Assembly: GCF_034259205.1 (NCBI RefSeq)
Contig: NZ_CP139487.1
Location: 2,604,001 to 2,668,000 of the forward strand
DNA: 64,000 bases
Direction of reading: 5' to 3'
DNA from: Peredibacter starrii
GTDB lineage: Bacteria; Bdellovibrionota; Bacteriovoracia; Bacteriovoracales; Bacteriovoracaceae
Shown here in pieces: positions 1 to 64,000 of this stretch; the first letter of the stretch is position 1; the number at the start of each line of letters is the position of its first letter. Position numbers and translations under genes: made by a program. The notes under the pieces were generated by a model that was not told the origin of the DNA, did not search any database, and was given only the letters and a program-made list of their open reading frames with translations.

Positions 1-9
1 TTCTGACCA

Positions 10-1179
10 TTATCCCAGACTTCGGACTATCGCTACAAATGATTGATTTTCCTTACGGAAGTGAGCGAACGAAAAATAACTAAAAATCAGTGAAATCCCG
101 AATGGAATCACCAAACTCATCACTATGTGACTGAAATCTAACTGAACTGGAAGCTGTCTTTCGACAAAAATATCGGGCATAAGATCGTGACCGAATTTCT
201 CAAGTAATTTTAGTGTAATGTAGCCAAAAATTCCCCCTATCACCACAGTCAGCGCTGAAAGAATCAGAGTGAATTTAAAACACAACCCTACTAGTTGTTT
301 TTGGGCCATACCGAGAATCCAAAAACTCATAAGGTCACGACGGATTTTTGAGTAAAAAATCATGAGTCCAGACGTGATAGCAATCGCCACGAGCAAGCTC
401 ATACTGATGAATAAAAAGAGCATAACCTTGGTTTCAAGATTAAGTGACCACACCAGGGCCTCATTCATCTTCTCCCAACTTAAATGGCGCTTCTCCACTT
501 GAGTTGGTACCGCTAAAACTTTTTCTAAAACATCATCAGGCACATTACCGAAGAGTCGAATTTGGTTTACACCCGGAGCGCGCAGAAGGTTTTGCACCAT
601 TCCTACACGAGACCAGATCTCAAATTCATCGACCTCAGAAAGTTCTGTGTAGAGATAGTCAGATAGAGTTTCGGTCACAAAACGCGGAACCTCACCCATA
701 ATGGAATCAGTCACACCGGGAGCGATGATTTGCACTTCATCCAGGAACTGCAGATGAATCTTACCTGCAAGTTCACTTCCCATGACCAGACCTTTGAAGT
801 CTTTGTCCTGAAGGAACTCAGGTTTCTCATCATCCAGATCAATCCCGTGAAGCTTTGCCGGGGCCACGAAGTTTTTCGACTTAAGCATCACTTCGGTTTC
901 GAGCTCCGAATAAAAGTGAATGCCTTCTTTAATCAGAATGTCTTTAATCGGCGCTAATGACTCAGAAGTGGGTTCATCGAAGATAATAAGGTGTGAACCG
1001 TGAATCGACTTAGAACGAGCGATAAGACCCTTTTGAAGGCCTCCCATAATTCCTTGAATGACCATCAGGCTGAAGGCCGAGAGGAAAAGACCCACCACCG
1101 CGATAAACAACAGGCGCTGGCGAGTCTTTGCTCTCAAGATATACGAGAAGAAGTATCTAAAAAAAGGCCAAACTTTCAT
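10..1179 (-). CDS. FtsX/LolC-LolE-family ABC transporter permease
   Basis: A 389-residue inner-membrane protein with the layout of LolC/LolE-type permeases: one N-terminal membrane segment (about residues 22-45), a large extracytoplasmic domain (about 46-245), then three C-terminal membrane segments (about 250-375). In the family such proteins pair with a LolD-like ATPase and either extract lipoproteins from the inner membrane or act as mechanotransmission pumps. No ATPase is visible, because the gene ends ten bases from the window edge and any partner may lie outside. The start codon overlaps the fadJ stop by one base (TAATG), so it is translationally coupled to a beta-oxidation gene, which is an odd functional pairing. 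Family is clear from topology; exact substrate is unknown. Confidence 0.75.
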   Translation of the reverse strand: MKVWPFFRYFFSYILRAKTRQRLLFIAVVGLFLSAFSLMVIQGIMGGLQKGLIARSKSIHGSHLIIFDEPTSESLAPIKDILIKEGIHFYSELETEVMLKSKNFVAPAKLHGIDLDDEKPEFLQDKDFKGLVMGSELAGKIHLQFLDEVQIIAPGVTDSIMGEVPRFVTETLSDYLYTELSEVDEFEIWSRVGMVQNLLRAPGVNQIRLFGNVPDDVLEKVLAVPTQVEKRHLSWEKMNEALVWSLNLETKVMLFLFISMSLLVAIAITSGLMIFYSKIRRDLMSFWILGMAQKQLVGLCFKFTLILSALTVVIGGIFGYITLKLLEKFGHDLMPDIFVERQLPVQLDFSHIVMSLVIPFGISLIFSYFSFAHFRKENQSFVAIVRSLG

Positions 1180-3305
1180 TAAAGGTCGTAGAACTTTTTC
1201 TTATCGTTGATCATCATCGATAAGAATGGAGCGATTTGGTATCGATCTTGGTTTACGTCTTTAGCGAAATTCGAAAGACGCTCGGCAATCTGATCCAATC
1301 CTTCCTGATCGGCCCATTTACATAGACCACCTCTGAATGGAGGGAAACCAGTTCCGTAGATCATACCTACGTCAACCGTCGAGGCCTTGTCTACAATTCT
1401 GTCGGCGAAAATATATGCGGCCTCATTCACCATTGGAAGGAACAAGCGCATTTGAATTTCCATTTCGTCTTTACGAATTTTCTTCTGTGGAAGAAGTTTT
1501 GCAATGTCAGGGTTCTTCCCTGTTACCTTGCCTTTTTCATCGTAAAGGTAGAAACCTTTACTGTTTTTCTTACCAAGTAGTTTGGCATCGTAAAGTTTTC
1601 CGGCAAGTGAACTTGGATTCGCTCTCGCACCAAGACCATCTTGCATGATCTTCCCTACTTTCACACAAACATCGAGACCAATCTCATCCATCAGACGACA
1701 TGGGCCCATCGGCATACCAAAGTTAAGAGCGGCCTCATCAAGCGCCTCAACTGAAACACCTTCCTCAAGAAGGAAAGCAGCTTCATTTAAGTATGGAGCA
1801 AGAATACGGTTCACAAGGAAACCTGGTCCGTCTTTTACCACAATCGGAGTTTTCTTTGCGTCCAGTGTCCACTTAACAAGTGAATCAATCGTTTCTTTCG
1901 ATGCACGCTCGTGAGTGATGATCTCAACCAACGGCATTTTGTTAACTGGATTAAAAAAGTGAAGACCTGCGAAGCGCTCTGGCTTTCTAAGCGCCTTACT
2001 CATTTCTTCAACTGAAAGTGAAGATGTGTTTGAAGTCAGAAGTGCATCTGGACGAACATATTCTTCTAGTTCAGCGAATACTTTCTTTTTTAGATCCATG
2101 TTTTCAACCACTGCTTCCACCACCAGGTCAACGGCCTTAAAGCCCTCGAAGTTAAGTGTCGGCTCAATTGAGCGCATTTTGCGATTGAATTCATCCTCAG
2201 TCATTTTTCTCTTCTTAAGAGCACCAGAGAAATTCTGAGAGGCCTGTTTAAGACCAAGTTCCAAAGCGGCCGGAGTGATGTCCTTCATAAGCGGAGCTTG
2301 ATTTGATTGAGCGAACAACCAGGCAATACCACCACCCATAACACCTGCACCAAGAACTGCCCCTTTCTTGACCGTCGGAAGCTTGTCTTTGTTTTCAAGT
2401 TTCTTCGTATTATCAGTCAGGAAGAAGATGTGCTGAAGATTTTTAGACTGCACACTTTGAGAAAGTTCAGCGAACGCCTGTGCTTCAAGAGTTAAATAAT
2501 CTGTGCGGTTCTTACCAGCACCCGATTCTAGAACTTCAAGAATCTTAAGTGGAGCTGGGTAGAAACCTTTTGAAGTCTCGAGAACTTTTTCACGTGCCTT
2601 TTGAAAGATAATCTTACGAGTCAGGAAGTTATCCATCGCGGCCGCACTCATCTCTTCCTTCATTGATTTCTTCTTACCTGTCTTTTTCTCAAGGAGATAA
2701 GTCTTCGCTAGTTCCTGCATACGCTCAGTCGGTAACATCGCATCTGCCAGACCCATCTTAAGGGCATTTTTCCCTCTGATCTGACGACCAGTAAGAATCA
2801 TATCCATGGCGGTTGTAAGACCAACTTTCTTCGGAAGACGGTACGTACCACCAAAACCTGGAAGAACTCCCAACATCACTTCAGGAAGACCTAAAGCAGT
2901 CTTTGGAGAATCCGAGATAAAGATTTTTTTACAAGCAAGTGAAAGCTCAAGACCACCACCAAGACAAATGCCGTCTACAAGAGCAACTGTCGGCATTTTA
3001 AGATCATCAAGAGCATTAAATATTGAGTGAGCTTCATCCAAAGCGCGAAGTGCTTCGGCCTCAGACTTAAGACCATTAATCACAGAAATATCTACACCAG
3101 CAAGAAACACACCTGGCTTATGAGAAAAGAACACCAGACCTTTAACGGCGTTCTTCTTATCTAGTTCAGCGGCCTCAAGAATTGCTTTTTTAAGCTCTTC
3201 CAGAGTTTCTTTAGTGAAAGTCGTCATGGACTTCTTTTCGAACTTCCCGAAACCCACCCACATCAATTCATTTTTAATTTCAACCGTAAGAATTTGGTAA
3301 CTCAT
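1179..3305 (-). CDS. fadJ: Fatty-acid oxidation complex alpha subunit: enoyl-CoA hydratase / 3-hydroxyacyl-CoA dehydrogenase
   Basis: A 708-residue bifunctional beta-oxidation enzyme. The N-terminal crotonase domain (about 1-290) shows an oxyanion-hole run near GICLGGGLELSLAC and a second glycine/proline motif GLPEVMLGVLPGFGGT carrying the catalytic glutamate. The NAD-binding domain begins at GAGVMGGGIAW (about 325), and the C-terminal dehydrogenase domain contains LHFFNPVNKMPLVEI. Length matches FadJ/FadB (about 715-730). The reading frame extends 12 bases upstream to a TTG, but the ATG at 3305 has GGAG six bases before it, so that start is chosen. It follows the thiolase by 12 bases and together they form the complete hydratase-dehydrogenase-thiolase set. 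The cytosolic complex shortens acyl-CoA by two carbons per cycle. Confidence 0.95.
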   Translation of the reverse strand: MSYQILTVEIKNELMWVGFGKFEKKSMTTFTKETLEELKKAILEAAELDKKNAVKGLVFFSHKPGVFLAGVDISVINGLKSEAEALRALDEAHSIFNALDDLKMPTVALVDGICLGGGLELSLACKKIFISDSPKTALGLPEVMLGVLPGFGGTYRLPKKVGLTTAMDMILTGRQIRGKNALKMGLADAMLPTERMQELAKTYLLEKKTGKKKSMKEEMSAAAMDNFLTRKIIFQKAREKVLETSKGFYPAPLKILEVLESGAGKNRTDYLTLEAQAFAELSQSVQSKNLQHIFFLTDNTKKLENKDKLPTVKKGAVLGAGVMGGGIAWLFAQSNQAPLMKDITPAALELGLKQASQNFSGALKKRKMTEDEFNRKMRSIEPTLNFEGFKAVDLVVEAVVENMDLKKKVFAELEEYVRPDALLTSNTSSLSVEEMSKALRKPERFAGLHFFNPVNKMPLVEIITHERASKETIDSLVKWTLDAKKTPIVVKDGPGFLVNRILAPYLNEAAFLLEEGVSVEALDEAALNFGMPMGPCRLMDEIGLDVCVKVGKIMQDGLGARANPSSLAGKLYDAKLLGKKNSKGFYLYDEKGKVTGKNPDIAKLLPQKKIRKDEMEIQMRLFLPMVNEAAYIFADRIVDKASTVDVGMIYGTGFPPFRGGLCKWADQEGLDQIAERLSNFAKDVNQDRYQIAPFLSMMINDKKKFYDL

Positions 3306-3317
3306 AGTGAACTCCAA

Positions 3318-4607
3318 TTACACTTTTAGGTTTTCGATAACGACAGCTCCACCTTGACCGCCACCAATACAAAGAGTCGCCAGACCATATTTTTCTTTAC
3401 GACGCTTTAATTCGTGAGCAAGAGTCACTACCAGACGAGAACCAGTTGAACCAACCGGGTGACCTAAAGCAATACCACCACCATTCACGTTTAGTTTTTC
3501 AAGTGGAAGTTCGCCAATCACTTCATCGATGCCCCAACGGCTTGAGAGAGATTTATCTTTCATTACTTTTTGACAAGCAAGAACCTGGGCCGCGAAAGCT
3601 TCATTCAATTCAAAGAGATTAATGTCTGACATCTTAAGACCCGTGCGCTTAAGAACACCGTGAGTAGCAAGCACAGGACCTAGACCCATTCTTTCTGGCT
3701 CTAGACCATGGAAGTGGTAATCCACCATTCGGGCCATTGGCTCAAGATTATATTTCTTAACTGCTTCCTCAGAAGCAAGTAACCACATTGAACCACCATC
3801 AGTAATCGGACAAGCGTTACCAACAGTCACCGTCCCGGTTTCTTTTTCAAAGTAAGGCTTAAGTTTTCCCAGACCTTCAACAGTTGAATTCGCGCGGAAA
3901 CCAAGATCATCAGCAATCATCTTATCGAGCTTGTTACCAGCAGTGATTGGAAGAATCTCTTCACGGAACCTTCCTTCTTTCGTGGCGGCTGCGGCCTTGT
4001 GGTGAGACATGTTGGCGAACTCATCTTGTTCACGACGAGAAATACCTAATTCGCGAGCAAGAGTTTCTGCTGTTTGCCCCATATTTCTTCCACAGAAAGG
4101 ATCTGTCAGACCTTGCTCAATGGCGATAACAGGAGCAAGGAAGTTCGGACGGAAAGTTGAGAACACTTTTAGCTTTTGAGCTGTTGATTTTGCTTTCATA
4201 AGCTCAACGAAGAAATTCGTCATTTCTTTGTTATAAAGGAGTGGCATCTGAGACATGCTCTCTACACCACCGGCAAAAATCAGATGATTTCTACCAGAAG
4301 CAATTTTATCGTAAGCTTGAGAGAGAGCTTCCATTCCCGAAGCACAGTTACGGTGAACAGAATATCCAGAAGTTTTCTTATGAAGACCGGCCTCTAATGC
4401 AATCACGCGACCTACGTTAGGATATTTTGCCGGAGTTCCAGTGTTACCCACAATCACTTCATCAATTTGATCCAGAGGAAGTGCATACTTGTCCACCAAG
4501 TGACGAATCAAATAGTGACCAAGATAAGGAGCAGCGATGTCTTTAATTTCTGCACCAGCTTTTACCTGCGGAGTGCGCTTACCATCAACGAGATATACGG
4601 GTTTCAT
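3318..4607 (-). CDS. fadI: Acetyl-CoA acyltransferase (beta-oxidation thiolase, FadI-like)
   Basis: A 429-residue thiolase. The nucleophilic cysteine lies in VHRNCASGMEAL. The C-terminal part has NVNGGGIALGHPVGSTGSR with the catalytic histidine, and the second catalytic cysteine lies in LCIGGGQGGA. The length is nearer FadI (about 436) than FadA (about 387). It cleaves 3-ketoacyl-CoA to acetyl-CoA and a shortened acyl-CoA. AAGGA lies eight bases before the ATG. It is the first gene of the fadI-fadJ-permease operon, and its promoter must lie in 4608-4700, downstream of the terminator at 4704-4733. Confidence 0.95.
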   Translation of the reverse strand: MKPVYLVDGKRTPQVKAGAEIKDIAAPYLGHYLIRHLVDKYALPLDQIDEVIVGNTGTPAKYPNVGRVIALEAGLHKKTSGYSVHRNCASGMEALSQAYDKIASGRNHLIFAGGVESMSQMPLLYNKEMTNFFVELMKAKSTAQKLKVFSTFRPNFLAPVIAIEQGLTDPFCGRNMGQTAETLARELGISRREQDEFANMSHHKAAAATKEGRFREEILPITAGNKLDKMIADDLGFRANSTVEGLGKLKPYFEKETGTVTVGNACPITDGGSMWLLASEEAVKKYNLEPMARMVDYHFHGLEPERMGLGPVLATHGVLKRTGLKMSDINLFELNEAFAAQVLACQKVMKDKSLSSRWGIDEVIGELPLEKLNVNGGGIALGHPVGSTGSRLVVTLAHELKRRKEKYGLATLCIGGGQGGAVVIENLKV

Positions 4608-4701
4608 ATGAATTCCTTTTCATAGGGATTTTGAATGATTAAGACAGGAATATTTTAAATCAGGAATGATGAGAGATTAAGACAAAAGCAAAATGGTCGG
4701 G

Positions 4702-4735
4702 CATAAAAAAAGGCCCCGTTAGGAGCCTTTTTTCG
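4702..4735 (-). terminator. Rho-independent terminator of the OMP-barrel gene
   Basis: On the minus strand a GGCTCC / GGGGCC stem (one G-T pair) with loop TAAC is followed by seven T. A-runs before the stem extend it and could make it bidirectional. It lies 29 bases after the stop of the outer-membrane protein gene. Confidence 0.85.
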
Positions 4736-4761
4736 AGGGGAGTATCATCAGGTGATGGAGT

Positions 4762-5934
4762 CTAAAAAAGGACAACAAGACCTGCAAAAACTGATAGTGC
4801 GTTAGCTGAAGTAATGTCTTTACCAAGATCTTTTAGACGCTGCTCGTCTGGCGAGTTGAAAGAGTTGTTCTTGCTCTTGCTTGAACCACTGCTTAAACCA
4901 GTTGAATAAGCGGCCTCAAGGTTAAGACCGAAACCACGAGTGATCATAATTTCAGAACCGGCCATTAGAGTTCCGTTAAAGAAATTTGCTGTGTGCTCTT
5001 CGTTACCAAAGTTCTGCTGACCATACATTGGGTTATAGTAAGAGTACGGGTTGTTCTCAGAATACTTAAGACTCGCACGCTGGTAACCAGCACCAAATCC
5101 AAGATACGGACGGAAACGCTCACCGTTAGTGATAAAGAACTTACCATAAAGATCTAGACCCATTGATTTATACTGGATCTCACGACCTTGCTGACCATAG
5201 TAACCATAATAACCTTGGTTAAGATTATAAGTGTTTCCACCAAAGTCATTCGTGTTCAACTGAGCATAGTTAACACCAACACCGATTGAGAAACGAGAGT
5301 TGATATTTGACTCTAGACGAAGACCGGCAGCAAGTGATGCTTCAAGTTCTTCTTTCTCACCTTGGTATGAAGTACCACCAGCATAAGGAAGAAGTTTGAT
5401 TGTTTCAAATGAACCAGTTTGTACCGCAGGAGCTACTTCTGCAGTAGACACTACAGGAGCTGCTTGCTGAACCTGAATTTGTTGTTCAACTTCCGGCTCT
5501 GCTTCTGCACGCTTTTGTTTGTTCTTCAGATATTTATTTTTGTAAGGGTCACATTCAGCAGAATCTGACTCTTCCATAATACAACGAAGTTTTTTCTGAT
5601 TCTCTTCGTACTTATTATTAAATTCTTTGATCGCCTGAGTAGACTCGATCTTTTGATCGATATACTCATCCTGACTATCAAGTAACTTCTCAGTTTGGTT
5701 TGTCAGCTTTCCAAGGTCTTTCGCCTTTTCTTTATTCAGCTGAGTGCCCATCTTTTGCTTTTTGAGCTCTCCGCGAATTTGCTCTAACTCGCCATCTGTA
5801 ACCGGTTTATCTTCTGCAAGATAACCATCAACGTTAATTGGGGCCGAATTTAAAACTTGCTCTTCGCCCTGCTGAGCATAGGCAGAGGCAAAGCTCAAAG
5901 CTAATGCCAATACCAATAGGTTTCTTGATTTCAT
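4762..5934 (-). CDS. Secreted coiled-coil protein with C-terminal outer-membrane beta-barrel
   Basis: A 390-residue protein. The frame opens further upstream, but the ATG at 5934 follows a strong GGAGGAG site and begins a clean signal peptide (residues 1-20, cleavage likely after AYA). Residues about 40-130 are charged and helical, with a two-cysteine pair (CIMEESDSAEC). Residues about 185-390 alternate as amphipathic strands and end in LVVLF, the terminal phenylalanine typical of Bam-dependent outer-membrane proteins. A Tyr/Gly/Gln-rich stretch (GYYGYYGQQG) falls in a probable surface loop. The C-terminal part resembles the OmpA-like or opacity-type eight-stranded barrels (porin-like OMP_b-brl fold). 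The periplasmic coiled coil could contact peptidoglycan. No specific function can be assigned. Confidence 0.7.
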   Translation of the reverse strand: MKSRNLLVLALALSFASAYAQQGEEQVLNSAPINVDGYLAEDKPVTDGELEQIRGELKKQKMGTQLNKEKAKDLGKLTNQTEKLLDSQDEYIDQKIESTQAIKEFNNKYEENQKKLRCIMEESDSAECDPYKNKYLKNKQKRAEAEPEVEQQIQVQQAAPVVSTAEVAPAVQTGSFETIKLLPYAGGTSYQGEKEELEASLAAGLRLESNINSRFSIGVGVNYAQLNTNDFGGNTYNLNQGYYGYYGQQGREIQYKSMGLDLYGKFFITNGERFRPYLGFGAGYQRASLKYSENNPYSYYNPMYGQQNFGNEEHTANFFNGTLMAGSEIMITRGFGLNLEAAYSTGLSSGSSKSKNNSFNSPDEQRLKDLGKDITSANALSVFAGLVVLF

Positions 5935-5970
5935 ACACTCCTCCTCGAAAGGAAATGACAATTTGCGTCA

Positions 5971-5999
5971 ACTATAGAGGAAATGTGTGGAGGTCGGAA
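5971..5999 (-). promoter_or_regulatory. Possible promoter of the OMP-barrel gene
   Basis: Minus-strand -10 TATAGT (5971-5976) lies 17 bases from a weak -35 TTCCGA, leaving a leader of about 30 bases before the ATG at 5934. The -35 is poor, so this is only a candidate. Confidence 0.3.
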
Positions 6000-6024
6000 G
6001 GCAAACTGGCCTGGAAGGTAAAAA

Positions 6025-6040
6025 TTACACTCAGTGTCAA
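6025..6040. promoter_or_regulatory. Palindromic site upstream of the OMP gene
   Basis: ACACT-C-AGTGT flanked by TT and CAA, a near-perfect 16-base odd palindrome that includes a TTGACA on the minus strand. It lies about 95 bases before the OMP start and just after the stop of the pilin-like gene. It looks like an operator, but no regulator can be named. Confidence 0.3.
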
Positions 6041-6053
6041 AAATATTTTCTAT

Positions 6054-6269
6054 TTAAATTAGCTGGTAACGACAATACTTACACTTAGGATCTTGGTCGA
6101 ACGTATTCTTCAATATATTCAACTGCTTACCGATAACGCTATTCGGGTTTTCAATAAGATAGTCCTTCATTTTTTTCGTAAAAATGATCCCAATGGTAAT
6201 GGAAACCGTTAATACCAGGAGGTACTCGATGGCGGTCTGACCTTTTTTATTGCGGATAAAACGAAGCAT
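6054..6269 (-). CDS. Small pilin-like protein (Flp/class III prepilin-type N-terminus)
   Basis: A 71-residue protein (start ATG 6269, 14 bases after the previous stop; a longer frame starts at 6308 inside the upstream gene). A short basic leader (MLRFIRNKKG) is followed by QTAIEYLLVL and a hydrophobic helix to about residue 33, then a short polar tail with two cysteines (CKYC). The G-Q-T-A-I-E-Y-L-L arrangement is that of Flp/Fap or class III prepilins, where a prepilin peptidase cuts after the glycine and the glutamate at position +5 is needed for assembly. No secretin, ATPase or TadA genes are nearby, so it is an orphan subunit at the end of an LPS-core operon. No clear ribosome site precedes the ATG. 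Confidence 0.65.
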   Translation of the reverse strand: MLRFIRNKKGQTAIEYLLVLTVSITIGIIFTKKMKDYLIENPNSVIGKQLNILKNTFDQDPKCKYCRYQLI

Positions 6270-6283
6270 GGATCTATTATAAC

Positions 6284-7624
6284 TCAGTTTGCTTCCACGC
6301 CATAGCATAGGGCCAAAAGTCCCAGGGAACGGTACCTGAATGGACCCCAGTACTCAAAACCCTCAATAACTCGATCCCCGACTGAAATATCCATTGGCAA
6401 CTTTGTAAGGACCGGGCCTTCACTTTTTCGATCTAAGCGAAGTGGTCGAAGATCTAGGGTCGTACCGCCAAATTGAGTGGACTCATTCGACCCTTTCTCA
6501 AAAGGCATAAATTCCGAATCTACCTGGAAGGCCTCAGTGAGCGCCTTATCATAGAATGCAGATTTAGATCCTGGTAGCTCTGGATATGGCCAGTGATAAT
6601 AAGAAAGATCATTCCCTTTAGCCATCACTCGATAAGGTCTCTCCGATCCGAGAAGATCAGAATTGGCCATGAATGTGAGTGAAGTTGGTGGGAATGGGGC
6701 CGTATTTCGTTTAACCGGCGCCATCTGAGACTTTCTAAATAATGAGTAAGGAGAACGAAGCGTAAATGGCACTTCTTCTGGAAGATGAGAGAAGAATAGA
6801 ACTCTGTCCCCGGAGATCACACCTTCAAAACTCGCCAGAAGTAGGTTCTCAAATTTATGCTCATGCATTTGCCAGAACTGAACCGAACTCTCTTTGTAGT
6901 CTCCCCCTAAGAGTGTAAGGCGACGTTTCAACTGAGTGGTCAGGAAAAAATCCTGCAAACGATAAATGGGAGACAACAAACGGAAGAAATAAAACGGAAG
7001 CTCTTCCGGTAGTAATTTTGTTTTTAGTTTTTCTTCGGCCGAAAGACCAAGAAGATGAAGAAGGCCTGCGAACTTTAAGTTCTTAGAGACATTGTATTCT
7101 TCATTCAGAAGTTTTCCGAATCGCTCATACACAGTTTTAAGCCACTTTGGTCCCTGAAGATCAAAACGTTGACCCTTAGTGCGAAGGCTAGATTCAAAAC
7201 ATTGAGTTTCATAGCGACGAAGCTCGGCCATAAAAGAGGCAGTGAAAGCATCGTCTTGCTCAGCATAGACTTGATCTAAATCAGTAGCATCAATAAATTC
7301 AGGATATTTTCTTAGAACTTCTTTAAGGTTTGATAGCGGAGAGGCCCCTAACTTCAAACGTGCAGATTCGGTCGCAAATTCAATCTTCGCAGGAATGAGA
7401 AATTGTCTTAGGTCCAAAAGCTCCGGAACATCAAACTTCTTACCAATACGTAAAAGGGCGAGGATCTCCATTTCAGAAAGAAAATGGCCGGGATAATTTT
7501 CCACCGAAAAACGTTTATCATCGATCAGAAGTGTTGAACGATCACGGTGAAGAGAAATGATACCTCTCACAAGAGACATCAGGCTCATACCCACCAGAAT
7601 TTCCTGATAACGATTCTTTAACAT
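6284..7624 (-). CDS. Hypothetical protein with degenerate Rossmann-like N-terminus
   Basis: A 446-residue soluble protein I do not recognise. Its N-terminus (ILVGMSLMSLVRGIISLHR followed by STLLIDD) has the strand-turn-helix-strand pattern of FAD/NAD-binding amine-oxidase-like proteins, including an acidic residue at the end of strand two. The glycine-rich turn is altered, however (G-M-S-L-M-S instead of GxGxxG), so cofactor binding is uncertain. The rest is rich in aromatic and basic residues, with no signal peptide or membrane segment. Its start overlaps the KDO-transferase-like gene by seven bases, so it is coupled to the LPS-core genes and may modify a core sugar or a lipid carrier. Function unknown. 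Confidence 0.6.
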   Translation of the reverse strand: MLKNRYQEILVGMSLMSLVRGIISLHRDRSTLLIDDKRFSVENYPGHFLSEMEILALLRIGKKFDVPELLDLRQFLIPAKIEFATESARLKLGASPLSNLKEVLRKYPEFIDATDLDQVYAEQDDAFTASFMAELRRYETQCFESSLRTKGQRFDLQGPKWLKTVYERFGKLLNEEYNVSKNLKFAGLLHLLGLSAEEKLKTKLLPEELPFYFFRLLSPIYRLQDFFLTTQLKRRLTLLGGDYKESSVQFWQMHEHKFENLLLASFEGVISGDRVLFFSHLPEEVPFTLRSPYSLFRKSQMAPVKRNTAPFPPTSLTFMANSDLLGSERPYRVMAKGNDLSYYHWPYPELPGSKSAFYDKALTEAFQVDSEFMPFEKGSNESTQFGGTTLDLRPLRLDRKSEGPVLTKLPMDISVGDRVIEGFEYWGPFRYRSLGLLALCYGVEAN

Positions 7625-8880
7625 GAGATCACTTGCTCCCGCGCCTTCTGATAACTCTTAAACATTGAATCAAGCATAGCATGACTTCCTTCCTGCTGGT
7701 TGGTATTCAGCCAGTTCAGAAACTGTTCCGGAGTATTCACCTCGGTCATTTTATCCATATCAAGGGCCACATCATATTCAGTCGAACGGTGATGGAACGG
7801 CCCACAGCTGATCTTTGACGATCCGGCCACAAGCGGCTCAAGGACTGAGTGAATACTCCCTTCAAACCCTCCCCCCACATAGCTTCTTCCAAAATCAGAA
7901 TAAAGCTCGCAGAGAATACCTTTCTTATTCACTAGAATAGTTTGTGAACTTTTATAAGTTTGGGTCTGGTTATTAATCTCAAACACCGGACGACCAAGAT
8001 TATCCAGACCTTCTCTGAAAAGGTTCAGGATCTCATCACTTAATTGATGAGGCACAACCACGAGAAACACATCCTCCGGTAGATCACGCAGAAGAAAGAG
8101 GTCACTTGGCCAGGCATTCCCAACGATCAAACGTTTTTCACGAGGGATGAGATTAATGTGAGTATAAAAATCCGGATAAAGGTTAAAATGAGACTGGAAC
8201 TTCTCTACTCGTCCATCCATGCGCCGACGGATCTGTTCCACTCTGAAGTCATACACAACCCCAGGGAACCCCATCTTTCTTCCCTCTTCTTCATCTTGTG
8301 AAGACGCATAAACGATGGTCTTAGCATTTTTTAGAAAGAGTTTTTTCCAGAACGAAGCGGATTTTCCACGGCTGCGTTCTTTCTTAAATGTCATCCATAC
8401 CAGTTTGAGCTCATGATCTTTTTTAAGACTCCAAAGAAGTAACTCAGGGAGAAGATCATAACGAACCATAATGAGGGTCTTAGCAGTTACCCAACAGCTA
8501 AATGATCGACGAGCAATGGGAAAGAGTCTTACCAACGGATAGCGAAGGTAGCGAATCTGTTGCGGGTATTGGCCAGCGAGCTGCATGATCGCCTTCTCAA
8601 CACTTGGTGAGAAAAAAACGAGTTCAATTTTCTTTCCTGCGGCCAAAGCATCAGAGATAAGAGGAGCGACCTGCTGATACTCTCCTTCCGAAGAGAACTC
8701 AAAACATATATCTGCCACGATTCCTTTCTCTCGAAAAGAATGGGCCAGAGATTCAAACTTGTTTCTTTTTTCAAAACGCTCACGTTCTTCAACTTTAGAG
8801 TTCCAGAACATAAGAAGCGAAATCAGTCGAATGAGTGGGAAATAGATAAACCAGAATAAGATCCAAAAAATGATTCTCAT
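7618..8880 (-). CDS. KDO-transferase-like glycosyltransferase (WaaA/GT30-related)
   Basis: A 420-residue protein with an N-terminal membrane anchor (about residues 3-25, very hydrophobic) and then CFEFSSEGEYQQVAPL. The latter corresponds to the conserved serine/glycine/glutamate motif of the WaaA N-terminal domain, in which the glutamate is the catalytic base. A C-terminal half with GNAWPSDLFLL, a proline-rich VVPHQ strand and GGGFEGSIHSVLEPL fits a GT-B acceptor/donor domain. WaaA transfers KDO from CMP-KDO to lipid A at the inner membrane. The sequence is divergent (WaaA normally reads SVGE), so the acceptor may differ. It overlaps the upstream GT9 gene by four bases (ATGA). Confidence 0.7.
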   Translation of the reverse strand: MRIIFWILFWFIYFPLIRLISLLMFWNSKVEERERFEKRNKFESLAHSFREKGIVADICFEFSSEGEYQQVAPLISDALAAGKKIELVFFSPSVEKAIMQLAGQYPQQIRYLRYPLVRLFPIARRSFSCWVTAKTLIMVRYDLLPELLLWSLKKDHELKLVWMTFKKERSRGKSASFWKKLFLKNAKTIVYASSQDEEEGRKMGFPGVVYDFRVEQIRRRMDGRVEKFQSHFNLYPDFYTHINLIPREKRLIVGNAWPSDLFLLRDLPEDVFLVVVPHQLSDEILNLFREGLDNLGRPVFEINNQTQTYKSSQTILVNKKGILCELYSDFGRSYVGGGFEGSIHSVLEPLVAGSSKISCGPFHHRSTEYDVALDMDKMTEVNTPEQFLNWLNTNQQEGSHAMLDSMFKSYQKAREQVISC

Positions 8881-9926
8881 TTCATCATTTCCAAAGCGTT
8901 GGTTCTAACTTCATCCACCGAAATATCCAGCATGCAGTAAAGCTTATCGCGGTAGCATGGAGTTTTTCCGGTAGTTGAGCAAGGTTTACAGAACATCTCT
9001 TTTGAGATGAAACGAGAATTGCTTCCATGAGGAGCAAAACCAAACTTTGGATCAGTTGGCCCAAAGAGAGTTAAGCAAGGCACACCATAGGCCTCAGCAA
9101 TGTGGTTCATACCGGAATCGTTACCGATACAAAGTTTCGCGTGGGCAAGCACACTCATACTTTGCTTCAAAGAGGTCTTTCCTTGAAGATTATGCAAACG
9201 ATCAGATTGAATTTCTTTGAAGACTTCACAGAACTTATCATCTGGTCCGGCAAGGATCACATAATGATACGGAGTCTCTTCTAAAAGTTTTTTGGCAAGT
9301 TCCACAAAAGACTCAACCGGCCAGCGCTTGTATAAAAACGATGCCGACGGTGCGAGTACAACATACTCTCCAGGAATCGGGTAAACCGGAAGTTCTGAAA
9401 GGGATGTAAGTTCTTGATGAGGACCTTTTCTAAAATCCACCGTACGGCGTTTTGCGCGAGTGTCCCCAAAGACTCCTTCAAAATCTTTTAGAATTCTTTC
9501 CACCTGAGTTTCAAGGCCAAAAAATTTGCTATTAAAAAGGCGCTTTAATTTTACGCTTTTGATCTTAGTCAGAAGAAATCTTTCCCAACGGCGCTTATCT
9601 ACCGTAAGGGCCGGAATGTTCCAGTAAGTCAGTTTTAAACGAAACGAGCGAAGAGTCGCATGAAGATCCAGGATAAGATCAATTGGTTCCTTGTTATCAA
9701 GATCATCGATCTTTTTAACCAGGTCCTTCCACTTCTCACCTTTTCGACGATCAAAACCAATCACGTGGTTTACTTCTGGATGAGTATCAAGAAGCGAGAC
9801 AAACTCCTGGGCCGTGACAAAAGTAAACTTCGCCTCGGGACCTAAGAGGGCCCGTAGCCAATTGATGGTAGCTGTCTGAAGGACCACGTCCCCCATACTG
9901 GAGAAGCGGACTAGAAGAATATGCAT
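8877..9926 (-). CDS. Glycosyltransferase family 9, ADP-heptose:LPS heptosyltransferase-like
   Basis: A 349-residue GT-B enzyme. The N-terminus MHILLVRFSSMGDVVLQT is the standard WaaC/WaaF/RfaQ opening with the SSxGD acceptor-side motif. The C-terminal donor site is GNDSGMNHIAEAYGVPCLTLFGPTDP, a hallmark of the family. In LPS biosynthesis it adds L-glycero-D-manno-heptose to the inner core on the cytoplasmic face. Several cysteines near the end (FCKPCSTTGKTPC) resemble the cysteine cluster of some family members. It lies 14 bases downstream of the membrane-anchored hypothetical and is coupled to the KDO-transferase-like gene. Which heptose position it serves cannot be told. Confidence 0.88.
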   Translation of the reverse strand: MHILLVRFSSMGDVVLQTATINWLRALLGPEAKFTFVTAQEFVSLLDTHPEVNHVIGFDRRKGEKWKDLVKKIDDLDNKEPIDLILDLHATLRSFRLKLTYWNIPALTVDKRRWERFLLTKIKSVKLKRLFNSKFFGLETQVERILKDFEGVFGDTRAKRRTVDFRKGPHQELTSLSELPVYPIPGEYVVLAPSASFLYKRWPVESFVELAKKLLEETPYHYVILAGPDDKFCEVFKEIQSDRLHNLQGKTSLKQSMSVLAHAKLCIGNDSGMNHIAEAYGVPCLTLFGPTDPKFGFAPHGSNSRFISKEMFCKPCSTTGKTPCYRDKLYCMLDISVDEVRTNALEMMK

Positions 9927-9940
9927 TGGGAAATTATAGA

Positions 9941-10498
9941 CTACAGCCCCATGAAGATGAAAGGCTGATTTTCAGTTTGCTGCTTTTTAAAACCTTGCTG
10001 ATTATAACTCTCACGGAATTTGAGATAGCGCTCCCAGTTCTTTTTGCCATGAAGTTGTTCTAACTTGGCGTGAAAGGCCTCTTCCATGTCAATCATCTGG
10101 CGGCGTTCTTTGAAACTGAGCTCCCTCATCGGGTCTTTTTTCCAGAATTCAGAAGTCGCCTTAAAATATTCTTCACGAATCTTGTTATGCTCGGCGATTT
10201 TGTCGTCGGTCATAGCAAGTTTTTCCGTGAAAAAATCATGACGATCATTTTCCATTTTTTCACCAGCATCCTGGAACTCAACTTCCTCAAAACCTAAGAA
10301 CTCAGGCGTTGAAACACCCTGTTCTTTTTTAGGCGCAGAGGTGGCCTCCTTCACAACCTGCTTCACAACTGGTTTAAAGACCGTTTCTTTCTCCACTACG
10401 ACCTTCTCAATGACCTCCGTTTCTTTCTTTTGAGAGAAAAGGAAATAACCGAGAACAAAATTGAGTACGAGACTAAGTCCCAGGATGCCTTTGATCAT
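9941..10498 (-). CDS. Membrane-anchored hypothetical protein
   Basis: A 185-residue protein with one N-terminal membrane helix (residues about 5-21). A valine/lysine/glutamate-rich stalk follows (about 25-60), then a charged helical domain containing LSFKERRQMIDMEEAFHAKL. The topology (short cytoplasmic start, no signal cleavage site) suggests a periplasmic or cytoplasmic coiled-coil anchored to the inner membrane. Its start overlaps the hemB stop by four bases. No family recognised. Confidence 0.6.
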   Translation of the reverse strand: MIKGILGLSLVLNFVLGYFLFSQKKETEVIEKVVVEKETVFKPVVKQVVKEATSAPKKEQGVSTPEFLGFEEVEFQDAGEKMENDRHDFFTEKLAMTDDKIAEHNKIREEYFKATSEFWKKDPMRELSFKERRQMIDMEEAFHAKLEQLHGKKNWERYLKFRESYNQQGFKKQQTENQPFIFMGL

Positions 10499-11475
10499 TT
10501 ATTTAAAAGCCTTGCTGCTTCTTTCGCAAAATAAGTAAGAACAATATCAGCACCAGCGCGACGGAAACAAGTAAGCGTTTCAAGAATCGCTTTATCGTTA
10601 TCCAGCCATCCATTCTGAGCTGCGGCCTTAAGCATCGCATACTCACCTGAGATGTTATAAGCGGCGATTGGAAGTGTGCTCATTTCTTTTAAACGATAAA
10701 TGATATCAAGATAAGGTAGACCTGGTTTTACCATCAGAATGTCTGCACCTTCGGCGATATCAAGTTCCGCTTCACGAAGAGCTTCCGTCGAGTTCGCTGG
10801 GTCCATCTGATAAGTTTTTTTATCACCTTTCTTAGGAGCAGAATCAAGTGCATCACGGAAAGGACCGTAGAAGCTAGAAGCATATTTAGCGGTATAGCTC
10901 ATGATAAGTTTATTCTGATGAGAAGACTCATCAAGTGCCATACGGATATAACCAACACGGCCATCCATCATGTCTGATGGACCGATGATATCTGCACCAG
11001 CTTCAGCTTCGCAGAGAGCTTGCTTCGCCAGAACTTCCAGAGTTGGATCGTTCATGATCTCGCCAGTTTTTGGATCAACCAGACCATCATGTCCGTCTGA
11101 AGAATAAGGATCAAGGGCGATATCACCCATCACCAGCATTCCTGGAACGGCCTCTTTAACGGCACGGATTGAACGGAAATTTAGACCATCACGGTTATAA
11201 GCTTCGCGAGCATCAGGAGTTTTTAGTTTCTCATCGATTGCCGGGAAAAGCGCCACACACTTCACTCCTAGAGAGTAAAGTTCCTTCACTTCTTTCACGA
11301 GTTCATCGATTGAAAGACGAGACTGACCTGGCATTGATTTAATAGGAATGTTTTGATTTTTCCCATCGATCACGAAAAGTGGAGCAATAAAATTGTCCGG
11401 AGAAAGACTCGTTTCACGAACCATGGAACGAATAACTTCATTTTGACGATTTCTACGAGGACGATTGAGCATCAT
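10495..11475 (-). CDS. hemB: Porphobilinogen synthase (delta-aminolevulinate dehydratase)
   Basis: A 326-residue enzyme that condenses two 5-aminolevulinate molecules to porphobilinogen in haem and tetrapyrrole synthesis. N-terminal RPRRNR and PLFVIDG, the metal loop DIALDPYSSDGHDGLVD, the first lysine in SYTAKYAS and the Schiff-base lysine in ILMVKPGLPYLD are all present. The metal loop has aspartates where the zinc-type enzyme has three cysteines, so this is the magnesium/potassium-dependent type. The gene starts with two consecutive ATG codons. It sits between sufE (three-base gap) and a membrane-anchored hypothetical (four-base overlap). Confidence 0.97.
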   Translation of the reverse strand: MMLNRPRRNRQNEVIRSMVRETSLSPDNFIAPLFVIDGKNQNIPIKSMPGQSRLSIDELVKEVKELYSLGVKCVALFPAIDEKLKTPDAREAYNRDGLNFRSIRAVKEAVPGMLVMGDIALDPYSSDGHDGLVDPKTGEIMNDPTLEVLAKQALCEAEAGADIIGPSDMMDGRVGYIRMALDESSHQNKLIMSYTAKYASSFYGPFRDALDSAPKKGDKKTYQMDPANSTEALREAELDIAEGADILMVKPGLPYLDIIYRLKEMSTLPIAAYNISGEYAMLKAAAQNGWLDNDKAILETLTCFRRAGADIVLTYFAKEAARLLNK

Positions 11476-11478
11476 ATA

Positions 11479-11904
11479 TTAGGCCTTCTGCATTGATTTA
11501 AACACAAGAGCATACATCTGCATCTGCTTCATCATCGCCGCTAAACCATTAGTGCGGTTCATAGAGAGATGCTCGGTAATGCCCACTTCTTTTAAAAATT
11601 CTGGTTTAGTGGCAAGGATTTCATCTGGAGTAGCATCTGAGTACACACTCACAAGAAGACCCACGATGCCTTTGACTAATACGGCATCAGAGTCAGCATA
11701 AAAATACACGCGACCATCTTTGAATTCTGGATACAACCACACTTGTGACTGACATCCCTTCACTTTGTATTTTTCATCACGCTTGTCTTCTGGATAGGCG
11801 GCCAATCCGCGACCTAATTGAATGAGTTCTTTGTAGCGGTCTTCCCAGTCGTTAAACTTAAGAAAACGTTCTTTAACCTGAGTGGTTCTCTCTAGCATAT
11901 TCAC
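11479..11904 (-). CDS. sufE: SufE-like cysteine desulfuration acceptor
   Basis: A 141-residue protein of the SufE/CsdE family, which takes persulfide sulfur from a SufS-type desulfurase for Fe-S cluster assembly. The acceptor cysteine lies in VKGCQSQVWL, followed by the family pattern DSDAVLVKGIVGLL and the C-terminal LSMNRTNGLAAMM. It is the first gene of a seven-gene minus-strand operon reaching the pilin-like ORF at 6054. No SufS or SufBCD is nearby. M1 or M3 could be the start. Confidence 0.93.
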   Translation of the reverse strand: MNMLERTTQVKERFLKFNDWEDRYKELIQLGRGLAAYPEDKRDEKYKVKGCQSQVWLYPEFKDGRVYFYADSDAVLVKGIVGLLVSVYSDATPDEILATKPEFLKEVGITEHLSMNRTNGLAAMMKQMQMYALVFKSMQKA

Positions 11905-12039
11905 GTAACTTCCCCTGCTTAGGTGCCCCAGTATGCTCCTCTAGGTGGACTTAGTCAAAATCCTCAATAAATTTGGGTGGATTTTTAAAGCTTTTGCCTC
12001 TGTGCACCGAAAAAGGAAAGTAGAAAAGGATGAGTGCTT

Positions 12040-13158
12040 ATGGCGACTTTAGACCTGAAACCGCTGTCAAAAGAAACTATCGATAAGATGGGATTCAATA
12101 ACCATGATTTATGGATGGTTAAAATTGATGAGGAACTCTTTGGACCTTTCGAAGTTCAATCTTTGAAACACTATGCTTCAGAGAATGAAAAATCGTTTGA
12201 TAATGCCCTGGCCTCGCGCCTGGACACAAATGACTATCATCCGTTTTGGACTCACGCTATTTTCCAACGTCGCGCTCCTGAAAGCCTCTCAAGAGAAAAA
12301 CATGAAGGCCCTTTTTGGACTCTCGAAAATGGCCAAAAACATGGACCATTTTCATTCCAGGACATTGATAAAAAAATCGAAATGGGTCTCCTTGTAATGA
12401 CCGACCATTTGTCATCTGACAATGGCGACACATGGAAGAAAATTTTTGAGTTCTCGGGCTTTGATCGTCGTACTCATACTGCGAATGAATTACCGGAAGC
12501 TCCTACTGAACAAAGTTTCCAGAAAGCCAAAATTCTCCTCTTAGAAAAAGTTGAAAAACCTCATTTGAATACCCAAGTGGAACTTGCTGAACTGGCCCAT
12601 CAAGGTCAGATGGAAGCAAAAGTTCTCACTCTTAAATTAGATGAAATGACCATGTCGAATTTAAAATCGACTGAAGTCAGTGATTCACTAAAGTGGGCCG
12701 TGCCAGGTGCAGCTGCTGTCTTCATGGCACTTATGGTTGGTGGCTATTTTGCTCTCAATCCTTCAACAGAAATGGGGAACATTGATCTTGTGGCCGAAAA
12801 AGAGGCCCCACAAAAGATGTCCGCACCACTTCCGTCTCCCGTTGGTGAAGTTCCAGTACAGCGTGCTGGTCCTCAAGTCACTCAACGTCGTCCGGCAAGT
12901 GTTCCTACATTCAATAGTCCTCGTCGTCCGGTGATTACTTCTCGCTTTCCAACTCGCGTGGAAACGCACATGAGAGATCGTGATCAGGAAGAACCTGTTG
13001 AACCACAGGAAATGCCTGAACAACACGAACCACCTCCGGCGCAAGAACACTCTTTAGTTGGAAATGACAACAACAATCAGGGCGAATCATTGGATGCTGC
13101 CATGAATGGTGTGTCTCAACCGGCCGAACCAGTGGTTGAAGAAGTGTCAGACTTCTAA
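12040..13158 (+). CDS. Membrane protein with two GYF-like domains and proline-rich tail
   Basis: A 372-residue protein. AAAAGGA lies nine bases before the ATG at 12040; a GTG six bases earlier is too close to it. Two repeats of a tryptophan-initiated, G-P-F containing module (LWMVKIDEELFGPF at about 30 and FWTLENGQKHGPF at about 92) match the bacterial GYF_2/DUF4339 fold, usually a proline-binding or scaffold module. A single membrane helix (about 220-240) follows, then an extracytoplasmic tail rich in proline, glutamine and arginine. This tail is possibly a ligand for other GYF-type domains. It directly precedes tmk (12-base gap). Confidence 0.65.
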   Translation: MATLDLKPLSKETIDKMGFNNHDLWMVKIDEELFGPFEVQSLKHYASENEKSFDNALASRLDTNDYHPFWTHAIFQRRAPESLSREKHEGPFWTLENGQKHGPFSFQDIDKKIEMGLLVMTDHLSSDNGDTWKKIFEFSGFDRRTHTANELPEAPTEQSFQKAKILLLEKVEKPHLNTQVELAELAHQGQMEAKVLTLKLDEMTMSNLKSTEVSDSLKWAVPGAAAVFMALMVGGYFALNPSTEMGNIDLVAEKEAPQKMSAPLPSPVGEVPVQRAGPQVTQRRPASVPTFNSPRRPVITSRFPTRVETHMRDRDQEEPVEPQEMPEQHEPPPAQEHSLVGNDNNNQGESLDAAMNGVSQPAEPVVEEVSDF

Positions 13159-13170
13159 TATGATTTCTGG

Positions 13171-13848
13171 GTGAAAACCCAAGCATTAAATCATATCAAG
13201 TCCCAATACCGTAACCCAGAGACTCCAGGAAGTTTTTTTCTTTCATTAGAAGGAATTGAAGGTTCTGGAAAAACCACTCAGATCAAAGAGATCGAGGCCT
13301 ATTGCCAGAAGAAAGGTCTTCGTGTGGTGACTCTCCGTGAGCCGGGTGGAACTATCTTTGGCGAGAAGCTACGTGAGGCGATTTTAAAATCAGAATCTCC
13401 CCTTCACCCTCTGGCCGAGTGTCACTTGTTTCTCGCAAGCCGCGCTCAATTATTAAAAGAAAAAATTCTTCCTTTCTTACTCGAACCAAAATCAGTGGTG
13501 ATTCTTGATCGCTATATTGATTCAACTCTTGCTTATCAAGGGAAGGCCCGTAAATTGGGTTACGAAACCGTACTCACTTTACACCAATATGATCCTCTGA
13601 ATCTTCTTCCTCACCGCACTTATTTCCTCGATATTTCGCTTGAGACTTCAATGGAAAGACAAAAAGCACGCGGGAATGAAAAAGATTATTTTGAGAGCGA
13701 AAAAAATGAGTTTTATCAAAATCTCGTGGATGGATATCGTGATCTTTCGGAAATTTTCCCGGAAAGAATTATGAAAATCGACGCTTCAAAAACTCCATCT
13801 GAAGTAACGGCCCTTATCATTAAGGATCTGGAGAAATTTCTCTCATGA
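13171..13848 (+). CDS. tmk: Thymidylate kinase
   Basis: A 225-residue dTMP kinase. Walker A is EGIEGSGKTTQ, the DR(Y) motif is ILDRYIDSTLAYQG, and the LID-type arginine region is ERQKARGNEKDYFE. It phosphorylates dTMP to dTDP. The only plausible start is GTG at 13171, giving about 23 residues before the usual FFLSLEG beginning, longer than most family members. The end overlaps holB by four bases (ATGA). The order tmk-holB-PSP1 protein is the same as the conserved tmk-holB-yaaT block of Bacillus. Confidence 0.95.
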   Translation: MKTQALNHIKSQYRNPETPGSFFLSLEGIEGSGKTTQIKEIEAYCQKKGLRVVTLREPGGTIFGEKLREAILKSESPLHPLAECHLFLASRAQLLKEKILPFLLEPKSVVILDRYIDSTLAYQGKARKLGYETVLTLHQYDPLNLLPHRTYFLDISLETSMERQKARGNEKDYFESEKNEFYQNLVDGYRDLSEIFPERIMKIDASKTPSEVTALIIKDLEKFLS

Positions 13849-14609
13849 ATCTTTCGGAAATTCTCCTCACTAAAGCACGCAATAATGAACTCGGACACTT
13901 TTATATTGTCGAGACTTCCGCTCCTGAACATGTGGCCCACGAAGCACTTTTGACTTTCGTTCATCAGTTCATTCGCGACTACTATCAAAAAGTAGAAGGC
14001 CACAAACAAAGCCTTACTAATCTTATGGATCACCCGGATGTTTATGTTCTGGGGAACACAACAGAGATTGAAGAGGACAAACCTTTCAAAGTTGAAGAGG
14101 CCGAGGCCTTTGCTCGATTCTTTGAATTTAAACCAGTTCAGGGCAAACGAAAGTTCGCTGTGATCACTGAGGCACACCGAGTGAACACCATCGTTTCCAA
14201 CAAGTGGTTAAAGCTTTTGGAAGAACCACATGGAACCTCAACTATTTTTCTTTTGAACCCTCGACGTGGACAACTTCTGCCAACTATTCACTCACGTGCG
14301 ATCCATATCCGTTTGCCGGTGAAACTCCCCGCTTCGGATTTTTCGGAGTGGAATAATCTCCTCGCCGACCTTAAGAAAATGACGCTCTCCGAATTTTTGG
14401 AAAATTATTCCAGAAGTGAGCCGGAACTCGGCTTTTGGGTGAATGAACTCATTCGTTGGGAATCTGAGCAGCTGGATCGGCCCGAGGCGAAAACAGCTCT
14501 AAATAAGTGGCTCAAGGAGCTTCAGGAGATGGAGACCTTCCATCAACCTACTGCGACAAAATGGGCGCTTTTCTATTCTTATGTCAGAGAGCAAGTTCTC
14601 AATCGTTGA
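13845..14609 (+). CDS. holB: DNA polymerase III delta-prime-like clamp-loader subunit
   Basis: A 254-residue protein with an N-terminal H-F-Y-I-V strand where the clamp-loader AAA+ fold has its P-loop, which is not functional here, as is usual for delta-prime. It contains DHPDVYVL, a KRKFAVITEAHRVN Walker-B-like strand, NKWLKLLEEPHGTSTIFLLN and a sensor-1-like LLPTIHSRA, all landmarks of HolB. It is translationally coupled to tmk. It is shorter than E. coli HolB (334) because the C-terminal collar domain looks reduced. Confidence 0.88.
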   Translation: MNLSEILLTKARNNELGHFYIVETSAPEHVAHEALLTFVHQFIRDYYQKVEGHKQSLTNLMDHPDVYVLGNTTEIEEDKPFKVEEAEAFARFFEFKPVQGKRKFAVITEAHRVNTIVSNKWLKLLEEPHGTSTIFLLNPRRGQLLPTIHSRAIHIRLPVKLPASDFSEWNNLLADLKKMTLSEFLENYSRSEPELGFWVNELIRWESEQLDRPEAKTALNKWLKELQEMETFHQPTATKWALFYSYVREQVLNR

Positions 14610-14640
14610 CTTAGCACGGAAAAACTCTGAAAATACCTGA

Positions 14641-16203
14641 ATGACCAATGAACAACACGTAGAAGAGGACAAGCTACCTCCTACGGATACAATAATTTCT
14701 GAAGATGAAACTTCAGAAATGTCAGACGCTGAACTGTCTGAAGATAAAGAGAGCCGAGAAGAAAGTAGATTCAAAGAAGGGCAGATCCTGCGCTTCGTCC
14801 GAGTCCGCTTCCCTGGGAACTCTCGATCATTCCCCTTCCTTATCGGTAAGAGAAGAATTGAGTATGGCCAGAAAGTTGTGGCCATGTCAGACCGTGGTAT
14901 GGCGGTTGGCTACGTAAACTCATTCCCTTACGAAGTTCCCTTCAACAAAAGTATGCTTCCGGTTCGCAGTATCGCGAAAGTGGCGACTGATGAAGATGTG
15001 GTTAAAGACCAGGAAGCTTATCGTCAGCAAAAAAATGCTGAGAACATTTGTAACGATCTTATTGAGCAGTTCAAACTGGATATGCAGCTTACTCACGTGG
15101 AGTTCACTTCATTTGGTAAGAAGGCAGTTTTCTATTTCATCGCTCCGGCCCGCGTTGACTTCCGTGATCTTGTTAGAGATTTGGTTGGTAAACTAAAAAC
15201 TCGTATCGAACTTCGTCAGATTTCTGTTCGTGACCGTTCTGCCTCAATTGGTGGTATCGGCCCATGCGGACGTGAACTTTGCTGTTCTTCATTCCTCACG
15301 AAATACGGAAACGTGGGCATTAAGATGGCGAAGAACCAGGATCTGACACTTAACTTCTCAAAACTCAACGGTGTATGTGGTCAGCTTAAGTGCTGTCTTC
15401 AGTACGAAGATGATGTTTATCGCGAGAAACGCGCGCGTCTTCCAAAAGAAGGCGACATTATTACCACTCACACAAATGAAACTGGTCGCGTAGATCGTCT
15501 TCACTTGTTGAGCGAACAATTTGTTATGATGACTAACCGTGGAGTGCGTAAGCGCTACGTGGTGGACCTTTATAAGGAAACTCTGGACAAGGAAACGGCA
15601 AACTTCCCGAAAGAGTTCGACATGATCACAGACGAAACTCATAAAGTAGTTGGTCTGGATGAGAAAGAAGCGAAGAAGATTAAGGCCTTCGAATCTGAGA
15701 TCAAAACTTATAAAGAAAAAGGTAAGTCATTTGCTGATGGAATTTTCGAGTCCTTATTCGGAGAAAAAACTCTGGATTACTCTCTTCCTGCAGTGGCCGA
15801 ACTTGAATCAAGTAAATCAAGAGTCAAAACACCGGATGAAGAAGAAGAAATCTTCTACACTCCGAGTGAAGACGAAATTCTTCCTGAAGATGAGGAAGAA
15901 GATATCGTGGATCATGAGCCAGTTAGAACCCGCGTGGATCTGATTGATCGTGGTTCGCAGTCAGGGCGACCTGATAATCGTCAGAGTCCGCAGGCACCAA
16001 GAGGTGACAATCGCGGTCCTCGCCCACAAGGCCAACAAAACCGTGGTCCTCGTCCGCAAGGACAGGACAATCGTGGCCCACGACCGCAAGGTCCTCGCCA
16101 AGATAACCGTGGCCCTCGCCCGCAAGGTCAAAACAACCAGAACCGTCCACAAGGTGGTGGACAACAAGGTCAGAATCAAGGAAGAAATCGACCGCCGAGA
16201 TAA
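14641..16203 (+). CDS. PSP1-domain protein, RicT/YaaT-like, with RG/PQ-rich tail
   Basis: A 520-residue protein. An acidic N-terminus (1-50) leads into a PSP1 domain with cysteine clusters PCGRELCC (C209, C214, C215) and VCGQLKCC (C246, C251, C252). In Bacillus RicT/YaaT these cysteines bind a 4Fe-4S cluster and the protein guides RNase Y-dependent RNA maturation. The last 70 residues repeat R-G-P-R-P-Q-G with N/D/Q spacers, a disordered, RNA-binding-like low-complexity tail not usual for the family. Synteny after tmk-holB is the same as in Firmicutes. No good ribosome site is seen before the ATG at 14641. Confidence 0.85.
   Translation: MTNEQHVEEDKLPPTDTIISEDETSEMSDAELSEDKESREESRFKEGQILRFVRVRFPGNSRSFPFLIGKRRIEYGQKVVAMSDRGMAVGYVNSFPYEVPFNKSMLPVRSIAKVATDEDVVKDQEAYRQQKNAENICNDLIEQFKLDMQLTHVEFTSFGKKAVFYFIAPARVDFRDLVRDLVGKLKTRIELRQISVRDRSASIGGIGPCGRELCCSSFLTKYGNVGIKMAKNQDLTLNFSKLNGVCGQLKCCLQYEDDVYREKRARLPKEGDIITTHTNETGRVDRLHLLSEQFVMMTNRGVRKRYVVDLYKETLDKETANFPKEFDMITDETHKVVGLDEKEAKKIKAFESEIKTYKEKGKSFADGIFESLFGEKTLDYSLPAVAELESSKSRVKTPDEEEEIFYTPSEDEILPEDEEEDIVDHEPVRTRVDLIDRGSQSGRPDNRQSPQAPRGDNRGPRPQGQQNRGPRPQGQDNRGPRPQGPRQDNRGPRPQGQNNQNRPQGGGQQGQNQGRNRPPR
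15992..16190 (+). repeat. In-frame tandem repeats encoding the RGPRPQG tail
   Basis: About five imperfect units of roughly 27-36 bases code for N-R-G-P-R-P-Q-G followed by Q, D or N spacers, at the 3' end of the PSP1 gene. Third-position variation shows selection on the peptide rather than recent duplication. Confidence 0.75.
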
Positions 16204-16206
16204 TCC

Positions 16207-17349
16207 ATGAGGATTCTTCACACATCGGACTGGCACCTTGGTAAAAGACTCTTTAAGCTCGATCGCTCACCAGAACACGAATTATTTTTAAATTGGCTCC
16301 TCTCGATCCTTCGAGAGGAGAAAATTGATGTTCTCCTGATTGCTGGAGACATCTTCGATACGCCAACTCCCCCACATCAAAGCTTGGAAGTTTTTTATAA
16401 TTTCCTTCATAGGGTTTCGACGGAAACCACGACTGATACCTATATCATCGCTGGTAACCACGATTCTGGACTTCTTCTGGAAGCTCCAGCTCGATTACTT
16501 TCATTTCACCGAGTGAAAATTTGGGGAAAACTTTCAACTGAAATCAAAGATCATTGGATCAACATCACCAAGGGCAAGGAGAGCATTGATCTCTGCGCAC
16601 TTCCATTTTTCCGCTCTTATGAATTACTTCCACAGGGCGAGGGTGATGCACTGGCCGTGCTTAAAACGTATCTTGAACCACAATCCAAAAATCCATCGAT
16701 CCTGATGCTTCATCACCTTGCCGGTGTTTTTGAAGCTGCCGGGTCTGAGCAAGTGATCTCTCTTAGTGGTGTGGATTCAATTCCTACTGAGGTCATGGAT
16801 CGATTTGATTATGTGGCGCTGGGACACATTCATAAACCACAAAAAGTCGGAAAGAAGAGTTACTACTCAGGCTCTCCTATTCCCATGCGCTTCTCTGAGA
16901 CTCAAAGAAAGTCAGTGATGATCATTGATGTAAAAGACTCAGAGTTCGAGATTAAGACTCATCAGATTCCGGTCTTTCGAGATCTCTTCATCGTGAAAGC
17001 GGATGAATCAACCTATCTCGCAAAATTAAAAGAGCTCATTCCATCAACTGAATTAAAAGGCATGGTGGAAGTGCAGCTCAATCTCGCGGCCCCACGTATT
17101 GGGCTGATTGATGAGATTAAAGAAGTCCTGGATAAGAAGGGACTTGAGCTTTTATCGTTCCTTCCGTTTTATGCGGCCAAGGACGATGCTCCTAAAAAAC
17201 ATGAGAAGCTCTTTGAGCTCTCTCCCCTGGAACTTTTCCAGGAATTTTACGCCACCAAATTTCCGGAGGAAAAAGAAGTTCCCGAGGACCTTAAGGCCGA
17301 TTTCACTGAACTCTTAGAGAAGGTTAAGCATGCGCCTCATTCGTCTTAG
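16207..17349 (+). CDS. sbcD: DNA repair exonuclease SbcD (Mre11 family)
   Basis: A 380-residue metallophosphoesterase nuclease. Motifs in order: SDWHLGK, GDIFD, GNHDSG, HH (in LMLHHLAG) and GHIHKPQ, the full two-metal set of Mre11/SbcD. With SbcC it opens DNA hairpins and degrades double-strand ends at stalled forks. The start is three bases after the PSP1 gene stop, and its 3' end overlaps sbcC by 20 bases, consistent with a stoichiometric complex. Confidence 0.96.
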   Translation: MRILHTSDWHLGKRLFKLDRSPEHELFLNWLLSILREEKIDVLLIAGDIFDTPTPPHQSLEVFYNFLHRVSTETTTDTYIIAGNHDSGLLLEAPARLLSFHRVKIWGKLSTEIKDHWINITKGKESIDLCALPFFRSYELLPQGEGDALAVLKTYLEPQSKNPSILMLHHLAGVFEAAGSEQVISLSGVDSIPTEVMDRFDYVALGHIHKPQKVGKKSYYSGSPIPMRFSETQRKSVMIIDVKDSEFEIKTHQIPVFRDLFIVKADESTYLAKLKELIPSTELKGMVEVQLNLAAPRIGLIDEIKEVLDKKGLELLSFLPFYAAKDDAPKKHEKLFELSPLELFQEFYATKFPEEKEVPEDLKADFTELLEKVKHAPHSS

Positions 17350-20300
17350 AGTTCGAAACATCGCCTCACTTAAGGGTGAGCAGGAAGTAAATTTCCAGGA
17401 GATTCAGTCTCACAGTTCGCTGTTTGCCATCACCGGTGAAACGGGTTCCGGCAAATCTTCTATTTTAAATTCAATTGGCCTTGCTCTCTATGGGCAGATC
17501 TATAAAAAGAACGTCACACAACTAGACGTGGTCACTCTGGGCGAGAAAGATGGTTCGATTGAACTCATTTTTCAAGTTAAGGGCAAATACTATCTGGCTG
17601 ACTGGCGTGCACGAGTAAGAAAACAAAATGGTGAGCCCTATTCGACTCCACAGACTCCAACACGAAACCTTTACACGTTAGAAGGTCCGGATTTTGAGAG
17701 TGCTAAAAACATTGCCACGGTTAATACCACTGAACTTCTAAATCTCGACTTCGATCAGTTCTGTAAGTGCATCATCTTAAACCAAGGTGAGTTTGCAAAG
17801 TTTCTCACAAGTTCATTTACCGACCGTAAGGAAATTCTGGAGAAGCTTTATCCAGGTGAAATGCTCGAAAGCATGGGCAGAGAACTAAAATCGGAAATTG
17901 ATCAGCTTCAGAAGGCCAAGAGTGACATCGAAATCGAACGTGAGGCCCTGAAAGGTGACGGGCTTACCGGAGATAATTTAAAAGAACAGAAGGAATCCCT
18001 GGAATCTGAATTAAAGATTCTCGAAGGGACCTTTAAACATATTGAAGAGCTGGACTATCACTTTGTAAGTCTTACTTCTAATCATGATAAACATGGTGAG
18101 AACAATCGCAAGATTGAGACCATTAAAAAAGAGATGTCGGAACTCACCAAGAGCTACAACCTTCTCTTAAAATCTGGTCAAGAGATTCTGGAAAAAAAGG
18201 ACCTGGCACTTAAAAATCTGGAGACAAGACTTCCCGCCCTTCAGGTGCTTCTGACCAAGGAAGAAACTCTCAAGAATCTAGAAGCGCAATTAAAGCAGCT
18301 TCAAGTTAAGGCCCTGACCCATGCAAATGTAATTGAAAAGCTAACTCAAGATTCAAAAATCATTGATGAGAAAGAAGTAAGTCTTAATTCAAAATTAGAG
18401 ACCACTGAAAAAGAGTTTAACTTCTCTCTAAATGACCTCCGAGGACTTCGGAAAGAATTAGAAGAGGCCTTTGATCTATTCGCTGACAAAGAAGTTAAAG
18501 ACGAAGAGATGAAGGGCATAAAACTGCGGCTTCAGGAAATTGAACTTCAAGGCAAAGAGACCAAAAAAGAATCTGAAGGCCTAAGTGAAAAACTAAAAGC
18601 TTTTCCAGCTGATCTAAAGTCACTTGAGTCTCAAATAGAAAACAAAAAGAAAGACCTTCAAAAAGACCTGGAAAAGAAACAACGGGCCGAAGTGGCACTA
18701 GAATCACTAAAAAAGGCCATAATTGAAATTAACCAGGAAAAGGAAGTCTCTGATCGTCGCATCGAAACTCTCCTTGCCCTCATAAAGAAAACAGAATTAG
18801 AACTCATTCCAATTGAAACCACCTTGAAGCTTCAGGAAGTTCTTTCGGCAAGTCTCATCTGTGTGGATCACGCTCTTACCTCTTCCAAAGAAAGCTGTCC
18901 GGTGTGTGAACAATTTGTTCCACATAAGCGTCTGGAAGAGCTCAAGGCCAACCTCACAAAAACGGATCTTAAAGAAATCGAAACGAGAGGTCGTGAGCTT
19001 AATCTCCTTCTTCTCAAGAGCCGTGAAGAAGAAAGAATTCTGTCTGAGAAGAAGAACACACTTACGATTCAGACTGAAATGCGCCAGAAAGAAATGACTG
19101 AACACACTGTGGAAGCGGCCAAAACGCTACCTTCACTTGAATCTTTGGATAAGGAACTGGCCGATATTAAGAAGCAGGTTTGGGATTTCGATAATCTTCA
19201 AAAAGAGCATCTTAAACTAGAAACAGAACTTAAGAAGTCTCGTGAGCAATATGGCGCTTTAAAGCTTGATCTTCAGAAGAAAGAACAAGTTCTTGCCGTG
19301 ACTCAAGAAAAACTCAGCGTTCTTGAAAGCAAAACTAAGAATCTCGTAACTGAATTCAATAAGGACAATATTCGCGACCTTAAAAAGGATCTTCGTCTAC
19401 TCGCCTCATACCTTGAAGCAGAGGCCGAACTTCAAAAGTGTCGTCAGGAAAAAGAACATATTTCTCTTCAGCTTAAAGATAAGACTTTTGAGAAAACTCA
19501 ACTCGAAGTGGAGCTTAAGCGCCTGAGTGAAGAGGCCTCCATTCTCAAAACGACTCTCCAAACTGAACTTCAAGGGAAACTTGCCAAGGACCTGATTCAG
19601 GAGCTGAATGCAGTTGCCAAGAAAGCGCAGGAAGACTGGGCCCAGCAAGAGCAAAATCAGCGTAAGCAGGAACTTCAATTAAAAGAATTCCAGAGTCGTA
19701 TGTATGAGCTGGATAAGCTCACAAAAGACTATGACCTTCATTTCTCGCAGGAGCTGCATCAGATTCGTGAGAAGGCCAAGACACTTAGTATCTCTGAAGA
19801 GACCCTCGCCACCCTGATTGGTCACCTGGCAAACTTAAGTCTCACCCTCGAAAGCGAGAAGGTTCTTTTCATCCCGATTTCTGAGAGTCTTAAAACTCAA
19901 AAAGATCATTATAAAAACGCCGTTAACGAATGCCGCATGAAGTTTGCCAGTGTGCGTGCGCGACTTGAAGACTGGGAAAAGCTTCAGGACAAAATCCTTC
20001 TTCTGAATCTTAAAGCTAAAGACATTCAGGAAAAGCTCGATCGTCGTGGGCGCTTGAGTGAAGTCTTAGGTAAAGATGAACTCCGTACGTTTGTGCTCTC
20101 TCTCGTTGAAGAGAATTTGATCGAACAAACCAATCAGGAACTTCAAAAACTATGTCAGGGCCGTTACGAGATCCTGCATCAGTCACGCCGTATGAAACTC
20201 ACTCCAGAGTTTTATATTATGGATAAGTTCCGCGAAGGAAATCTCAGAAAGGTCTCCACTCTCTCTGGTGGTGAGACCTTTATGGTGTCACTTGCCATGG

Positions 20301-20548
20301 CATTGGGCCTGGCCGAAATGACTCGTGGCCAAGCAGAGATTGATTCACTCTTTATCGATGAAGGCTTCGGTACTCTTGATCAGGAATCTCTTGAAGACGT
20401 ACTCGATATGCTTCAACAAATTCAGACTCGCGGACTCATGGTAGGCATTATCTCTCACATTAAGTCACTTACGAGCGCCATTCCAGTGAATCTTGTCTTG
20501 AGTAAGAAGCAAGATGGAACATCATCTGTTTCGATTAAGATGAATTAA
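17330..20548 (+). CDS. sbcC: DNA repair ATPase SbcC (Rad50 family)
   Basis: A 1072-residue SMC-like ATPase. Walker A GETGSGKSSIL lies at about 36, a long coiled coil occupies about 180-900 and a zinc hook CPVC (C523, C526) marks its midpoint. The ABC signature STLSGGETF, Walker B SLFIDEGFGTLD and a switch histidine in GIISHIKSL lie near the C-terminus. The hook dimerises two SbcC arms through zinc. It starts inside sbcD, so the pair is co-translated. Convergent with the CAP lipoprotein gene (four-base 3' overlap). Confidence 0.97.
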   Translation: MRLIRLRVRNIASLKGEQEVNFQEIQSHSSLFAITGETGSGKSSILNSIGLALYGQIYKKNVTQLDVVTLGEKDGSIELIFQVKGKYYLADWRARVRKQNGEPYSTPQTPTRNLYTLEGPDFESAKNIATVNTTELLNLDFDQFCKCIILNQGEFAKFLTSSFTDRKEILEKLYPGEMLESMGRELKSEIDQLQKAKSDIEIEREALKGDGLTGDNLKEQKESLESELKILEGTFKHIEELDYHFVSLTSNHDKHGENNRKIETIKKEMSELTKSYNLLLKSGQEILEKKDLALKNLETRLPALQVLLTKEETLKNLEAQLKQLQVKALTHANVIEKLTQDSKIIDEKEVSLNSKLETTEKEFNFSLNDLRGLRKELEEAFDLFADKEVKDEEMKGIKLRLQEIELQGKETKKESEGLSEKLKAFPADLKSLESQIENKKKDLQKDLEKKQRAEVALESLKKAIIEINQEKEVSDRRIETLLALIKKTELELIPIETTLKLQEVLSASLICVDHALTSSKESCPVCEQFVPHKRLEELKANLTKTDLKEIETRGRELNLLLLKSREEERILSEKKNTLTIQTEMRQKEMTEHTVEAAKTLPSLESLDKELADIKKQVWDFDNLQKEHLKLETELKKSREQYGALKLDLQKKEQVLAVTQEKLSVLESKTKNLVTEFNKDNIRDLKKDLRLLASYLEAEAELQKCRQEKEHISLQLKDKTFEKTQLEVELKRLSEEASILKTTLQTELQGKLAKDLIQELNAVAKKAQEDWAQQEQNQRKQELQLKEFQSRMYELDKLTKDYDLHFSQELHQIREKAKTLSISEETLATLIGHLANLSLTLESEKVLFIPISESLKTQKDHYKNAVNECRMKFASVRARLEDWEKLQDKILLLNLKAKDIQEKLDRRGRLSEVLGKDELRTFVLSLVEENLIEQTNQELQKLCQGRYEILHQSRRMKLTPEFYIMDKFREGNLRKVSTLSGGETFMVSLAMALGLAEMTRGQAEIDSLFIDEGFGTLDQESLEDVLDMLQQIQTRGLMVGIISHIKSLTSAIPVNLVLSKKQDGTSSVSIKMN

Positions 20549-21045
20549 GGCACTTCTAAAAAGATCTGAACCCAAAACTCATTACCACTAGCATCCTTTG
20601 CGAGACCTATCGCAGAATGAGTAAATTTTGTACTCATGAGTCTCGTGCGACTAGAATCACTCTTCGCCCATAGAGCAAAAAGTTCTTCAGGAGTATCGGG
20701 TCCTCGGGCCACCATCTCCCCGCAACTGACTCCTTGTCCCATGGCAGTCTTGATTCGAGCGCATCTTTCTTCATTTCCAGAAGTACCAAAGGGAGTTAGA
20801 CCTTTCGCCATATTCTCTGCGTGCTTTGTGGCCTCGGCCTCAATTGCGTCAGAATCGATAAATGCCGGAAGTCCCAGGTTTCCACGGTTAACATTCACAA
20901 TATCCATGTACTCGGCACCCATCGCACCAAGAGAAGAAAGACCACCGGTGCTGATATTTAGGTATGAATCAAGTGGATTGAAATCATTGGTGGTGGGAGT
21001 TTTACACGCTACGAGGAAGAAAAGTGAGAGAATTAAAATTTTCAT
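20545..21045 (-). CDS. CAP-domain (SCP/PR1-like) lipoprotein
   Basis: A 166-residue protein starting at the ATG at 21045 (the longer frame adds seven residues before the signal). The signal MKILILSLFFLVACK has a lipobox ending in cysteine, so it is likely a lipoprotein. The CAP core includes HAENMAKG, GEMVARG, LFALWAKSDS, FTHSAIGLAKD and a terminal EFWVQIFL strand. One of the paired CAP-tetrad histidines is present in each expected place (HAEN, THSAIG). Bacterial CAP proteins act at the envelope, but no enzymatic role is established. Confidence 0.8.
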   Translation of the reverse strand: MKILILSLFFLVACKTPTTNDFNPLDSYLNISTGGLSSLGAMGAEYMDIVNVNRGNLGLPAFIDSDAIEAEATKHAENMAKGLTPFGTSGNEERCARIKTAMGQGVSCGEMVARGPDTPEELFALWAKSDSSRTRLMSTKFTHSAIGLAKDASGNEFWVQIFLEVP

Positions 21046-21171
21046 TTCCACATTCTGTCTTAACAACCAGGAGTGTCATAAGAGCAAATTTCACCGGAAT
21101 AAAATTCACATCCGGCCTTTATCATCCTAGACTAAATCAAAGCCCCACACTCAAGTAATCTAAGGAATGCT

Positions 21172-22407
21172 ATGAAAAAGTTGGCCCTCGTTTTAACACT
21201 TATTACTGGTACTGCCTTCGCTCATGTTCCTCTTCATCTTGATTTAGAGATGACCTCAGCTGAATATGAATCACTCCTAAAGGCCCAGGAAGAAAATAAA
21301 AAGTTACCGACCAAGCGTGATGATCCTGCGATTACCTCAACTATTAAGCTTGGTGCACGCTTGAGTAAGTGGATCGCACTCATTAATGAAAATCGCTCAG
21401 TTGAATCGGCCATTCGCCTAACTTCTCCGACAACTCGTCGTGGGATTCCCATTGATAAACCCAATGTCTACTCACCTTCCATCATTGCTAAAGAAGTAGC
21501 ACAAACACTAGAGGCGATGCCGGGCCCAATGAGAGAAGTCATCGCAGGAAATGGTGATCTTCCTACCACAACAACTCTGGATGATGAGACCTTCATTCTT
21601 CATGCTCGCAAGCTTGATCGCAATTACCAAAGTGCTGCCCGCTACAAATCTGTAGACTCCTACCGAAGTGAATACAAAAGAGCGGCTGCCCAGGATGTGC
21701 GTGGTTACTATTATCTGACTCAAAATAAGATCGGCGCGGAAGAACTAAAAGATGTGGCGCAAATTCCGGGTGAAAAACTTCCGGAAATCAAAGATGCTCT
21801 ATATAAGATCTGTCGTAATACTCCGGGGACATCTCAAAGAAGTTGTGAGAAGGCCCTCGACCGTGCCTTTAAAAACAATACACTTCCTGAGTATTACTCT
21901 AACTACTTCGCCAAGGCCCAGAAGAACTGGGACGACTTCTTCCTGATCCCATCTGGTGGACGCCGATCAGACATCAAGTGGTACGGAACATATGCTGTAG
22001 TTCCTTTCAACACGCCGGAGATTCCGAAATTTATTCCTTACCTTCAGAACAATATTGAAGATGAATTCCGTTGGGCGGACTGGTCACTTAAAATGGAATT
22101 CGGTTCGTTCAGAAACGGCCCACGTCTTAAGTTTGAACCAGGAGTGGTTCCCCATGTGAATGGTCTCGGTGGAAATGAAATCGTCATGGATTCAAATCAG
22201 CCGATTGAAGAGTATGAATCTCAATGGACCATCCGACATGAGTTCGGTCACGTGCTGGGTCTTCCGGATTGTTACCACGAATTTTATGATGAGGGCCTGG
22301 AGGCCTACGTAAACTACCAGTTGGATATCACGGATCTTATGTGCTCACGTGCCGGAGATATGAAAGAGCGCATTTACCTGGAGCTTAAGAAGGCCTACGA
22401 CCGTTAA
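21172..22407 (+). CDS. Secreted metzincin-like zinc protease
   Basis: A 411-residue protein with signal peptide 1-17 (cleavage after AFA). Near the C-terminus is HEFGHVLGLPD: H356, E357, H360 and D366 form the extended HExxHxxGxxD zinc site of a metzincin, the aspartate replacing the third histidine. TDLMCSR about 35 residues later supplies a Met-turn methionine. The 330 residues before it do not match a family I can name. A four-base 3' overlap meets the membrane-anchored hypothetical on the other strand. Fits a secreted predatory or scavenging hydrolase; substrate unknown. Confidence 0.7.
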   Translation: MKKLALVLTLITGTAFAHVPLHLDLEMTSAEYESLLKAQEENKKLPTKRDDPAITSTIKLGARLSKWIALINENRSVESAIRLTSPTTRRGIPIDKPNVYSPSIIAKEVAQTLEAMPGPMREVIAGNGDLPTTTTLDDETFILHARKLDRNYQSAARYKSVDSYRSEYKRAAAQDVRGYYYLTQNKIGAEELKDVAQIPGEKLPEIKDALYKICRNTPGTSQRSCEKALDRAFKNNTLPEYYSNYFAKAQKNWDDFFLIPSGGRRSDIKWYGTYAVVPFNTPEIPKFIPYLQNNIEDEFRWADWSLKMEFGSFRNGPRLKFEPGVVPHVNGLGGNEIVMDSNQPIEEYESQWTIRHEFGHVLGLPDCYHEFYDEGLEAYVNYQLDITDLMCSRAGDMKERIYLELKKAYDR

Positions 22408-23132
22408 TCCGCGAAGTAGGCATTAAAGCGAACCAAAAGTTTTTCGCGAATTTCTGGATCATTGTTTACCTGAAGGCTCTCAGAGATGAATTCCTCTGCT
22501 TCGGCCTTTGAGGTACCGCTGTTTTTTAACATGATCATTGCTGTAGTAATATTCAGTGAGTCCGGTGAGAAGTTGCCTTCCGAATCCAAGACGACGTTTC
22601 TCACCATCTCACTTCCAAAGAAGCTCTTTTTGTCTTCACTCTCCAGATCCATGTTATTAACCAGATTGATGAGCTGACCACGTAGAAAACTTTCCTCAGG
22701 TGGAAGCTTCTTAATGACTTGTTCAATCAGGGCAAAGTTCTCGGAAGGATTTTTATTAATCTTCTCAAGTGAACGATTCAAAAGAATTCCATATTCCTCT
22801 GATCCGTCAAAGACAAGACCAATACTTATCCAGGTGGCAAGATCATCTTTATTAGGACTCTCCTCAAACAAGACACTAGTTTTCTTGTAAAGTTCATCTA
22901 CTTCCGAGTGAAGTCTCAGATTCATGAGATAGTTCTCAGGATTCAGGGAAGAAGCAGTAGCAACTGTTCGGGAAACTTCTCCCGACTTCTTTTTCTGATG
23001 CAAGTGGGCCTCTTTCTCCTTGTTCTCCATCCCGGCCACTTCGTCAGGGGTAGCCTCACCATTCAAAAAATATCCGGCAAGAATGAATCCAGTTACAAGT
23101 AAAACAATAATTGGCCATTTTCTTTTCAGCAT
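22404..23132 (-). CDS. Membrane-anchored helical hypothetical protein
   Basis: A 242-residue protein with an N-terminal membrane helix (residues about 6-24), a polar linker and an all-helical, probably periplasmic domain with repeated acidic motifs. It begins two bases after the C39-like peptidase gene stop on the same strand. That arrangement recalls membrane-anchored chaperones or immunity/inhibitor proteins encoded with a secreted hydrolase, but no sequence family was recognised. Confidence 0.55.
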   Translation of the reverse strand: MLKRKWPIIVLLVTGFILAGYFLNGEATPDEVAGMENKEKEAHLHQKKKSGEVSRTVATASSLNPENYLMNLRLHSEVDELYKKTSVLFEESPNKDDLATWISIGLVFDGSEEYGILLNRSLEKINKNPSENFALIEQVIKKLPPEESFLRGQLINLVNNMDLESEDKKSFFGSEMVRNVVLDSEGNFSPDSLNITTAMIMLKNSGTSKAEAEEFISESLQVNNDPEIREKLLVRFNAYFAD

Positions 23133-23134
23133 AG

Positions 23135-24583
23135 TTACTTCTTCAAATATTGAGTTGTGGAATAGTTAAAGCCCCTGAATGAACCGAGATTTACATGACG
23201 ATATCTCATTGTATCGAGAACGGGTTCAACATTGCCCCCCTTCGCCATACTTATCTTTCTGGTTGCAGGAACAAGATTATCTTTCATATAGCCCATTTCC
23301 CCATTCACATAGGAGAGCATGCTTCCGTTTCTCATGAAGCCAGGGACATTAACTCCAGAAGTGATTTTTATGTTATAAATTCTTCCCCATGGATCGTAAA
23401 TTTTAACATAACCATCTTCAATACCATTCACGCTCATTGCATGACTTCCACCCAGAGACTGGTAAGGCGTTTTATCATCACATTTGAAAGACGCCTCATA
23501 AATATCACGTGTTGCATTCTGCTCAATGAGTTTAACCGTATAGTCGCATTTTTGACGATAAGTCACCGCAGACAGGGTCGTTACATGTTTACCCTTAGTG
23601 AGTTTAGAAATGAGATTACTTAAGGTAACTTCTTCCTTAAACATCTTAAAGAAATCTCTGCGTACCTCACCCAGGTAGAGGGCCTTGTTGAGATTTCGGA
23701 TCGACGGATCAACACGCTCAAAAACTTTCCGCATACCCGTCTCAGGTACTGACCCACCTTTCTTCCAATCGACGCTCATCGTATTTCCGAGATTATAAAC
23801 CATGTCACCAAACATCGCCGTGCGCTCATTCATTGAATGAAGGCCAATTTCTTTTGAAGAAAGAGATAGTGAATTCTTTTTCCAGAGAAACGAGTCTTCA
23901 TAGATTTCATTTTCTTCATCGATGATAGATCCCAAGAAAGACATAGTCGTTGCTACGGGCCCGCACCAGCCGGCATCACGAGTGATAGAAGGATCTCTTG
24001 TAACGTTTGCAATGTATTTGGCAAGCTCAGGTGAGGATTGATTTAAGAGAGGCGTAGAAGGATTTACACAGAACTTTGTTTTGGAGTAGTTGCAATCAGG
24101 AGATTGCTTCTTCCCTTGCGCATATGTCTTATACTCTGCCTCGGAATAACACTTGGTCAGTGATAAAGCGAGTGCACTGGTTGCAGGTGATGAGACCTCG
24201 ATGTTTTTGGTCGTTGCTTTGAAGCTCGTACTGGTTGTCGCTTTGTTCTCAAGAACAGCAATGATACTCATGGGCCCTGCCACACCAAGACCATGCAAGT
24301 TCATAGTGTAACCACAGTTCGGCACTCTAATATAGTACTGGTGGGCAAAGGATCTGCACCGGGTAACACTGTCAGCTGCCAGAGGTGCAGAGGATTCGGC
24401 AATTTTCACAAAGCTCTTATTCTCAGACACGCTATAGATTGTACATTTTCGGGTTTCATAATATTTTTGCGGCGTCTTCACAAAAACCGGTTGATTAGAA
24501 GTAGAGGTGAAGTTCTGAAACATAACTAAGAGGACCGGCACCGAGAGTGTCAAAGTGCTAACGACCAGAGCTTTTCTTTTCAT
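23135..24583 (-). CDS. Secreted C39-like cysteine peptidase
   Basis: A 482-residue protein with an uncleaved or weak signal anchor at residues 5-24. The second half carries a papain-fold triad in C39 order: C207 in GWCGPVA, H381 in GGSHAMSV and D397 in YDPWG. Residues 25-195 contain several cysteines and no recognised domain. AGGTC precedes the ATG. It heads a two-gene unit with a membrane-anchored helical protein. No double-glycine leader or ABC exporter lies nearby, so it is more likely a free secreted peptidase than a bacteriocin-processing domain. Confidence 0.65.
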   Translation of the reverse strand: MKRKALVVSTLTLSVPVLLVMFQNFTSTSNQPVFVKTPQKYYETRKCTIYSVSENKSFVKIAESSAPLAADSVTRCRSFAHQYYIRVPNCGYTMNLHGLGVAGPMSIIAVLENKATTSTSFKATTKNIEVSSPATSALALSLTKCYSEAEYKTYAQGKKQSPDCNYSKTKFCVNPSTPLLNQSSPELAKYIANVTRDPSITRDAGWCGPVATTMSFLGSIIDEENEIYEDSFLWKKNSLSLSSKEIGLHSMNERTAMFGDMVYNLGNTMSVDWKKGGSVPETGMRKVFERVDPSIRNLNKALYLGEVRRDFFKMFKEEVTLSNLISKLTKGKHVTTLSAVTYRQKCDYTVKLIEQNATRDIYEASFKCDDKTPYQSLGGSHAMSVNGIEDGYVKIYDPWGRIYNIKITSGVNVPGFMRNGSMLSYVNGEMGYMKDNLVPATRKISMAKGGNVEPVLDTMRYRHVNLGSFRGFNYSTTQYLKK

Positions 24584-24783
24584 GTACGACCTGACCTTGA
24601 TAAGATTGAACTTCTCATCGGTATTTTATCTGAGCACGAGAGTCCTCTAGGATCTGAGAAGAATTAAGTGCTTTATTGCGTACTTACACGGAATTACCTA
24701 AGAAAAAGTGCCAAGATAATGGGTCAGAGGACAGGGCCATAGCTCGCAAGATCCTATAGATTTTTCAGACTTAAATCAATCGC

Positions 24784-24807
24784 AAGACCCTTTGAATAAA
24801 GGGTCTT
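24784..24807 (+). promoter_or_regulatory. Hairpin in the leader of the M28 peptidase gene
   Basis: Perfect 10-base arms AAGACCCTTT / AAAGGGTCTT with loop GAAT end 12 bases before the ATG. The only purine-rich ribosome-site candidate (AAAGGG) lies inside the right arm, so folding could limit translation. Confidence 0.5.
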
Positions 24808-24819
24808 ATATTTCGGGCC

Positions 24820-25791
24820 ATGAAACTCATCTCCCTCCTCTCACTATTCATTATGGGTCTCTCAGCGTTCGCTCATGACGACCGTGACTGGCGTACAGAG
24901 TACTTGTCTTACTTATACCTTGATTATCAATTCCCACAATCAGTAGAAGAGCCTAAGTTTCGAATTAATGTTCCTTTCTATAAAGAGAAGCTCGCCGTCC
25001 TCACAGGCATGTCTCCCGTACCTGGAACTCAAGAAAAAATCCTCGAGAGAAAAAGCATTAAGAGACTCGATCTGGCCCGTACATTTCTGAAGAACGAATT
25101 TGAGTCACTGGGATTTAAAGTTAATCTTCACTACTTCGGTAACGGCACCAACATAATTGCCGAAAAACTTGGAACAAAATCTCCCGAGAAAATTCTTATT
25201 GTATCGGCCCATATTGATTCAGTCGGAAACGCCGGTGCCAATGATGATGGAACAGGTGTTATTGGCATGCTTGCCATTGCTAAAGAGCTCTCAAAAAAAA
25301 CCTATGACTACACCATTCGTTTTGTAGGATTTGATCGAGAAGAAAAAGGCATGGCCGGTTCGGAAGTGTATGCGGCGACTCTCCAGAATAAGTCAGACAT
25401 CATCGGGAACATTAACCTTGAGATGCTGGGTCACAACTCTAAAAAAGATGGTGCATTCCATATCATTGATTGTGATTCCATCTTATTCGCCAATCGTGCT
25501 CCTAAATATGGCTCTGATAAACTATCGGCAGTGATGAAAGAAGTGATTATATCACTAAAGCTTGATCTTACAGTCGTCCGTACTTGTACGGGACGCAGTG
25601 ACCATGCTTCTTTCTGGAAGAACAAAATGCCAGCAATTGTGATCTCTGAGAATTTCTTTGGCGGAGACCCGGACCCCTGCTATCACGCTTCTTGTGACGT
25701 GATGGATGAACGAATCAACTACCCTTACATTCAGAAGATTCTTGAAGCGACACTTAGTACGGTTGAAATTTTAATCAGTGCTGAGAAATAG
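24820..25791 (+). CDS. Secreted M28-family metallopeptidase (aminopeptidase-like)
   Basis: A 323-residue protein with signal peptide 1-18 (cleavage after AFA). The M28 two-zinc set is visible in order: SAHIDS (H, D), the bridging aspartate of GANDDGTG, DREEKG (catalytic and metal glutamates), INLEMLGHN, and late HASFW / YHASCD histidines. Members remove N-terminal residues or process glutaminyl peptides outside the cytoplasm. It lacks a normal Shine-Dalgarno and has a leader hairpin. Its last 17 bases overlap the convergent histidine kinase gene. Confidence 0.9.
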   Translation: MKLISLLSLFIMGLSAFAHDDRDWRTEYLSYLYLDYQFPQSVEEPKFRINVPFYKEKLAVLTGMSPVPGTQEKILERKSIKRLDLARTFLKNEFESLGFKVNLHYFGNGTNIIAEKLGTKSPEKILIVSAHIDSVGNAGANDDGTGVIGMLAIAKELSKKTYDYTIRFVGFDREEKGMAGSEVYAATLQNKSDIIGNINLEMLGHNSKKDGAFHIIDCDSILFANRAPKYGSDKLSAVMKEVIISLKLDLTVVRTCTGRSDHASFWKNKMPAIVISENFFGGDPDPCYHASCDVMDERINYPYIQKILEATLSTVEILISAEK

Positions 25792-26848
25792 GAAATTCCA
25801 CGACGAAGGTAGTTCTGGACGCCTTTTCACAAAGAACAATCGTCCCTTTGTGAGAATCAATAATATTGCGACTGATACTTAGACCAAGGCCCGTACCTTC
25901 ACCCAATGGCTTCGTCGTAAAGAATGGTTCCATAATCTTGGCCCGGATTTCAGGAGCAATGGCCGGACCAGAATCAGAAACCTCAATGCGAACCTTCTTC
26001 CCATCGTGACTGGCAATGAGTTCGATTTCTTTTTCCTCAGAGTTTCTTACGGCATAGAAAGCATTGTTTAAAAGATTGATAAGAACCTGCGAGATCTCAA
26101 CCGGTCGGCACTCAATCATCGTGTTCTGGACCGTTTTATTAAGCTTTACACCTGAAATACGAAACTTCTCTAAACATAGAGCAAGAGAATCCTGCACGAT
26201 GAGTTCTAATTCACATTTCTCGAAATGAATTTCTTCCGAACGACGTGAAAGCTTACGTAAACTTGTGACGACGCCATTGATACGAGAAACGGTATCATTG
26301 ATCTTTTTTAGAAAAGAGCTGACCAATTTCTTATCTGGATTTGGATCATTCAGAGACTCTTCAATCGCCACTGCATTGAGGTGAATAATGGCGAGTGGAT
26401 TATTGATCTCGTGAGCAATACCTGCGGCCATTTCCCCAAGGGCAATCATCTTAGAGTTATACACCATCGTGTGCTGAGCATTTTTAATTTCGGTGATGTC
26501 CAGAATCTGAGAGATAAAGAACTTCGGACTACCATCCTTACTTCTAATCAAAGAGACACTCAAAAGGGCCCACATGGTTTTCCCATTTTTATGAAAGTAT
26601 CTTTTTTCAATTCGGTAGCTATTGATTTTCCTGTCCACCAATTGATGGAGAAGATTAAGGTCTCGCCCTAGGTCTTCTTCATGGGTAATGGTTTGAAAAT
26701 CAATATTGAGGAGTTCTTCTTCGTCGTAGCCCCATAGTTCAACGAGGGACTGATTAACTTTAAGAAACTTCCCATCGAGACTGACCAGGGCCATCCCGAT
26801 GGGAGCAAATTCAAAGGCGTTTTCGAACAGATCGAAATCGATGGTCAC
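25775..26848 (-). CDS. PAS-domain sensor histidine kinase
   Basis: A 357-residue soluble kinase: a PAS/PAC sensor (about 5-125), then the phosphoacceptor motif MAAGIAHEINNPLA and a HATPase domain with an N box (INLLNNAFYAV), G1 (EVSDSGPAI) and G2 (GEGTGLGLSIS). No membrane segment or response regulator accompanies it, so it is an orphan. It begins with GTG two bases after the asnS stop, coupling a sensory protein to a tRNA synthetase gene. Signal unknown; a small ligand in the PAS pocket is likely. Confidence 0.9.
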   Translation of the reverse strand: MTIDFDLFENAFEFAPIGMALVSLDGKFLKVNQSLVELWGYDEEELLNIDFQTITHEEDLGRDLNLLHQLVDRKINSYRIEKRYFHKNGKTMWALLSVSLIRSKDGSPKFFISQILDITEIKNAQHTMVYNSKMIALGEMAAGIAHEINNPLAIIHLNAVAIEESLNDPNPDKKLVSSFLKKINDTVSRINGVVTSLRKLSRRSEEIHFEKCELELIVQDSLALCLEKFRISGVKLNKTVQNTMIECRPVEISQVLINLLNNAFYAVRNSEEKEIELIASHDGKKVRIEVSDSGPAIAPEIRAKIMEPFFTTKPLGEGTGLGLSISRNIIDSHKGTIVLCEKASRTTFVVEFPISQH

Positions 26849-26850
26849 AA

Positions 26851-28245
26851 TTAGAATTCAGCGTTCTTAGGCGTTCGAGGGAAAGGAATTACGTCACGAA
26901 TATTTGTCATACCCGAGATGTACATAACCGCACGCTCAAAACCTAGGCCGAAACCAGAGTGAGGAACTGAACCGTACTTACGAAGATCCAGGTACCACCA
27001 GTAGTTTGTTGGATCCATTTTTAGATCACTCATACGCTTAGTCAGGCGCTCGTAGTTATCTTCACGCTGAGATCCACCAATAAGCTCACCCACGCCTGGA
27101 ACAAGAACGTCCATCGCGCGAACAGTTTTACCGTCATCGTTAAGCTTCATATAGAAAGACTTAATGTCTTTCGGGTAGTCAGTCACGATAGTCGGACGCT
27201 TGAAGTAAACTTCTGCAAGGAAACGCTCGTGCTCAGTTTGAAGATCCATTCCCCAAGAAACTGGATATTCAAATTTATGAGTCTTAGCTGATTCCTGAAG
27301 AATCTCTACTGCTTTTGTATAAGTCACCATCTCAAATGGTGAGTTCATTACGTGTTCAAGAGTTTTAAGGTTCTCTGGAGCATAACGAGAGGCCAGGAAC
27401 TCTAGCTCATCACCACACTTTTCCATAGCGTGCTTAATAAGGTGTTTTACATAGCCAGTAGCAAGCTGAGCGTTGTCTTCGAGAGTGAAGAAGGCCGCCT
27501 CAGGTTCAACCATCCAGAACTCAGACAAGTGACGAGCAGTGTTTGAATTTTCAGAACGGAAAGTTGGCCCAAATGTATAAACGCGACCCAGACCACCAAC
27601 TGCAAATGTTTCAGCTTCTAGCTGACCAGATACAGAAAGGAACGTCTCACGACCGAAGTAATCTTGTTTGAAATCAATGGCACCTTTCTCACCACGAGGA
27701 AGTTTATCCAGGTTTAGAGTTGAGATGCGAAACATTTCCCCTGCACCTTCAGCATCTGATGCTGTGATGATCGGAGTATGAAGGTAAGCAAAACTCTCGT
27801 TTGAGAAATACTGGTGAGTCGCCTGAGCCAGTTCGTGACGAAGACGAAATACTGCAGAGAAAGTATTTGTACGAGAACGAAGGTGAGCAATTTCTCTTAG
27901 GTATTCAAGAGAAGTCTCTTTCTTCTGAAGAGGATAATCTTCAGCGTTTAGGCAGTAGATGTGAACGCGTTTGGCCTGCATTTCTACAGGTTGCTTTCCT
28001 TGAGAAGCAACAAGGAGACCTTCTACTTCAACTGAAGAACCAATTGTAAGCTTGACCACTTCTTCGTAGTTACCAAGAGTACCATCAACGATGATCTGAA
28101 GATCTTTCTGAGTCGTTCCATCATTCACAACCATGAACGAGAACTTTTTTGACTGACGAAGTGATTTGATCCAACCACGAACGATGACCGTCTGATCTAC
28201 AGGCTTAGTTTCATATACTTTTTTAATTAAAAGATACTGAGACAT
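26851..28245 (-). CDS. asnS: Asparaginyl-tRNA synthetase
   Basis: A 464-residue class IIb enzyme. An OB-fold anticodon domain (VIVRGWIKSLRQSKKFSFMVVND) is followed by motif 2 (TFRSENSNTARHLSEFWMVEPE) and motif 3 (GFGLGFERAVMYISG). The sequences around motif 2 and the absence of the AspRS GAD insertion mark it as AsnRS. The ATG at 28245 has GGAG six bases upstream; the frame extends two codons further to a GTG. It lies eight bases after the PfkB kinase gene. Confidence 0.96.
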   Translation of the reverse strand: MSQYLLIKKVYETKPVDQTVIVRGWIKSLRQSKKFSFMVVNDGTTQKDLQIIVDGTLGNYEEVVKLTIGSSVEVEGLLVASQGKQPVEMQAKRVHIYCLNAEDYPLQKKETSLEYLREIAHLRSRTNTFSAVFRLRHELAQATHQYFSNESFAYLHTPIITASDAEGAGEMFRISTLNLDKLPRGEKGAIDFKQDYFGRETFLSVSGQLEAETFAVGGLGRVYTFGPTFRSENSNTARHLSEFWMVEPEAAFFTLEDNAQLATGYVKHLIKHAMEKCGDELEFLASRYAPENLKTLEHVMNSPFEMVTYTKAVEILQESAKTHKFEYPVSWGMDLQTEHERFLAEVYFKRPTIVTDYPKDIKSFYMKLNDDGKTVRAMDVLVPGVGELIGGSQREDNYERLTKRMSDLKMDPTNYWWYLDLRKYGSVPHSGFGLGFERAVMYISGMTNIRDVIPFPRTPKNAEF

Positions 28246-28253
28246 GAACACTC

Positions 28254-29252
28254 CTATCCTAGAATTTTCTGTTTAATTTCTAATGCTACTTCTGTTTTTA
28301 AACGAGGACCAAATTGCGAAACCACTTGGCTTGCGGCCTTAGAAGCAAGTTTTCCGGCCGAAGCGAAATCATGGCCATTAGTGATGGCATACAAGAAAGC
28401 TCCCGCATACATATCACCTGCACCGTTAGTGTCCACTGCTTTTACGTGGTATGGTTCAATATTAATGAATTGATTGCCGTCCCAAATAACCGCGCCTTCT
28501 TCACCTAAAGTGATCACGAAAGTTTTGGCAATAAGCTTCAATCTTTCACGAGCCATTAGGATATCATCAGTTTCTGTATAAGCACAGGCCTCAGATTCAT
28601 TACAGAACAATAGATCGATGCCGTCCCCGATCATTTCGGCCAGGCCCTCTTTGAAGAACTTAACCATGTTTACGTCAGAGAACGTAAGGGCAGTCTTAAC
28701 TCCTGCGGCCTCGGCGATATTACGGGCGTGAATAGCAGCAGCACGACCAGTCGGAGAAGCTACCAGGTAGCCTTCCATATACATATATTTTGAGTGACGA
28801 ATCGCTTCAGGGAAAACTTCGGTCTTACTGATCGTTGAAGTAATACCTAGGAAGGTATTCATCGTTCTTTCAGCATCTGGAGTAATCAGAACCAGACATT
28901 TACCAGTGATACCTTGATCGCGATCTTGCTTTTGAAGATTTGAATCAACGTTATTGTCCTGAAGGTCCTGGAAATAGAAGTTTCCGATAGGATCTTTAGC
29001 GACCTTACATGAATAAAAAGATTTTCCACCGAACTGAGCGGCCGCAATCACAGTATTAGCGGCCGAACCACCACACTGTTGCTTCTTAGGTGCAGTACCC
29101 AGAGCATTCAAAAGATAATTCTGGCGATCTTCATCCACTAGGGTCATTAGACCTTTATCAATATTATTCTTCTTAAAAAACTCATCGTGCACTTCATACT
29201 CCATGTCCACCAGGGCGTTCCCGATAGCATAGACATCGTATTTTTTAGTCAT
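28254..29252 (-). CDS. PfkB-family nucleoside/sugar kinase (adenosine kinase-like)
   Basis: A 332-residue ribokinase-fold kinase. GNALVDMEYEV at the N-terminus, the substrate signature CGGSAANTV and the catalytic DTNGAGDMYAGAFLY with its aspartate base are diagnostic. The overall pattern is closest to the adenosine-kinase-like clade common in Proteobacteria (phosphorylation of adenosine or a related nucleoside to the monophosphate), but fructokinase or inosine/guanosine kinase activity cannot be excluded. GGAG precedes the ATG by seven bases. It would complement the purine catabolism cluster as the salvage side. Confidence 0.85.
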   Translation of the reverse strand: MTKKYDVYAIGNALVDMEYEVHDEFFKKNNIDKGLMTLVDEDRQNYLLNALGTAPKKQQCGGSAANTVIAAAQFGGKSFYSCKVAKDPIGNFYFQDLQDNNVDSNLQKQDRDQGITGKCLVLITPDAERTMNTFLGITSTISKTEVFPEAIRHSKYMYMEGYLVASPTGRAAAIHARNIAEAAGVKTALTFSDVNMVKFFKEGLAEMIGDGIDLLFCNESEACAYTETDDILMARERLKLIAKTFVITLGEEGAVIWDGNQFINIEPYHVKAVDTNGAGDMYAGAFLYAITNGHDFASAGKLASKAASQVVSQFGPRLKTEVALEIKQKILG

Positions 29253-29288
29253 GTCAAATCTCCAAAGTAGACGACTAATGTAATAGAA

Positions 29289-30014
29289 TTAGACTGAAAA
29301 ATACACATCATAACGAGTGGATTTGCCGATATATTGCACCGAGGGCGCTTGAGACAGATTGGCCGAATGGCGGGGACGCTTTACTACTAAACGTTTGGCC
29401 TTTCTATTAAGAGCAGTTTCAAAAACCGCGATCGCGTCCTGATCGGAACCGACTAAATTTCGAAATATACGCATCTCCTTACGGGGAGAGGCCTTATCAT
29501 TGGCATCTTCAAACATCGGATCAAAGTAGATGACCTCAGTTTTTGGCCCATGTTCAAGAATTTGTTGAGCGGAAGTCGCCTCAAAATGAAAGTTCTGAAG
29601 TTTTGGATGCTGAGCATTCTTAAGCGCTGATTGAATCAGAAAACGAATCACGGGATGTCTTTCCGTGGCCCAAACTTCACAACCAAAGGCCAGCATGAGA
29701 AGTGAATCCCCGAGCATTCCGGCCGTGAGATCCAAAACCTGCGGACGATGGGCCCCTTTCACTCCAATGGATTTGGCCAAAAGCTCTTTATGGACGGAAC
29801 TTTTTTTCAAATAATCTTCGTGACGAGATAATTCCCGATCAATCTCAATTCCAATCGGTTTTTCCTTGGGAAGATCAGAATGAAGCCAGAACTGGCCCGC
29901 GATCCACTCAAATGTCAGATCTATGACGTTTTCTTCGCAAAACTTATTTAGCTCGGAGAACTCAGGTTCCTGAGAAGAAATTTGGTTACCGTCTTTGATG
30001 AGTTTGAGTGCCAT
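29289..30014 (-). CDS. rsmJ: 16S rRNA (guanine1516-N2)-methyltransferase-like RsmJ
   Basis: A 241-residue SAM-dependent methyltransferase. The RsmJ signatures are all here: VLDLTAGMLGDSLLMLAFGCEV (motif I), ATERHPV, IYFDPMFEDA, KEMRIFRNLVG and VVKRP near the end. It methylates a guanine of the 30S decoding region. The frame begins with TTG at 30023 but the ATG at 30014 is preferred, although no strong ribosome site is seen for either. It probably opens the rsmJ-kinase-asnS-histidine kinase unit. Confidence 0.9.
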   Translation of the reverse strand: MALKLIKDGNQISSQEPEFSELNKFCEENVIDLTFEWIAGQFWLHSDLPKEKPIGIEIDRELSRHEDYLKKSSVHKELLAKSIGVKGAHRPQVLDLTAGMLGDSLLMLAFGCEVWATERHPVIRFLIQSALKNAQHPKLQNFHFEATSAQQILEHGPKTEVIYFDPMFEDANDKASPRKEMRIFRNLVGSDQDAIAVFETALNRKAKRLVVKRPRHSANLSQAPSVQYIGKSTRYDVYFSV

Positions 30015-30143
30015 AAAGCTCAAGTTTAAATCATTCCATTTTGATTGACCACCTGCATTTTATGACGGTTAGTTCTTAACAAACCTCATCACTTGGGCCT
30101 AACATATGGGGCAATTTACATACACGGACATCAAGGAATTACC

Positions 30144-33100
30144 ATGAAAGGTACACACACACCTCTTAACTACCATCCTGAAAAATTAAAACGGGAACTA
30201 AAACCATTTTATATTGGTGCTGATGATAAAGACATTAGCGACATGCTAAAGACACTTGGCCTTAACAGTCTGGACGATCTTTATAAGCACATTGCTTCTG
30301 ACGTGAAGATGACTTCTGTGCCAATGGCAAAACACATGGCCTATGAAGAACTCATTGGTCACGTGAATGATGTTGCTAATAAAAACAACATTAAGACTTC
30401 ATTCCTGGGTGATGGTCTTCCCCAATATAAAGTGACAGATGTTGTAGGTCCGGTTTGTGATATTCGTGGTCTTACGACTGCCTATACTCCTTATCAGCCA
30501 GAGCGTTCTCAAGGAACACTTCAGACTCTTTGGATCTATCAGTCACTGGTTTCTCAACTAACTGGTTTTGAAGCAGTAAACGCGTCTCTTTATGACCGTT
30601 CAACTTGTCTTTATGAGGCGATGAACTGTGCTCTTCGTCTGGTAAAAGATTCTACAACTGTGGTTGTGGCAAATTCTCTTTACCCAGGTGATCTTGAAGT
30701 TATTGAAACGCACGCGAAAGAAACAGAGATGAAAATCATTCGCGCTCCAATCAATGCTCAAACTGGTAAACTAGACATCGACGCTCTTAAGCGCATTCTT
30801 AATACAACTCCGCAGGTTGCGGCAGTTGCGTTCCCGCAAGTGAATAACTTCGGTAACATTGAATCAGTGGATGAAATCGTTGATCTTTGTTCTAACAACA
30901 ACATCAAGTCTATCGCGGTAGTAGATCCTATGCTTCTAGGTCGCGGAGGTCTTAAGGCCCCTGCGAAATTCGGTGTTCGTGCTCAAGGTGCGGACATGGT
31001 AGTAGCTGAAGGTCAACATCTGGCGATCGGTCCAAACTTCGGTGGACCGGGACTTGGTATCTTCGGTATCCGTTATAATGAACAAGATAAGATTTCGATC
31101 CGTTCAACGGCCGGCCGTTACGTTGGTAAAACTCAGGACCTAAAAGGTCGCGAGTGTAAGGCCCTTATCCTTTCAACACGTGAGCAGCACATCCGTCGTG
31201 AGAAAGCGACATCGAACATCTGTTCTAACCAATCATTCGTAGCAACTGCGGCCGGCGCTTCAATGCTCGCTCGTGGTGACGAAGGTTTTGAAGCAACTTT
31301 GAAGCACTCTCGTGCTCTTGCTGAAAAAGCAGTTGAAACTCTGACACAGTTTGAAGGTGTTGAACTTAAATTTAAAGGTTCAGCTTTCTTCAATGAATTC
31401 ACGCTAAAACTTCCTGTGAATACTTCTGAGTTCATCCATAAAGCAAGTGCGGCCGGAATACAGGTTGGTGTGGACGTTTCAAACCGCCACCTGGAAATTG
31501 CCGGTGAAAATCTTCTTATGATGAGCTTCACTGATATTCACTCTGAAAAAGACCTGGATAAGCTCGTTTCTTTCTTTGCTTCAAACTTTGAAAAAACTAA
31601 GGGCGGCTCTCCTGCTCCAAAAATTCAATCTGTGATGCTGCGTACAGATGCTCCGGAAATTCCTAGAATTGAGACAAAAGAAATCATCGCTTATTACGAG
31701 CGTCTGGGTAAACAGAACCTATCTCCAGATGACGGTATTTACCCTCTGGGTTCTTGTACCATGAAGTACAACCCGTACATCAACGATTACGCTGCTTCTC
31801 TTCCGGGCTTCACTAATGTTCACCCACAAGCTCCGGTTGAAGATATTCAAGGCTGTTTGGAAATCCTTTTCGAAATCCAAGAGCAGTTTAAAGCAATCAC
31901 TGGTCTTCCAGGAGTTGTGACTCAGGCCGTGGCCGGCGCTCAAGGTGAGCTAGTTGGTCTAAAAATGTTCCAGGCCTACCACCGCGATCGTGGTGAAGGT
32001 GATCAGAGAAATGTGATCATTATTCCTCGTTCTGCTCACGGTACAAACCCTGCAACTGCAACCATGGCCGGCTACCAGACGAAGATGGTTCATGGTCAGC
32101 TTTACGGTATCTACACCGTTGAAGCTCTTCCAAACGGTGAGATGAATCTTGCTCAAATTAAAGAGTTCTTAAAAACTGACGGTCACCGTGTGGCCGGTGT
32201 GATGGTAACAAATCCAAACACTGCTGGTATTTTTGAAACTCAATTTAAAGAAATGAGTGACCTTATTCACGGTGTAGGTGGACTTGTGTACATGGATGGC
32301 GCGAACATGAACGCCATTGCCGGTATTCTTGATCTGGATAAACTTGGCGTGGACGCTGTTCACAATAACCTTCATAAAACTTGGACGATTCCTCACGGCG
32401 GCGGCGGTCCGGGTGACGCTATTGTTGGTGTTTCTCACCGACTTCTAGACTTCATTCCTGGTGTTCAAATCGTGAAGAAAGACGGCAAATACGACATCGT
32501 TAAACCGGCCAAGTCTTGTGGTTCATTCCACCGTCACTTTGGTAACTTCGCTCACAAAATCCGTGCCTACACTTATATCAAAGCACTAGGTGCAGATGGT
32601 GTTCGTAAGATGAGTCAGGTGGCAGTTCTATCAGCTCGCTACCTACATAATCGTCTTTCAAAGAGCTACCCTACACTTCCAGCTGAAGCAGGTTCAGCTC
32701 CTCGTATGCATGAGTTCATTCTTACTCTTTCACCTGAAACGTTTAAGAAAGTTGAAGCAAGTGGAACTCCAAAAACAAATACCATCGCACGTATTGGTAA
32801 GTTGTTCCTGGATTTCGGTTTCCATGCTCCAACTGTTGCGTTCCCTGAGCAGTACGGACTTATGATTGAGCCAACTGAAACTTATTCTAAAAATGAATTG
32901 GATCAGTTCTCTGAAGTGGTTGAAGGAATCTTGAAACTTATCAATGAGCATCCGGAAGTTCTAAAAACAGTTCCTCACTTCACTCCGATTGATCGCGTAG
33001 ATGAAGTGCTTGCGAATAAAAATCCGGTGCTGTCTGAAAAAATCACAGATCATCTTCCAGACATCATTCCTGATCGTGTGAACAATGAAAGACTTAGAAA

Positions 33101-33158
33101 TTCAACACCAGAAGAGCTGACCCAGCTCATTCTGAAAGCTCATCAAAACACGCTTTAA
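30144..33158 (+). CDS. gcvP: Glycine dehydrogenase (decarboxylating), fused GcvPA-GcvPB P-protein
   Basis: A 1004-residue PLP enzyme that decarboxylates glycine and passes aminomethyl to lipoyl-H protein. The frame opens earlier, but the ATG at 30144 has AAGGA six bases before it. Residues about 1-470 carry the PA-type landmarks (TAYTPYQPERSQGTLQ). Residues about 500-1004 carry PB-type landmarks (PLGSCTMKYNPYIN, RSAHGTNPATA) and the PLP lysine in NLHKTWTIPHGGGGPG. The sequences look like the two-subunit type joined in one chain. No gcvT or gcvH is beside it, unlike most glycine-cleavage operons, so it is regulated alone and ends in its own terminator. Confidence 0.95.
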   Translation: MKGTHTPLNYHPEKLKRELKPFYIGADDKDISDMLKTLGLNSLDDLYKHIASDVKMTSVPMAKHMAYEELIGHVNDVANKNNIKTSFLGDGLPQYKVTDVVGPVCDIRGLTTAYTPYQPERSQGTLQTLWIYQSLVSQLTGFEAVNASLYDRSTCLYEAMNCALRLVKDSTTVVVANSLYPGDLEVIETHAKETEMKIIRAPINAQTGKLDIDALKRILNTTPQVAAVAFPQVNNFGNIESVDEIVDLCSNNNIKSIAVVDPMLLGRGGLKAPAKFGVRAQGADMVVAEGQHLAIGPNFGGPGLGIFGIRYNEQDKISIRSTAGRYVGKTQDLKGRECKALILSTREQHIRREKATSNICSNQSFVATAAGASMLARGDEGFEATLKHSRALAEKAVETLTQFEGVELKFKGSAFFNEFTLKLPVNTSEFIHKASAAGIQVGVDVSNRHLEIAGENLLMMSFTDIHSEKDLDKLVSFFASNFEKTKGGSPAPKIQSVMLRTDAPEIPRIETKEIIAYYERLGKQNLSPDDGIYPLGSCTMKYNPYINDYAASLPGFTNVHPQAPVEDIQGCLEILFEIQEQFKAITGLPGVVTQAVAGAQGELVGLKMFQAYHRDRGEGDQRNVIIIPRSAHGTNPATATMAGYQTKMVHGQLYGIYTVEALPNGEMNLAQIKEFLKTDGHRVAGVMVTNPNTAGIFETQFKEMSDLIHGVGGLVYMDGANMNAIAGILDLDKLGVDAVHNNLHKTWTIPHGGGGPGDAIVGVSHRLLDFIPGVQIVKKDGKYDIVKPAKSCGSFHRHFGNFAHKIRAYTYIKALGADGVRKMSQVAVLSARYLHNRLSKSYPTLPAEAGSAPRMHEFILTLSPETFKKVEASGTPKTNTIARIGKLFLDFGFHAPTVAFPEQYGLMIEPTETYSKNELDQFSEVVEGILKLINEHPEVLKTVPHFTPIDRVDEVLANKNPVLSEKITDHLPDIIPDRVNNERLRNSTPEELTQLILKAHQNTL

Positions 33159-33165
33159 ATCGCAT

Positions 33166-33208
33166 TCGGCCCTCGCAAGTCCATCGGACCGAGAGGGCCT
33201 TTTTTTAT
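33166..33208 (+). terminator. Rho-independent terminator of gcvP
   Basis: GGCCCTCG ... GAGAGGGCC stem (extended by CCGATGG-type inner pairing) followed by seven T, ten bases after the gcvP stop and directly before the stop of the convergent histidine kinase gene. Confidence 0.9.
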
Positions 33209-34588
33209 CTAGTGATAAGTTGATATTCCCCAGTCCGTATGAGGTTCGGCCGGTAGGTCGATCAGGAAAGTCGTATGCGAGGTCTCTTCTAGATAGATAA
33301 GTGTTCCCCCGTGTTTTTCAACGATTCCTCGAGCGAGGGCGAGACCCAGCCCGGTTCCCTTACCTAGATCTTTGGTAGAATAAAACGGTTCCATAATTCG
33401 TGCTGCGATTTCCGGTGGGATGCCCGGCCCAGAATCTTTCACAAAAATCTGCACATGATCATTACTTTGCTGAGCACTGATCTCAATCCATTTATCGGGT
33501 AAATACTCGATGGCATCAAAAGAATTGTTCAGAAGATTTAAAATGACCTGCTCGAGCTGAATCTTATTCCCGACGACGCTATAATTTTCTAGGCCATAAA
33601 AACGCAGATTAATTCCGTGGTTTTTCATTCTCTGGCCACAGAACGCCAAGACATCATCTACCAAGGTTTTAAGATCCACATCGGTTTGAGGACCTTTCTC
33701 GTCTTGATGAATGAATTCTCTCACACCTTGAATGGTGCGATTAATTCTCTCACTGGTGTGAAGAATTTGTTGAAGACCATCACCGAGATCTTTTTGTTTT
33801 TCAGGATTTTGATGAATACGAAGTAGCTGAGTGGTTCTCGCTTGAATGACGGCAAGAGGATTATTAATTTCATGGGCAATACCGGCCGACATCATTCCCA
33901 GTTCTGCATACTTTGATTGACCTAATAGCCTGTCGTTTCGCTCCTTGAGCAGATGATCCACTTCTTCATCGTGACGAAACTTCACCATTTCCAGAGTGAT
34001 AAATGAAGTGATCCCTGCGAAGATCACATAGAAAAATAAATCCACCACCAGGGCCATCGGTTCATTCAAGGATTCCATTCGCCAGATAGGAAAAGCTAAT
34101 CGAGTAAAAAAATAGAGGGCCGTAAAGACATATGCACACCAGTGAAGTGGTGTTTCTTTAACGTGACTTTTTTTCAGGGCCTCAAAGACCATACTTAAAC
34201 CACAGACCACCACTCCTAAGGTGAAAGGCAAAGTATAGGAGGTAAATCCAAAACCATAACTCGCGAGGGCCACGGAAACAAAGGCCATCCCAGCAAGGAG
34301 CATATAGCGCCAACGGCCCCACAGTTCAGTGCCCGAAATGTCTTGTAGGAATAATTTGAATCCTCGAATTGGCCATATCCACCCTACCATGGAAAGGGCA
34401 ATCACCTGCGGCATTACATTTTGAAAGAAACCACAGATTAAGGTGTTGGCCCCCAACGCTACCCAAAATTCGGTTAGATGATAAAATTCTTTCTCCTTAT
34501 GACGCCTATAACTCAAGTAAGACAACGACCCCAAGGTAAGGGCCGTAATAAGGGATAGACCAAAGATAATTTGATTGGTGATGCTCAT
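33209..34588 (-). CDS. Membrane-bound sensor histidine kinase (paralogue 1)
   Basis: A 459-residue kinase. The frame runs upstream to 34666, but the ATG at 34588 aligns with the start of the paralogue at 37671, so it is preferred. Six to seven membrane helices fill residues 1-225 as a MASE-like sensor. The motif MMSAGIAHEINNPLAVIQ holds the phosphoacceptor histidine. The ATPase domain has NLLNNSFDAI, VKDSGPGI and GKGTGLGLALA. No response regulator is adjacent. Divergent from prfC; its promoter lies in the 140-base gap that contains two TTCTTACATT elements. Confidence 0.88.
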   Translation of the reverse strand: MSITNQIIFGLSLITALTLGSLSYLSYRRHKEKEFYHLTEFWVALGANTLICGFFQNVMPQVIALSMVGWIWPIRGFKLFLQDISGTELWGRWRYMLLAGMAFVSVALASYGFGFTSYTLPFTLGVVVCGLSMVFEALKKSHVKETPLHWCAYVFTALYFFTRLAFPIWRMESLNEPMALVVDLFFYVIFAGITSFITLEMVKFRHDEEVDHLLKERNDRLLGQSKYAELGMMSAGIAHEINNPLAVIQARTTQLLRIHQNPEKQKDLGDGLQQILHTSERINRTIQGVREFIHQDEKGPQTDVDLKTLVDDVLAFCGQRMKNHGINLRFYGLENYSVVGNKIQLEQVILNLLNNSFDAIEYLPDKWIEISAQQSNDHVQIFVKDSGPGIPPEIAARIMEPFYSTKDLGKGTGLGLALARGIVEKHGGTLIYLEETSHTTFLIDLPAEPHTDWGISTYH

Positions 34589-34728
34589 AAGAAATATTGT
34601 AGGCATCAATTTTCTTACATTCGTCTGAATTAATTCATAAGAGCGACAGACGTATTTTATATACATTTCTTACATTTACTGATATCAACTGATTACGCAC
34701 AAGACCAAACTTTTTCAGGACACTATCT

Positions 34729-36330
34729 ATGAGTTTCAAACCTCGTTGTACCTTCGCCATTATTTCCCATCCGGACGCCGGTAAAACAACGATGACTGAA
34801 AAACTCTTGTGGTTCGGTGGAGTGGTTCGCGAAGCGGGTATGGTGAAATCAAAAAGTGGTGATTACGCTAAATCTGACTGGATGGAACTTGAAAAGCAAC
34901 GTGGTATCTCGATTACTTCATCGGTCATGAGTTTTGAATACAACGATCGCGCTCTTCACCTTCTGGATACTCCAGGACACAAAGACTTCTCGGAAGATAC
35001 TTATCGTACTCTGACTGCAGTTGAATCAGTGCTCATGATGATTGACTCCGCTAAAGGTGTGGAGGCACAGACGATTAAACTTATGGAAGTTTGTCGTATG
35101 CGTGACACTCCAATCGTTACCTTCATGAACAAGTTTGACCGTGAGGCAATGGATCCATTCGCACTTCTGGACAATATTGAATCAATTCTTAAAATCCAGT
35201 GTGTGCCCATGACATGGCCCGTGGGTAACGGTGTCGACTTCAAAGGTGTATACGACTTTAAAACGAAACAAATTCTAAGCTTCAAAGACTCAAAAGATCC
35301 GTTCACTCCAAGCTACGTTGATGCTTCTGATCTAGATGCTCCTTCACTCCTTGAGGCCATTGGCCCGGCACTGGTTGAAAAACTAAAAGAAGAGCTTGAA
35401 ATGGTGGCCACACTCATTCCTGAGTTCAACATGGATGAGTACCAAGCGGGAATCCAAACTCCAGTGTTCTTTGGTTCGGCGTTGAAAAACTTCGGTGTTA
35501 AAGAGTGCTTGGATCTTATTACACAAATTGCACCAACGCCTAAACCTCGTGAAGCAGTACTTGCTCCTTATGATTCAAACGCTGAGAAAATCACGATTGA
35601 TCCAAGCGACAAAGAATTCACGGGCTTTATTTTCAAAATTCAAGCGAACATGGATCCTAAACACCGTGACCGTATTTCATTCATGCGTGTATGTTCAGGA
35701 CGCTTTGAGCGTAACGAGAAGATTTACCACGTGAGAACGGGTAAAGAGATTCGTATCGCGACTCCCCTTATTTTCCAGGCCCGTGACCGTGACATTGCTG
35801 AAGAAGCATTGGCCGGAGATATCATCGGTCTTTACGATACGGGTAAATATCAAATCGGTGATACCTTCTCGATGGGTAAAAAACATATCCGTTACACCGG
35901 TATTCCAAGCTTCTCGCCTGAATTATTCATGCGTGTAACGGCGAAAGATCCGATGAAGGCGAAACACCTTGAGAAAGGTCTTTCTCAACTTTCTGAAGAA
36001 GGTGCGACTCAGCTCTTCATCCGTCGTCACACGAACGAAAAAATGCTCGGTGCCGTAGGTGCTCTACAGTTTGAAGTTGTTAAATACCGTCTGGAAGATG
36101 AATATTCTGTTGAAGCGTCTTACGAGCCAGTGGCATGGGCCGGTGTTCGTTGGTTAAAGTTCCCGGACAAAAAGTCAGAAGAAAAATTCGCTCAAGATTA
36201 CTCGTCAGTGATCATGGAAGATAAAGATAAGCGTCTTTGTTTTGCTGTTCGTACTGAATGGGACTTAAAACTCGCGATGGAGAAAAATCCAGACGTGAAG
36301 TTCTTTAAGAACTCAGATTATATCGAGTAA
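34729..36330 (+). CDS. prfC: Peptide chain release factor 3
   Basis: A 533-residue translational GTPase. G1 is HPDAGKTT, the switch I/II region contains RGISITSSVMSFEY and DTPGHKDFSEDTYR, and G4 is NKFD. The C-terminal domains include GALQFEVVKYRL, which is typical of RF3. It recycles RF1/RF2 from the ribosome after peptide release. RF3 length matches (E. coli 529). It is flanked on both sides by paralogous histidine kinases on the opposite strand, and it stops immediately before the second. Confidence 0.97.
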   Translation: MSFKPRCTFAIISHPDAGKTTMTEKLLWFGGVVREAGMVKSKSGDYAKSDWMELEKQRGISITSSVMSFEYNDRALHLLDTPGHKDFSEDTYRTLTAVESVLMMIDSAKGVEAQTIKLMEVCRMRDTPIVTFMNKFDREAMDPFALLDNIESILKIQCVPMTWPVGNGVDFKGVYDFKTKQILSFKDSKDPFTPSYVDASDLDAPSLLEAIGPALVEKLKEELEMVATLIPEFNMDEYQAGIQTPVFFGSALKNFGVKECLDLITQIAPTPKPREAVLAPYDSNAEKITIDPSDKEFTGFIFKIQANMDPKHRDRISFMRVCSGRFERNEKIYHVRTGKEIRIATPLIFQARDRDIAEEALAGDIIGLYDTGKYQIGDTFSMGKKHIRYTGIPSFSPELFMRVTAKDPMKAKHLEKGLSQLSEEGATQLFIRRHTNEKMLGAVGALQFEVVKYRLEDEYSVEASYEPVAWAGVRWLKFPDKKSEEKFAQDYSSVIMEDKDKRLCFAVRTEWDLKLAMEKNPDVKFFKNSDYIE

Positions 36331-37671
36331 TTAAACTTCGTTCTGCTGAAGCGGCAGTTCCACCACGAAGGCCGTATTCGTTGAGGATTCATCGTAGTAA
36401 AGCTTGCCATGATGATCCTCAATGATCCCACGAGAAATCGACAAACCAATCCCCGTCCCACCCATTTCTTTTGTCGTGAAAAATGGTTCCATGATATTTT
36501 TGAGAACTTCCTTAGGGATGCCCTTTCCTGAATCAATGACTTTGATTCTTAGGGTATGATCAAATACTTCACAAGTCAGATGAATCCAGGGCCTGTCAGT
36601 CTTCACAATCGCATCAAATGAGTTATTCATGAGGTTCAATAGGACCTGTGAGATCTGAATCGGACGACAAACTAGATCGACTTGCGGGAATGGATCCACA
36701 ATGATCTGAATGGAATTCATGCGGAAGCGGTCCCTTGAGTAATTTAAAGTATCTTCGATAATAAGTCCCGGAGTTACCGTTTTGAACGGCTCCTTACGAT
36801 TGTCTCGGGAGAAGCTCCTTAGAGAATTAATAATCGTGGCCATGCGCTGAGTGGTCTCTTCGATCTGATCCAGATTACGAACAATAAAGTCCTTCTCCGC
36901 ACTTCCTCTTTGGATGTGGTTTCGAAGGTAATTTGCCCGTGTAGAAATCAGCCCCAAAGGATTATTGATCTCGTGAGCGATGCCGGCCGCCATTTCCCCT
37001 AGAGCAGAAAATTTTGACTGCATCTCGAGTTTGGTCTCAAGCTTTCTCTGGTGCTCCATTCTGAGTTCATAGATCGTCACCGAGGGAAGAAGAATGGCCA
37101 TGAGGATGTTACACATAAGTGAAACACCAAAACCAAAGGTCACTGTTGCCGGATTAAAACGGAAAAAACCGTAATCCAGGTGATGGAGGAAAACGATAAA
37201 GAGAGTTCCGAAGAGCAGATAATGAGTAATCGAAACCGTTTTACTTAGGATGAGAATTTTTCGGGCACGCACTAAACAATCCGTGGCCACGATGAAAAGG
37301 GCCAAGCTTTGAGGAAGTGTATAATAGAGAAATTCAAATCCACTTTGATTAAAAAGTAGTGATAAGAAATATCCACCCAGGATCAGTGGCATATGCCACT
37401 TTCTCTTTAGATCTGAACTTGTGACACTCTCTAAAATTTTCCGAGAGGTCACAAAACGCCAAATCCACAAAACCGTACTGAGAGCAACGAATGATGGTGC
37501 GAGTTTATTAGTAATGGCAGTGACTAAAAAATAGGTCCCATTGGCCAGCCAATACTCCACCCCTTCCCACTGGCGCTTATCACGCTCATACCAGTAAATG
37601 ATTGAGCTAATAATAATCATTCCCACAACAGTGAAGAATGAAATATTGATAATAATGGTGGCGCTATTCAT
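36331..37671 (-). CDS. Membrane-bound sensor histidine kinase (paralogue 2)
   Basis: A 446-residue kinase related along its whole length to the one at 33209. It has the same multi-helix sensor (W-x-A-N/L-G, VALS-x-x-x-WIW motif), phosphoacceptor MAAGIAHEINNPLGLIS, NLMNNSFDAI, IDSGKGI and GGTGIGLSIS. No response regulator is nearby. Its ATG lies only nine bases after the U-tract of the metalloprotease terminator, and no ribosome site is seen. Expression may therefore depend on read-through or a leaderless transcript. Confidence 0.88.
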   Translation of the reverse strand: MNSATIIINISFFTVVGMIIISSIIYWYERDKRQWEGVEYWLANGTYFLVTAITNKLAPSFVALSTVLWIWRFVTSRKILESVTSSDLKRKWHMPLILGGYFLSLLFNQSGFEFLYYTLPQSLALFIVATDCLVRARKILILSKTVSITHYLLFGTLFIVFLHHLDYGFFRFNPATVTFGFGVSLMCNILMAILLPSVTIYELRMEHQRKLETKLEMQSKFSALGEMAAGIAHEINNPLGLISTRANYLRNHIQRGSAEKDFIVRNLDQIEETTQRMATIINSLRSFSRDNRKEPFKTVTPGLIIEDTLNYSRDRFRMNSIQIIVDPFPQVDLVCRPIQISQVLLNLMNNSFDAIVKTDRPWIHLTCEVFDHTLRIKVIDSGKGIPKEVLKNIMEPFFTTKEMGGTGIGLSISRGIIEDHHGKLYYDESSTNTAFVVELPLQQNEV

Positions 37672-37679
37672 TGTTGCCC

Positions 37680-37709
37680 AAAAAAAAGGGCCAGGATCTA
37701 CCTGGCCCT
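37680..37709 (-). terminator. Rho-independent terminator between metalloprotease 1 and histidine kinase 2
   Basis: Perfect nine-base stem AGGGCCAGG / CCTGGCCCT with a five-base loop and eight T on the minus strand, 25 bases after the metalloprotease stop and nine bases before the kinase start codon. Confidence 0.92.
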
Positions 37710-37733
37710 AGATATAATTAAGACAAGCTTAAC

Positions 37734-38597
37734 TTATTTTTTTGGCTTAAACCAGCAAAGAGGACGAAGGCCAACTTTAGCACCAGTTGAACCATGACAA
37801 GTAGCTCTTACTTCATCACTTTGAGAAACGTCTTCGTTGAATGATTTTTCACAAAGAGCGCCCTGGAAGTATGTATCTAGACGACACTGGTGAGCTGGGT
37901 GAGCATCATCAGTTCTTGAAACTACGTTTGTGTCCGGAGTTTCGAATTTACCTTCTGGCTGATTACGAAGAGCTGCGAATAGACCCGCAACCGATACACC
38001 GGCCATACCACCACGGATACAGATCGCGCGGTCGTCTTTGTTAGGCCATGCCTTAGCACATGCCTGAGAAAGAGTTGTTGGAACGTTCATGCGAGAGATC
38101 GCTTGAGCGTTGTTATCGTTAAGGAACGCCTTACGAAGACATTTTAGAGTTGCGAAGTAATCAGACTGACCTTCGTTAGATGCCCAACGGTTGAAAAGGT
38201 TTCCAACTTTTGGAGCTCCACCAAGGTGGTGACCGATTTCGTGACAAAGAACAAGAGCGAAACCATCTTCAGTGATTGTGCTGTGACGAGCAAGACCACC
38301 GTACATATTTACAATCCAACCACCCATACGAGTAGCGTTTGCGTTTACAGTAGCATCTTCCCACTTACGGTTAATAGTAAGACGACCACCCATTTGCGAT
38401 ACGATTGGAGCGTAGATCACTTCAAGTTTGTCGATAACAGCATTGAATTGAGCTTCAGTTAAACCACCAGCTAGCTTTGAACCAACAGGGATTGATAGGT
38501 CGTTTTCAGGAAGGAATCCGCCTTTGCCGTCTTCCGTACAGGCAAATGATGGAGCCGCTAGGGCCATAGATAGAACGAGTGCAGTTAGAAATTTCAT
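37734..38597 (-). CDS. Secreted HExxH metalloprotease-like protein, paralogue 1
   Basis: A 287-residue protein with signal peptide 1-19 (cleavage after SFA, next residue Cys). The zinc site is CHEIGHHLGGAP (H119, E120, H123). NEGQSDYFA (E142, D146) follows 18 residues later, the E-x-x-x-D pattern of gluzincins such as M48-like families. Conserved cysteines (CTEDG, CHE, KCLR, QACAKAW, CIRGG, QCRLDTYFQGALC, ATCHGS, PLCWF) imply disulfides. AAGGAG precedes the ATG. I do not recognise a named family. The two neighbours upstream are clear paralogues sharing all these motifs. Confidence 0.72.
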   Translation of the reverse strand: MKFLTALVLSMALAAPSFACTEDGKGGFLPENDLSIPVGSKLAGGLTEAQFNAVIDKLEVIYAPIVSQMGGRLTINRKWEDATVNANATRMGGWIVNMYGGLARHSTITEDGFALVLCHEIGHHLGGAPKVGNLFNRWASNEGQSDYFATLKCLRKAFLNDNNAQAISRMNVPTTLSQACAKAWPNKDDRAICIRGGMAGVSVAGLFAALRNQPEGKFETPDTNVVSRTDDAHPAHQCRLDTYFQGALCEKSFNEDVSQSDEVRATCHGSTGAKVGLRPLCWFKPKK

Positions 38598-38681
38598 GTG
38601 TGTTCTCCTTAAGATTCATCTAAATCTCTTCAAGGCACAATTCTAGAAATCTCCGTGTTAAGACGTCAGCTTTATTATCGA

Positions 38682-38691
38682 AATGTAAGAA
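38682..38691 (-). promoter_or_regulatory. TTCTTACATT element upstream of metalloprotease 1
   Basis: Minus-strand TTCTTACATT, about 85-95 bases before the start codon. A matching or near-matching element stands at a similar distance before the other two paralogues. Confidence 0.35.
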
Positions 38692-38696
38692 GATGT

Positions 38697-38723
38697 AATA
38701 AAGGCCGGGGATTACCCGGCCTT
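38697..38723 (-). terminator. Terminator of metalloprotease paralogue 2
   Basis: AAGGCCGGG / CCCGGCCTT nine-base stem with a five-base loop, then TTTATTA on the minus strand, 30 bases after the stop codon. Confidence 0.85.
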
Positions 38724-38752
38724 TGCGCGAAAAGATGAATTTTGATTTAAAA

Positions 38753-39646
38753 CTATCTAGCGTTAGCTGTTGGCTTGAACCAGCAAAGTGGACGTAGACC
38801 AACTTTATCGCCAAGTGAACCGTGACATGTACCAGTTACTTCTGAAGTAGCAGATACGTCTTCGTTCATTGATCTGTCACAAAGTGAACCTTGGAAATAT
38901 GTATCAAGGCGACACTGATAAGCCGGGTGGTTATCATCAGTTTTTGTCACAACTTTTGTGTCAGGTGTCTCAAACTTTGGCTCAACAGTTGAGTTACGAA
39001 GCGCCATAAAAAGTCTTGAAACTGACATACCGGCCATACCGCCGCGGATACACATATAATAGTCAGCACTCCAAGTGTGGGCACTGCTACAAGCTCTTCT
39101 TAGTGTAGCTGGAACTGGCATCATATTACGAACGATGGCCTGGTTGTCATCGTTTTGCCAAACTTTACGTAGACACTTTAGGTTTGCGAAGTAGTCAGAC
39201 TGACCTTCGTTAGATGCCCAAGAAGATGCCCACTGAGAAGCTTTTCTTGGAGCTCCACCAATGTGGTGACCAAGCTCGTGACATACAACTAGTGCGAAAC
39301 CATCTTCAGTGATTGTCTCGTGACGAGCAAGACCACCGAACATAGATACTTTCCAAGTTTTACCCATTTGCTGAGCGTAAGCGTTTACAGTTGGATCATT
39401 CCAGTTTCTTTCAACTAGAAGGTTACCGCCGTAGTTCGATACGATTGGAGCGTATAGAGTTTCAACTTTTGTAATAACGTCATTGAACTGCTGCTCAGAA
39501 AGACCACCCATGCGGCCTTTTTGGTTGGCATAAATTTTCATGTTGTTTTCTGGTACGAAACCTTCAGTACCATCTGGTGTACATGCCATAACTGGGTAAG
39601 CCACTGTAAGGGCAATAGCTAGCAGTCCTTGCTTGAAACTTTTCAT
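38753..39646 (-). CDS. Secreted HExxH metalloprotease-like protein, paralogue 2
   Basis: A 297-residue protein with a signal peptide (cleavage near VMA before Cys22). It shares PDG.EGFVPENN, GGLSEQQFNDVI, GGLARHETITEDGFALVV, CHELGHHIGGAP (zinc site), NEGQSDYFA (likely third ligand) and the C-terminal cysteine-rich block with QCRLDTYFQGSLC with its neighbours. AAGGAG lies eight bases before the ATG. Residue identity to paralogues 1 and 3 is high by eye around the catalytic region and lower between, as expected for duplication followed by divergence. Confidence 0.72.
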   Translation of the reverse strand: MKSFKQGLLAIALTVAYPVMACTPDGTEGFVPENNMKIYANQKGRMGGLSEQQFNDVITKVETLYAPIVSNYGGNLLVERNWNDPTVNAYAQQMGKTWKVSMFGGLARHETITEDGFALVVCHELGHHIGGAPRKASQWASSWASNEGQSDYFANLKCLRKVWQNDDNQAIVRNMMPVPATLRRACSSAHTWSADYYMCIRGGMAGMSVSRLFMALRNSTVEPKFETPDTKVVTKTDDNHPAYQCRLDTYFQGSLCDRSMNEDVSATSEVTGTCHGSLGDKVGLRPLCWFKPTANAR

Positions 39647-39727
39647 TTAAATCTCTCCTTAGAAAATCACTAGGTCTTAACCTAATTCTGACATACTCAG
39701 ATATTGAGTTACTACAGTGAAAGACTA

Positions 39728-39747
39728 AAGTAAGAATTTGTTGGATG
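39728..39747 (-). promoter_or_regulatory. Shared upstream motif of metalloprotease 2
   Basis: GTAAGAATTTGTTGGAT (39731-39747, plus-strand reading) matches 16 of 17 positions with 40807-40823 ahead of paralogue 3, and both lie about 80-100 bases before the start codon. This suggests a common promoter or regulator site. Confidence 0.45.
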
Positions 39748-39782
39748 ACATGTTTTTTTTAGGGACAATTTTAGTCAAGAAT

Positions 39783-39802
39783 GTGTACAGCGACGTGTAC
39801 AC
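39783..39802. promoter_or_regulatory. GTGTACA inverted repeat
   Basis: Seven-base arms GTGTACA / TGTACAC with a six-base spacer, between the terminator of paralogue 3 and the shared motif of paralogue 2. Operator-like; the binding protein is unknown. Confidence 0.35.
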
Positions 39803-39807
39803 AAAGG

Positions 39808-39840
39808 GCAAAAAAAAAGCCAGGTCTTTCGACCTGGCCT
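39808..39840 (-). terminator. Terminator of metalloprotease paralogue 3
   Basis: Minus-strand GCCAGGTC / GACCTGGC stem closed by a GAAA tetraloop, flanked by A-runs and followed by at least nine T, 18 bases after the stop codon. Confidence 0.93.
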
Positions 39841-39856
39841 TTGGAGGAGAAACTAA

Positions 39857-40729
39857 TTACTGAACTGAAGGTTTAAACCAACAGCGAGGACGTAGACCAA
39901 CTGTGTGGCCTGTAGAACCGTGACATGCGCCAGCTACTTCAGAATCAGCTGTGAAATCTTCGTTGTAAGATTTTTCGCAAAGTGCACCTTGGAAATATGT
40001 ATCAAGTCTACACTGTGTAGCAGGGTGGCTATCAGATGTTGAAGTAACTTGTTTTGGATCCGGAGTATCAAACTTTGGAGCTTTCATTGACCAAGCTAGA
40101 GCAGCAAATAGTTTTGCTACAGAATCACCGGCCATACCGCCACGGATACAAAGAGCGCGATCAGCAGCTGACTTCCAATTTTTGTTACAAGAATCAGTTA
40201 GGAACTGAGGAACTTCCATGCTGCGAACGATGCGAGCGTTATCTTCGTTCATCCAAACACGGCGAAGACATTTTGTAGTTGCGAAGTAGTCAGCTTGACC
40301 TTCGTTAGATGCCCAATCGTCACCTGCGTAACGAGGAGCTCCTGCGATGTGGTGACCGATTTCGTGACATACAACAAGTGCGAAACCATCTGGTGTGATT
40401 GTCTTGTGACGAGCAAGACCACCGAACATAGAAACTTTCCAAACATTTCCTTCTTGTTCAGCGTAAGCATTAACTGTACCGTCAGTCCATTTACGAACGA
40501 CTTCTAGTTTACCGCCGTAAGAAGAAACGATTGGGGCATACACGTCAGAAACTGTATCAATAACTTCGTTAAATTGAGCTTCAGAAATTGTGTTGATGCT
40601 TTTAGCGTCTACAGGGATAAAAAGGTTATTTTCAGGAACGAAGCCTTCAGAACCATTTTTTGTGCAGGCAAGAACAGGTTGAGATGCGATAAGGGTTGCG
40701 AGGAGCAATCCTACTGATAGTTTTTTCAT
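39857..40729 (-). CDS. Secreted HExxH metalloprotease-like protein, paralogue 3
   Basis: A 290-residue protein with signal peptide (cleavage before Cys22). It has the same architecture as the two genes downstream: EGFVPENN, GGLARHKTITPDGF, CHEIGHHIAGAP, NEGQADYFATTKCLR, CIRGGMAG, QCRLDTYFQGALC and a terminal CWFKP. The third-ligand block reads E-G-Q-A-D, closest of the three to the ExxAD pattern of M48-type gluzincins. AAGGAGG precedes the ATG. Each of the three genes has its own terminator and so is a separate transcription unit. Confidence 0.72.
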   Translation of the reverse strand: MKKLSVGLLLATLIASQPVLACTKNGSEGFVPENNLFIPVDAKSINTISEAQFNEVIDTVSDVYAPIVSSYGGKLEVVRKWTDGTVNAYAEQEGNVWKVSMFGGLARHKTITPDGFALVVCHEIGHHIAGAPRYAGDDWASNEGQADYFATTKCLRRVWMNEDNARIVRSMEVPQFLTDSCNKNWKSAADRALCIRGGMAGDSVAKLFAALAWSMKAPKFDTPDPKQVTSTSDSHPATQCRLDTYFQGALCEKSYNEDFTADSEVAGACHGSTGHTVGLRPRCWFKPSVQ

Positions 40730-40803
40730 TAATCCTCCTTGATTAACTTTAAATCTGTAACAATGTTGACACAGAACTGTGGAGATGCCAGCAAAGTTAA
40801 GAA

Positions 40804-40823
40804 GATGTAAGAATTTTTTGGAT
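40804..40823 (-). promoter_or_regulatory. Shared upstream motif of metalloprotease 3
   Basis: GTAAGAATTTTTTGGAT (40807-40823, plus-strand reading), the near-identical partner of the motif at 39731-39747; on the minus strand it contains TTCTTACATC. Confidence 0.45.
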
Positions 40824-40835
40824 ACTGCTTCAAAG

Positions 40836-41747
40836 TCAGTTAAAAAAATTTAACACCAAATACCAAATGCCGAGTGTAACAAATGAAAGTGGCACACCTA
40901 CTCCCACCATCATTCCTGCAAGCGTTGGACGCAGATTATGAGAGGCAGCGAGAATGCTGGCAGTGATCATGGGTGCCATGGCACTTTCCATCACAGCAAC
41001 ACGGAGAATCTCATGCTTCAAACCAATGAAATAGTAGAGAGAAAAAATCATGAGGGGTGCGAGCAGCAATTTGTAACTAAGCCCCATGACGAGATAACGA
41101 AACTCATTCTTGATATGGCCCCATTTGAGTTGAAGACCAACTGAAATGAGGGCGAGCGGAGTTAAGGTTCCGGCGAGTTTTTCGAGAACAATTTTAATGT
41201 CCCCTTCTGCACTCCAACCCAAATTTCCGAGGAGAATTCCCACCACGAAAGACAAAAACGGAGGAAAGACCAGAATCTTTTTAAACAGCACACGTTTTCG
41301 CATTTTGCCCGAGGAAGAAGTGATCGCAAGCCACACTCCGAGACTTGAAACGATCAAAAAACTTCCCATTTGATCAACCACCAAAGCGTGCTTAACGGCA
41401 TCCATCCCATAGAGGGCCTCAATCACCGGAAAGCCCACAAACGAGGTGTTGGCAAAACCTGCGGTAAGGATCAAACAGCCAATAAGGGTCTTGTCCCATT
41501 CTAATTTCTTACCCAGATATTGGAAAAGAAAATAGGCAACTCCAAACATGATCCAGGCCACGAGGACCAGCCCAATAAGATCCGCCCTCCACTCCATATG
41601 AGGAAGGTTTAATAAGCAAATCGCCGGCATCGGGACGTATAAAATTAAGGTTCCGAGTGTGGTATGCGCGTTTGAAGGGATAGTTTTAACTTTCTGAAGA
41701 CCCACGCCAATCAGAAGACTAACAAATAAAAGAATTAGGCTACTCAT
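40836..41747 (-). CDS. AEC-family (auxin efflux carrier-like) transporter
   Basis: A 303-residue inner-membrane protein with about ten hydrophobic helices. It has the family marks YVPMPAICLLNLP near helix 2, TAGFANTSFVGFPVIEALYG in the first repeat and TLTPLALISVGLQL in the second. Bacterial AEC members include malate and malonate permeases, but substrate cannot be read from sequence. It is divergent from the xanthine dehydrogenase operon (about 80 bases between starts), so a link with the malate end-product of purine breakdown is conceivable. ATG 41747 is preferred over a GTG three codons upstream. Confidence 0.85.
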   Translation of the reverse strand: MSSLILLFVSLLIGVGLQKVKTIPSNAHTTLGTLILYVPMPAICLLNLPHMEWRADLIGLVLVAWIMFGVAYFLFQYLGKKLEWDKTLIGCLILTAGFANTSFVGFPVIEALYGMDAVKHALVVDQMGSFLIVSSLGVWLAITSSSGKMRKRVLFKKILVFPPFLSFVVGILLGNLGWSAEGDIKIVLEKLAGTLTPLALISVGLQLKWGHIKNEFRYLVMGLSYKLLLAPLMIFSLYYFIGLKHEILRVAVMESAMAPMITASILAASHNLRPTLAGMMVGVGVPLSFVTLGIWYLVLNFFN

Positions 41748-41828
41748 GATATTCACAACATCTTATTCATGAGGGAGAATAATGGCAATTAAGTCTTTAG
41801 ATAATTATCGTTACGCGTAAGGGTCAAA

Positions 41829-43265
41829 ATGAGAAACAAGATTGTTTTCTACCTCAATGGTAATCGTCATGAAGTGGGTGCTGAAAAATCATCCATGATG
41901 CTCGCTGATTTTCTTCGCTATGAAGAAAGTCTCACTGGGACAAAAATCGTATGTGCCGAAGGTGACTGTGGTGCCTGTTCGGTTCTTCGCTACTTCCCGC
42001 ATGTCCCTGGAACTGACACTCAAAACTATCTACCGATTAATTCTTGTATCACACTGGTGGGCCAGTTAGATGGCTCAAGTGTTGTGACAGTGGATGCACT
42101 CAAAAAAGAAGGCATCCTTCATGAAACACAACGGGCCGTGGTTCAGTGTCACGGTTCACAATGTGGATTCTGTACTCCGGGATTTGTGATGGCCCTCACA
42201 GGTCTGGTGGAAGAAAAACTTGAGAAGAAAGAAAAAACCATTAACGCTCAAGAGGCAAAAAACTGCCTGACCGGAAACCTTTGTCGCTGTACGGGTTATC
42301 AGGGAATCATCAATGCGGCGGTTGATATTGATCTCAAGAAATGTGAAAGCATCAAGAAAAGATACTATTCAGAAAAACAAGAAGTAGATCTGCTCAAGAC
42401 CTTCAATGAAGGAGTAAAATTGGAGGGAGAAGACTTTTCTTTCTTCGCTCCTAAGACCCTGGAAGAAGCGATCAACTATCTCATGACTGATCCGGAAATT
42501 CGAATTATAGGCGGAACCACTGATCTGGGTGTGGTTCATAATAAGCGTAAGATTAAAATCACCAAGGTCCTGAGCCTTCATCTTATTCGTGATCTCTATA
42601 ATGTCACAGAAAAGAACGGAGAAGTTCATCTGGGTGCCCGAGTGACCCATTCTGAGTTCAGGCACTTTATTAAAGATAAGATGCCGGAGTTTGCAAACTA
42701 CCTGGATATCTTTGCTTCTCCTCAAATTAAAAATGTGGGTACGATTGTAGGTAACATCGCCAACGCTTCTCCGATTGGTGATACGCCTCCAGCTCTTCTT
42801 GCCCTCAACGCTGAAGTTTGTATTATGGGGCCACAGGGAAAACGTGAAGTTCCTCTTTCGAAGTTCTTCCTCGCTTATCGTAAAACTGATCTTAAGCAAG
42901 GTGACATCGTGACCGGCATTAAGTTTAAAATCCCATCAAAATCTAACACTGTTCGTTTCTATAAAAACTCTAACCGCAAAGACCTGGATATCTCGGCAGT
43001 AAACCTCGCGGTCAATCTTGAATGGAAAGATGATTCTAAAAAAGAAATCAAAGACATCATTATCGCTGCCGGAGGTGTTGCCGCCACTCCCCTGCGCTTT
43101 GTGAAAACCGAAGAGTTCTTGAAGAATAACTTTGACATCAATCTTGCGGTGAAAGAGCTTCACGCGGAATTTAAACCATTAAGTGATGTAAGGGCCTCAA
43201 GCAGTTACCGACATGTGCTGGTAGAAAATCTCTTCCGCCGCTTCTTCTCGGAGGTGGGCGTATGA
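41829..43265 (+). CDS. xdhA: Xanthine dehydrogenase small subunit (2Fe-2S and FAD domains)
   Basis: A 478-residue protein. The ferredoxin-type cluster has CAEGDCGAC; the second 2Fe-2S domain has CGFCTPGF and NLCRCTGYQGI. The FAD domain (about 200-475) shows IIGGTTDLGV and NVGTIVGNIANASPIGDTPPAL. It carries electrons from the molybdenum site to FAD and NAD. Length and domain order match the Rhodobacter XdhA type. AAGGG precedes the ATG, and it overlaps xdhB by four bases. It is the first gene of an xdhABC operon. Confidence 0.96.
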   Translation: MRNKIVFYLNGNRHEVGAEKSSMMLADFLRYEESLTGTKIVCAEGDCGACSVLRYFPHVPGTDTQNYLPINSCITLVGQLDGSSVVTVDALKKEGILHETQRAVVQCHGSQCGFCTPGFVMALTGLVEEKLEKKEKTINAQEAKNCLTGNLCRCTGYQGIINAAVDIDLKKCESIKKRYYSEKQEVDLLKTFNEGVKLEGEDFSFFAPKTLEEAINYLMTDPEIRIIGGTTDLGVVHNKRKIKITKVLSLHLIRDLYNVTEKNGEVHLGARVTHSEFRHFIKDKMPEFANYLDIFASPQIKNVGTIVGNIANASPIGDTPPALLALNAEVCIMGPQGKREVPLSKFFLAYRKTDLKQGDIVTGIKFKIPSKSNTVRFYKNSNRKDLDISAVNLAVNLEWKDDSKKEIKDIIIAAGGVAATPLRFVKTEEFLKNNFDINLAVKELHAEFKPLSDVRASSSYRHVLVENLFRRFFSEVGV

Positions 43266-45679
43266 GTTTACCACACGACTATGCTCATACCCATGTATGC
43301 GGAGAAAGTGAATTCGTAGATGATCGTCCGATCATGAAAAATGAACTTTTCGTCGATGTCTTCTTTTCAACTCGCGCTCACGCTCTTATTAAGCGCGTGG
43401 ACTTCACAGAAGTCTTAAAACAGCCTGGAGTTGTGGCAGTTTTCACGGGCCACGATTTCGCTCATAATCTTTGGGGCACAATCTTTAAGGACCAACCGAT
43501 TCTTGCCACTGATAAGGTTCAGTACGCTGGTGAAGGTATTGCTTTAATTGTTGCGACGTCACTCGAGGCCGCGCAAAGAGCAAAACATAAAACCATTATT
43601 GAATATACCGATCTCGCCGCTGTGATGAGTATTGGTGAGGCCCGCAAGTTGGAGTCTTTTATCATCCCTGCCCGCACGATTGAGCGAGGTAATGTTGATG
43701 AAGAGATGAAGAAGGCCCCTCATACGCTAGAAGGCGATATCGTGATTCAAGGTCATGATCACTTTTATCTCGAGAGTCAGGTATCGATTGCTTATCCATT
43801 AGAAGATGGTCAAATTGAAATTCATTCCTCTTCTCAACATCCGACTGAAACTCAGCACGTAGTGGCCCATGCTCTGGGACTTCCCGATAACGATGTGGTC
43901 TGCCAGGTGAAACGTATGGGTGGAGGCTTTGGAGGCAAGGAATCCCAGGCCGCGCCTTTTGCTGCCATGGCCGCTCTTTGTGCCGTGAAACTAAAACGAC
44001 CTGTGCGCATTTGCCTTACTAAAGATGACGATATGATCATGACGGGGAAACGAAACCCGTTTGAGAATGAATACAAAGTGGGCTTTGATGACCAAGGCAG
44101 AATCCTTGCCATGGATGTTAAGCTCTTCTCTGATGCCGGCGCTTATGCGGATCTCTCGACTTCCATCATGGAGCGAGCGATGCTTCACTCGGACAACTCT
44201 TATTTTATTCCTCACATGCGGGTGGTGGGACAGGTTTGCAAGACCAATCATCACTCACATACTGCTTTTCGCGGTTTCGGTGGGCCCAAGGGAGTGGCAA
44301 CTGCCGAGAAAATTATTGAAGCGATTGCGCACTATCTTAAAAAAGATCCCATTGATGTTCGTAAGATCAACTTGTACTCAGATGTTGATGGTCGAAATAC
44401 CACTCACTATGGGCAATTGGTCGAGAACAACGTGCTTGATCGCCTCGTTAACGAGCTAGAAAAAAGATCTGACTACAGAAATCGCCGTAAAGAGATCACA
44501 AAGTTTAATAAAGAGAACAAAGATTTTGTCCGCGGAATGTCTCTTACTACTGTGAAGTTTGGGATTTCATTTACCACAAGATTTTTAAACCAAGGTAATG
44601 CTCTCGTCATCATTCATAATGATGGAACCCTTCAAATCGCCACGGGTGCGACTGAAATGGGCCAGGGTGTGAATGCCCGAATTGCTGAGATGGTCACAAC
44701 GGAGTTTGGACTTCCAAGAAATTCTGCCCGTGTGATGCCAACGAGAACTGATAAGAACGCCAATACCTCACCCACTGCTGCTTCTTCGGGAACTGATATT
44801 AACGGTGCGGCAGCACTTCTCGCCGCTCGTAAGATCAAGAAGCGCCTAAGTGAACTTGCTCTGAAGCTTTTAGACATCCCGAAAGACAAGTGGGCCTCAA
44901 AGACCGCCGGTCTTGGAACTCAACCAGAAGTAATGCTTGATACTCCAAACCTGGATGAGAATGATCCAAATGCCGGTGCAGAATGGGAATCAGGGGTCGC
45001 TAAATACTTTGAGATGGAATTTAAAGACGGTTGGGTCTTCCATCCAAAACACCTGGATAAAAAAATTGAATTTAAGTATCTCATCTTAGAGGCCTACTTA
45101 AACCGAGTCTCTCTCAGTGATTATGCTTTCTATAAAATCCCGGGCATCGAATTTAATAAGATGACCGGCCAAGGTGACGCCTTCTTGTATTTCACTCAAG
45201 GGGCCGCTTGCTCAGAAGTAAGTCTTAATCGTGATACCGGTGAAGTTAAAGTCCTGCGAACCGACATTCTGATGGATCTTGGTCGTCCGGTGAATCATGA
45301 TCTTGATGTGGGCCAGGTAACGGGCGCTTTCATTCAAGGTCTGGGTTGGGTCACAACAGAAAACTTGTTCTACAATGATCAGGGTCTGTTACTATCACAC
45401 GCTCCAAGCACTTACAAAATTCCTAACGTTCAAGATACTCCACGCGTGTTTAACGTAGAACTCTTAGAGAATGATGAAAACTACGCAAACGTTCGCGGTA
45501 CCAAAGCAGTGGGTGAACCACCACTTCTTTTGGCCCTTAGTGCCTGGACCGCAGTGACGAATGCTCTCTCGCATCTACCACACTATCAAGTGGACTATCC
45601 GAAGATCAGAATTCCGGCCACGTCGGAAAATGTCCTTCGTGAGATCATGCCTGAGAGATTTAAGGAGTGGGAACGATGA
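43262..45679 (+). CDS. xdhB: Xanthine dehydrogenase large subunit (molybdopterin-binding)
   Basis: An 805-residue molybdoenzyme subunit that hydroxylates hypoxanthine/xanthine to urate. Landmarks: RMGGGFGGKESQ (pterin-contact loop), an AFRGFGGPKG equivalent, MGQGVNARI, and the active-site glutamate in VGEPPLLLALSAW. It is cytosolic and forms the (AB)2 enzyme with XdhA. It overlaps xdhC by four bases (ATGA), so insertion of the sulfurated cofactor by XdhC is probably coordinated with synthesis. Confidence 0.96.
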   Translation: MSLPHDYAHTHVCGESEFVDDRPIMKNELFVDVFFSTRAHALIKRVDFTEVLKQPGVVAVFTGHDFAHNLWGTIFKDQPILATDKVQYAGEGIALIVATSLEAAQRAKHKTIIEYTDLAAVMSIGEARKLESFIIPARTIERGNVDEEMKKAPHTLEGDIVIQGHDHFYLESQVSIAYPLEDGQIEIHSSSQHPTETQHVVAHALGLPDNDVVCQVKRMGGGFGGKESQAAPFAAMAALCAVKLKRPVRICLTKDDDMIMTGKRNPFENEYKVGFDDQGRILAMDVKLFSDAGAYADLSTSIMERAMLHSDNSYFIPHMRVVGQVCKTNHHSHTAFRGFGGPKGVATAEKIIEAIAHYLKKDPIDVRKINLYSDVDGRNTTHYGQLVENNVLDRLVNELEKRSDYRNRRKEITKFNKENKDFVRGMSLTTVKFGISFTTRFLNQGNALVIIHNDGTLQIATGATEMGQGVNARIAEMVTTEFGLPRNSARVMPTRTDKNANTSPTAASSGTDINGAAALLAARKIKKRLSELALKLLDIPKDKWASKTAGLGTQPEVMLDTPNLDENDPNAGAEWESGVAKYFEMEFKDGWVFHPKHLDKKIEFKYLILEAYLNRVSLSDYAFYKIPGIEFNKMTGQGDAFLYFTQGAACSEVSLNRDTGEVKVLRTDILMDLGRPVNHDLDVGQVTGAFIQGLGWVTTENLFYNDQGLLLSHAPSTYKIPNVQDTPRVFNVELLENDENYANVRGTKAVGEPPLLLALSAWTAVTNALSHLPHYQVDYPKIRIPATSENVLREIMPERFKEWER

Positions 45680-46449
45680 CCATTTGGGAAGCTTGCCAGA
45701 AATTAACCAGTGAAGGCACATCATTTGTGATGGTCACTATGACTGGAGTACGCGGCTCTGCCCCTCAAGATATTGGGGCGAAAATGCTAGTGACTAAAGA
45801 CGGATTATTCTATGGCACCGTTGGTGGTGGTAAGGTTGAGATGGCCTCCATCAAGAAATCTCAGGAAATTCTTAAGGGTGAACAATCACCTCCAGAGTCT
45901 GTGGTATGGAATCTTCAAAAAGACATCGGCATGAGTTGCGGCGGAGAAGTTGTGATGCTGTTTGAACACCATCATCAATCGAACTGGCCCATCGTGATCT
46001 TCGGTGCGGGCCATGTGGCGCAAGCGCTTACTCGCATTCTTTCTAAACTTAATTGTTCCGTCACTTGTGTCGACTCTCGTGAAGAATGGGTGGCCAAACT
46101 CGAAGGTGTAAAAGGCATTCATCACCCGACTCCAAAAGAAATGGTGAAAGAGTTTAGTCCTCATTGCTATTTTATGAGTATGACCATGGGACACGCTCAT
46201 GATGTACCTATCCTCCATGAAATCGCCAAACACGCACCTGATTGCCCTTATATTGGAGTGATTGGAAGTGATGTGAAAGGGATTAAGATCAAGAAGGAAC
46301 TGAAAGACCTTGGTGTTTCGGATGAATTTTTGAAGAAGCTTCGTGTTCCAATGGGGCTTCCAATTGGAACTAATCAGCCTTATGAGATTGCGATTAGTAT
46401 TGTGGCGGAATTACTTCAAGTTCGAGATGCAGCTTTGGAGAAAACATAG
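45676..46449 (+). CDS. xdhC: Xanthine dehydrogenase accessory protein XdhC
   Basis: A 257-residue chaperone that binds and helps sulfurate the molybdenum cofactor before insertion into XdhB. An N-terminal XdhC/CoxI domain (RGSAPQDIGAKML, GTVGGGKVE, MSCGGEV) is followed by a Rossmann domain starting FGAGHVAQAL, ending with PMGLPIGTNQPYEIAISI. The ATG at 45676 overlaps the xdhB stop and has GGAG eight bases upstream; a GTG at 45667 is the alternative. Confidence 0.94.
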   Translation: MTIWEACQKLTSEGTSFVMVTMTGVRGSAPQDIGAKMLVTKDGLFYGTVGGGKVEMASIKKSQEILKGEQSPPESVVWNLQKDIGMSCGGEVVMLFEHHHQSNWPIVIFGAGHVAQALTRILSKLNCSVTCVDSREEWVAKLEGVKGIHHPTPKEMVKEFSPHCYFMSMTMGHAHDVPILHEIAKHAPDCPYIGVIGSDVKGIKIKKELKDLGVSDEFLKKLRVPMGLPIGTNQPYEIAISIVAELLQVRDAALEKT

Positions 46450-46488
46450 AAACTATTGCACTGATTCGTTCGGCGCCGGAACTTTAAG

Positions 46489-47370
46489 ATGATTGATCAG
46501 AAAAGAAAAATTGAAATTTTGGGAAACTATGGAGCTCTGCTGTCGGTAATCGAAGTCGGTCTTGGTTCTTTCCTACATTCTTTATACATACCATTTGCGG
46601 GACACTTGCTCTCACTCAATCAAGGCTATTTGCTTTGTCGAGTGGCGATCCTTTCCGAGGACAGAAGTCTTACCTATGGAGTCTCAAACATTGCAGCAGT
46701 GTTAAAATCTCTCTCTCCGGCGGGCAAAAAACTTGGACCGATGCTGAGTCTCTCAATGCAAGGGCTATTGTTTTATCTCGGAACGGTGGTTGGCATTAAT
46801 CCAATTGGTCTTTCACTCGGAATGATCCTTCTGTCATTCTGGGCCTTCGTCCAACCACTAGTGACCTACTATTTATTCTTTGGAAATGAAATCATCAACG
46901 CCGCCGAGTTCTTGTATCAGAAGACCTTTCAATATCACGGCATCAAGGCCGAGAATCTTTTATGGCTCTTCATTGGTGTGATTGTAGTTAAAGTATTTGC
47001 GGGGATTATTCTCGCCATCCTTGCCTGGAGAACCCAAGGAAAGTCTGATTACCAAGACAGTTTTGTGAACTATGCAAAACCAAAAGGTCCTGAGTCAGGC
47101 GATCCTCTGATCCTTGCCCTGAAAGATCTCCTTAAACCAATCTTTCTCATCTCGCTTGTAGGAACAGCGGTTTTTCTCTACTTCTCGCAACATCAAATCG
47201 CCGAGATCATCTGGTATCTCATGCGACCACTCGCGATTGGATTTATGTTCTTCTATTTTTCCAGGACTCTGACATTAGATAAATGGCTTTTGCGTTTAGA
47301 AAATGGACGCTTCCATGCTTTCGGTGAGGGCTGCAAAGTGGCCTTAGAAAAAATCAGGAAAGTTTTTTAA
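46489..47370 (+). CDS. Polytopic membrane protein of unknown function in the xdh operon
   Basis: A 293-residue protein with about six to seven hydrophobic helices. Distinctive conserved-looking stretches are GLGSFLHSLYIPFAGHLLSLNQ, here at residues about 26-47, and SPAGKKLGPMLSLSMQGLLF at about 76-95, with a following LLSFWAFVQPL. The small-residue-rich helices are reminiscent of ECF-type substrate-binding membrane components, but that is only an impression. It follows xdhC by 39 bases on the same strand and is convergent with the P-loop gene (17-base overlap). A transporter for purine or a cofactor precursor is one guess. Confidence 0.6.
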   Translation: MIDQKRKIEILGNYGALLSVIEVGLGSFLHSLYIPFAGHLLSLNQGYLLCRVAILSEDRSLTYGVSNIAAVLKSLSPAGKKLGPMLSLSMQGLLFYLGTVVGINPIGLSLGMILLSFWAFVQPLVTYYLFFGNEIINAAEFLYQKTFQYHGIKAENLLWLFIGVIVVKVFAGIILAILAWRTQGKSDYQDSFVNYAKPKGPESGDPLILALKDLLKPIFLISLVGTAVFLYFSQHQIAEIIWYLMRPLAIGFMFFYFSRTLTLDKWLLRLENGRFHAFGEGCKVALEKIRKVF

Positions 47371-47776
47371 GCAAGGACTGAATGGGCGTTCCACTCTGCC
47401 AGTAGATCACGTCATCCAGAGTTGAGACGATCTCGTCGCGGCGATTGCGCATCTTTTCGTAGTTTTGAATATTGAAGTAGACCTTCTTAAAGTTTCTCCA
47501 GTCACGCTTAATGGAACGAAGGAGACTAAAAAACTCCGGGTGCTCAACCACAATCACTTTGTCCGCCTTAGGCAAAACAACATCTGAGACTTTCGAGATG
47601 TGACCTTCAAAGACCCAATTATCAACCTCTGTCAGCTTTTGAACTTCAAAACGAAGATCGCCGCCGTTCCAGAAGATCTGGTCGGCCTCAATATGATGAA
47701 GTTTAAGTTTGCTCGAAAGCTGAGAAGCAAGCCAGGTCTTACCGGAACCAGGAGCACCGATTAAAACGATATTCAT
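47354..47776 (-). CDS. Small P-loop kinase (adenylate-kinase/topology-modulation-like)
   Basis: A 140-residue P-loop protein: Walker A GAPGSGKTWLA at residues 7-17, then HHIEADQIFW and a C-terminal NRRDEI. It is similar in layout to short nucleotide kinases called DNA topology modulation proteins (FlaR-like). A phosphate acceptor cannot be assigned. Its ATG overlaps the stop of the PAP2 phosphatase gene, so it is the last gene of the five-gene urate operon. Confidence 0.75.
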   Translation of the reverse strand: MNIVLIGAPGSGKTWLASQLSSKLKLHHIEADQIFWNGGDLRFEVQKLTEVDNWVFEGHISKVSDVVLPKADKVIVVEHPEFFSLLRSIKRDWRNFKKVYFNIQNYEKMRNRRDEIVSTLDDVIYWQSGTPIQSLLKKLS

Positions 47777-48429
47777 GGTCTCAGGGCCTCAACATCATTC
47801 ATGAACTTTGGTGACTTCATGAGGGCCTCAAAAATAAGTTTCCCCATGATTTTCCCTGCTACCGTATCAAGCGGATGGTGAGCTCCACCAATCACGCGAC
47901 CAAGAGATACCTCCTCGCCTTTTTTAATAAGCGCTTCAGCTCTCTCAGGATAAAGAATCGCAAATGTACGAGAGGCAACGTAAGCAATTGTGGTGTGACC
48001 ACTTGGATAAGAAAGTGAGCGTGGCATCTTCACACAAGGAACAATGCCTACATTACGGTTGTAAGGACGAATTCTTGCCCATTCATTTTTCTTAATGCGC
48101 GAGAAGACCATCACTTCTTTGAAGAGAATTTCCTGAAGAGCGACTAACTTTTCCGCTTCTTCAGTTGTAAGTGGCCCATAGGGAGCACCAAAAAAAGAAG
48201 TCGCAAAACCTTCGGCCTCAAATTGCGCCTTAGCACAATCGGCCGGAGTACGAACTTGCTGCCAACGAAGAACTTCATTTAAATCAGCAAGATCTTCCGG
48301 AGAACCTTCCAAAGGAGGGGCCGGAACGAGATTTAAATCAACACTCTCAAGTGTTAAATAAGTCAGTTGCTCCTGAGCAAAGGCCGGGAGTAGAAATAAA
48401 AAACTTAGGACAAGAATTAATTGCTTCAT
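47773..48429 (-). CDS. Secreted PAP2-family acid phosphatase (class A-like)
   Basis: A 218-residue protein with signal peptide 1-18. The PAP2 tripartite site is KKNEWARIRPY (K-x6-RP), YPSGHT and GRVIGGAHHPLD, the last ending in the nucleophilic histidine and its aspartate. Class A acid phosphatases of this length hydrolyse phosphomonoesters including nucleotides in the periplasm. It overlaps the large fusion gene by four bases. Within a urate operon, the simplest reading is dephosphorylation of scavenged nucleotides so their purines can enter the pathway. Confidence 0.88.
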   Translation of the reverse strand: MKQLILVLSFLFLLPAFAQEQLTYLTLESVDLNLVPAPPLEGSPEDLADLNEVLRWQQVRTPADCAKAQFEAEGFATSFFGAPYGPLTTEEAEKLVALQEILFKEVMVFSRIKKNEWARIRPYNRNVGIVPCVKMPRSLSYPSGHTTIAYVASRTFAILYPERAEALIKKGEEVSLGRVIGGAHHPLDTVAGKIMGKLIFEALMKSPKFMNDVEALRP

Positions 48430-51400
48430 TTTGAGAATACCTTAATACGGTTCATCCCCCCACAAGGCCATGCCTGGATCTTAATTTGTGAAAAGATTTC
48501 CGGGCGATTTATCTCAAAACCTTGGATATGACCAGCAAACGCCTTAACATTTTGTTTAGGGATGATCGTGACCCATTTTCCCTCTGTCAGACCAAGAAGA
48601 GAGAACTCATAAGGGTTATTATTTACATAGTAGGTATAGTCCGTTTCCACGCGATGAATTTTAGCGGGTTTAGCGAGCTGAATGGTGACTTCTTCGCAAC
48701 CACCGAGCTTACGACTTCTCGCTGATTCAAGGCCATCAAACATATTGATCGGCCCAAATGGAGAAATCACCTGAGAGGCAGGACTATAGTGCTCGTTCGT
48801 GGCCTTAAGCATTTTCGCTCCTAAGGCAACACTGGCATTATTGAACTCATCCCCTTCATGAAGCGAAAGCCAGTTCTTTTTAATCTCCGCGTCCGTCACT
48901 TCGTACTTAATATTAAGTGGCTTTTTGGTCTGGGGAATCTTCTCTTCATACGAGCGCATCTGACCGTCAAAAGTCGCCTTCTCTTTTTCAGGAAGATCCG
49001 TATAAAGACCCAGACGTGTAAAACCTCCGTCCGGATATTGAGAAGCGCGGATTTGAGTCACGACACCAGTTTCTTTTGGAAGTTTAATTCTCACTTCTGA
49101 GTGACCTTCCATTTCCATCTTAGGCACGAGCTCAGTCCATTCTCCATCAACTAATCCTTCGATCTTCACCGCCGGAGCATGATTACCGAAATGATACTTC
49201 GTAGATAGAAGAACGTAGTTAATTTTGGCCGGTTTCTTTAACTCAAATGTTAAGGTATCGACACCCGCTTGATTGTGACGAACAGTTTCCCAACTATCCA
49301 TCACCTTACCTTGTTTGCCGAAAAGTTCCGGATCAAACTTAGGAAGATGATCACTGAAGAGATTGTCCGCGCGAGCAAAAAGTTCATTCGAGACATCCAC
49401 CACCGTTGAACCAACTCCCAAGTTGAAAGGAGCAAGTGGATCCATCGGACCTCTTTCGATAATTGGCTCTGGACGAGTCTTTTCAAAAGCATCGAACACA
49501 AGGTTTTTATAACCCATGTTCACAATCTGCTCTTGAGGGATTTTATCTGCAGTGAAAGTCGATTTAAACTTCGAGAAATCAATTCCCTGAAACTCGAGTA
49601 CTTTCAAAATGTCCTGAGTGGCTTCAGCATTGAAGAGCACACCCTTAAGATCAGCATTGGCCAGTGCCACCACACCTTTGCCACGATCTGGACCAAAGTA
49701 GCAGTGTAAAAATATACAACGGAAGCCATCATTGGCCCCCTGGTGAATCATGAACTTGTTTGGGCCCGCCTCACCAATAAACACACCCAAACCCATCTTA
49801 ACACCCATGAACTTCATGCATCCCTTGTCAGTACCATGAAGCATAAGTCGAGCAGTATCATGAGAAATAGGGCCCGAGCCGTTTAGGTTCCAGTAGGCCT
49901 CTTCCATATGTTCCAGAAATTTTGCCATAGCGGCCGCTGTTCCCATCGAACCAGCAGCAAAGGCCGGGAAAATCTTGCGAGTCCCTTCGATTTCTTCTCC
50001 GTTATCTTTATATCCGTGAGCGTAATCGACATTCGGAAGTGTTTCTTGTTGGAAAGAAAAGTCTTTCATTCCTAATTTATCTAAGAATGGACGAGTCAGA
50101 TCAAAGATCGATTTTTTCTCCAGCGTCTCAATCAGATGCTCAAGAACTAAGAAACCTCCACCTGAGTATTGAAATTTCTCACCGGGAGTATTCACGACGC
50201 GAACTGGTTCATAACCGTATTCAGCGTTTCCTTTTAAGAATTCCGAAATCTTCGGCATCTTCCGATTGGCCGGAACTCCATTCACGTAATGAAGATTTAA
50301 AGCACAGTGACTCATGAGATGAGCAATTGTCACCGTTGGATCGAGATTCAAATCTGGAAGAAAATCTTTCACAGAGGAATTTAGGGCAATGCCTTTCTGC
50401 TTAAAGTATTCAATGGCGAAAACACTTCCTACGGTTTTACTTAAAGAGGCCATCTCAAACCAGGTAGAGGTCTTGGCACTTCCAAACACAATATTCTGAT
50501 GCCCTTGACCTGTCATGATGGTCACTTGAGCATCTTTGATTCCGTGCTTTTTATAAGCATTCTCTAATCGAGAATAAAGATCATTCAGAGGATGCCCCTT
50601 CATACGCTTCTCAGTGATTTCCCAAAGAGCATAGCGAGCATTCTCAATTTCCTTCTCTTCAGGATTATTGATGCGCTCTTTGAGAAGAGCGAGGAGTTCC
50701 TTACCGGACTTGCCTTGGGCACTCACGAGAAACTTCATTCCAAATTTTGCCAGATACTGAGCCCCCAATTCACGCAGTTCCTGACGTATAGATTCATCTT
50801 CTGTCAGGACCTTTGATTGTTCAGAGCTTGCCATCTTATCCAGGGTCTTCTTGTTTTCTCCAATGTCACCGTGAAAGGAAGCGGCCTCTAAAATATCATT
50901 CTTAGTAAATGACTTCACCAGAGCTTCACACATCTTAGCGTCCGCTGTTGCAAGAGCGGCCTTTCCCGAGGCGAACTTCATTGATCCACAAATCTCAAAG
51001 AAGTAATTAAAGCGTTTGATATAAGAACTGATCTTAAACTTCTCCGGATCCATTTCAGTCACAAACTTCCATGGGTCCTGCGCACTTCGTACTGCCGGAA
51101 TGGTGAAAGGCAGGAACAATTGAGTGGCAAATTCCACCGGTTCAGGGTCCGTCATGAGTTTAATCATGAGATTCATCGCCACCGGATACCACTTCTCGGT
51201 TCGCTCATCCCACTTCACTTGCACGATCTTTTTATCGTTAGATTTATCCTTGCGAATAAAATTTAACTCTTCATGAGCAATCTTCAAAAACTCTTCAAGT
51301 TTAAAGCGCCCATGACGAATCTCATGCCACACTTCCCAGCGCGAGCGCTCTGCAGTCGCCAAATCATCCATGACTCTTACCGGAGTATTAGCAACGAGGG

Positions 51401-53048
51401 CCGGTAGGGCCACGCAACCATTTCCAGATAACCAGTCAGTGATGTACTGAAGGGACTGGAAAACGTTATAGCGGATTTCATCCGGGTGATTATTGGCAAT
51501 GAAAGTCGATTCTTTAAGATCGGCCACAATCAGTGAACGAGCATACATGGGATCATTTTTATCCAGACCCTTAATATCCGGCCCGTGAATAAAGTCGATG
51601 ATCTCTTTGTGATACTTTTCATCCAGAAGTGACTTCACCAGAGTTTCAAGTTTTGATGAATTACCATTCTTATGGATCTTCCAGGCCTCCACAAAGGCAA
51701 GCCCCAGGCGCACGAAGTCCGGGTGAGCGACCCAAAAGCCTGAGAGATCACGCTTCATCTGGGTGATTACGTCACGGATATAACCTTTGATCGTCACTTG
51801 ATAAGAAGGTGAACGAAGATCATTTGAAGTTGGTAGAATGCCATACATTCCACCAACTTTGATTCCGCCACGAGAGCCTACTGCTTCGGCAAGTAGATCG
51901 TGTGAGGCCTTAATGTATTTAATCACAATGTCCGGATCGGCCTTAACAGGGATGCGGTAATTTGAATCTTCTTTGAAGAGACGTGCGGTACTTGCGAGAT
52001 AATCGTGCCAGCCAAGAGAAGCACCCACAAAGTATGGATACAACTCATCCATAATTTCATGAGCACGGAAAACCGCACGTGGGTTCTCTAGCACAATCAT
52101 GAGACGAATGCTTCCTACTGCATAAGTTGGATAAGTCTTCTTCAAAAGCTTTTCCGCCGCTTCCAGCATAATTCGGATGTATCTCGCTTCTTCTTCGTTC
52201 TCAAGTTTTGGCACATAGAAGGCCAGGGCCTTTTCATTATGCCAATTACGGAAGAAGTGAAGAGCAAAATCATAAAGATGTAATGGGATCGGTTGATCTT
52301 TGTAAAATAGGAAGAAGCACGGAAGTGCTAGCCCTGGAAAACGTTTAATTGGTAAAGAAAGTTTTTCTTTCTCGAGTTCATACTTTTTACCATTTTCTTC
52401 AAGAGAAAGATTTCCATCTAAACACTTTGTAAGATTCACCCCCGCAGAAATTAAATCTTCACGTAGAGGAGTTTTAGAATCCTCATCATCCGCTCCCCAC
52501 TTAGGGAGAGATTCGTGAGTGGCAAGAAGGTCACGTACGATCTCCGGCTCATCTTTAAGCTTTCGGTGATAGGCGTTCATGGCATTGATTGAAAGCTTCG
52601 CGGAATCAGGTGGTCCAAAAAGTGTTACATGTGGGCCACGTAAGAATTCAGGGATGTTCGCGATGGGTTTTCCACCGGGACGAGCATAGTTAGGAGTCTT
52701 AGGTCCAAAGACAATACGACCTTCGCCGTCTTCGAGTCCCAGAACCGTTTTATAATCATTTGATAGATAATCGCGCTTAAAGTCTCGATTGAAAGTTCCC
52801 ATGGCCTTCACGCGTTCATCAATAAATTTACGATCGCGGTTACGGCGTTTAAGCACAAGATTCAACTCGTCCTTAACTGATTCATAGAGTTCGCATAAGA
52901 AGCGCAGAGACTCAGTGGATTCCAGTCCACCCGACTCTCCTACTTGCACTAAACCGTCCGTTCCCGGCACTGGTTTTGCGGCCCTTAGAAGATGGGCCTT
53001 AATCTCAGGAGAAATATAATCATCGTAATATGGAATTTCTGATTTCAA
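48426..53048 (-). CDS. Four-part purine-degradation enzyme: malate synthase - OHCU decarboxylase - serine hydrolase - allantoicase
   Basis: One uninterrupted 1540-residue frame. Residues about 1-610 resemble malate synthase A, with metal/catalytic candidates E321 (IVLENP), D349 (GWHDY) and D562 in MDDLATAERSR. The catalytic arginine is not certain (R236 region). Residues about 670-815 match OHCU decarboxylase (FHGDIG at 725-730, then AKFGMKFLVSAQGKS). Residues about 820-1155 are a beta-lactamase-fold (PF00144-type) hydrolase: S868-x-x-K871, Y961-S-G963, H1102-Q-G1104. Residues 1205-1352 and 1395-1540 are two allantoicase repeats (DSWETVRHN, FGNHAPAV; second repeat MFDGLESARSR). There is no signal peptide, so it is cytosolic. 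The start is TTG with GAGGA seven bases upstream, one base after the HIU hydrolase stop. No internal break in frame is seen. Confidence 0.9.
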   Translation of the reverse strand: MKSEIPYYDDYISPEIKAHLLRAAKPVPGTDGLVQVGESGGLESTESLRFLCELYESVKDELNLVLKRRNRDRKFIDERVKAMGTFNRDFKRDYLSNDYKTVLGLEDGEGRIVFGPKTPNYARPGGKPIANIPEFLRGPHVTLFGPPDSAKLSINAMNAYHRKLKDEPEIVRDLLATHESLPKWGADDEDSKTPLREDLISAGVNLTKCLDGNLSLEENGKKYELEKEKLSLPIKRFPGLALPCFFLFYKDQPIPLHLYDFALHFFRNWHNEKALAFYVPKLENEEEARYIRIMLEAAEKLLKKTYPTYAVGSIRLMIVLENPRAVFRAHEIMDELYPYFVGASLGWHDYLASTARLFKEDSNYRIPVKADPDIVIKYIKASHDLLAEAVGSRGGIKVGGMYGILPTSNDLRSPSYQVTIKGYIRDVITQMKRDLSGFWVAHPDFVRLGLAFVEAWKIHKNGNSSKLETLVKSLLDEKYHKEIIDFIHGPDIKGLDKNDPMYARSLIVADLKESTFIANNHPDEIRYNVFQSLQYITDWLSGNGCVALPALVANTPVRVMDDLATAERSRWEVWHEIRHGRFKLEEFLKIAHEELNFIRKDKSNDKKIVQVKWDERTEKWYPVAMNLMIKLMTDPEPVEFATQLFLPFTIPAVRSAQDPWKFVTEMDPEKFKISSYIKRFNYFFEICGSMKFASGKAALATADAKMCEALVKSFTKNDILEAASFHGDIGENKKTLDKMASSEQSKVLTEDESIRQELRELGAQYLAKFGMKFLVSAQGKSGKELLALLKERINNPEEKEIENARYALWEITEKRMKGHPLNDLYSRLENAYKKHGIKDAQVTIMTGQGHQNIVFGSAKTSTWFEMASLSKTVGSVFAIEYFKQKGIALNSSVKDFLPDLNLDPTVTIAHLMSHCALNLHYVNGVPANRKMPKISEFLKGNAEYGYEPVRVVNTPGEKFQYSGGGFLVLEHLIETLEKKSIFDLTRPFLDKLGMKDFSFQQETLPNVDYAHGYKDNGEEIEGTRKIFPAFAAGSMGTAAAMAKFLEHMEEAYWNLNGSGPISHDTARLMLHGTDKGCMKFMGVKMGLGVFIGEAGPNKFMIHQGANDGFRCIFLHCYFGPDRGKGVVALANADLKGVLFNAEATQDILKVLEFQGIDFSKFKSTFTADKIPQEQIVNMGYKNLVFDAFEKTRPEPIIERGPMDPLAPFNLGVGSTVVDVSNELFARADNLFSDHLPKFDPELFGKQGKVMDSWETVRHNQAGVDTLTFELKKPAKINYVLLSTKYHFGNHAPAVKIEGLVDGEWTELVPKMEMEGHSEVRIKLPKETGVVTQIRASQYPDGGFTRLGLYTDLPEKEKATFDGQMRSYEEKIPQTKKPLNIKYEVTDAEIKKNWLSLHEGDEFNNASVALGAKMLKATNEHYSPASQVISPFGPINMFDGLESARSRKLGGCEEVTIQLAKPAKIHRVETDYTYYVNNNPYEFSLLGLTEGKWVTIIPKQNVKAFAGHIQGFEINRPEIFSQIKIQAWPCGGMNRIKVFSK

Positions 53049-53049
53049 G

Positions 53050-53367
53050 TCATGTTCCTCGGTAAGTCGAATAGCCGTACGGGTTTAGAAGCATCGGTAC
53101 GTGATATTTTCTTTCAGTATTCTTGATATTGAAGATGATGGGAGTATTCATGAAGAAGTGTTCTTCACCTTTAAAATAATCTTCCACCATGAATGTCAGG
53201 CGATAGACTCCTGCAACTTTCGGACAATCAAAAACAATTCTTCCGTCCGCATTGGTTTTATCCGAACCAATTTTCGTCCAAGAAGCACCTTCTTGCTTTT
53301 CCAAAGTCACGGCCACGCCTTTTGCCGCTACACCTTTTGTCGTATCTAAAATGTGAGTGCTAATCAT
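53050..53367 (-). CDS. hiuH: 5-Hydroxyisourate hydrolase
   Basis: A 105-residue transthyretin-like enzyme opening the ring of 5-hydroxyisourate to OHCU. The three catalytic positions are present: histidine in STHILDT, arginine in NADGRI and histidine in KYHVPMLLNPYGYSTYRGT. The C-terminal tetrapeptide Y-R-G-T is the family signature (usually YRGS). AGAGGA precedes the ATG. It lies eight bases after the urate oxidase gene and one base before the fusion gene, so the order of genes follows the order of reactions. Confidence 0.96.
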   Translation of the reverse strand: MISTHILDTTKGVAAKGVAVTLEKQEGASWTKIGSDKTNADGRIVFDCPKVAGVYRLTFMVEDYFKGEEHFFMNTPIIFNIKNTERKYHVPMLLNPYGYSTYRGT

Positions 53368-53375
53368 AATTCCTC

Positions 53376-55022
53376 TTATTTAAACCTTAGTGCCAACGCA
53401 GGTACGCCCTTGTCAGTCACATCAATTTCCTGAGTTGTTGTCCCGAACACTTCATGCCAGGCCTCAATAGTATAGTGTCCTACGGGAAGTTTAGGCAGCG
53501 TAAATTCACCTTTGGCGTCAGTCACGTCATAGAACGAGTGATCCATGATCGCCACATAAGCTCCCATCCAAGGGTGAACCGAGCATTTTGCCTGTAAGAA
53601 TATTTCTGGCTTGTTGAAGACTTTGGTCTCACGCTGATTCTTTTTCGGCATGGCCATATTAAATTTCTGATTCTCTTTAGTGACGGAACGAACGTTATGA
53701 AAGATCGGGTCTGAATTGATGAAAGTCACTTTCTGACCCACACGAGCGGCCGCCACGCGGGGATGATAGATGCATCCTCTTTGATCAAGTTCAACTGCTG
53801 AAGTCGGAACTGGTCCTGGATCTTTTCCTTCCTGTCCCTTAATCACACGGACAAGAACATTTTCCACTTTACCATTATTCACGATCACTTCATTGGAGTA
53901 GGCCACACCCTCGCCTGGTTGCTGACAACCGGCCGGAAGATTTAACTTCTTCCCATGCGGAGGAGTTCCATCAAACGTCACCACACCTTTCACATCGAAG
54001 GTCTTTAAACTTGAAGCGACTGAAGGTTTAACTTCCTCCACTTTAACTTCTACCGGCACCGCCATAGATTCTTCAGGCTCATTCACATGAGTATCAACCA
54101 CCGTCATGGGAGTTCTTTCCGGTTGAGAGAACACAATCACACCCGCGATGAGTGCAATCCCCACCACTGCGGCCGTCATGGAACGTTTTGGTTTCTGAAG
54201 TCTCACCACAAAGTATTCACGAATACAGGCGCCGCCCGCACTGATGATAAGAAGGATTAGCCAGTTGTATTCATGTCCATAGGTATTCGGAAAGTGATTT
54301 GAGAGCATGACAAAAATCACAGGTAAAGTCAGATAAGTATTATGAGTCGAACGGTTTTTGGCGTTTTTCCCCCAGTCCTGATTCACAGGCTCACCTTTCT
54401 TTGAGGCCTCAACCATCAACACCTGTCGAGGGATAATGCGCATGAAGACGTTGGCGGTCATCCAGGTTCCCATCATCCCACCAATGTGAATGTAGGCCGC
54501 TCGACCACTTAGAGTGTGGCAAAGGAAATAAGACATTCCCACTAACCAAACCATGGTTAAGATATGACCTACGATGGGTTTTGAGCGAATGAATTGATTT
54601 TCCCAAACGCTATCGTAAAAGAACCACGAACCAAAAATCGTGAATAAGCTGATCCCCACTCCTTGCCAGTAAGTGATCTTTGAAACCATTTCATCTAACA
54701 GGAAAGTTCCATCTCCGGTATAGAAAATAAGCGCGATCAAAAACATCCCACTCATCCATGTCCAGTAAGATTCCCACTTAAACCAGTGAAGGCGTTCAGG
54801 AACTTTAGTTGGACCCATCAGGAGTTTTTCAACGTGATAGAAACCACCACCATGAACCATCCAGACTTCGCCAACATGTCCGGGATTTTTTGAATCAGGA
54901 TTTCTCTCAAAACTTCGATCAAGCCACATGAAGAAAATAGAAGTTCCAATCCAGGTGACCGCAACAGTGATATGAAGCCAGCGAGCGAGTAACAAAATCC
55001 AATCGAACAAATCTTGATTCAT
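53376..55022 (-). CDS. puuD: PuuD-type membrane urate oxidase with C-terminal cupredoxin domain
   Basis: A 548-residue protein. Residues 1-300 have eight or nine membrane helices with PuuD landmarks: RWLHITVAVTWIGTSIFFMW, WMVHGGGFYHVEK, HWFKWESYWTWMSG and RIIPRQ. In known PuuD a cytochrome c domain (CxxCH) follows and takes electrons from urate oxidation. Here no CxxCH exists. Instead residues about 410-495 form a type-1 copper site: H442 (FHNV), C480, H483 and M486 in KCSVHPWM, the C-x2-H-x2-M spacing of amicyanin. A beta-sandwich (495-548) resembling methylamine-utilisation/carboxypeptidase-regulatory domains ends the protein. GAGGA precedes the ATG. First gene of the urate operon. Confidence 0.9.
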   Translation of the reverse strand: MNQDLFDWILLLARWLHITVAVTWIGTSIFFMWLDRSFERNPDSKNPGHVGEVWMVHGGGFYHVEKLLMGPTKVPERLHWFKWESYWTWMSGMFLIALIFYTGDGTFLLDEMVSKITYWQGVGISLFTIFGSWFFYDSVWENQFIRSKPIVGHILTMVWLVGMSYFLCHTLSGRAAYIHIGGMMGTWMTANVFMRIIPRQVLMVEASKKGEPVNQDWGKNAKNRSTHNTYLTLPVIFVMLSNHFPNTYGHEYNWLILLIISAGGACIREYFVVRLQKPKRSMTAAVVGIALIAGVIVFSQPERTPMTVVDTHVNEPEESMAVPVEVKVEEVKPSVASSLKTFDVKGVVTFDGTPPHGKKLNLPAGCQQPGEGVAYSNEVIVNNGKVENVLVRVIKGQEGKDPGPVPTSAVELDQRGCIYHPRVAAARVGQKVTFINSDPIFHNVRSVTKENQKFNMAMPKKNQRETKVFNKPEIFLQAKCSVHPWMGAYVAIMDHSFYDVTDAKGEFTLPKLPVGHYTIEAWHEVFGTTTQEIDVTDKGVPALALRFK

Positions 55023-55178
55023 GGTTTCCTCAGCTTGATCAAATAAGAGTGATATTTAATCAAATTTGGAAATAGAAAGCAAAAAACTTGAAGCCTCGTT
55101 TCAAATCTAAAGTTTGTACTGAGGTTGAATAGAATTTTAGAGCGAAAGATTTTGGAGAAATGTAGAAGGACGGGGTTA

Positions 55179-55226
55179 CTCCATGACGCCCAATTAAGGG
55201 CGCCTTGCAAAAGGAGTTTCATGGAG
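55179..55226 (+). promoter_or_regulatory. Leader hairpin enclosing the small ORF's start codon
   Basis: CTCCATGA (55179-55186) pairs with TCATGGAG (55219-55226), which contains the ATG of the 24-codon ORF. An inner CGCCC/GGGCG stem (55187-55202) stacks on the left arm, and the AAGGAG ribosome site lies in the loop region. A four-codon leader ORF begins at 55183. Such folding would hide the start until opened. Confidence 0.5.
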
Positions 55227-55295
55227 GAAATAATCAGGGTCCTGATTTTGATATTTCTCATACTGCAATTAATTGTAGTATTGAGATTTAACTAA
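55221..55295 (+). CDS. Small hydrophobic single-helix peptide (24 residues)
   Basis: An ORF too short for ordinary gene finding: ATG at 55221 preceded by AAGGAG (55211-55216), then a 24-residue peptide with an acidic start (MEEII), a central run of leucine, isoleucine and valine residues and a polar RFN end, stop TAA at 55293. A strong terminator follows nine bases later, so it has the layout of a self-contained transcript. Its start codon lies in a long-range hairpin. Size, hydrophobicity and sequestered start resemble type I toxins or small regulatory membrane peptides, but no antisense RNA has been identified. Coding is inferred, not proven. Confidence 0.5.
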   Translation: MEEIIRVLILIFLILQLIVVLRFN

Positions 55296-55303
55296 TCAGT
55301 TTA

Positions 55304-55342
55304 GGGGATGTGCACTACCACATCCCCACCTATTTATTTTTT
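55304..55342 (+). terminator. Terminator after the small hydrophobic ORF
   Basis: Perfect nine-base stem GGGGATGTG / CACATCCCC with a six-base loop, then ACCTATTTATTTTTTC. The T-rich side is on the plus strand, so it ends plus-strand transcription. Confidence 0.88.
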
Positions 55343-55400
55343 CATTCTAGAATTCTTTCAAATCGAAAGCAATGTCCAAAAGGTGCCAGGTTGAGGTGTC

Positions 55401-56465
55401 TTAACCGTTACGATTTACGTTGTTAAGATCTTCGAAAGCAACTTTTAAGCGCTTAACGAAGTTCTCTTCACCCTTACGAAGCCACACACGTGGATCGTAG
55501 TACTTCTTGTTAGGAGCTTCAGGTCCTTCTGGGTTCCCTAGTTGTCCTTGAAGATAAGCTTCCTTCTCTTTATAGAAGTTCTTAATGCCTTCCCACATCG
55601 CCCACTGCATATCTGTATCGATGTTCATCTTGATCACACCGTAATCAATCGCTTCACGAATTTCAGATTGAAGTGAACCTGAACCACCGTGGAATACGAA
55701 ATTCACCGGTTTAACGGCCGTGCCGTATTTCTTCTGAACATACTCTTGAGAGTTATGAAGGATAATAGGAGAAAGTTTTACGTTACCTGGCTTATAAACT
55801 CCGTGAACGTTACCGAATGAAGCGGCAACAGAGAAGTTTGTGCCAATTTCACGAAGATGAGAATAAGCATACGCCACATCTTCTGGTTGAGTGTAAAGTT
55901 TTGAGCTGTCGATACCAGAGTTATCAACGCCATCTTCCTCTCCACCTGTCACACCAAGCTCGATTTCAATACCGGTTTCAATGGCATTCATGCGCTTAAA
56001 ATATTTAGCAGAAATTTCTACGTTCTCTTCAAGTAACTCTTCAGAAAGATCCAACATGTGAGATGAGAAAAGAGGTTTTTTGTGGGTCTTGTAATAAGCT
56101 TCACCAGCATCAAGCATGCCGTCGATCCATGGAAGAAGTTTCTTCGCAGCATGGTCGGTGTGAACGATCACAGGCACGCCGTAAGCTTCTGCCATCATGT
56201 GAATATGATGAGCCCCAGAGATGGCACCAAGAGCAGCCGCTCTGTCGTTATCAAGTTTTAAACTTTTACCGGCGTAGAACTGGCCACCACCGTTTGAGAA
56301 TTGGATGATCACTGGCGAGTTAACTGCTTTGGCAGTCTCAAGCACAGCATTTACAGAGTTCGTACCAACAACGTTAACAGCAGGGAGCGCGAATTTGTTT
56401 TCTTTGGCGTATTGGTAAAGATCCTGCAGGGCCTTTCCATAAACAATTCCTGGTTTAAATTTCAT
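55401..56465 (-). CDS. fbaA: Class II fructose-bisphosphate aldolase
   Basis: A 354-residue zinc aldolase interconverting fructose 1,6-bisphosphate and two triose phosphates. AAGGAT precedes the ATG. Visible sites: FSNGGGQFYAGK, the zinc/catalytic VIVHTDHAAKK, ELGVTGGEEDGVDN, the phosphate-binding NFVFHGGSGS and INIDTD-like MNIDTDMQWA. The insertion pattern and length are those of the class IIA FbaA of E. coli (359 residues). It is monocistronic by spacing and divergent from the Nif3-like gene. Confidence 0.97.
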   Translation of the reverse strand: MKFKPGIVYGKALQDLYQYAKENKFALPAVNVVGTNSVNAVLETAKAVNSPVIIQFSNGGGQFYAGKSLKLDNDRAAALGAISGAHHIHMMAEAYGVPVIVHTDHAAKKLLPWIDGMLDAGEAYYKTHKKPLFSSHMLDLSEELLEENVEISAKYFKRMNAIETGIEIELGVTGGEEDGVDNSGIDSSKLYTQPEDVAYAYSHLREIGTNFSVAASFGNVHGVYKPGNVKLSPIILHNSQEYVQKKYGTAVKPVNFVFHGGSGSLQSEIREAIDYGVIKMNIDTDMQWAMWEGIKNFYKEKEAYLQGQLGNPEGPEAPNKKYYDPRVWLRKGEENFVKRLKVAFEDLNNVNRNG

Positions 56466-56532
56466 GATCGAATCCTTTGTTTAAGACTGAAAAATTGTAT
56501 TAAAATCAGGATGTATTGAAAAGGAATCGCTT

Positions 56533-57303
56533 ATGGCACAGACGCAATTAAACCTGGTTAACTACTTTAATCAACTCCTGACTCCTGGACTCTTTGAGGA
56601 CTATGCTCCCAATGGTCTTCAGGTAGAGGGTAAAACCACTCTGAAACGTCTCGCTTTTGCGGTGTCTGCCACTCAAGACTCCATCCAGAAGGCCATTGCC
56701 TGGGGTGCTGACGGACTTGTGGTGCATCATGGAATATTTTGGAAACATCAAGGGGCCCGCACCATCACTGGTGGCTGGGGTGAGCGAGTTAAACTTTGTG
56801 TCAAAAATGATCTGAACCTTTTTGGTTATCATCTTCCTTTGGATGCTCATCCAGAAGTGGGGAATGCGGCCGCAGTTGCCAATGAACTTAAACTCGTAAG
56901 TCAGGCACCTTTCGCTCTTCATAAACGTCAGCCGCTGGGAATTAAGGGCGAGTTCACTACTCCTCTTTCGGCCTCAGAACTTAAAACTAAACTCGCTACC
57001 ATTTTAAATCATCAGGTGATCCTCGCCTCTCCGGATGAGACCAAACAAGTTAAGACCATCGGTATCATCACCGGAGGTGCTAACAATGAATGGATCAAGT
57101 CTCTGGAGGACGGATTAGATGCCTATCTCACGGGAGAAATCTCTGAATACAATTGGCATGATTCGATCGAAGCCGGCATTCACTACTATGCTGGAGGCCA
57201 TCACGCGACTGAGAGATTTGGAACCATCGCTCTCATGAATCGTGTGAAAAAAGACCTACCAGATTTAGAAGTGACTTTCTTTGATTCGGAAAATCCGGCG
57301 TGA
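56533..57303 (+). CDS. Nif3-like dinuclear metal-centre protein
   Basis: A 256-residue protein of the Nif3/YbgI (GTP cyclohydrolase I type 2) family. It shows the paired metal motif VVHHGIFWK, LPLDAHPEVGN, GGAN plus YLTGEISEYNWHDS, and the C-terminal GGHHATERFG. The family forms hexameric toroids with two metals per subunit; proposed roles include nucleotide or cyclic-ligand hydrolysis, and none is certain. AAGGAATCGCTT precedes the ATG. It is coupled to the next gene by a GTGA overlap. Confidence 0.92.
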   Translation: MAQTQLNLVNYFNQLLTPGLFEDYAPNGLQVEGKTTLKRLAFAVSATQDSIQKAIAWGADGLVVHHGIFWKHQGARTITGGWGERVKLCVKNDLNLFGYHLPLDAHPEVGNAAAVANELKLVSQAPFALHKRQPLGIKGEFTTPLSASELKTKLATILNHQVILASPDETKQVKTIGIITGGANNEWIKSLEDGLDAYLTGEISEYNWHDSIEAGIHYYAGGHHATERFGTIALMNRVKKDLPDLEVTFFDSENPA

Positions 57304-57740
57304 GAAAAGACCTGCCTCTTATTCTCTTCTTCCTGGTTTTGGGTTACCTCATCTACGAAGGTAATGAGAATGGAAAAGGCGCCAGAAGTCTGATGGATCG
57401 GATTGTCGGGAAAGCAGTTAATCCTCCCTATGAGAGTGACTTCGCTCAAGGTCTCCCGGCCGAATATGCACCTGCAGATCCCCATCATTTTGCCAGTGAA
57501 GAAAAGCTCGCAAGTGATCTCAATTTCCGCAGGCAACGCATGCAGGAACAAATGCGAATTGAAGTAGAAGAATTCAAAAAGCTAAAAGACTTTGAAGGTG
57601 CTGACCTGGAAGAATTTCAGAATTTACTTCGTCATCATGAAGCGCAGATTGGTGAACTCAATCGCCTTCACCACAACTTGCGCGAACAGTATCGTCTCCG
57701 TAAAGAAGAAGATGCTGTTCGCAACAAAGATTTAAGATAG
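57300..57740 (+). CDS. Membrane-anchored coiled-coil hypothetical
   Basis: A 146-residue protein starting with GTG overlapping the Nif3-like stop. One N-terminal membrane helix (residues about 4-17) precedes a linker and a long charged coiled coil (about 70-146) rich in Arg, Glu and Leu heptads. No family recognised. Its end lies one base from the convergent mltA stop. Confidence 0.6.
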   Translation: MRKDLPLILFFLVLGYLIYEGNENGKGARSLMDRIVGKAVNPPYESDFAQGLPAEYAPADPHHFASEEKLASDLNFRRQRMQEQMRIEVEEFKKLKDFEGADLEEFQNLLRHHEAQIGELNRLHHNLREQYRLRKEEDAVRNKDLR

Positions 57741-57741
57741 A

Positions 57742-58890
57742 TTATTTTTTGATCAGGAAGTACTGCTCACCGAAGTCATTCAGATTGTAAGCAGTAAGTT
57801 CAGCGAGTGGGCCGTAACCGAAGTATAGATCACAACGAGCGTTACCACGAATGGCACCGCCAGTATCTTGAGAGATGAAGAAACGAGAGAATGGAACTTT
57901 TACCACCTGACCATTTTCATCCACGTGAGAGGCCTTCACTACCTTCACGAAATTGATCATCCCCATTGTTTTATAAATGCGGCTATCAATCGCCAAAGAG
58001 CGGTTTTCAGTCAGAGGAATATTATTAAGTCCAACTGGCTCCTGATCTGATTCTTTAAAATAAACGTAAGAAGGACACGATCCGAAAACTTCTTCTTCTT
58101 TCTCTGGATGCTCTTCAAGGAAACGACGTTGTCCAGGAATACCAGCGTCCCCTGGCTTCAAGTAACCTTGTGCCATCATGTAGTGGTAAACCATTTTGAA
58201 TGGCTGAGAGTTTTTTCCGTCATAGCTTAGGTATTTAACTTCTTTGTTTCCGTTGGCATCGAAAACGTTAATACGTCCGCCGCCTTGAACGTGAAGAAGA
58301 TATAAATCATAGAAAGACTCTTCTACCCAGAAGATCTCATAACCACGGCCGGCAAGAGCACCTTTATAATCGATTGCTACACGAGTGTAGTTATCATGAG
58401 GAGCATCTGGCTTACGGTAAATGGCGCGCTTAAATCTTTCAGTTGGAACACGAGATCCGTGAAGATCAGGTGAATAGTAAGAAGTGAATTTCGTTTGAGT
58501 ACGGGCCTTAACAGTTCCGTTCTTTGTCTTCTTATTTACCACTGGAACGTAGATCGCAAATTGCGAGTTCATGGCGGCATTGAACTGATCCAAACAAGCA
58601 GTCGCTGGATTTGTTCTTTGACACTGAAGGGCCTTCTTGGCGAGATCGCGAAGAAGAATCAATGAATCTCTTAGAACTGTTTTTGGGTAAAGCTTTGAGC
58701 CGAATTTGATCTGACCTTTAAGGCCAATTCGGTCAAATGAAGCAAGCTGACGCTCGATCGCAAGATCTAAATTTTGAAATTGAAGATCATCTGAAAATGA
58801 AACAGACTGCTGTAAACGAACAGTCGGTGTTACTTCTTGGGCGAAGATGAGGCCTGAATAGAGGGCCACAAGTGCTAAAATTAACTTCAC
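57742..58890 (-). CDS. mltA: Membrane-bound lytic murein transglycosylase A
   Basis: A 382-residue protein with signal peptide 1-17 (cleavage after IFA), not an obvious lipobox. The MltA barrel domain contains TSYYSPDLHGSR, LHVQGGGRINV and the second domain. The 3D (three-aspartate) domain near the end, FISQDTGGAIRGNARCDLYFGYG, supplies the catalytic acid. It cleaves peptidoglycan glycan strands with formation of 1,6-anhydromuramic ends. A predatory lifestyle would also use it on prey walls, but growth-related use is equally likely. Confidence 0.93.
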   Translation of the reverse strand: MKLILALVALYSGLIFAQEVTPTVRLQQSVSFSDDLQFQNLDLAIERQLASFDRIGLKGQIKFGSKLYPKTVLRDSLILLRDLAKKALQCQRTNPATACLDQFNAAMNSQFAIYVPVVNKKTKNGTVKARTQTKFTSYYSPDLHGSRVPTERFKRAIYRKPDAPHDNYTRVAIDYKGALAGRGYEIFWVEESFYDLYLLHVQGGGRINVFDANGNKEVKYLSYDGKNSQPFKMVYHYMMAQGYLKPGDAGIPGQRRFLEEHPEKEEEVFGSCPSYVYFKESDQEPVGLNNIPLTENRSLAIDSRIYKTMGMINFVKVVKASHVDENGQVVKVPFSRFFISQDTGGAIRGNARCDLYFGYGPLAELTAYNLNDFGEQYFLIKK

Positions 58891-58963
58891 TAGAACCTAC
58901 CAAAATTGATGTTATAAAGGTTAGGTTAGGATTTCCTGACTAACTCTGTCAAAACTTATTCTC

Positions 58964-59503
58964 TTACAAACGGCGACCCATGAAAAGAATCGGCGTCCCA
59001 CGGAACGGTACTTCTGACTCAAAGTCAAAACCAAGCTTTTTATAAAAGCTTCGATTCTGCGAATCTGGGCCAGTCATGATGTGAAGTCCTGGAATTCTCA
59101 TGATTTTAAGCTCCGCAACCAGAACTCTAACTAGCTGACTTCCAAGGCCCATCCCGCGGGACTCATGGTGGCAATTGATATGAAGATGGGCCGGGTAATC
59201 TTTAAAAAATGCTTCGAACGCTTTCAAATGAGGCTGGATTTTATCTAGCTCTGGGTCTGAACTTCGAGGTGCGGCAACCAAATAACCCAGAACCTTCTCC
59301 CCCGAAAATCCGATCCAAGCTAGCTCTGGATAATGATCTAAATAAAATCCGACGTACTTTTGAAAGAAGGCCTCTCGCTCACTCTCGTCTTTAAACTCTT
59401 TACGAGTCGAGCTTTCAAAGAAAATCTCTCTCACTTGAGTGAGGACTTCCGGACGATCCTGAACGCGCTTAAAAGGAACTACAGACGCTGGCATAGGTTC
59501 CAT
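58964..59503 (-). CDS. GNAT-family N-acetyltransferase
   Basis: A 179-residue acyltransferase. The acetyl-CoA pyrophosphate loop is HESRGMGLGSQLVRVLV, preceded by a beta strand with HLHINCH and followed by GPDSQNRSFYKKLGF, a typical late GNAT motif. The start overlaps the end of the CCA-transferase gene by 25 bases (16 if the second ATG is used), so it is translationally coupled. Substrate cannot be told. Confidence 0.88.
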   Translation of the reverse strand: MEPMPASVVPFKRVQDRPEVLTQVREIFFESSTRKEFKDESEREAFFQKYVGFYLDHYPELAWIGFSGEKVLGYLVAAPRSSDPELDKIQPHLKAFEAFFKDYPAHLHINCHHESRGMGLGSQLVRVLVAELKIMRIPGLHIMTGPDSQNRSFYKKLGFDFESEVPFRGTPILFMGRRL

Positions 59504-60666
59504 ACCTGATACTTCGCTCGGAAAGGTGGATCGATGTGTTTAACGTCTTTGACCGCTTCAAAGCGATAGAGATGAATCCAATCCGGAAGATAGTCTTCAA
59601 TCATCTTCATTAGCGGTAGATCAGGGTTCTTTTGCAGAAGTTGTTTCGTGGTGAAGTACCAATCAAAGAGCAATTCAAAATTCGCGGTATCGCGAACTTC
59701 TTCAAACTCTCCATGAAAAGTTTCCGGAAGGACTTTCTGGAAGGTCTTAGAACTTTGGGCCCAACGCGCGAGACGTCTGGCGGTATCGCTTCCCACGGAA
59801 AAATACTCTCTCCAGCTCTCAAATGGGATTTCTGTCCATTCTAAGGCAATAATCCAGGCCTCATGACGTTTAGGATCTGAGAGAACTTTTTTAACGTCAG
59901 GGAGCTTAGGTAAAACAGAGGCGTCCAAGGGAAGTCTCATATTGGGATGATGCTCTTTTTCTCTCAACATTCTCACGAGAAAACCCATCGGGTTCTGGGA
60001 TTTCTGCATCTCAGTCCAAAGGTAGTTCGGGGTGAAGCCCTCTACTTTCATATGGTCCAAAACATTTTTAAGTTCGGGTGAGAATTGAAAATGATATTTT
60101 TCAGCAAATCGATGTGCGCGTAGAAAGCGCACAGGATCTTTCCCGAAATCCGGGCCCGCGAAATGAAGAACTTTCTCTCTTAGATGGCGGAGGCCCTCTA
60201 GAGGATCGAGGTGCTCAATCTCTTTCTTTGATTTAAAACGAAACCCCATAGCATTAATGGTGAAATCACGTCTTAGAACTGCTTCTTCGAATGGGAGCTT
60301 AAATAAGAACTCAGCGGTAAAATTACTGTGATGATTTTTATCTTCTTCGAAGTGCTCTTTACGGGGAGGAGAAAACTCCAACTGAAAGCCCTCTGCCTCA
60401 AGTCGAATGATCTCATAAGGCAGGAAAGTCACTTTCCCAAATCGGCCAAGGTCCTTCCCTAGTTGCTTCCATTGGTCCTTGTTAAAAGCGATGGTTTCGT
60501 GACTGAGTTCAACGTCCCAATCTTTACCTGGACTACCAAATAGAAAAAAGTCCCTGACCGCACCACCCACTAAGGTTGGAACATGGCCATGCAAATAGAG
60601 TTCGTCCAATAGTGCCGGAAAAAAAGAAGGGAGTTCTGATTCTAATTTTTTCTTATCGAAATTCAC
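59479..60666 (-). CDS. cca: CCA tRNA nucleotidyltransferase / poly(A) polymerase family
   Basis: A 395-residue class II nucleotidyltransferase. Motif A is LVGGAVRDFFLFGSPGKDWDVEL (the D-x-D metal site), then RRDFTINAMG, a HLDPLEGLRHL domain and DPVRFLRAHRFA. These are the standard CCA-enzyme signatures. The frame opens at 60714, but GTG 60666 has AGAGGA six bases upstream, so that start is chosen. That ribosome site lies in a hairpin arm (60669-60703). It follows lysR in the same transcript. Confidence 0.88.
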   Translation of the reverse strand: MNFDKKKLESELPSFFPALLDELYLHGHVPTLVGGAVRDFFLFGSPGKDWDVELSHETIAFNKDQWKQLGKDLGRFGKVTFLPYEIIRLEAEGFQLEFSPPRKEHFEEDKNHHSNFTAEFLFKLPFEEAVLRRDFTINAMGFRFKSKKEIEHLDPLEGLRHLREKVLHFAGPDFGKDPVRFLRAHRFAEKYHFQFSPELKNVLDHMKVEGFTPNYLWTEMQKSQNPMGFLVRMLREKEHHPNMRLPLDASVLPKLPDVKKVLSDPKRHEAWIIALEWTEIPFESWREYFSVGSDTARRLARWAQSSKTFQKVLPETFHGEFEEVRDTANFELLFDWYFTTKQLLQKNPDLPLMKMIEDYLPDWIHLYRFEAVKDVKHIDPPFRAKYQVWNLCQRL

Positions 60667-60668
60667 GA

Positions 60669-60703
60669 GAGATCCTCTTCCACCTATTATGGAAGTGGAT
60701 CTC
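60669..60703 (-). promoter_or_regulatory. Hairpin covering the cca ribosome site
   Basis: GAGATCC/GGATCTC (seven pairs) and CTTCCA/TGGAAG (six pairs), separated by one mismatch, with a seven-base loop. The AGAGGA site of cca is in one arm. It lies between the lysR stop and the cca start. Confidence 0.5.
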
Positions 60704-60714
60704 GCGGGAGTCAA

Positions 60715-61605
60715 TTATAAGTCTTTTGCTGCTTCGTGAAGATACTTGTAAAGCTCTTTAATCTTGTAGCTTTGCGCTTCGTCAGCGTGGAACGCGAATG
60801 AAACTTTGTTACTGAAAATTTCGAACTCTTTACCCACTGTTTTAAGATTCGATTTCATGTTTGAGCGCTGAAGAACGTGAGTCGGAACCACCGCCACACC
60901 TAGTCCGCCATTCACGGCCTGAAGCATTTGTCCGAATGAGTTCACCACCAGTCGAGGCTTCACATTTCTTGGCATCACACCAAACTTCTCACGACACCAG
61001 CGATAGAAGTTCGGGTCATTGTTCTCATAGAAAATAATCGGGATATTCAGAATGTCTTTGAGTTCAGTCTTATTCGTGATGTTGAATTTTTCTGAGAACA
61101 CGAGGGTTGTGTGTTCAGTATGAAGATCAAGTTTCTCAGCAAACGCTGGAACCAGATGTTCTGGCATGATCAAACAATCAATCTCATGCTGCTCGAATTT
61201 TTTAATAATTGTCTCTGGAAAATCCATCGATAGACGAACTTCCAATTCCGGATATTGAGAGAGAAATCCCAGCATACGACTTGAAAGCCAGGTCTTACCA
61301 AGACCATAAAGAGAACCTACGTGTAGTCTTCCCTTGATATCGTGATTATCCAGGTGAATTTGTTCGATTGTTTCTTCAATACGTTTGAAGTATTGTTTTG
61401 CTACCTTCGCAAGTCTCATCCCACTCTCAGTGAGATTCACTGATTTTCCCTGACGAGTAACAACCGAGAAGCCGACTTTACTTTCAAGGTTCTTCAGGGC
61501 CTGGGAAACCGCACTTTGAGTCACATTCAGTTCCTCAGCGGCCTTTGAGATATTTTCGTTTTGAGACAGGGCAATCAGCACCTGCAACATTGATGTTTCA
61601 ATCAT
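60715..61605 (-). CDS. LysR-family transcriptional regulator
   Basis: A 296-residue LTTR. The winged helix-turn-helix is MLQVLIALSQNENISKAAEELNVTQSAVSQALKNLE, here at residues 6-41, and the effector domain runs from about 90. The ATG at 61605 with AAGG upstream is the family-typical start; the frame extends another 16 residues. It shares a unit with cca and GNAT, which are not obvious targets. A promoter with -35 TTGCAA (61648-61653), 17-base spacer and -10 TATATT (61625-61630) is visible. Effector and targets unknown. Confidence 0.92.
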   Translation of the reverse strand: MIETSMLQVLIALSQNENISKAAEELNVTQSAVSQALKNLESKVGFSVVTRQGKSVNLTESGMRLAKVAKQYFKRIEETIEQIHLDNHDIKGRLHVGSLYGLGKTWLSSRMLGFLSQYPELEVRLSMDFPETIIKKFEQHEIDCLIMPEHLVPAFAEKLDLHTEHTTLVFSEKFNITNKTELKDILNIPIIFYENNDPNFYRWCREKFGVMPRNVKPRLVVNSFGQMLQAVNGGLGVAVVPTHVLQRSNMKSNLKTVGKEFEIFSNKVSFAFHADEAQSYKIKELYKYLHEAAKDL

Positions 61606-61624
61606 ATTTTTATACCTTATATAT

Positions 61625-61653
61625 AATATAAGTATAACTAATATGTTTTGCAA
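61625..61653 (-). promoter_or_regulatory. Candidate promoter of lysR
   Basis: Minus-strand TTGCAA, 17-base spacer, TATATT, with the ATG about 20 bases downstream of the -10. The surroundings are AT-rich. Confidence 0.5.
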
Positions 61654-61798
61654 CGTATTGTAAATAGGAAACTATTGCTGGGGTTAATTATTTTTAACAC
61701 CCGTTCCCTTTTAGGACAGAAACACCTTTGAACCTTAGGGTTTTACGGTCATTTCAGGATGTAGTATTTCCCCCTCTTAAACTAATCGGAGGAAATTA

Positions 61799-62227
61799 AT
61801 GAAGCTGATATTCGCTCTTTCACTTATTCTTGTTTGCCAATTTGCTTTCGCAAACCACCTTCCTGAAAAGCAAGGAGACTTAGTGATTCGTGCTATTAGG
61901 CAGTCACTAGAAACTAACGATCTTAAATGTGATCAGAATTCCGGCTACGAATTCAGAGCTTCTGGTTTACATTGGAAATTTATCTCTGAGCATGGACTAG
62001 TGTTCATTATTGAAGGTGAACAACCAGTGATTAAGCTCGTTGCAGAAGACGGAAGTACAGAGTTCTTATTGGACATCACAACTAACGAAGATTTCACAAT
62101 CGTAACAAAAATCTCTGGTCAAGTTTCTAACATCTCTAAAAGTGTTAGAAATGTTGGAACCATTATTAATCCACGTTTTGAAGAGGTAACTCTTAGAACG
62201 GGAATTAATAAAGTTATTTGCCAATAA
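61799..62227 (+). CDS. Small secreted hypothetical protein
   Basis: A 142-residue protein with signal peptide 1-18 (cleavage after AFA) and GGAGGAAATTA before the ATG. The mature part is beta-rich with two cysteines (CDQN near the start and CQ at the very end) that could pair, and no recognised domain. It ends before a strong GC hairpin shared with the convergent lipoprotein gene. Confidence 0.65.
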   Translation: MKLIFALSLILVCQFAFANHLPEKQGDLVIRAIRQSLETNDLKCDQNSGYEFRASGLHWKFISEHGLVFIIEGEQPVIKLVAEDGSTEFLLDITTNEDFTIVTKISGQVSNISKSVRNVGTIINPRFEEVTLRTGINKVICQ

Positions 62228-62233
62228 TGAATT

Positions 62234-62255
62234 GGGCCGGAGTTATCTCCGGCCC
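62234..62255. terminator. Convergent hairpin between two small secreted-protein genes
   Basis: Perfect nine-base stem GGGCCGGAG / CTCCGGCCC with a TTAT loop; the minus-strand gene stop codon falls in the loop. Neither side has a T-run, so termination would be weak or factor-assisted. Confidence 0.55.
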
Positions 62256-62728
62256 CTCATAATCTGATCTGTGTAACGGAAATTCTGATCATCCACCCCA
62301 CCCAGAACCAACATTTCATGCAGCACTAAGCGGTTGTAGTTAAGTCTGGCCCCCCGTCGGGCACGCATCCAATCCAGTTGTTGTTCCTGGTGACCCACAT
62401 AAAGAAAAATCTGATTATTTTGATGATAACTGCGAACCACCTGGTTGCGCTCATTCATCAGGATCTGCTCCGTCACCTGAACGTTATCAAGCGTCAGGCG
62501 ATTACGAATGAAGCCCACGAATCTTGGACCGAACATACTCTTCAAATCATTATCATAGGCGTTTAAAAGCTCCTGGGACGTTCTTACGAAGTCAAGACGG
62601 AACTCTTCTTCCTCTAGAGTTGTATATGCCGATACTCCCGCCACTGATTTATCCGATTTGCCCGAAGAATTGCTCTTCCCACAGGAAATCAGCGCCAGCA
62701 GCGTGAACATAAAAATAAATAGTTTCAT
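62243..62728 (-). CDS. Small lipoprotein
   Basis: A 161-residue protein with signal MKLFIFMFTLLALISCG ending in a lipobox cysteine, a Ser/Lys-rich linker and a compact helical domain ending LVLHEMLVLGGVDD and an arginine-rich tail. Nothing in it names a function. The histidine-glutamate in LHEML looks superficially like half a zinc site, but the second histidine is absent. Confidence 0.7.
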   Translation of the reverse strand: MKLFIFMFTLLALISCGKSNSSGKSDKSVAGVSAYTTLEEEEFRLDFVRTSQELLNAYDNDLKSMFGPRFVGFIRNRLTLDNVQVTEQILMNERNQVVRSYHQNNQIFLYVGHQEQQLDWMRARRGARLNYNRLVLHEMLVLGGVDDQNFRYTDQIMRGRR

Positions 62729-62879
62729 AGTGTCCCTCCCAAATGTCTCGATGGGAGGTCTCTATGCAAATTTCTGACCGAATGGATCAATCGTAATTTC
62801 GGAGAGATTACACACCGCAAGGTGCGCTTTGGATGGATCAGGTTGGCACTAATCACTTTGTTCTCTCCGCTTCACGCTT

Positions 62880-62913
62880 CGAGACCCTTCGGGCTGCGCT
62901 GCAGACCGTCTCG
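62880..62913. repeat. GC-rich stem-loop upstream of the tandem repeats
   Basis: CGAGAC (62880-62885) pairs with GTCTCG (62908-62913) around a GC-rich inner sequence containing CTGCAG. It is clearly richer in GC than its surroundings, as REP-type dispersed elements often are, but no second copy is in the window. Confidence 0.4.
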
Positions 62914-62934
62914 CCCTTCCTTGGGCTCGTCGTC

Positions 62935-63150
62935 GCTGGAGAAAGTACTGTCGCTGGAGAAAGTACTGCCGCTGGAGAAAGTACCGCCGCTGGAGAAAGT
63001 ACCGCCGCTGGAGAAAGTACCGCCGCTGGAGAAAGTACCGCCGCTGGAGAAAGTACCGCCGCTGGAGAAAGTACCGCCGCTGGAGAAAGTACCGCCGCTG
63101 GAGAAAGTACCGCCGCTGGAGAAAGTACCGCCGCTGGAGAAAGTACTGCC
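62935..63150. repeat. Tandem repeat, 12 x 18 bp
   Basis: Twelve contiguous copies of an 18-base unit (GCTGGAGAAAGTACCGCC). The first two and the last differ by one or two bases (ACTGTC, ACTGCC). There are no spacers. It fills the intergenic space between a lipoprotein gene and the fusA terminator. All six frames are open only because the unit is a multiple of three, so no coding role is assumed. Copy number may vary between strains. Confidence 0.95.
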
Positions 63151-63162
63151 GCTGAAGTGAGC

Positions 63163-63196
63163 CTGAAAATAAAAAGGGCCAGCTTTCGCCGGCCCT
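63163..63196 (-). terminator. Rho-independent terminator of fusA
   Basis: Minus-strand AGGGCCGGC / GCTGGCCCT stem with a GAAA tetraloop, then TTTTTATTTT, about 28 bases after the fusA stop. Confidence 0.93.
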
Positions 63197-63223
63197 AATT
63201 TGTTTAAATCTTTAAACGATGGC

Positions 63224-64000
63224 TTATTCAGCACGCTCGTTAAGCTTGTCTTTACGAGCAGCGATAACTTTATCCTGAACGTGTGAAGGACATTGCTCAT
63301 ACTTCGCGAATTCCATCGAGTAACCAGCTTTACCAGCTGTACCTGAACGAAGAACTGTCGCGTATCCGAACATTTCTGAAAGAGGAACGTGAGCGTTAAT
63401 AACAGCGTCACCTGTATCAGTAGTTTCAGATCCAAGGATTACACCACGGCGAGAAGATAAGTCACCGATTACGAAACCTTGGTAGTCTTGTGGAGTTTCA
63501 ACTTCAACCTTCATGATTGGCTCAAGAATGATTGGGTTAGCGTTCTTAATTGCATCTCTCATCGCCATACGAGCAGCGATACGGAATGCCATATCAGATG
63601 AATCCACGTCATGGTACTGACCGTCTTGTAGGAATGCATCTACGCCGATAACCGGGAATGCAGCAAGAGGACCTTTGTTCATAACGTCGCCGAAACCACG
63701 GTCACAAGAAGGGATGAATTCGTTAGGAATTACACCACCCTTAATTTCGTTGTTGAAGCGGTAAACTTGGTCTTCACGCTCTTTACGGTCGTCAGTAAGA
63801 GGCTTGATCTTACCAGCAACTTTTGCGAATTGACCCGAACCACCCGTTTGCTTCTTGTGTGTGTACTCAAGCTTAGCTTCGCCACGGATTGTTTCACGGT
63901 AGTTAACCTGTGGAGCACCGATTTCAACTTCAGCTTTATACTCACGCTTAAGACGCTCAACGTAGATTTCAAGGTGAAGCTCACCCATACCAGCGATACG
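63224..64000 (-). CDS. fusA: Elongation factor G, C-terminal part (gene continues past the right edge)
   Basis: The last 258 residues of EF-G, open to the window edge: a domain III/IV boundary R-I-A-G-M-G-E-L-H-L-E, domain IV with QTGGSGQFAKV, EFIPSCDRGFGDVMNKG, then domain V PIMKVEVETPQDYQGFVIGDLSSRRG and SEMFGYATVLRSGTAGKAGYS. It catalyses ribosomal translocation with GTP. It stands immediately before a terminator with no tuf gene following, so either the str operon is split in this genome or this is a second EF-G copy. Confidence 0.95.
   Translation of the reverse strand, partial: RIAGMGELHLEIYVERLKREYKAEVEIGAPQVNYRETIRGEAKLEYTHKKQTGGSGQFAKVAGKIKPLTDDRKEREDQVYRFNNEIKGGVIPNEFIPSCDRGFGDVMNKGPLAAFPVIGVDAFLQDGQYHDVDSSDMAFRIAARMAMRDAIKNANPIILEPIMKVEVETPQDYQGFVIGDLSSRRGVILGSETTDTGDAVINAHVPLSEMFGYATVLRSGTAGKAGYSMEFAKYEQCPSHVQDKVIAARKDKLNERAE

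Follow-up and report, generated by a model that had tools for sequence, protein, structure and literature searches.

A 64,000-nt stretch of the Peredibacter starrii genome, referred to here as the window, contains a gene whose product joins malate synthase, OHCU decarboxylase, a serine hydrolase, and allantoicase in one chain. OHCU decarboxylase (UraD) yields S-allantoin and the substrate of allantoicase is allantoate; exactly one step, that of allantoinase, lies between these two parts of the fusion. The question raised by this locus is which protein performs that step. The initial annotation had overlooked the absent allantoinase, a step most likely filled by the serine hydrolase.

Frame, domains, and neighbors of the fusion gene

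The fusion gene, its parts, and the neighboring genes of urate supply are as follows:

48426..53048, minus strand: four-part fusion gene; single frame, 1540 aa, TTG start, 49 full-length relatives
51057..53048, minus strand: malate synthase (MS) part, aa 1-664; catalytic residues R236, E321, D349, D562; from Pfam MS_TIM-barrel and MS_C, alignment to 3cuz, and invariant residues (n = 50)
50595..51056, minus strand: OHCU decarboxylase (UraD) part, aa 665-818; catalytic residues H726, E743; from Pfam, solved structures 5uou/3o7h, and invariance
49494..50594, minus strand: PF00144 serine hydrolase (BL) part, aa 819-1185, proposed allantoinase; catalytic residues S868-x-x-K871, Y961, H1102; from Pfam, invariance, fold model, Foldseek, and AllB mutual exclusion
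48426..49493, minus strand: allantoicase part, two repeats, aa 1186-1540 and stop; from Pfam and yeast allantoicase 1sg3
53050..53367, minus strand: 5-hydroxyisourate (HIU) hydrolase, directly upstream of the fusion; TIGR02962 (116 bits vs. a cut-off of 87.45) and PF00576
53376..55022, minus strand: membrane urate oxidase of the PuuD type, cupredoxin-like in its C-terminal part; PF06181, 352.6 bits
41829..43265, plus strand: XdhA, xanthine dehydrogenase (Pfam)
43262..45679, plus strand: XdhB, xanthine dehydrogenase (Pfam)
45667..46449, plus strand: XdhC, xanthine dehydrogenase (Pfam), closing the Xdh block 41829..46449

The initial annotation had described one continuous frame with four enzyme domains, and both points were borne out. 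The frame lies on the minus strand, a point that the initial annotation left unstated, and runs from a TTG start codon at 53048, preceded by GAGG at a distance of 8 nt, to 48426. In 49 other genome records it is likewise full-length and unbroken. Because this frame recurs in 50 proteins whose assemblies are unrelated and whose hosts span several phyla, the artificial joining of separate genes by assembly or sequencing, a danger named at the outset, is practically inconceivable, and a joining error was ruled out.

Pfam profiles above cut-off identified MS_TIM-barrel (PF01274) at aa 246-451 (2.4e-18, 66.5 bits vs. 26.4), MS_C (PF20659) at aa 523-643 (1.5e-11, 45.2 bits vs. 23.1), OHCU_decarbox (PF09349) at aa 703-816 (4.4e-22, 79.7 bits vs. 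24), Beta-lactamase (PF00144) at aa 847-1140 (3.3e-23), and Allantoicase (PF03561) in two stretches (2.1e-43, 148.2 bits, above the gathering score). Together with the invariant catalytic residues, these scores ruled out spurious domain matches. The PDB matches of the parts were malate synthase A, OHCU decarboxylase, a DD-peptidase, and yeast allantoicase, the last of which (1sg3, E 4.9e-54) covered both repeats, and the UraD part could be aligned with the solved OHCU decarboxylases 5uou and 3o7h. The equivalog thresholds were missed by both the UraD part (TIGR03180, 81.5 vs. 139.4 bits) and the allantoicase part (TIGR02961, 157.7 vs. 277.9 bits), which are divergent members of their families. 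The motifs DSWETVRHN and FGNHAPAV had been assigned to two allantoicase repeats; two repeats are indeed present, but both motifs lie in the first, and the second carries its own: NMFDGLESARSR.

The full-length four-part architecture was found in 50 aligned proteins, including the window protein, with identities from 76% down to approximately 41%. It recurs in other Bdellovibrionota (Bacteriovoracaceae, Halobacteriovorax, Oligoflexia, and Pseudobdellovibrio), and it was also present in several Planctomycetota MAGs and one Myxococcota MAG, so that it is shared beyond the P. starrii genome. The ten residues R236, E321, D349, D562, H726, E743, S868, K871, Y961, and H1102 were invariant in 50/50 full-length proteins, and relatives with a split or frameshifted appearance were few (L065/G021, L081). 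The four-part fusion is real and widely conserved, and would be a uricolytic enzyme. A search of the open-access literature for the fusion, for uricolysis in Bdellovibrio, and for novel allantoinases returned nothing relevant, and the four-part fusion is apparently undescribed so far in that literature.

Among the relatives, the commonest arrangement was PuuD-HIUase-fusion, often flanked by Xdh genes. The planctomycete fusions were adjoined by a 303-residue gene, which in L078 encodes a cofactor-free uricase. Given these PuuD or uricase, HIUase, and Xdh neighbors, urate would be made, oxidized, and turned into OHCU beside the fusion gene. The C-terminal part of the window PuuD contains CSVHPWM and no CxxCH; it is not a cytochrome c, but looks cupredoxin-like. 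Whereas the cytochrome was described as invariant in the PuuD discovery paper (PMC4562309), CxxHPWM was found in 28 of 37 full-length PuuD proteins near fusions, with CxxCH in the other 9.

Next to XdhC, a predicted 293-aa membrane protein with no Pfam match is encoded at 46489-47370 (plus strand). A homologue (33%) at L122:4466-5353 is a neighbor of the uricolytic operon in G108, so that a part in purine use is possible. The minus strand at 37734-40729 encodes three secreted paralogues in tandem, 287-297 aa long and probably metalloproteases, that share an HExxH-like motif (CHEIGHH/CHELGHH).

The allantoinase gap and the serine hydrolase part

Allantoicase was present in 61 of the 241 Bdellovibrionota genomes surveyed, 43 with the fusion and 18 with a separate gene. 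The allantoinase AllB was present in 16 of the 18 separate-gene genomes and in none of the 43 fusion genomes (Fisher p ~8e-13, uncorrected for kinship, by which these co-occurrence statistics are inflated). Of the two remaining separate-gene genomes, one has an AllB cut short at a contig edge, and in the other the contig stops next to allantoicase. Both states occurred within the genera g97 and g87. No AllB above cut-off was found in 40 further checks of fusion genomes, PuuE was absent from all fusion genomes tested, and the fusion protein matched neither the AllB nor the PuuE models. Candidates for a hidden allantoinase in the complete window genome were rejected: the sole full-length cyclic-amidohydrolase match, at 132 bits, was dihydroorotase-like (best family TIGR00857, itself below cut-off), and the best PuuE match reached merely 27 bits.

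The separate-gene operons typically had the order AllB-allantoicase-UraD-HIUase, with PuuD just upstream in L118, L119, L121, L122, and L124. The fusion therefore takes the place of that block; AllB, allantoicase, and UraD were replaced together, and AllB losses cannot each be counted as independent. At L121:1338-3965, PuuD and AllB are themselves fused (875 residues), a further fusion within this pathway. AllB and BL are not strictly exclusive, as the MAG G033 carries both. Its loci L111, L112, and L113 encode an AllB-UraD fusion, a BL-allantoicase piece, and a lone allantoicase repeat, together with a pair of solo malate synthases and a pair of class-V aminotransferases. In the BL piece, 3 of 18 readable invariant BL positions were changed. 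The cassette in G033 may be an intermediate or a product of rearrangement.

The BL part has the SxxK, Tyr, and His/Lys-x-Gly motifs of PF00144 on a beta-lactamase fold. Its AlphaFold2 model (mean pLDDT 95.9) was matched by Foldseek to esterase IS11, R61 DD-peptidase, LACTB, class C beta-lactamases, and D-amino acid amidase (E 3e-19 to 1e-16), and the threshold of the class C beta-lactamase model NF033085 was missed (30.6 vs. 415 bits). H914, H920, Y921, N1106, and R1110 were also invariant in the 50-protein alignment, and some of these residues may bind the ureido group. In the Bdellovibrionota survey, the BL family occurred solely in fusion genes (whole, split, or contig-cut), with nothing else down to 1e-25; in planctomycetes, the next PF00144 proteins scored 3e-39 or weaker vs. 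6e-141 for the fused copy. No standalone BL relatives were found in the Bdellovibrionota or Planctomycetota samples, and the nearest non-fusion relatives were ordinary PF00144 proteins lacking purine-linked domains. PF00144-type enzymes cleave amides, cyclic ones included, via an acyl-serine, and by analogy the same chemistry would open allantoin at its hydantoin ring to give allantoate. Since the absence of AllB tracks BL, and UraD and allantoicase flank one missing step, we infer that BL is the allantoinase. On this genomic evidence, BL is quite probably a non-homologous allantoinase of the serine-hydrolase type.

Two other roles for BL were weighed. It could be a bystander or accessory, for instance a structural module, or an esterase or peptidase that serves some other purpose, with allantoin opened by a promiscuous hydantoinase or dihydroorotase. 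PF00144 is indeed a promiscuous superfamily acting on many substrates, and several fusion genomes contain TIGR03178 matches of 200-290 bits, cyclic amidohydrolases that might act on allantoin. However, such matches are missing from the window genome, whose only full-length candidate is the dihydroorotase-like protein described above, and the catalytic Ser, Lys, Tyr, and His are invariant in a family confined to the fusion, which makes this explanation unlikely.

Alternatively, BL could convert ureidoglycolate into glyoxylate and urea, with an unrecognized amidohydrolase elsewhere opening allantoin. Ureidoglycolate lyase (PF04115) was absent from all 58 genomes searched, and BL adjoins allantoicase both in the fusion chain and in the AllB-bearing G033. 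However, the lyase was also missing in the AllB-type genomes G032, G037, G045, and G052, so that this gap does not track BL, whereas the absence of AllB does. Moreover, ureidoglycolate decays without an enzyme, and its conversion to glyoxylate may be spontaneous. We therefore regard a ureidoglycolate-directed BL as improbable, and retain allantoin as the proposed substrate.

The malate synthase part and the proposed pathway

The MS part matched E. coli malate synthase A (3cuz) collinearly over its whole length, with R236, E321, D349, and D562 aligned with R166, E250, D278, and D447 of the E. coli enzyme. It missed the malate synthase A equivalog threshold (TIGR01344, 140.4 vs. 594.5 bits) and belongs to a divergent subfamily. 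In a tree, the fused copies grouped with five solo copies in a single clade that was widely separated from the canonical malate synthase found in the same organisms. A canonical AceB-like enzyme is encoded beside isocitrate lyase elsewhere in the window genome, which ruled out the fused MS as the glyoxylate-shunt enzyme.

The low score and the distance in the tree leave room for an acceptor that differs from glyoxylate, for another acyl-CoA, or for a regulatory role. Against this stand the catalytic Arg, Glu, Asp, and Asp, kept in fused and solo forms alike, and the fact that glyoxylate is the product of the pathway. Furthermore, solo MS copies lie within allantoin operons: in three Desulfobulbaceae-group genomes, the solo MS is followed by (S)-ureidoglycine aminohydrolase and allantoate amidohydrolase genes (families scored for L094 and recognized by sequence in L086 and L087), and in two of the three a PuuE allantoinase is part of the same cluster. 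These operons, as an independent link, support the disposal of glyoxylate to malate as the role of MS, and a different role has a low probability. A wider survey of the Desulfobulbaceae phylum revealed no solo malate synthase beyond one already known.

DUF6986 (PF22484) was encountered in AllB-type uricolytic operons (L118:9071-10477, L119:3477-4808, L124:2428-3765) and was present in 14 of 18 separate-allantoicase genomes vs. 0 of 43 fusion genomes. With its weak malyl-CoA lyase signal, it may be the counterpart of the MS part. Homology to MS was rejected, as the profile match was merely weak and local (E 0.11).

In the proposed pathway, XdhABC would make urate, PuuD would oxidize it to 5-hydroxyisourate, and the adjacent HIU hydrolase would convert the latter to OHCU. 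The UraD part would decarboxylate OHCU to S-allantoin. The BL part, replacing the missing allantoinase, would open the hydantoin ring via an acyl-enzyme on Ser868 (with Lys871, Tyr961, and His1102) to give allantoate. The allantoicase part would then release urea and ureidoglycolate, which would yield glyoxylate and a further urea spontaneously or via some enzyme outside the known set, and the MS part would condense the toxic glyoxylate with acetyl-CoA to malate. In the structure prediction of the UraD, BL, and allantoicase parts together (876 aa; pTM 0.90, mean pLDDT 92.6), the arrangement suggests a defined packing rather than loose beads, which is compatible with the channeling suggested in the initial annotation.

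For the four domain assignments of the initial annotation, and for the connection of urate breakdown to malate that it claimed, support comes from profile matches, the invariant catalytic residues, the gene neighborhood, and the related operons. Although we infer all of the activities, that of BL above all, the multifunctional uricolytic scheme as a whole, from OHCU to malate with BL as the allantoinase, is likely. It is also fairly likely that BL represents a third, unrelated allantoinase class, a covalent serine hydrolase, within a 1540-residue protein performing every catalyzed step from OHCU to malate except ureidoglycolate breakdown. If so, a classic reaction has a new class of enzyme, recruited from the penicillin-binding/beta-lactamase fold; the ability of a large set of environmental and predatory bacteria to degrade urate with no known allantoinase is explained; and a catabolic pathway has its exit to central metabolism physically attached.

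Comparison with known systems

AllB (a cyclic amidohydrolase, TIGR03178) and PuuE (NodB-like, TIGR03212) catalyze the reaction, at the same place in the pathway, that is proposed for BL. In contrast, BL has an unrelated serine-hydrolase fold with SxxK, Tyr, and His, and would be an analogue rather than a member of either family. With R61 DD-peptidase, esterase IS11, LACTB, class C beta-lactamase, and D-amino acid amidase, BL shares the fold, SxxK, Tyr, and His-x-Gly. However, it is only 16-21% identical to solved PF00144 members, is found solely inside the fusion, has the family-specific invariant residues H920, Y921, N1106, and R1110, and is proposed to act on a new substrate. The MS part is likewise collinear with malate synthase A (AceB) and has its catalytic Arg, Glu, Asp, and Asp, but belongs to a divergent subfamily of approximately 680 residues tied to ureide catabolism instead of isocitrate lyase.

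The Bdellovibrionota operons with AllB, allantoicase, UraD, HIUase, and often PuuD and DUF6986 share their pathway, their phylum, and even their genera with the fusion, but consist of individual genes with the classical AllB and no fusion. Uricolytic fusions in NCBIfam, such as the bifunctional allantoicase/(S)-ureidoglycine aminohydrolase and a carbamoyl-amino-acid hydrolase fusion, likewise join neighboring purine steps, and PuuE-UraD and UraD-uricase are further known examples. Whereas these known fusions join about two steps, the present one has four parts and would lead from OHCU into central metabolism.
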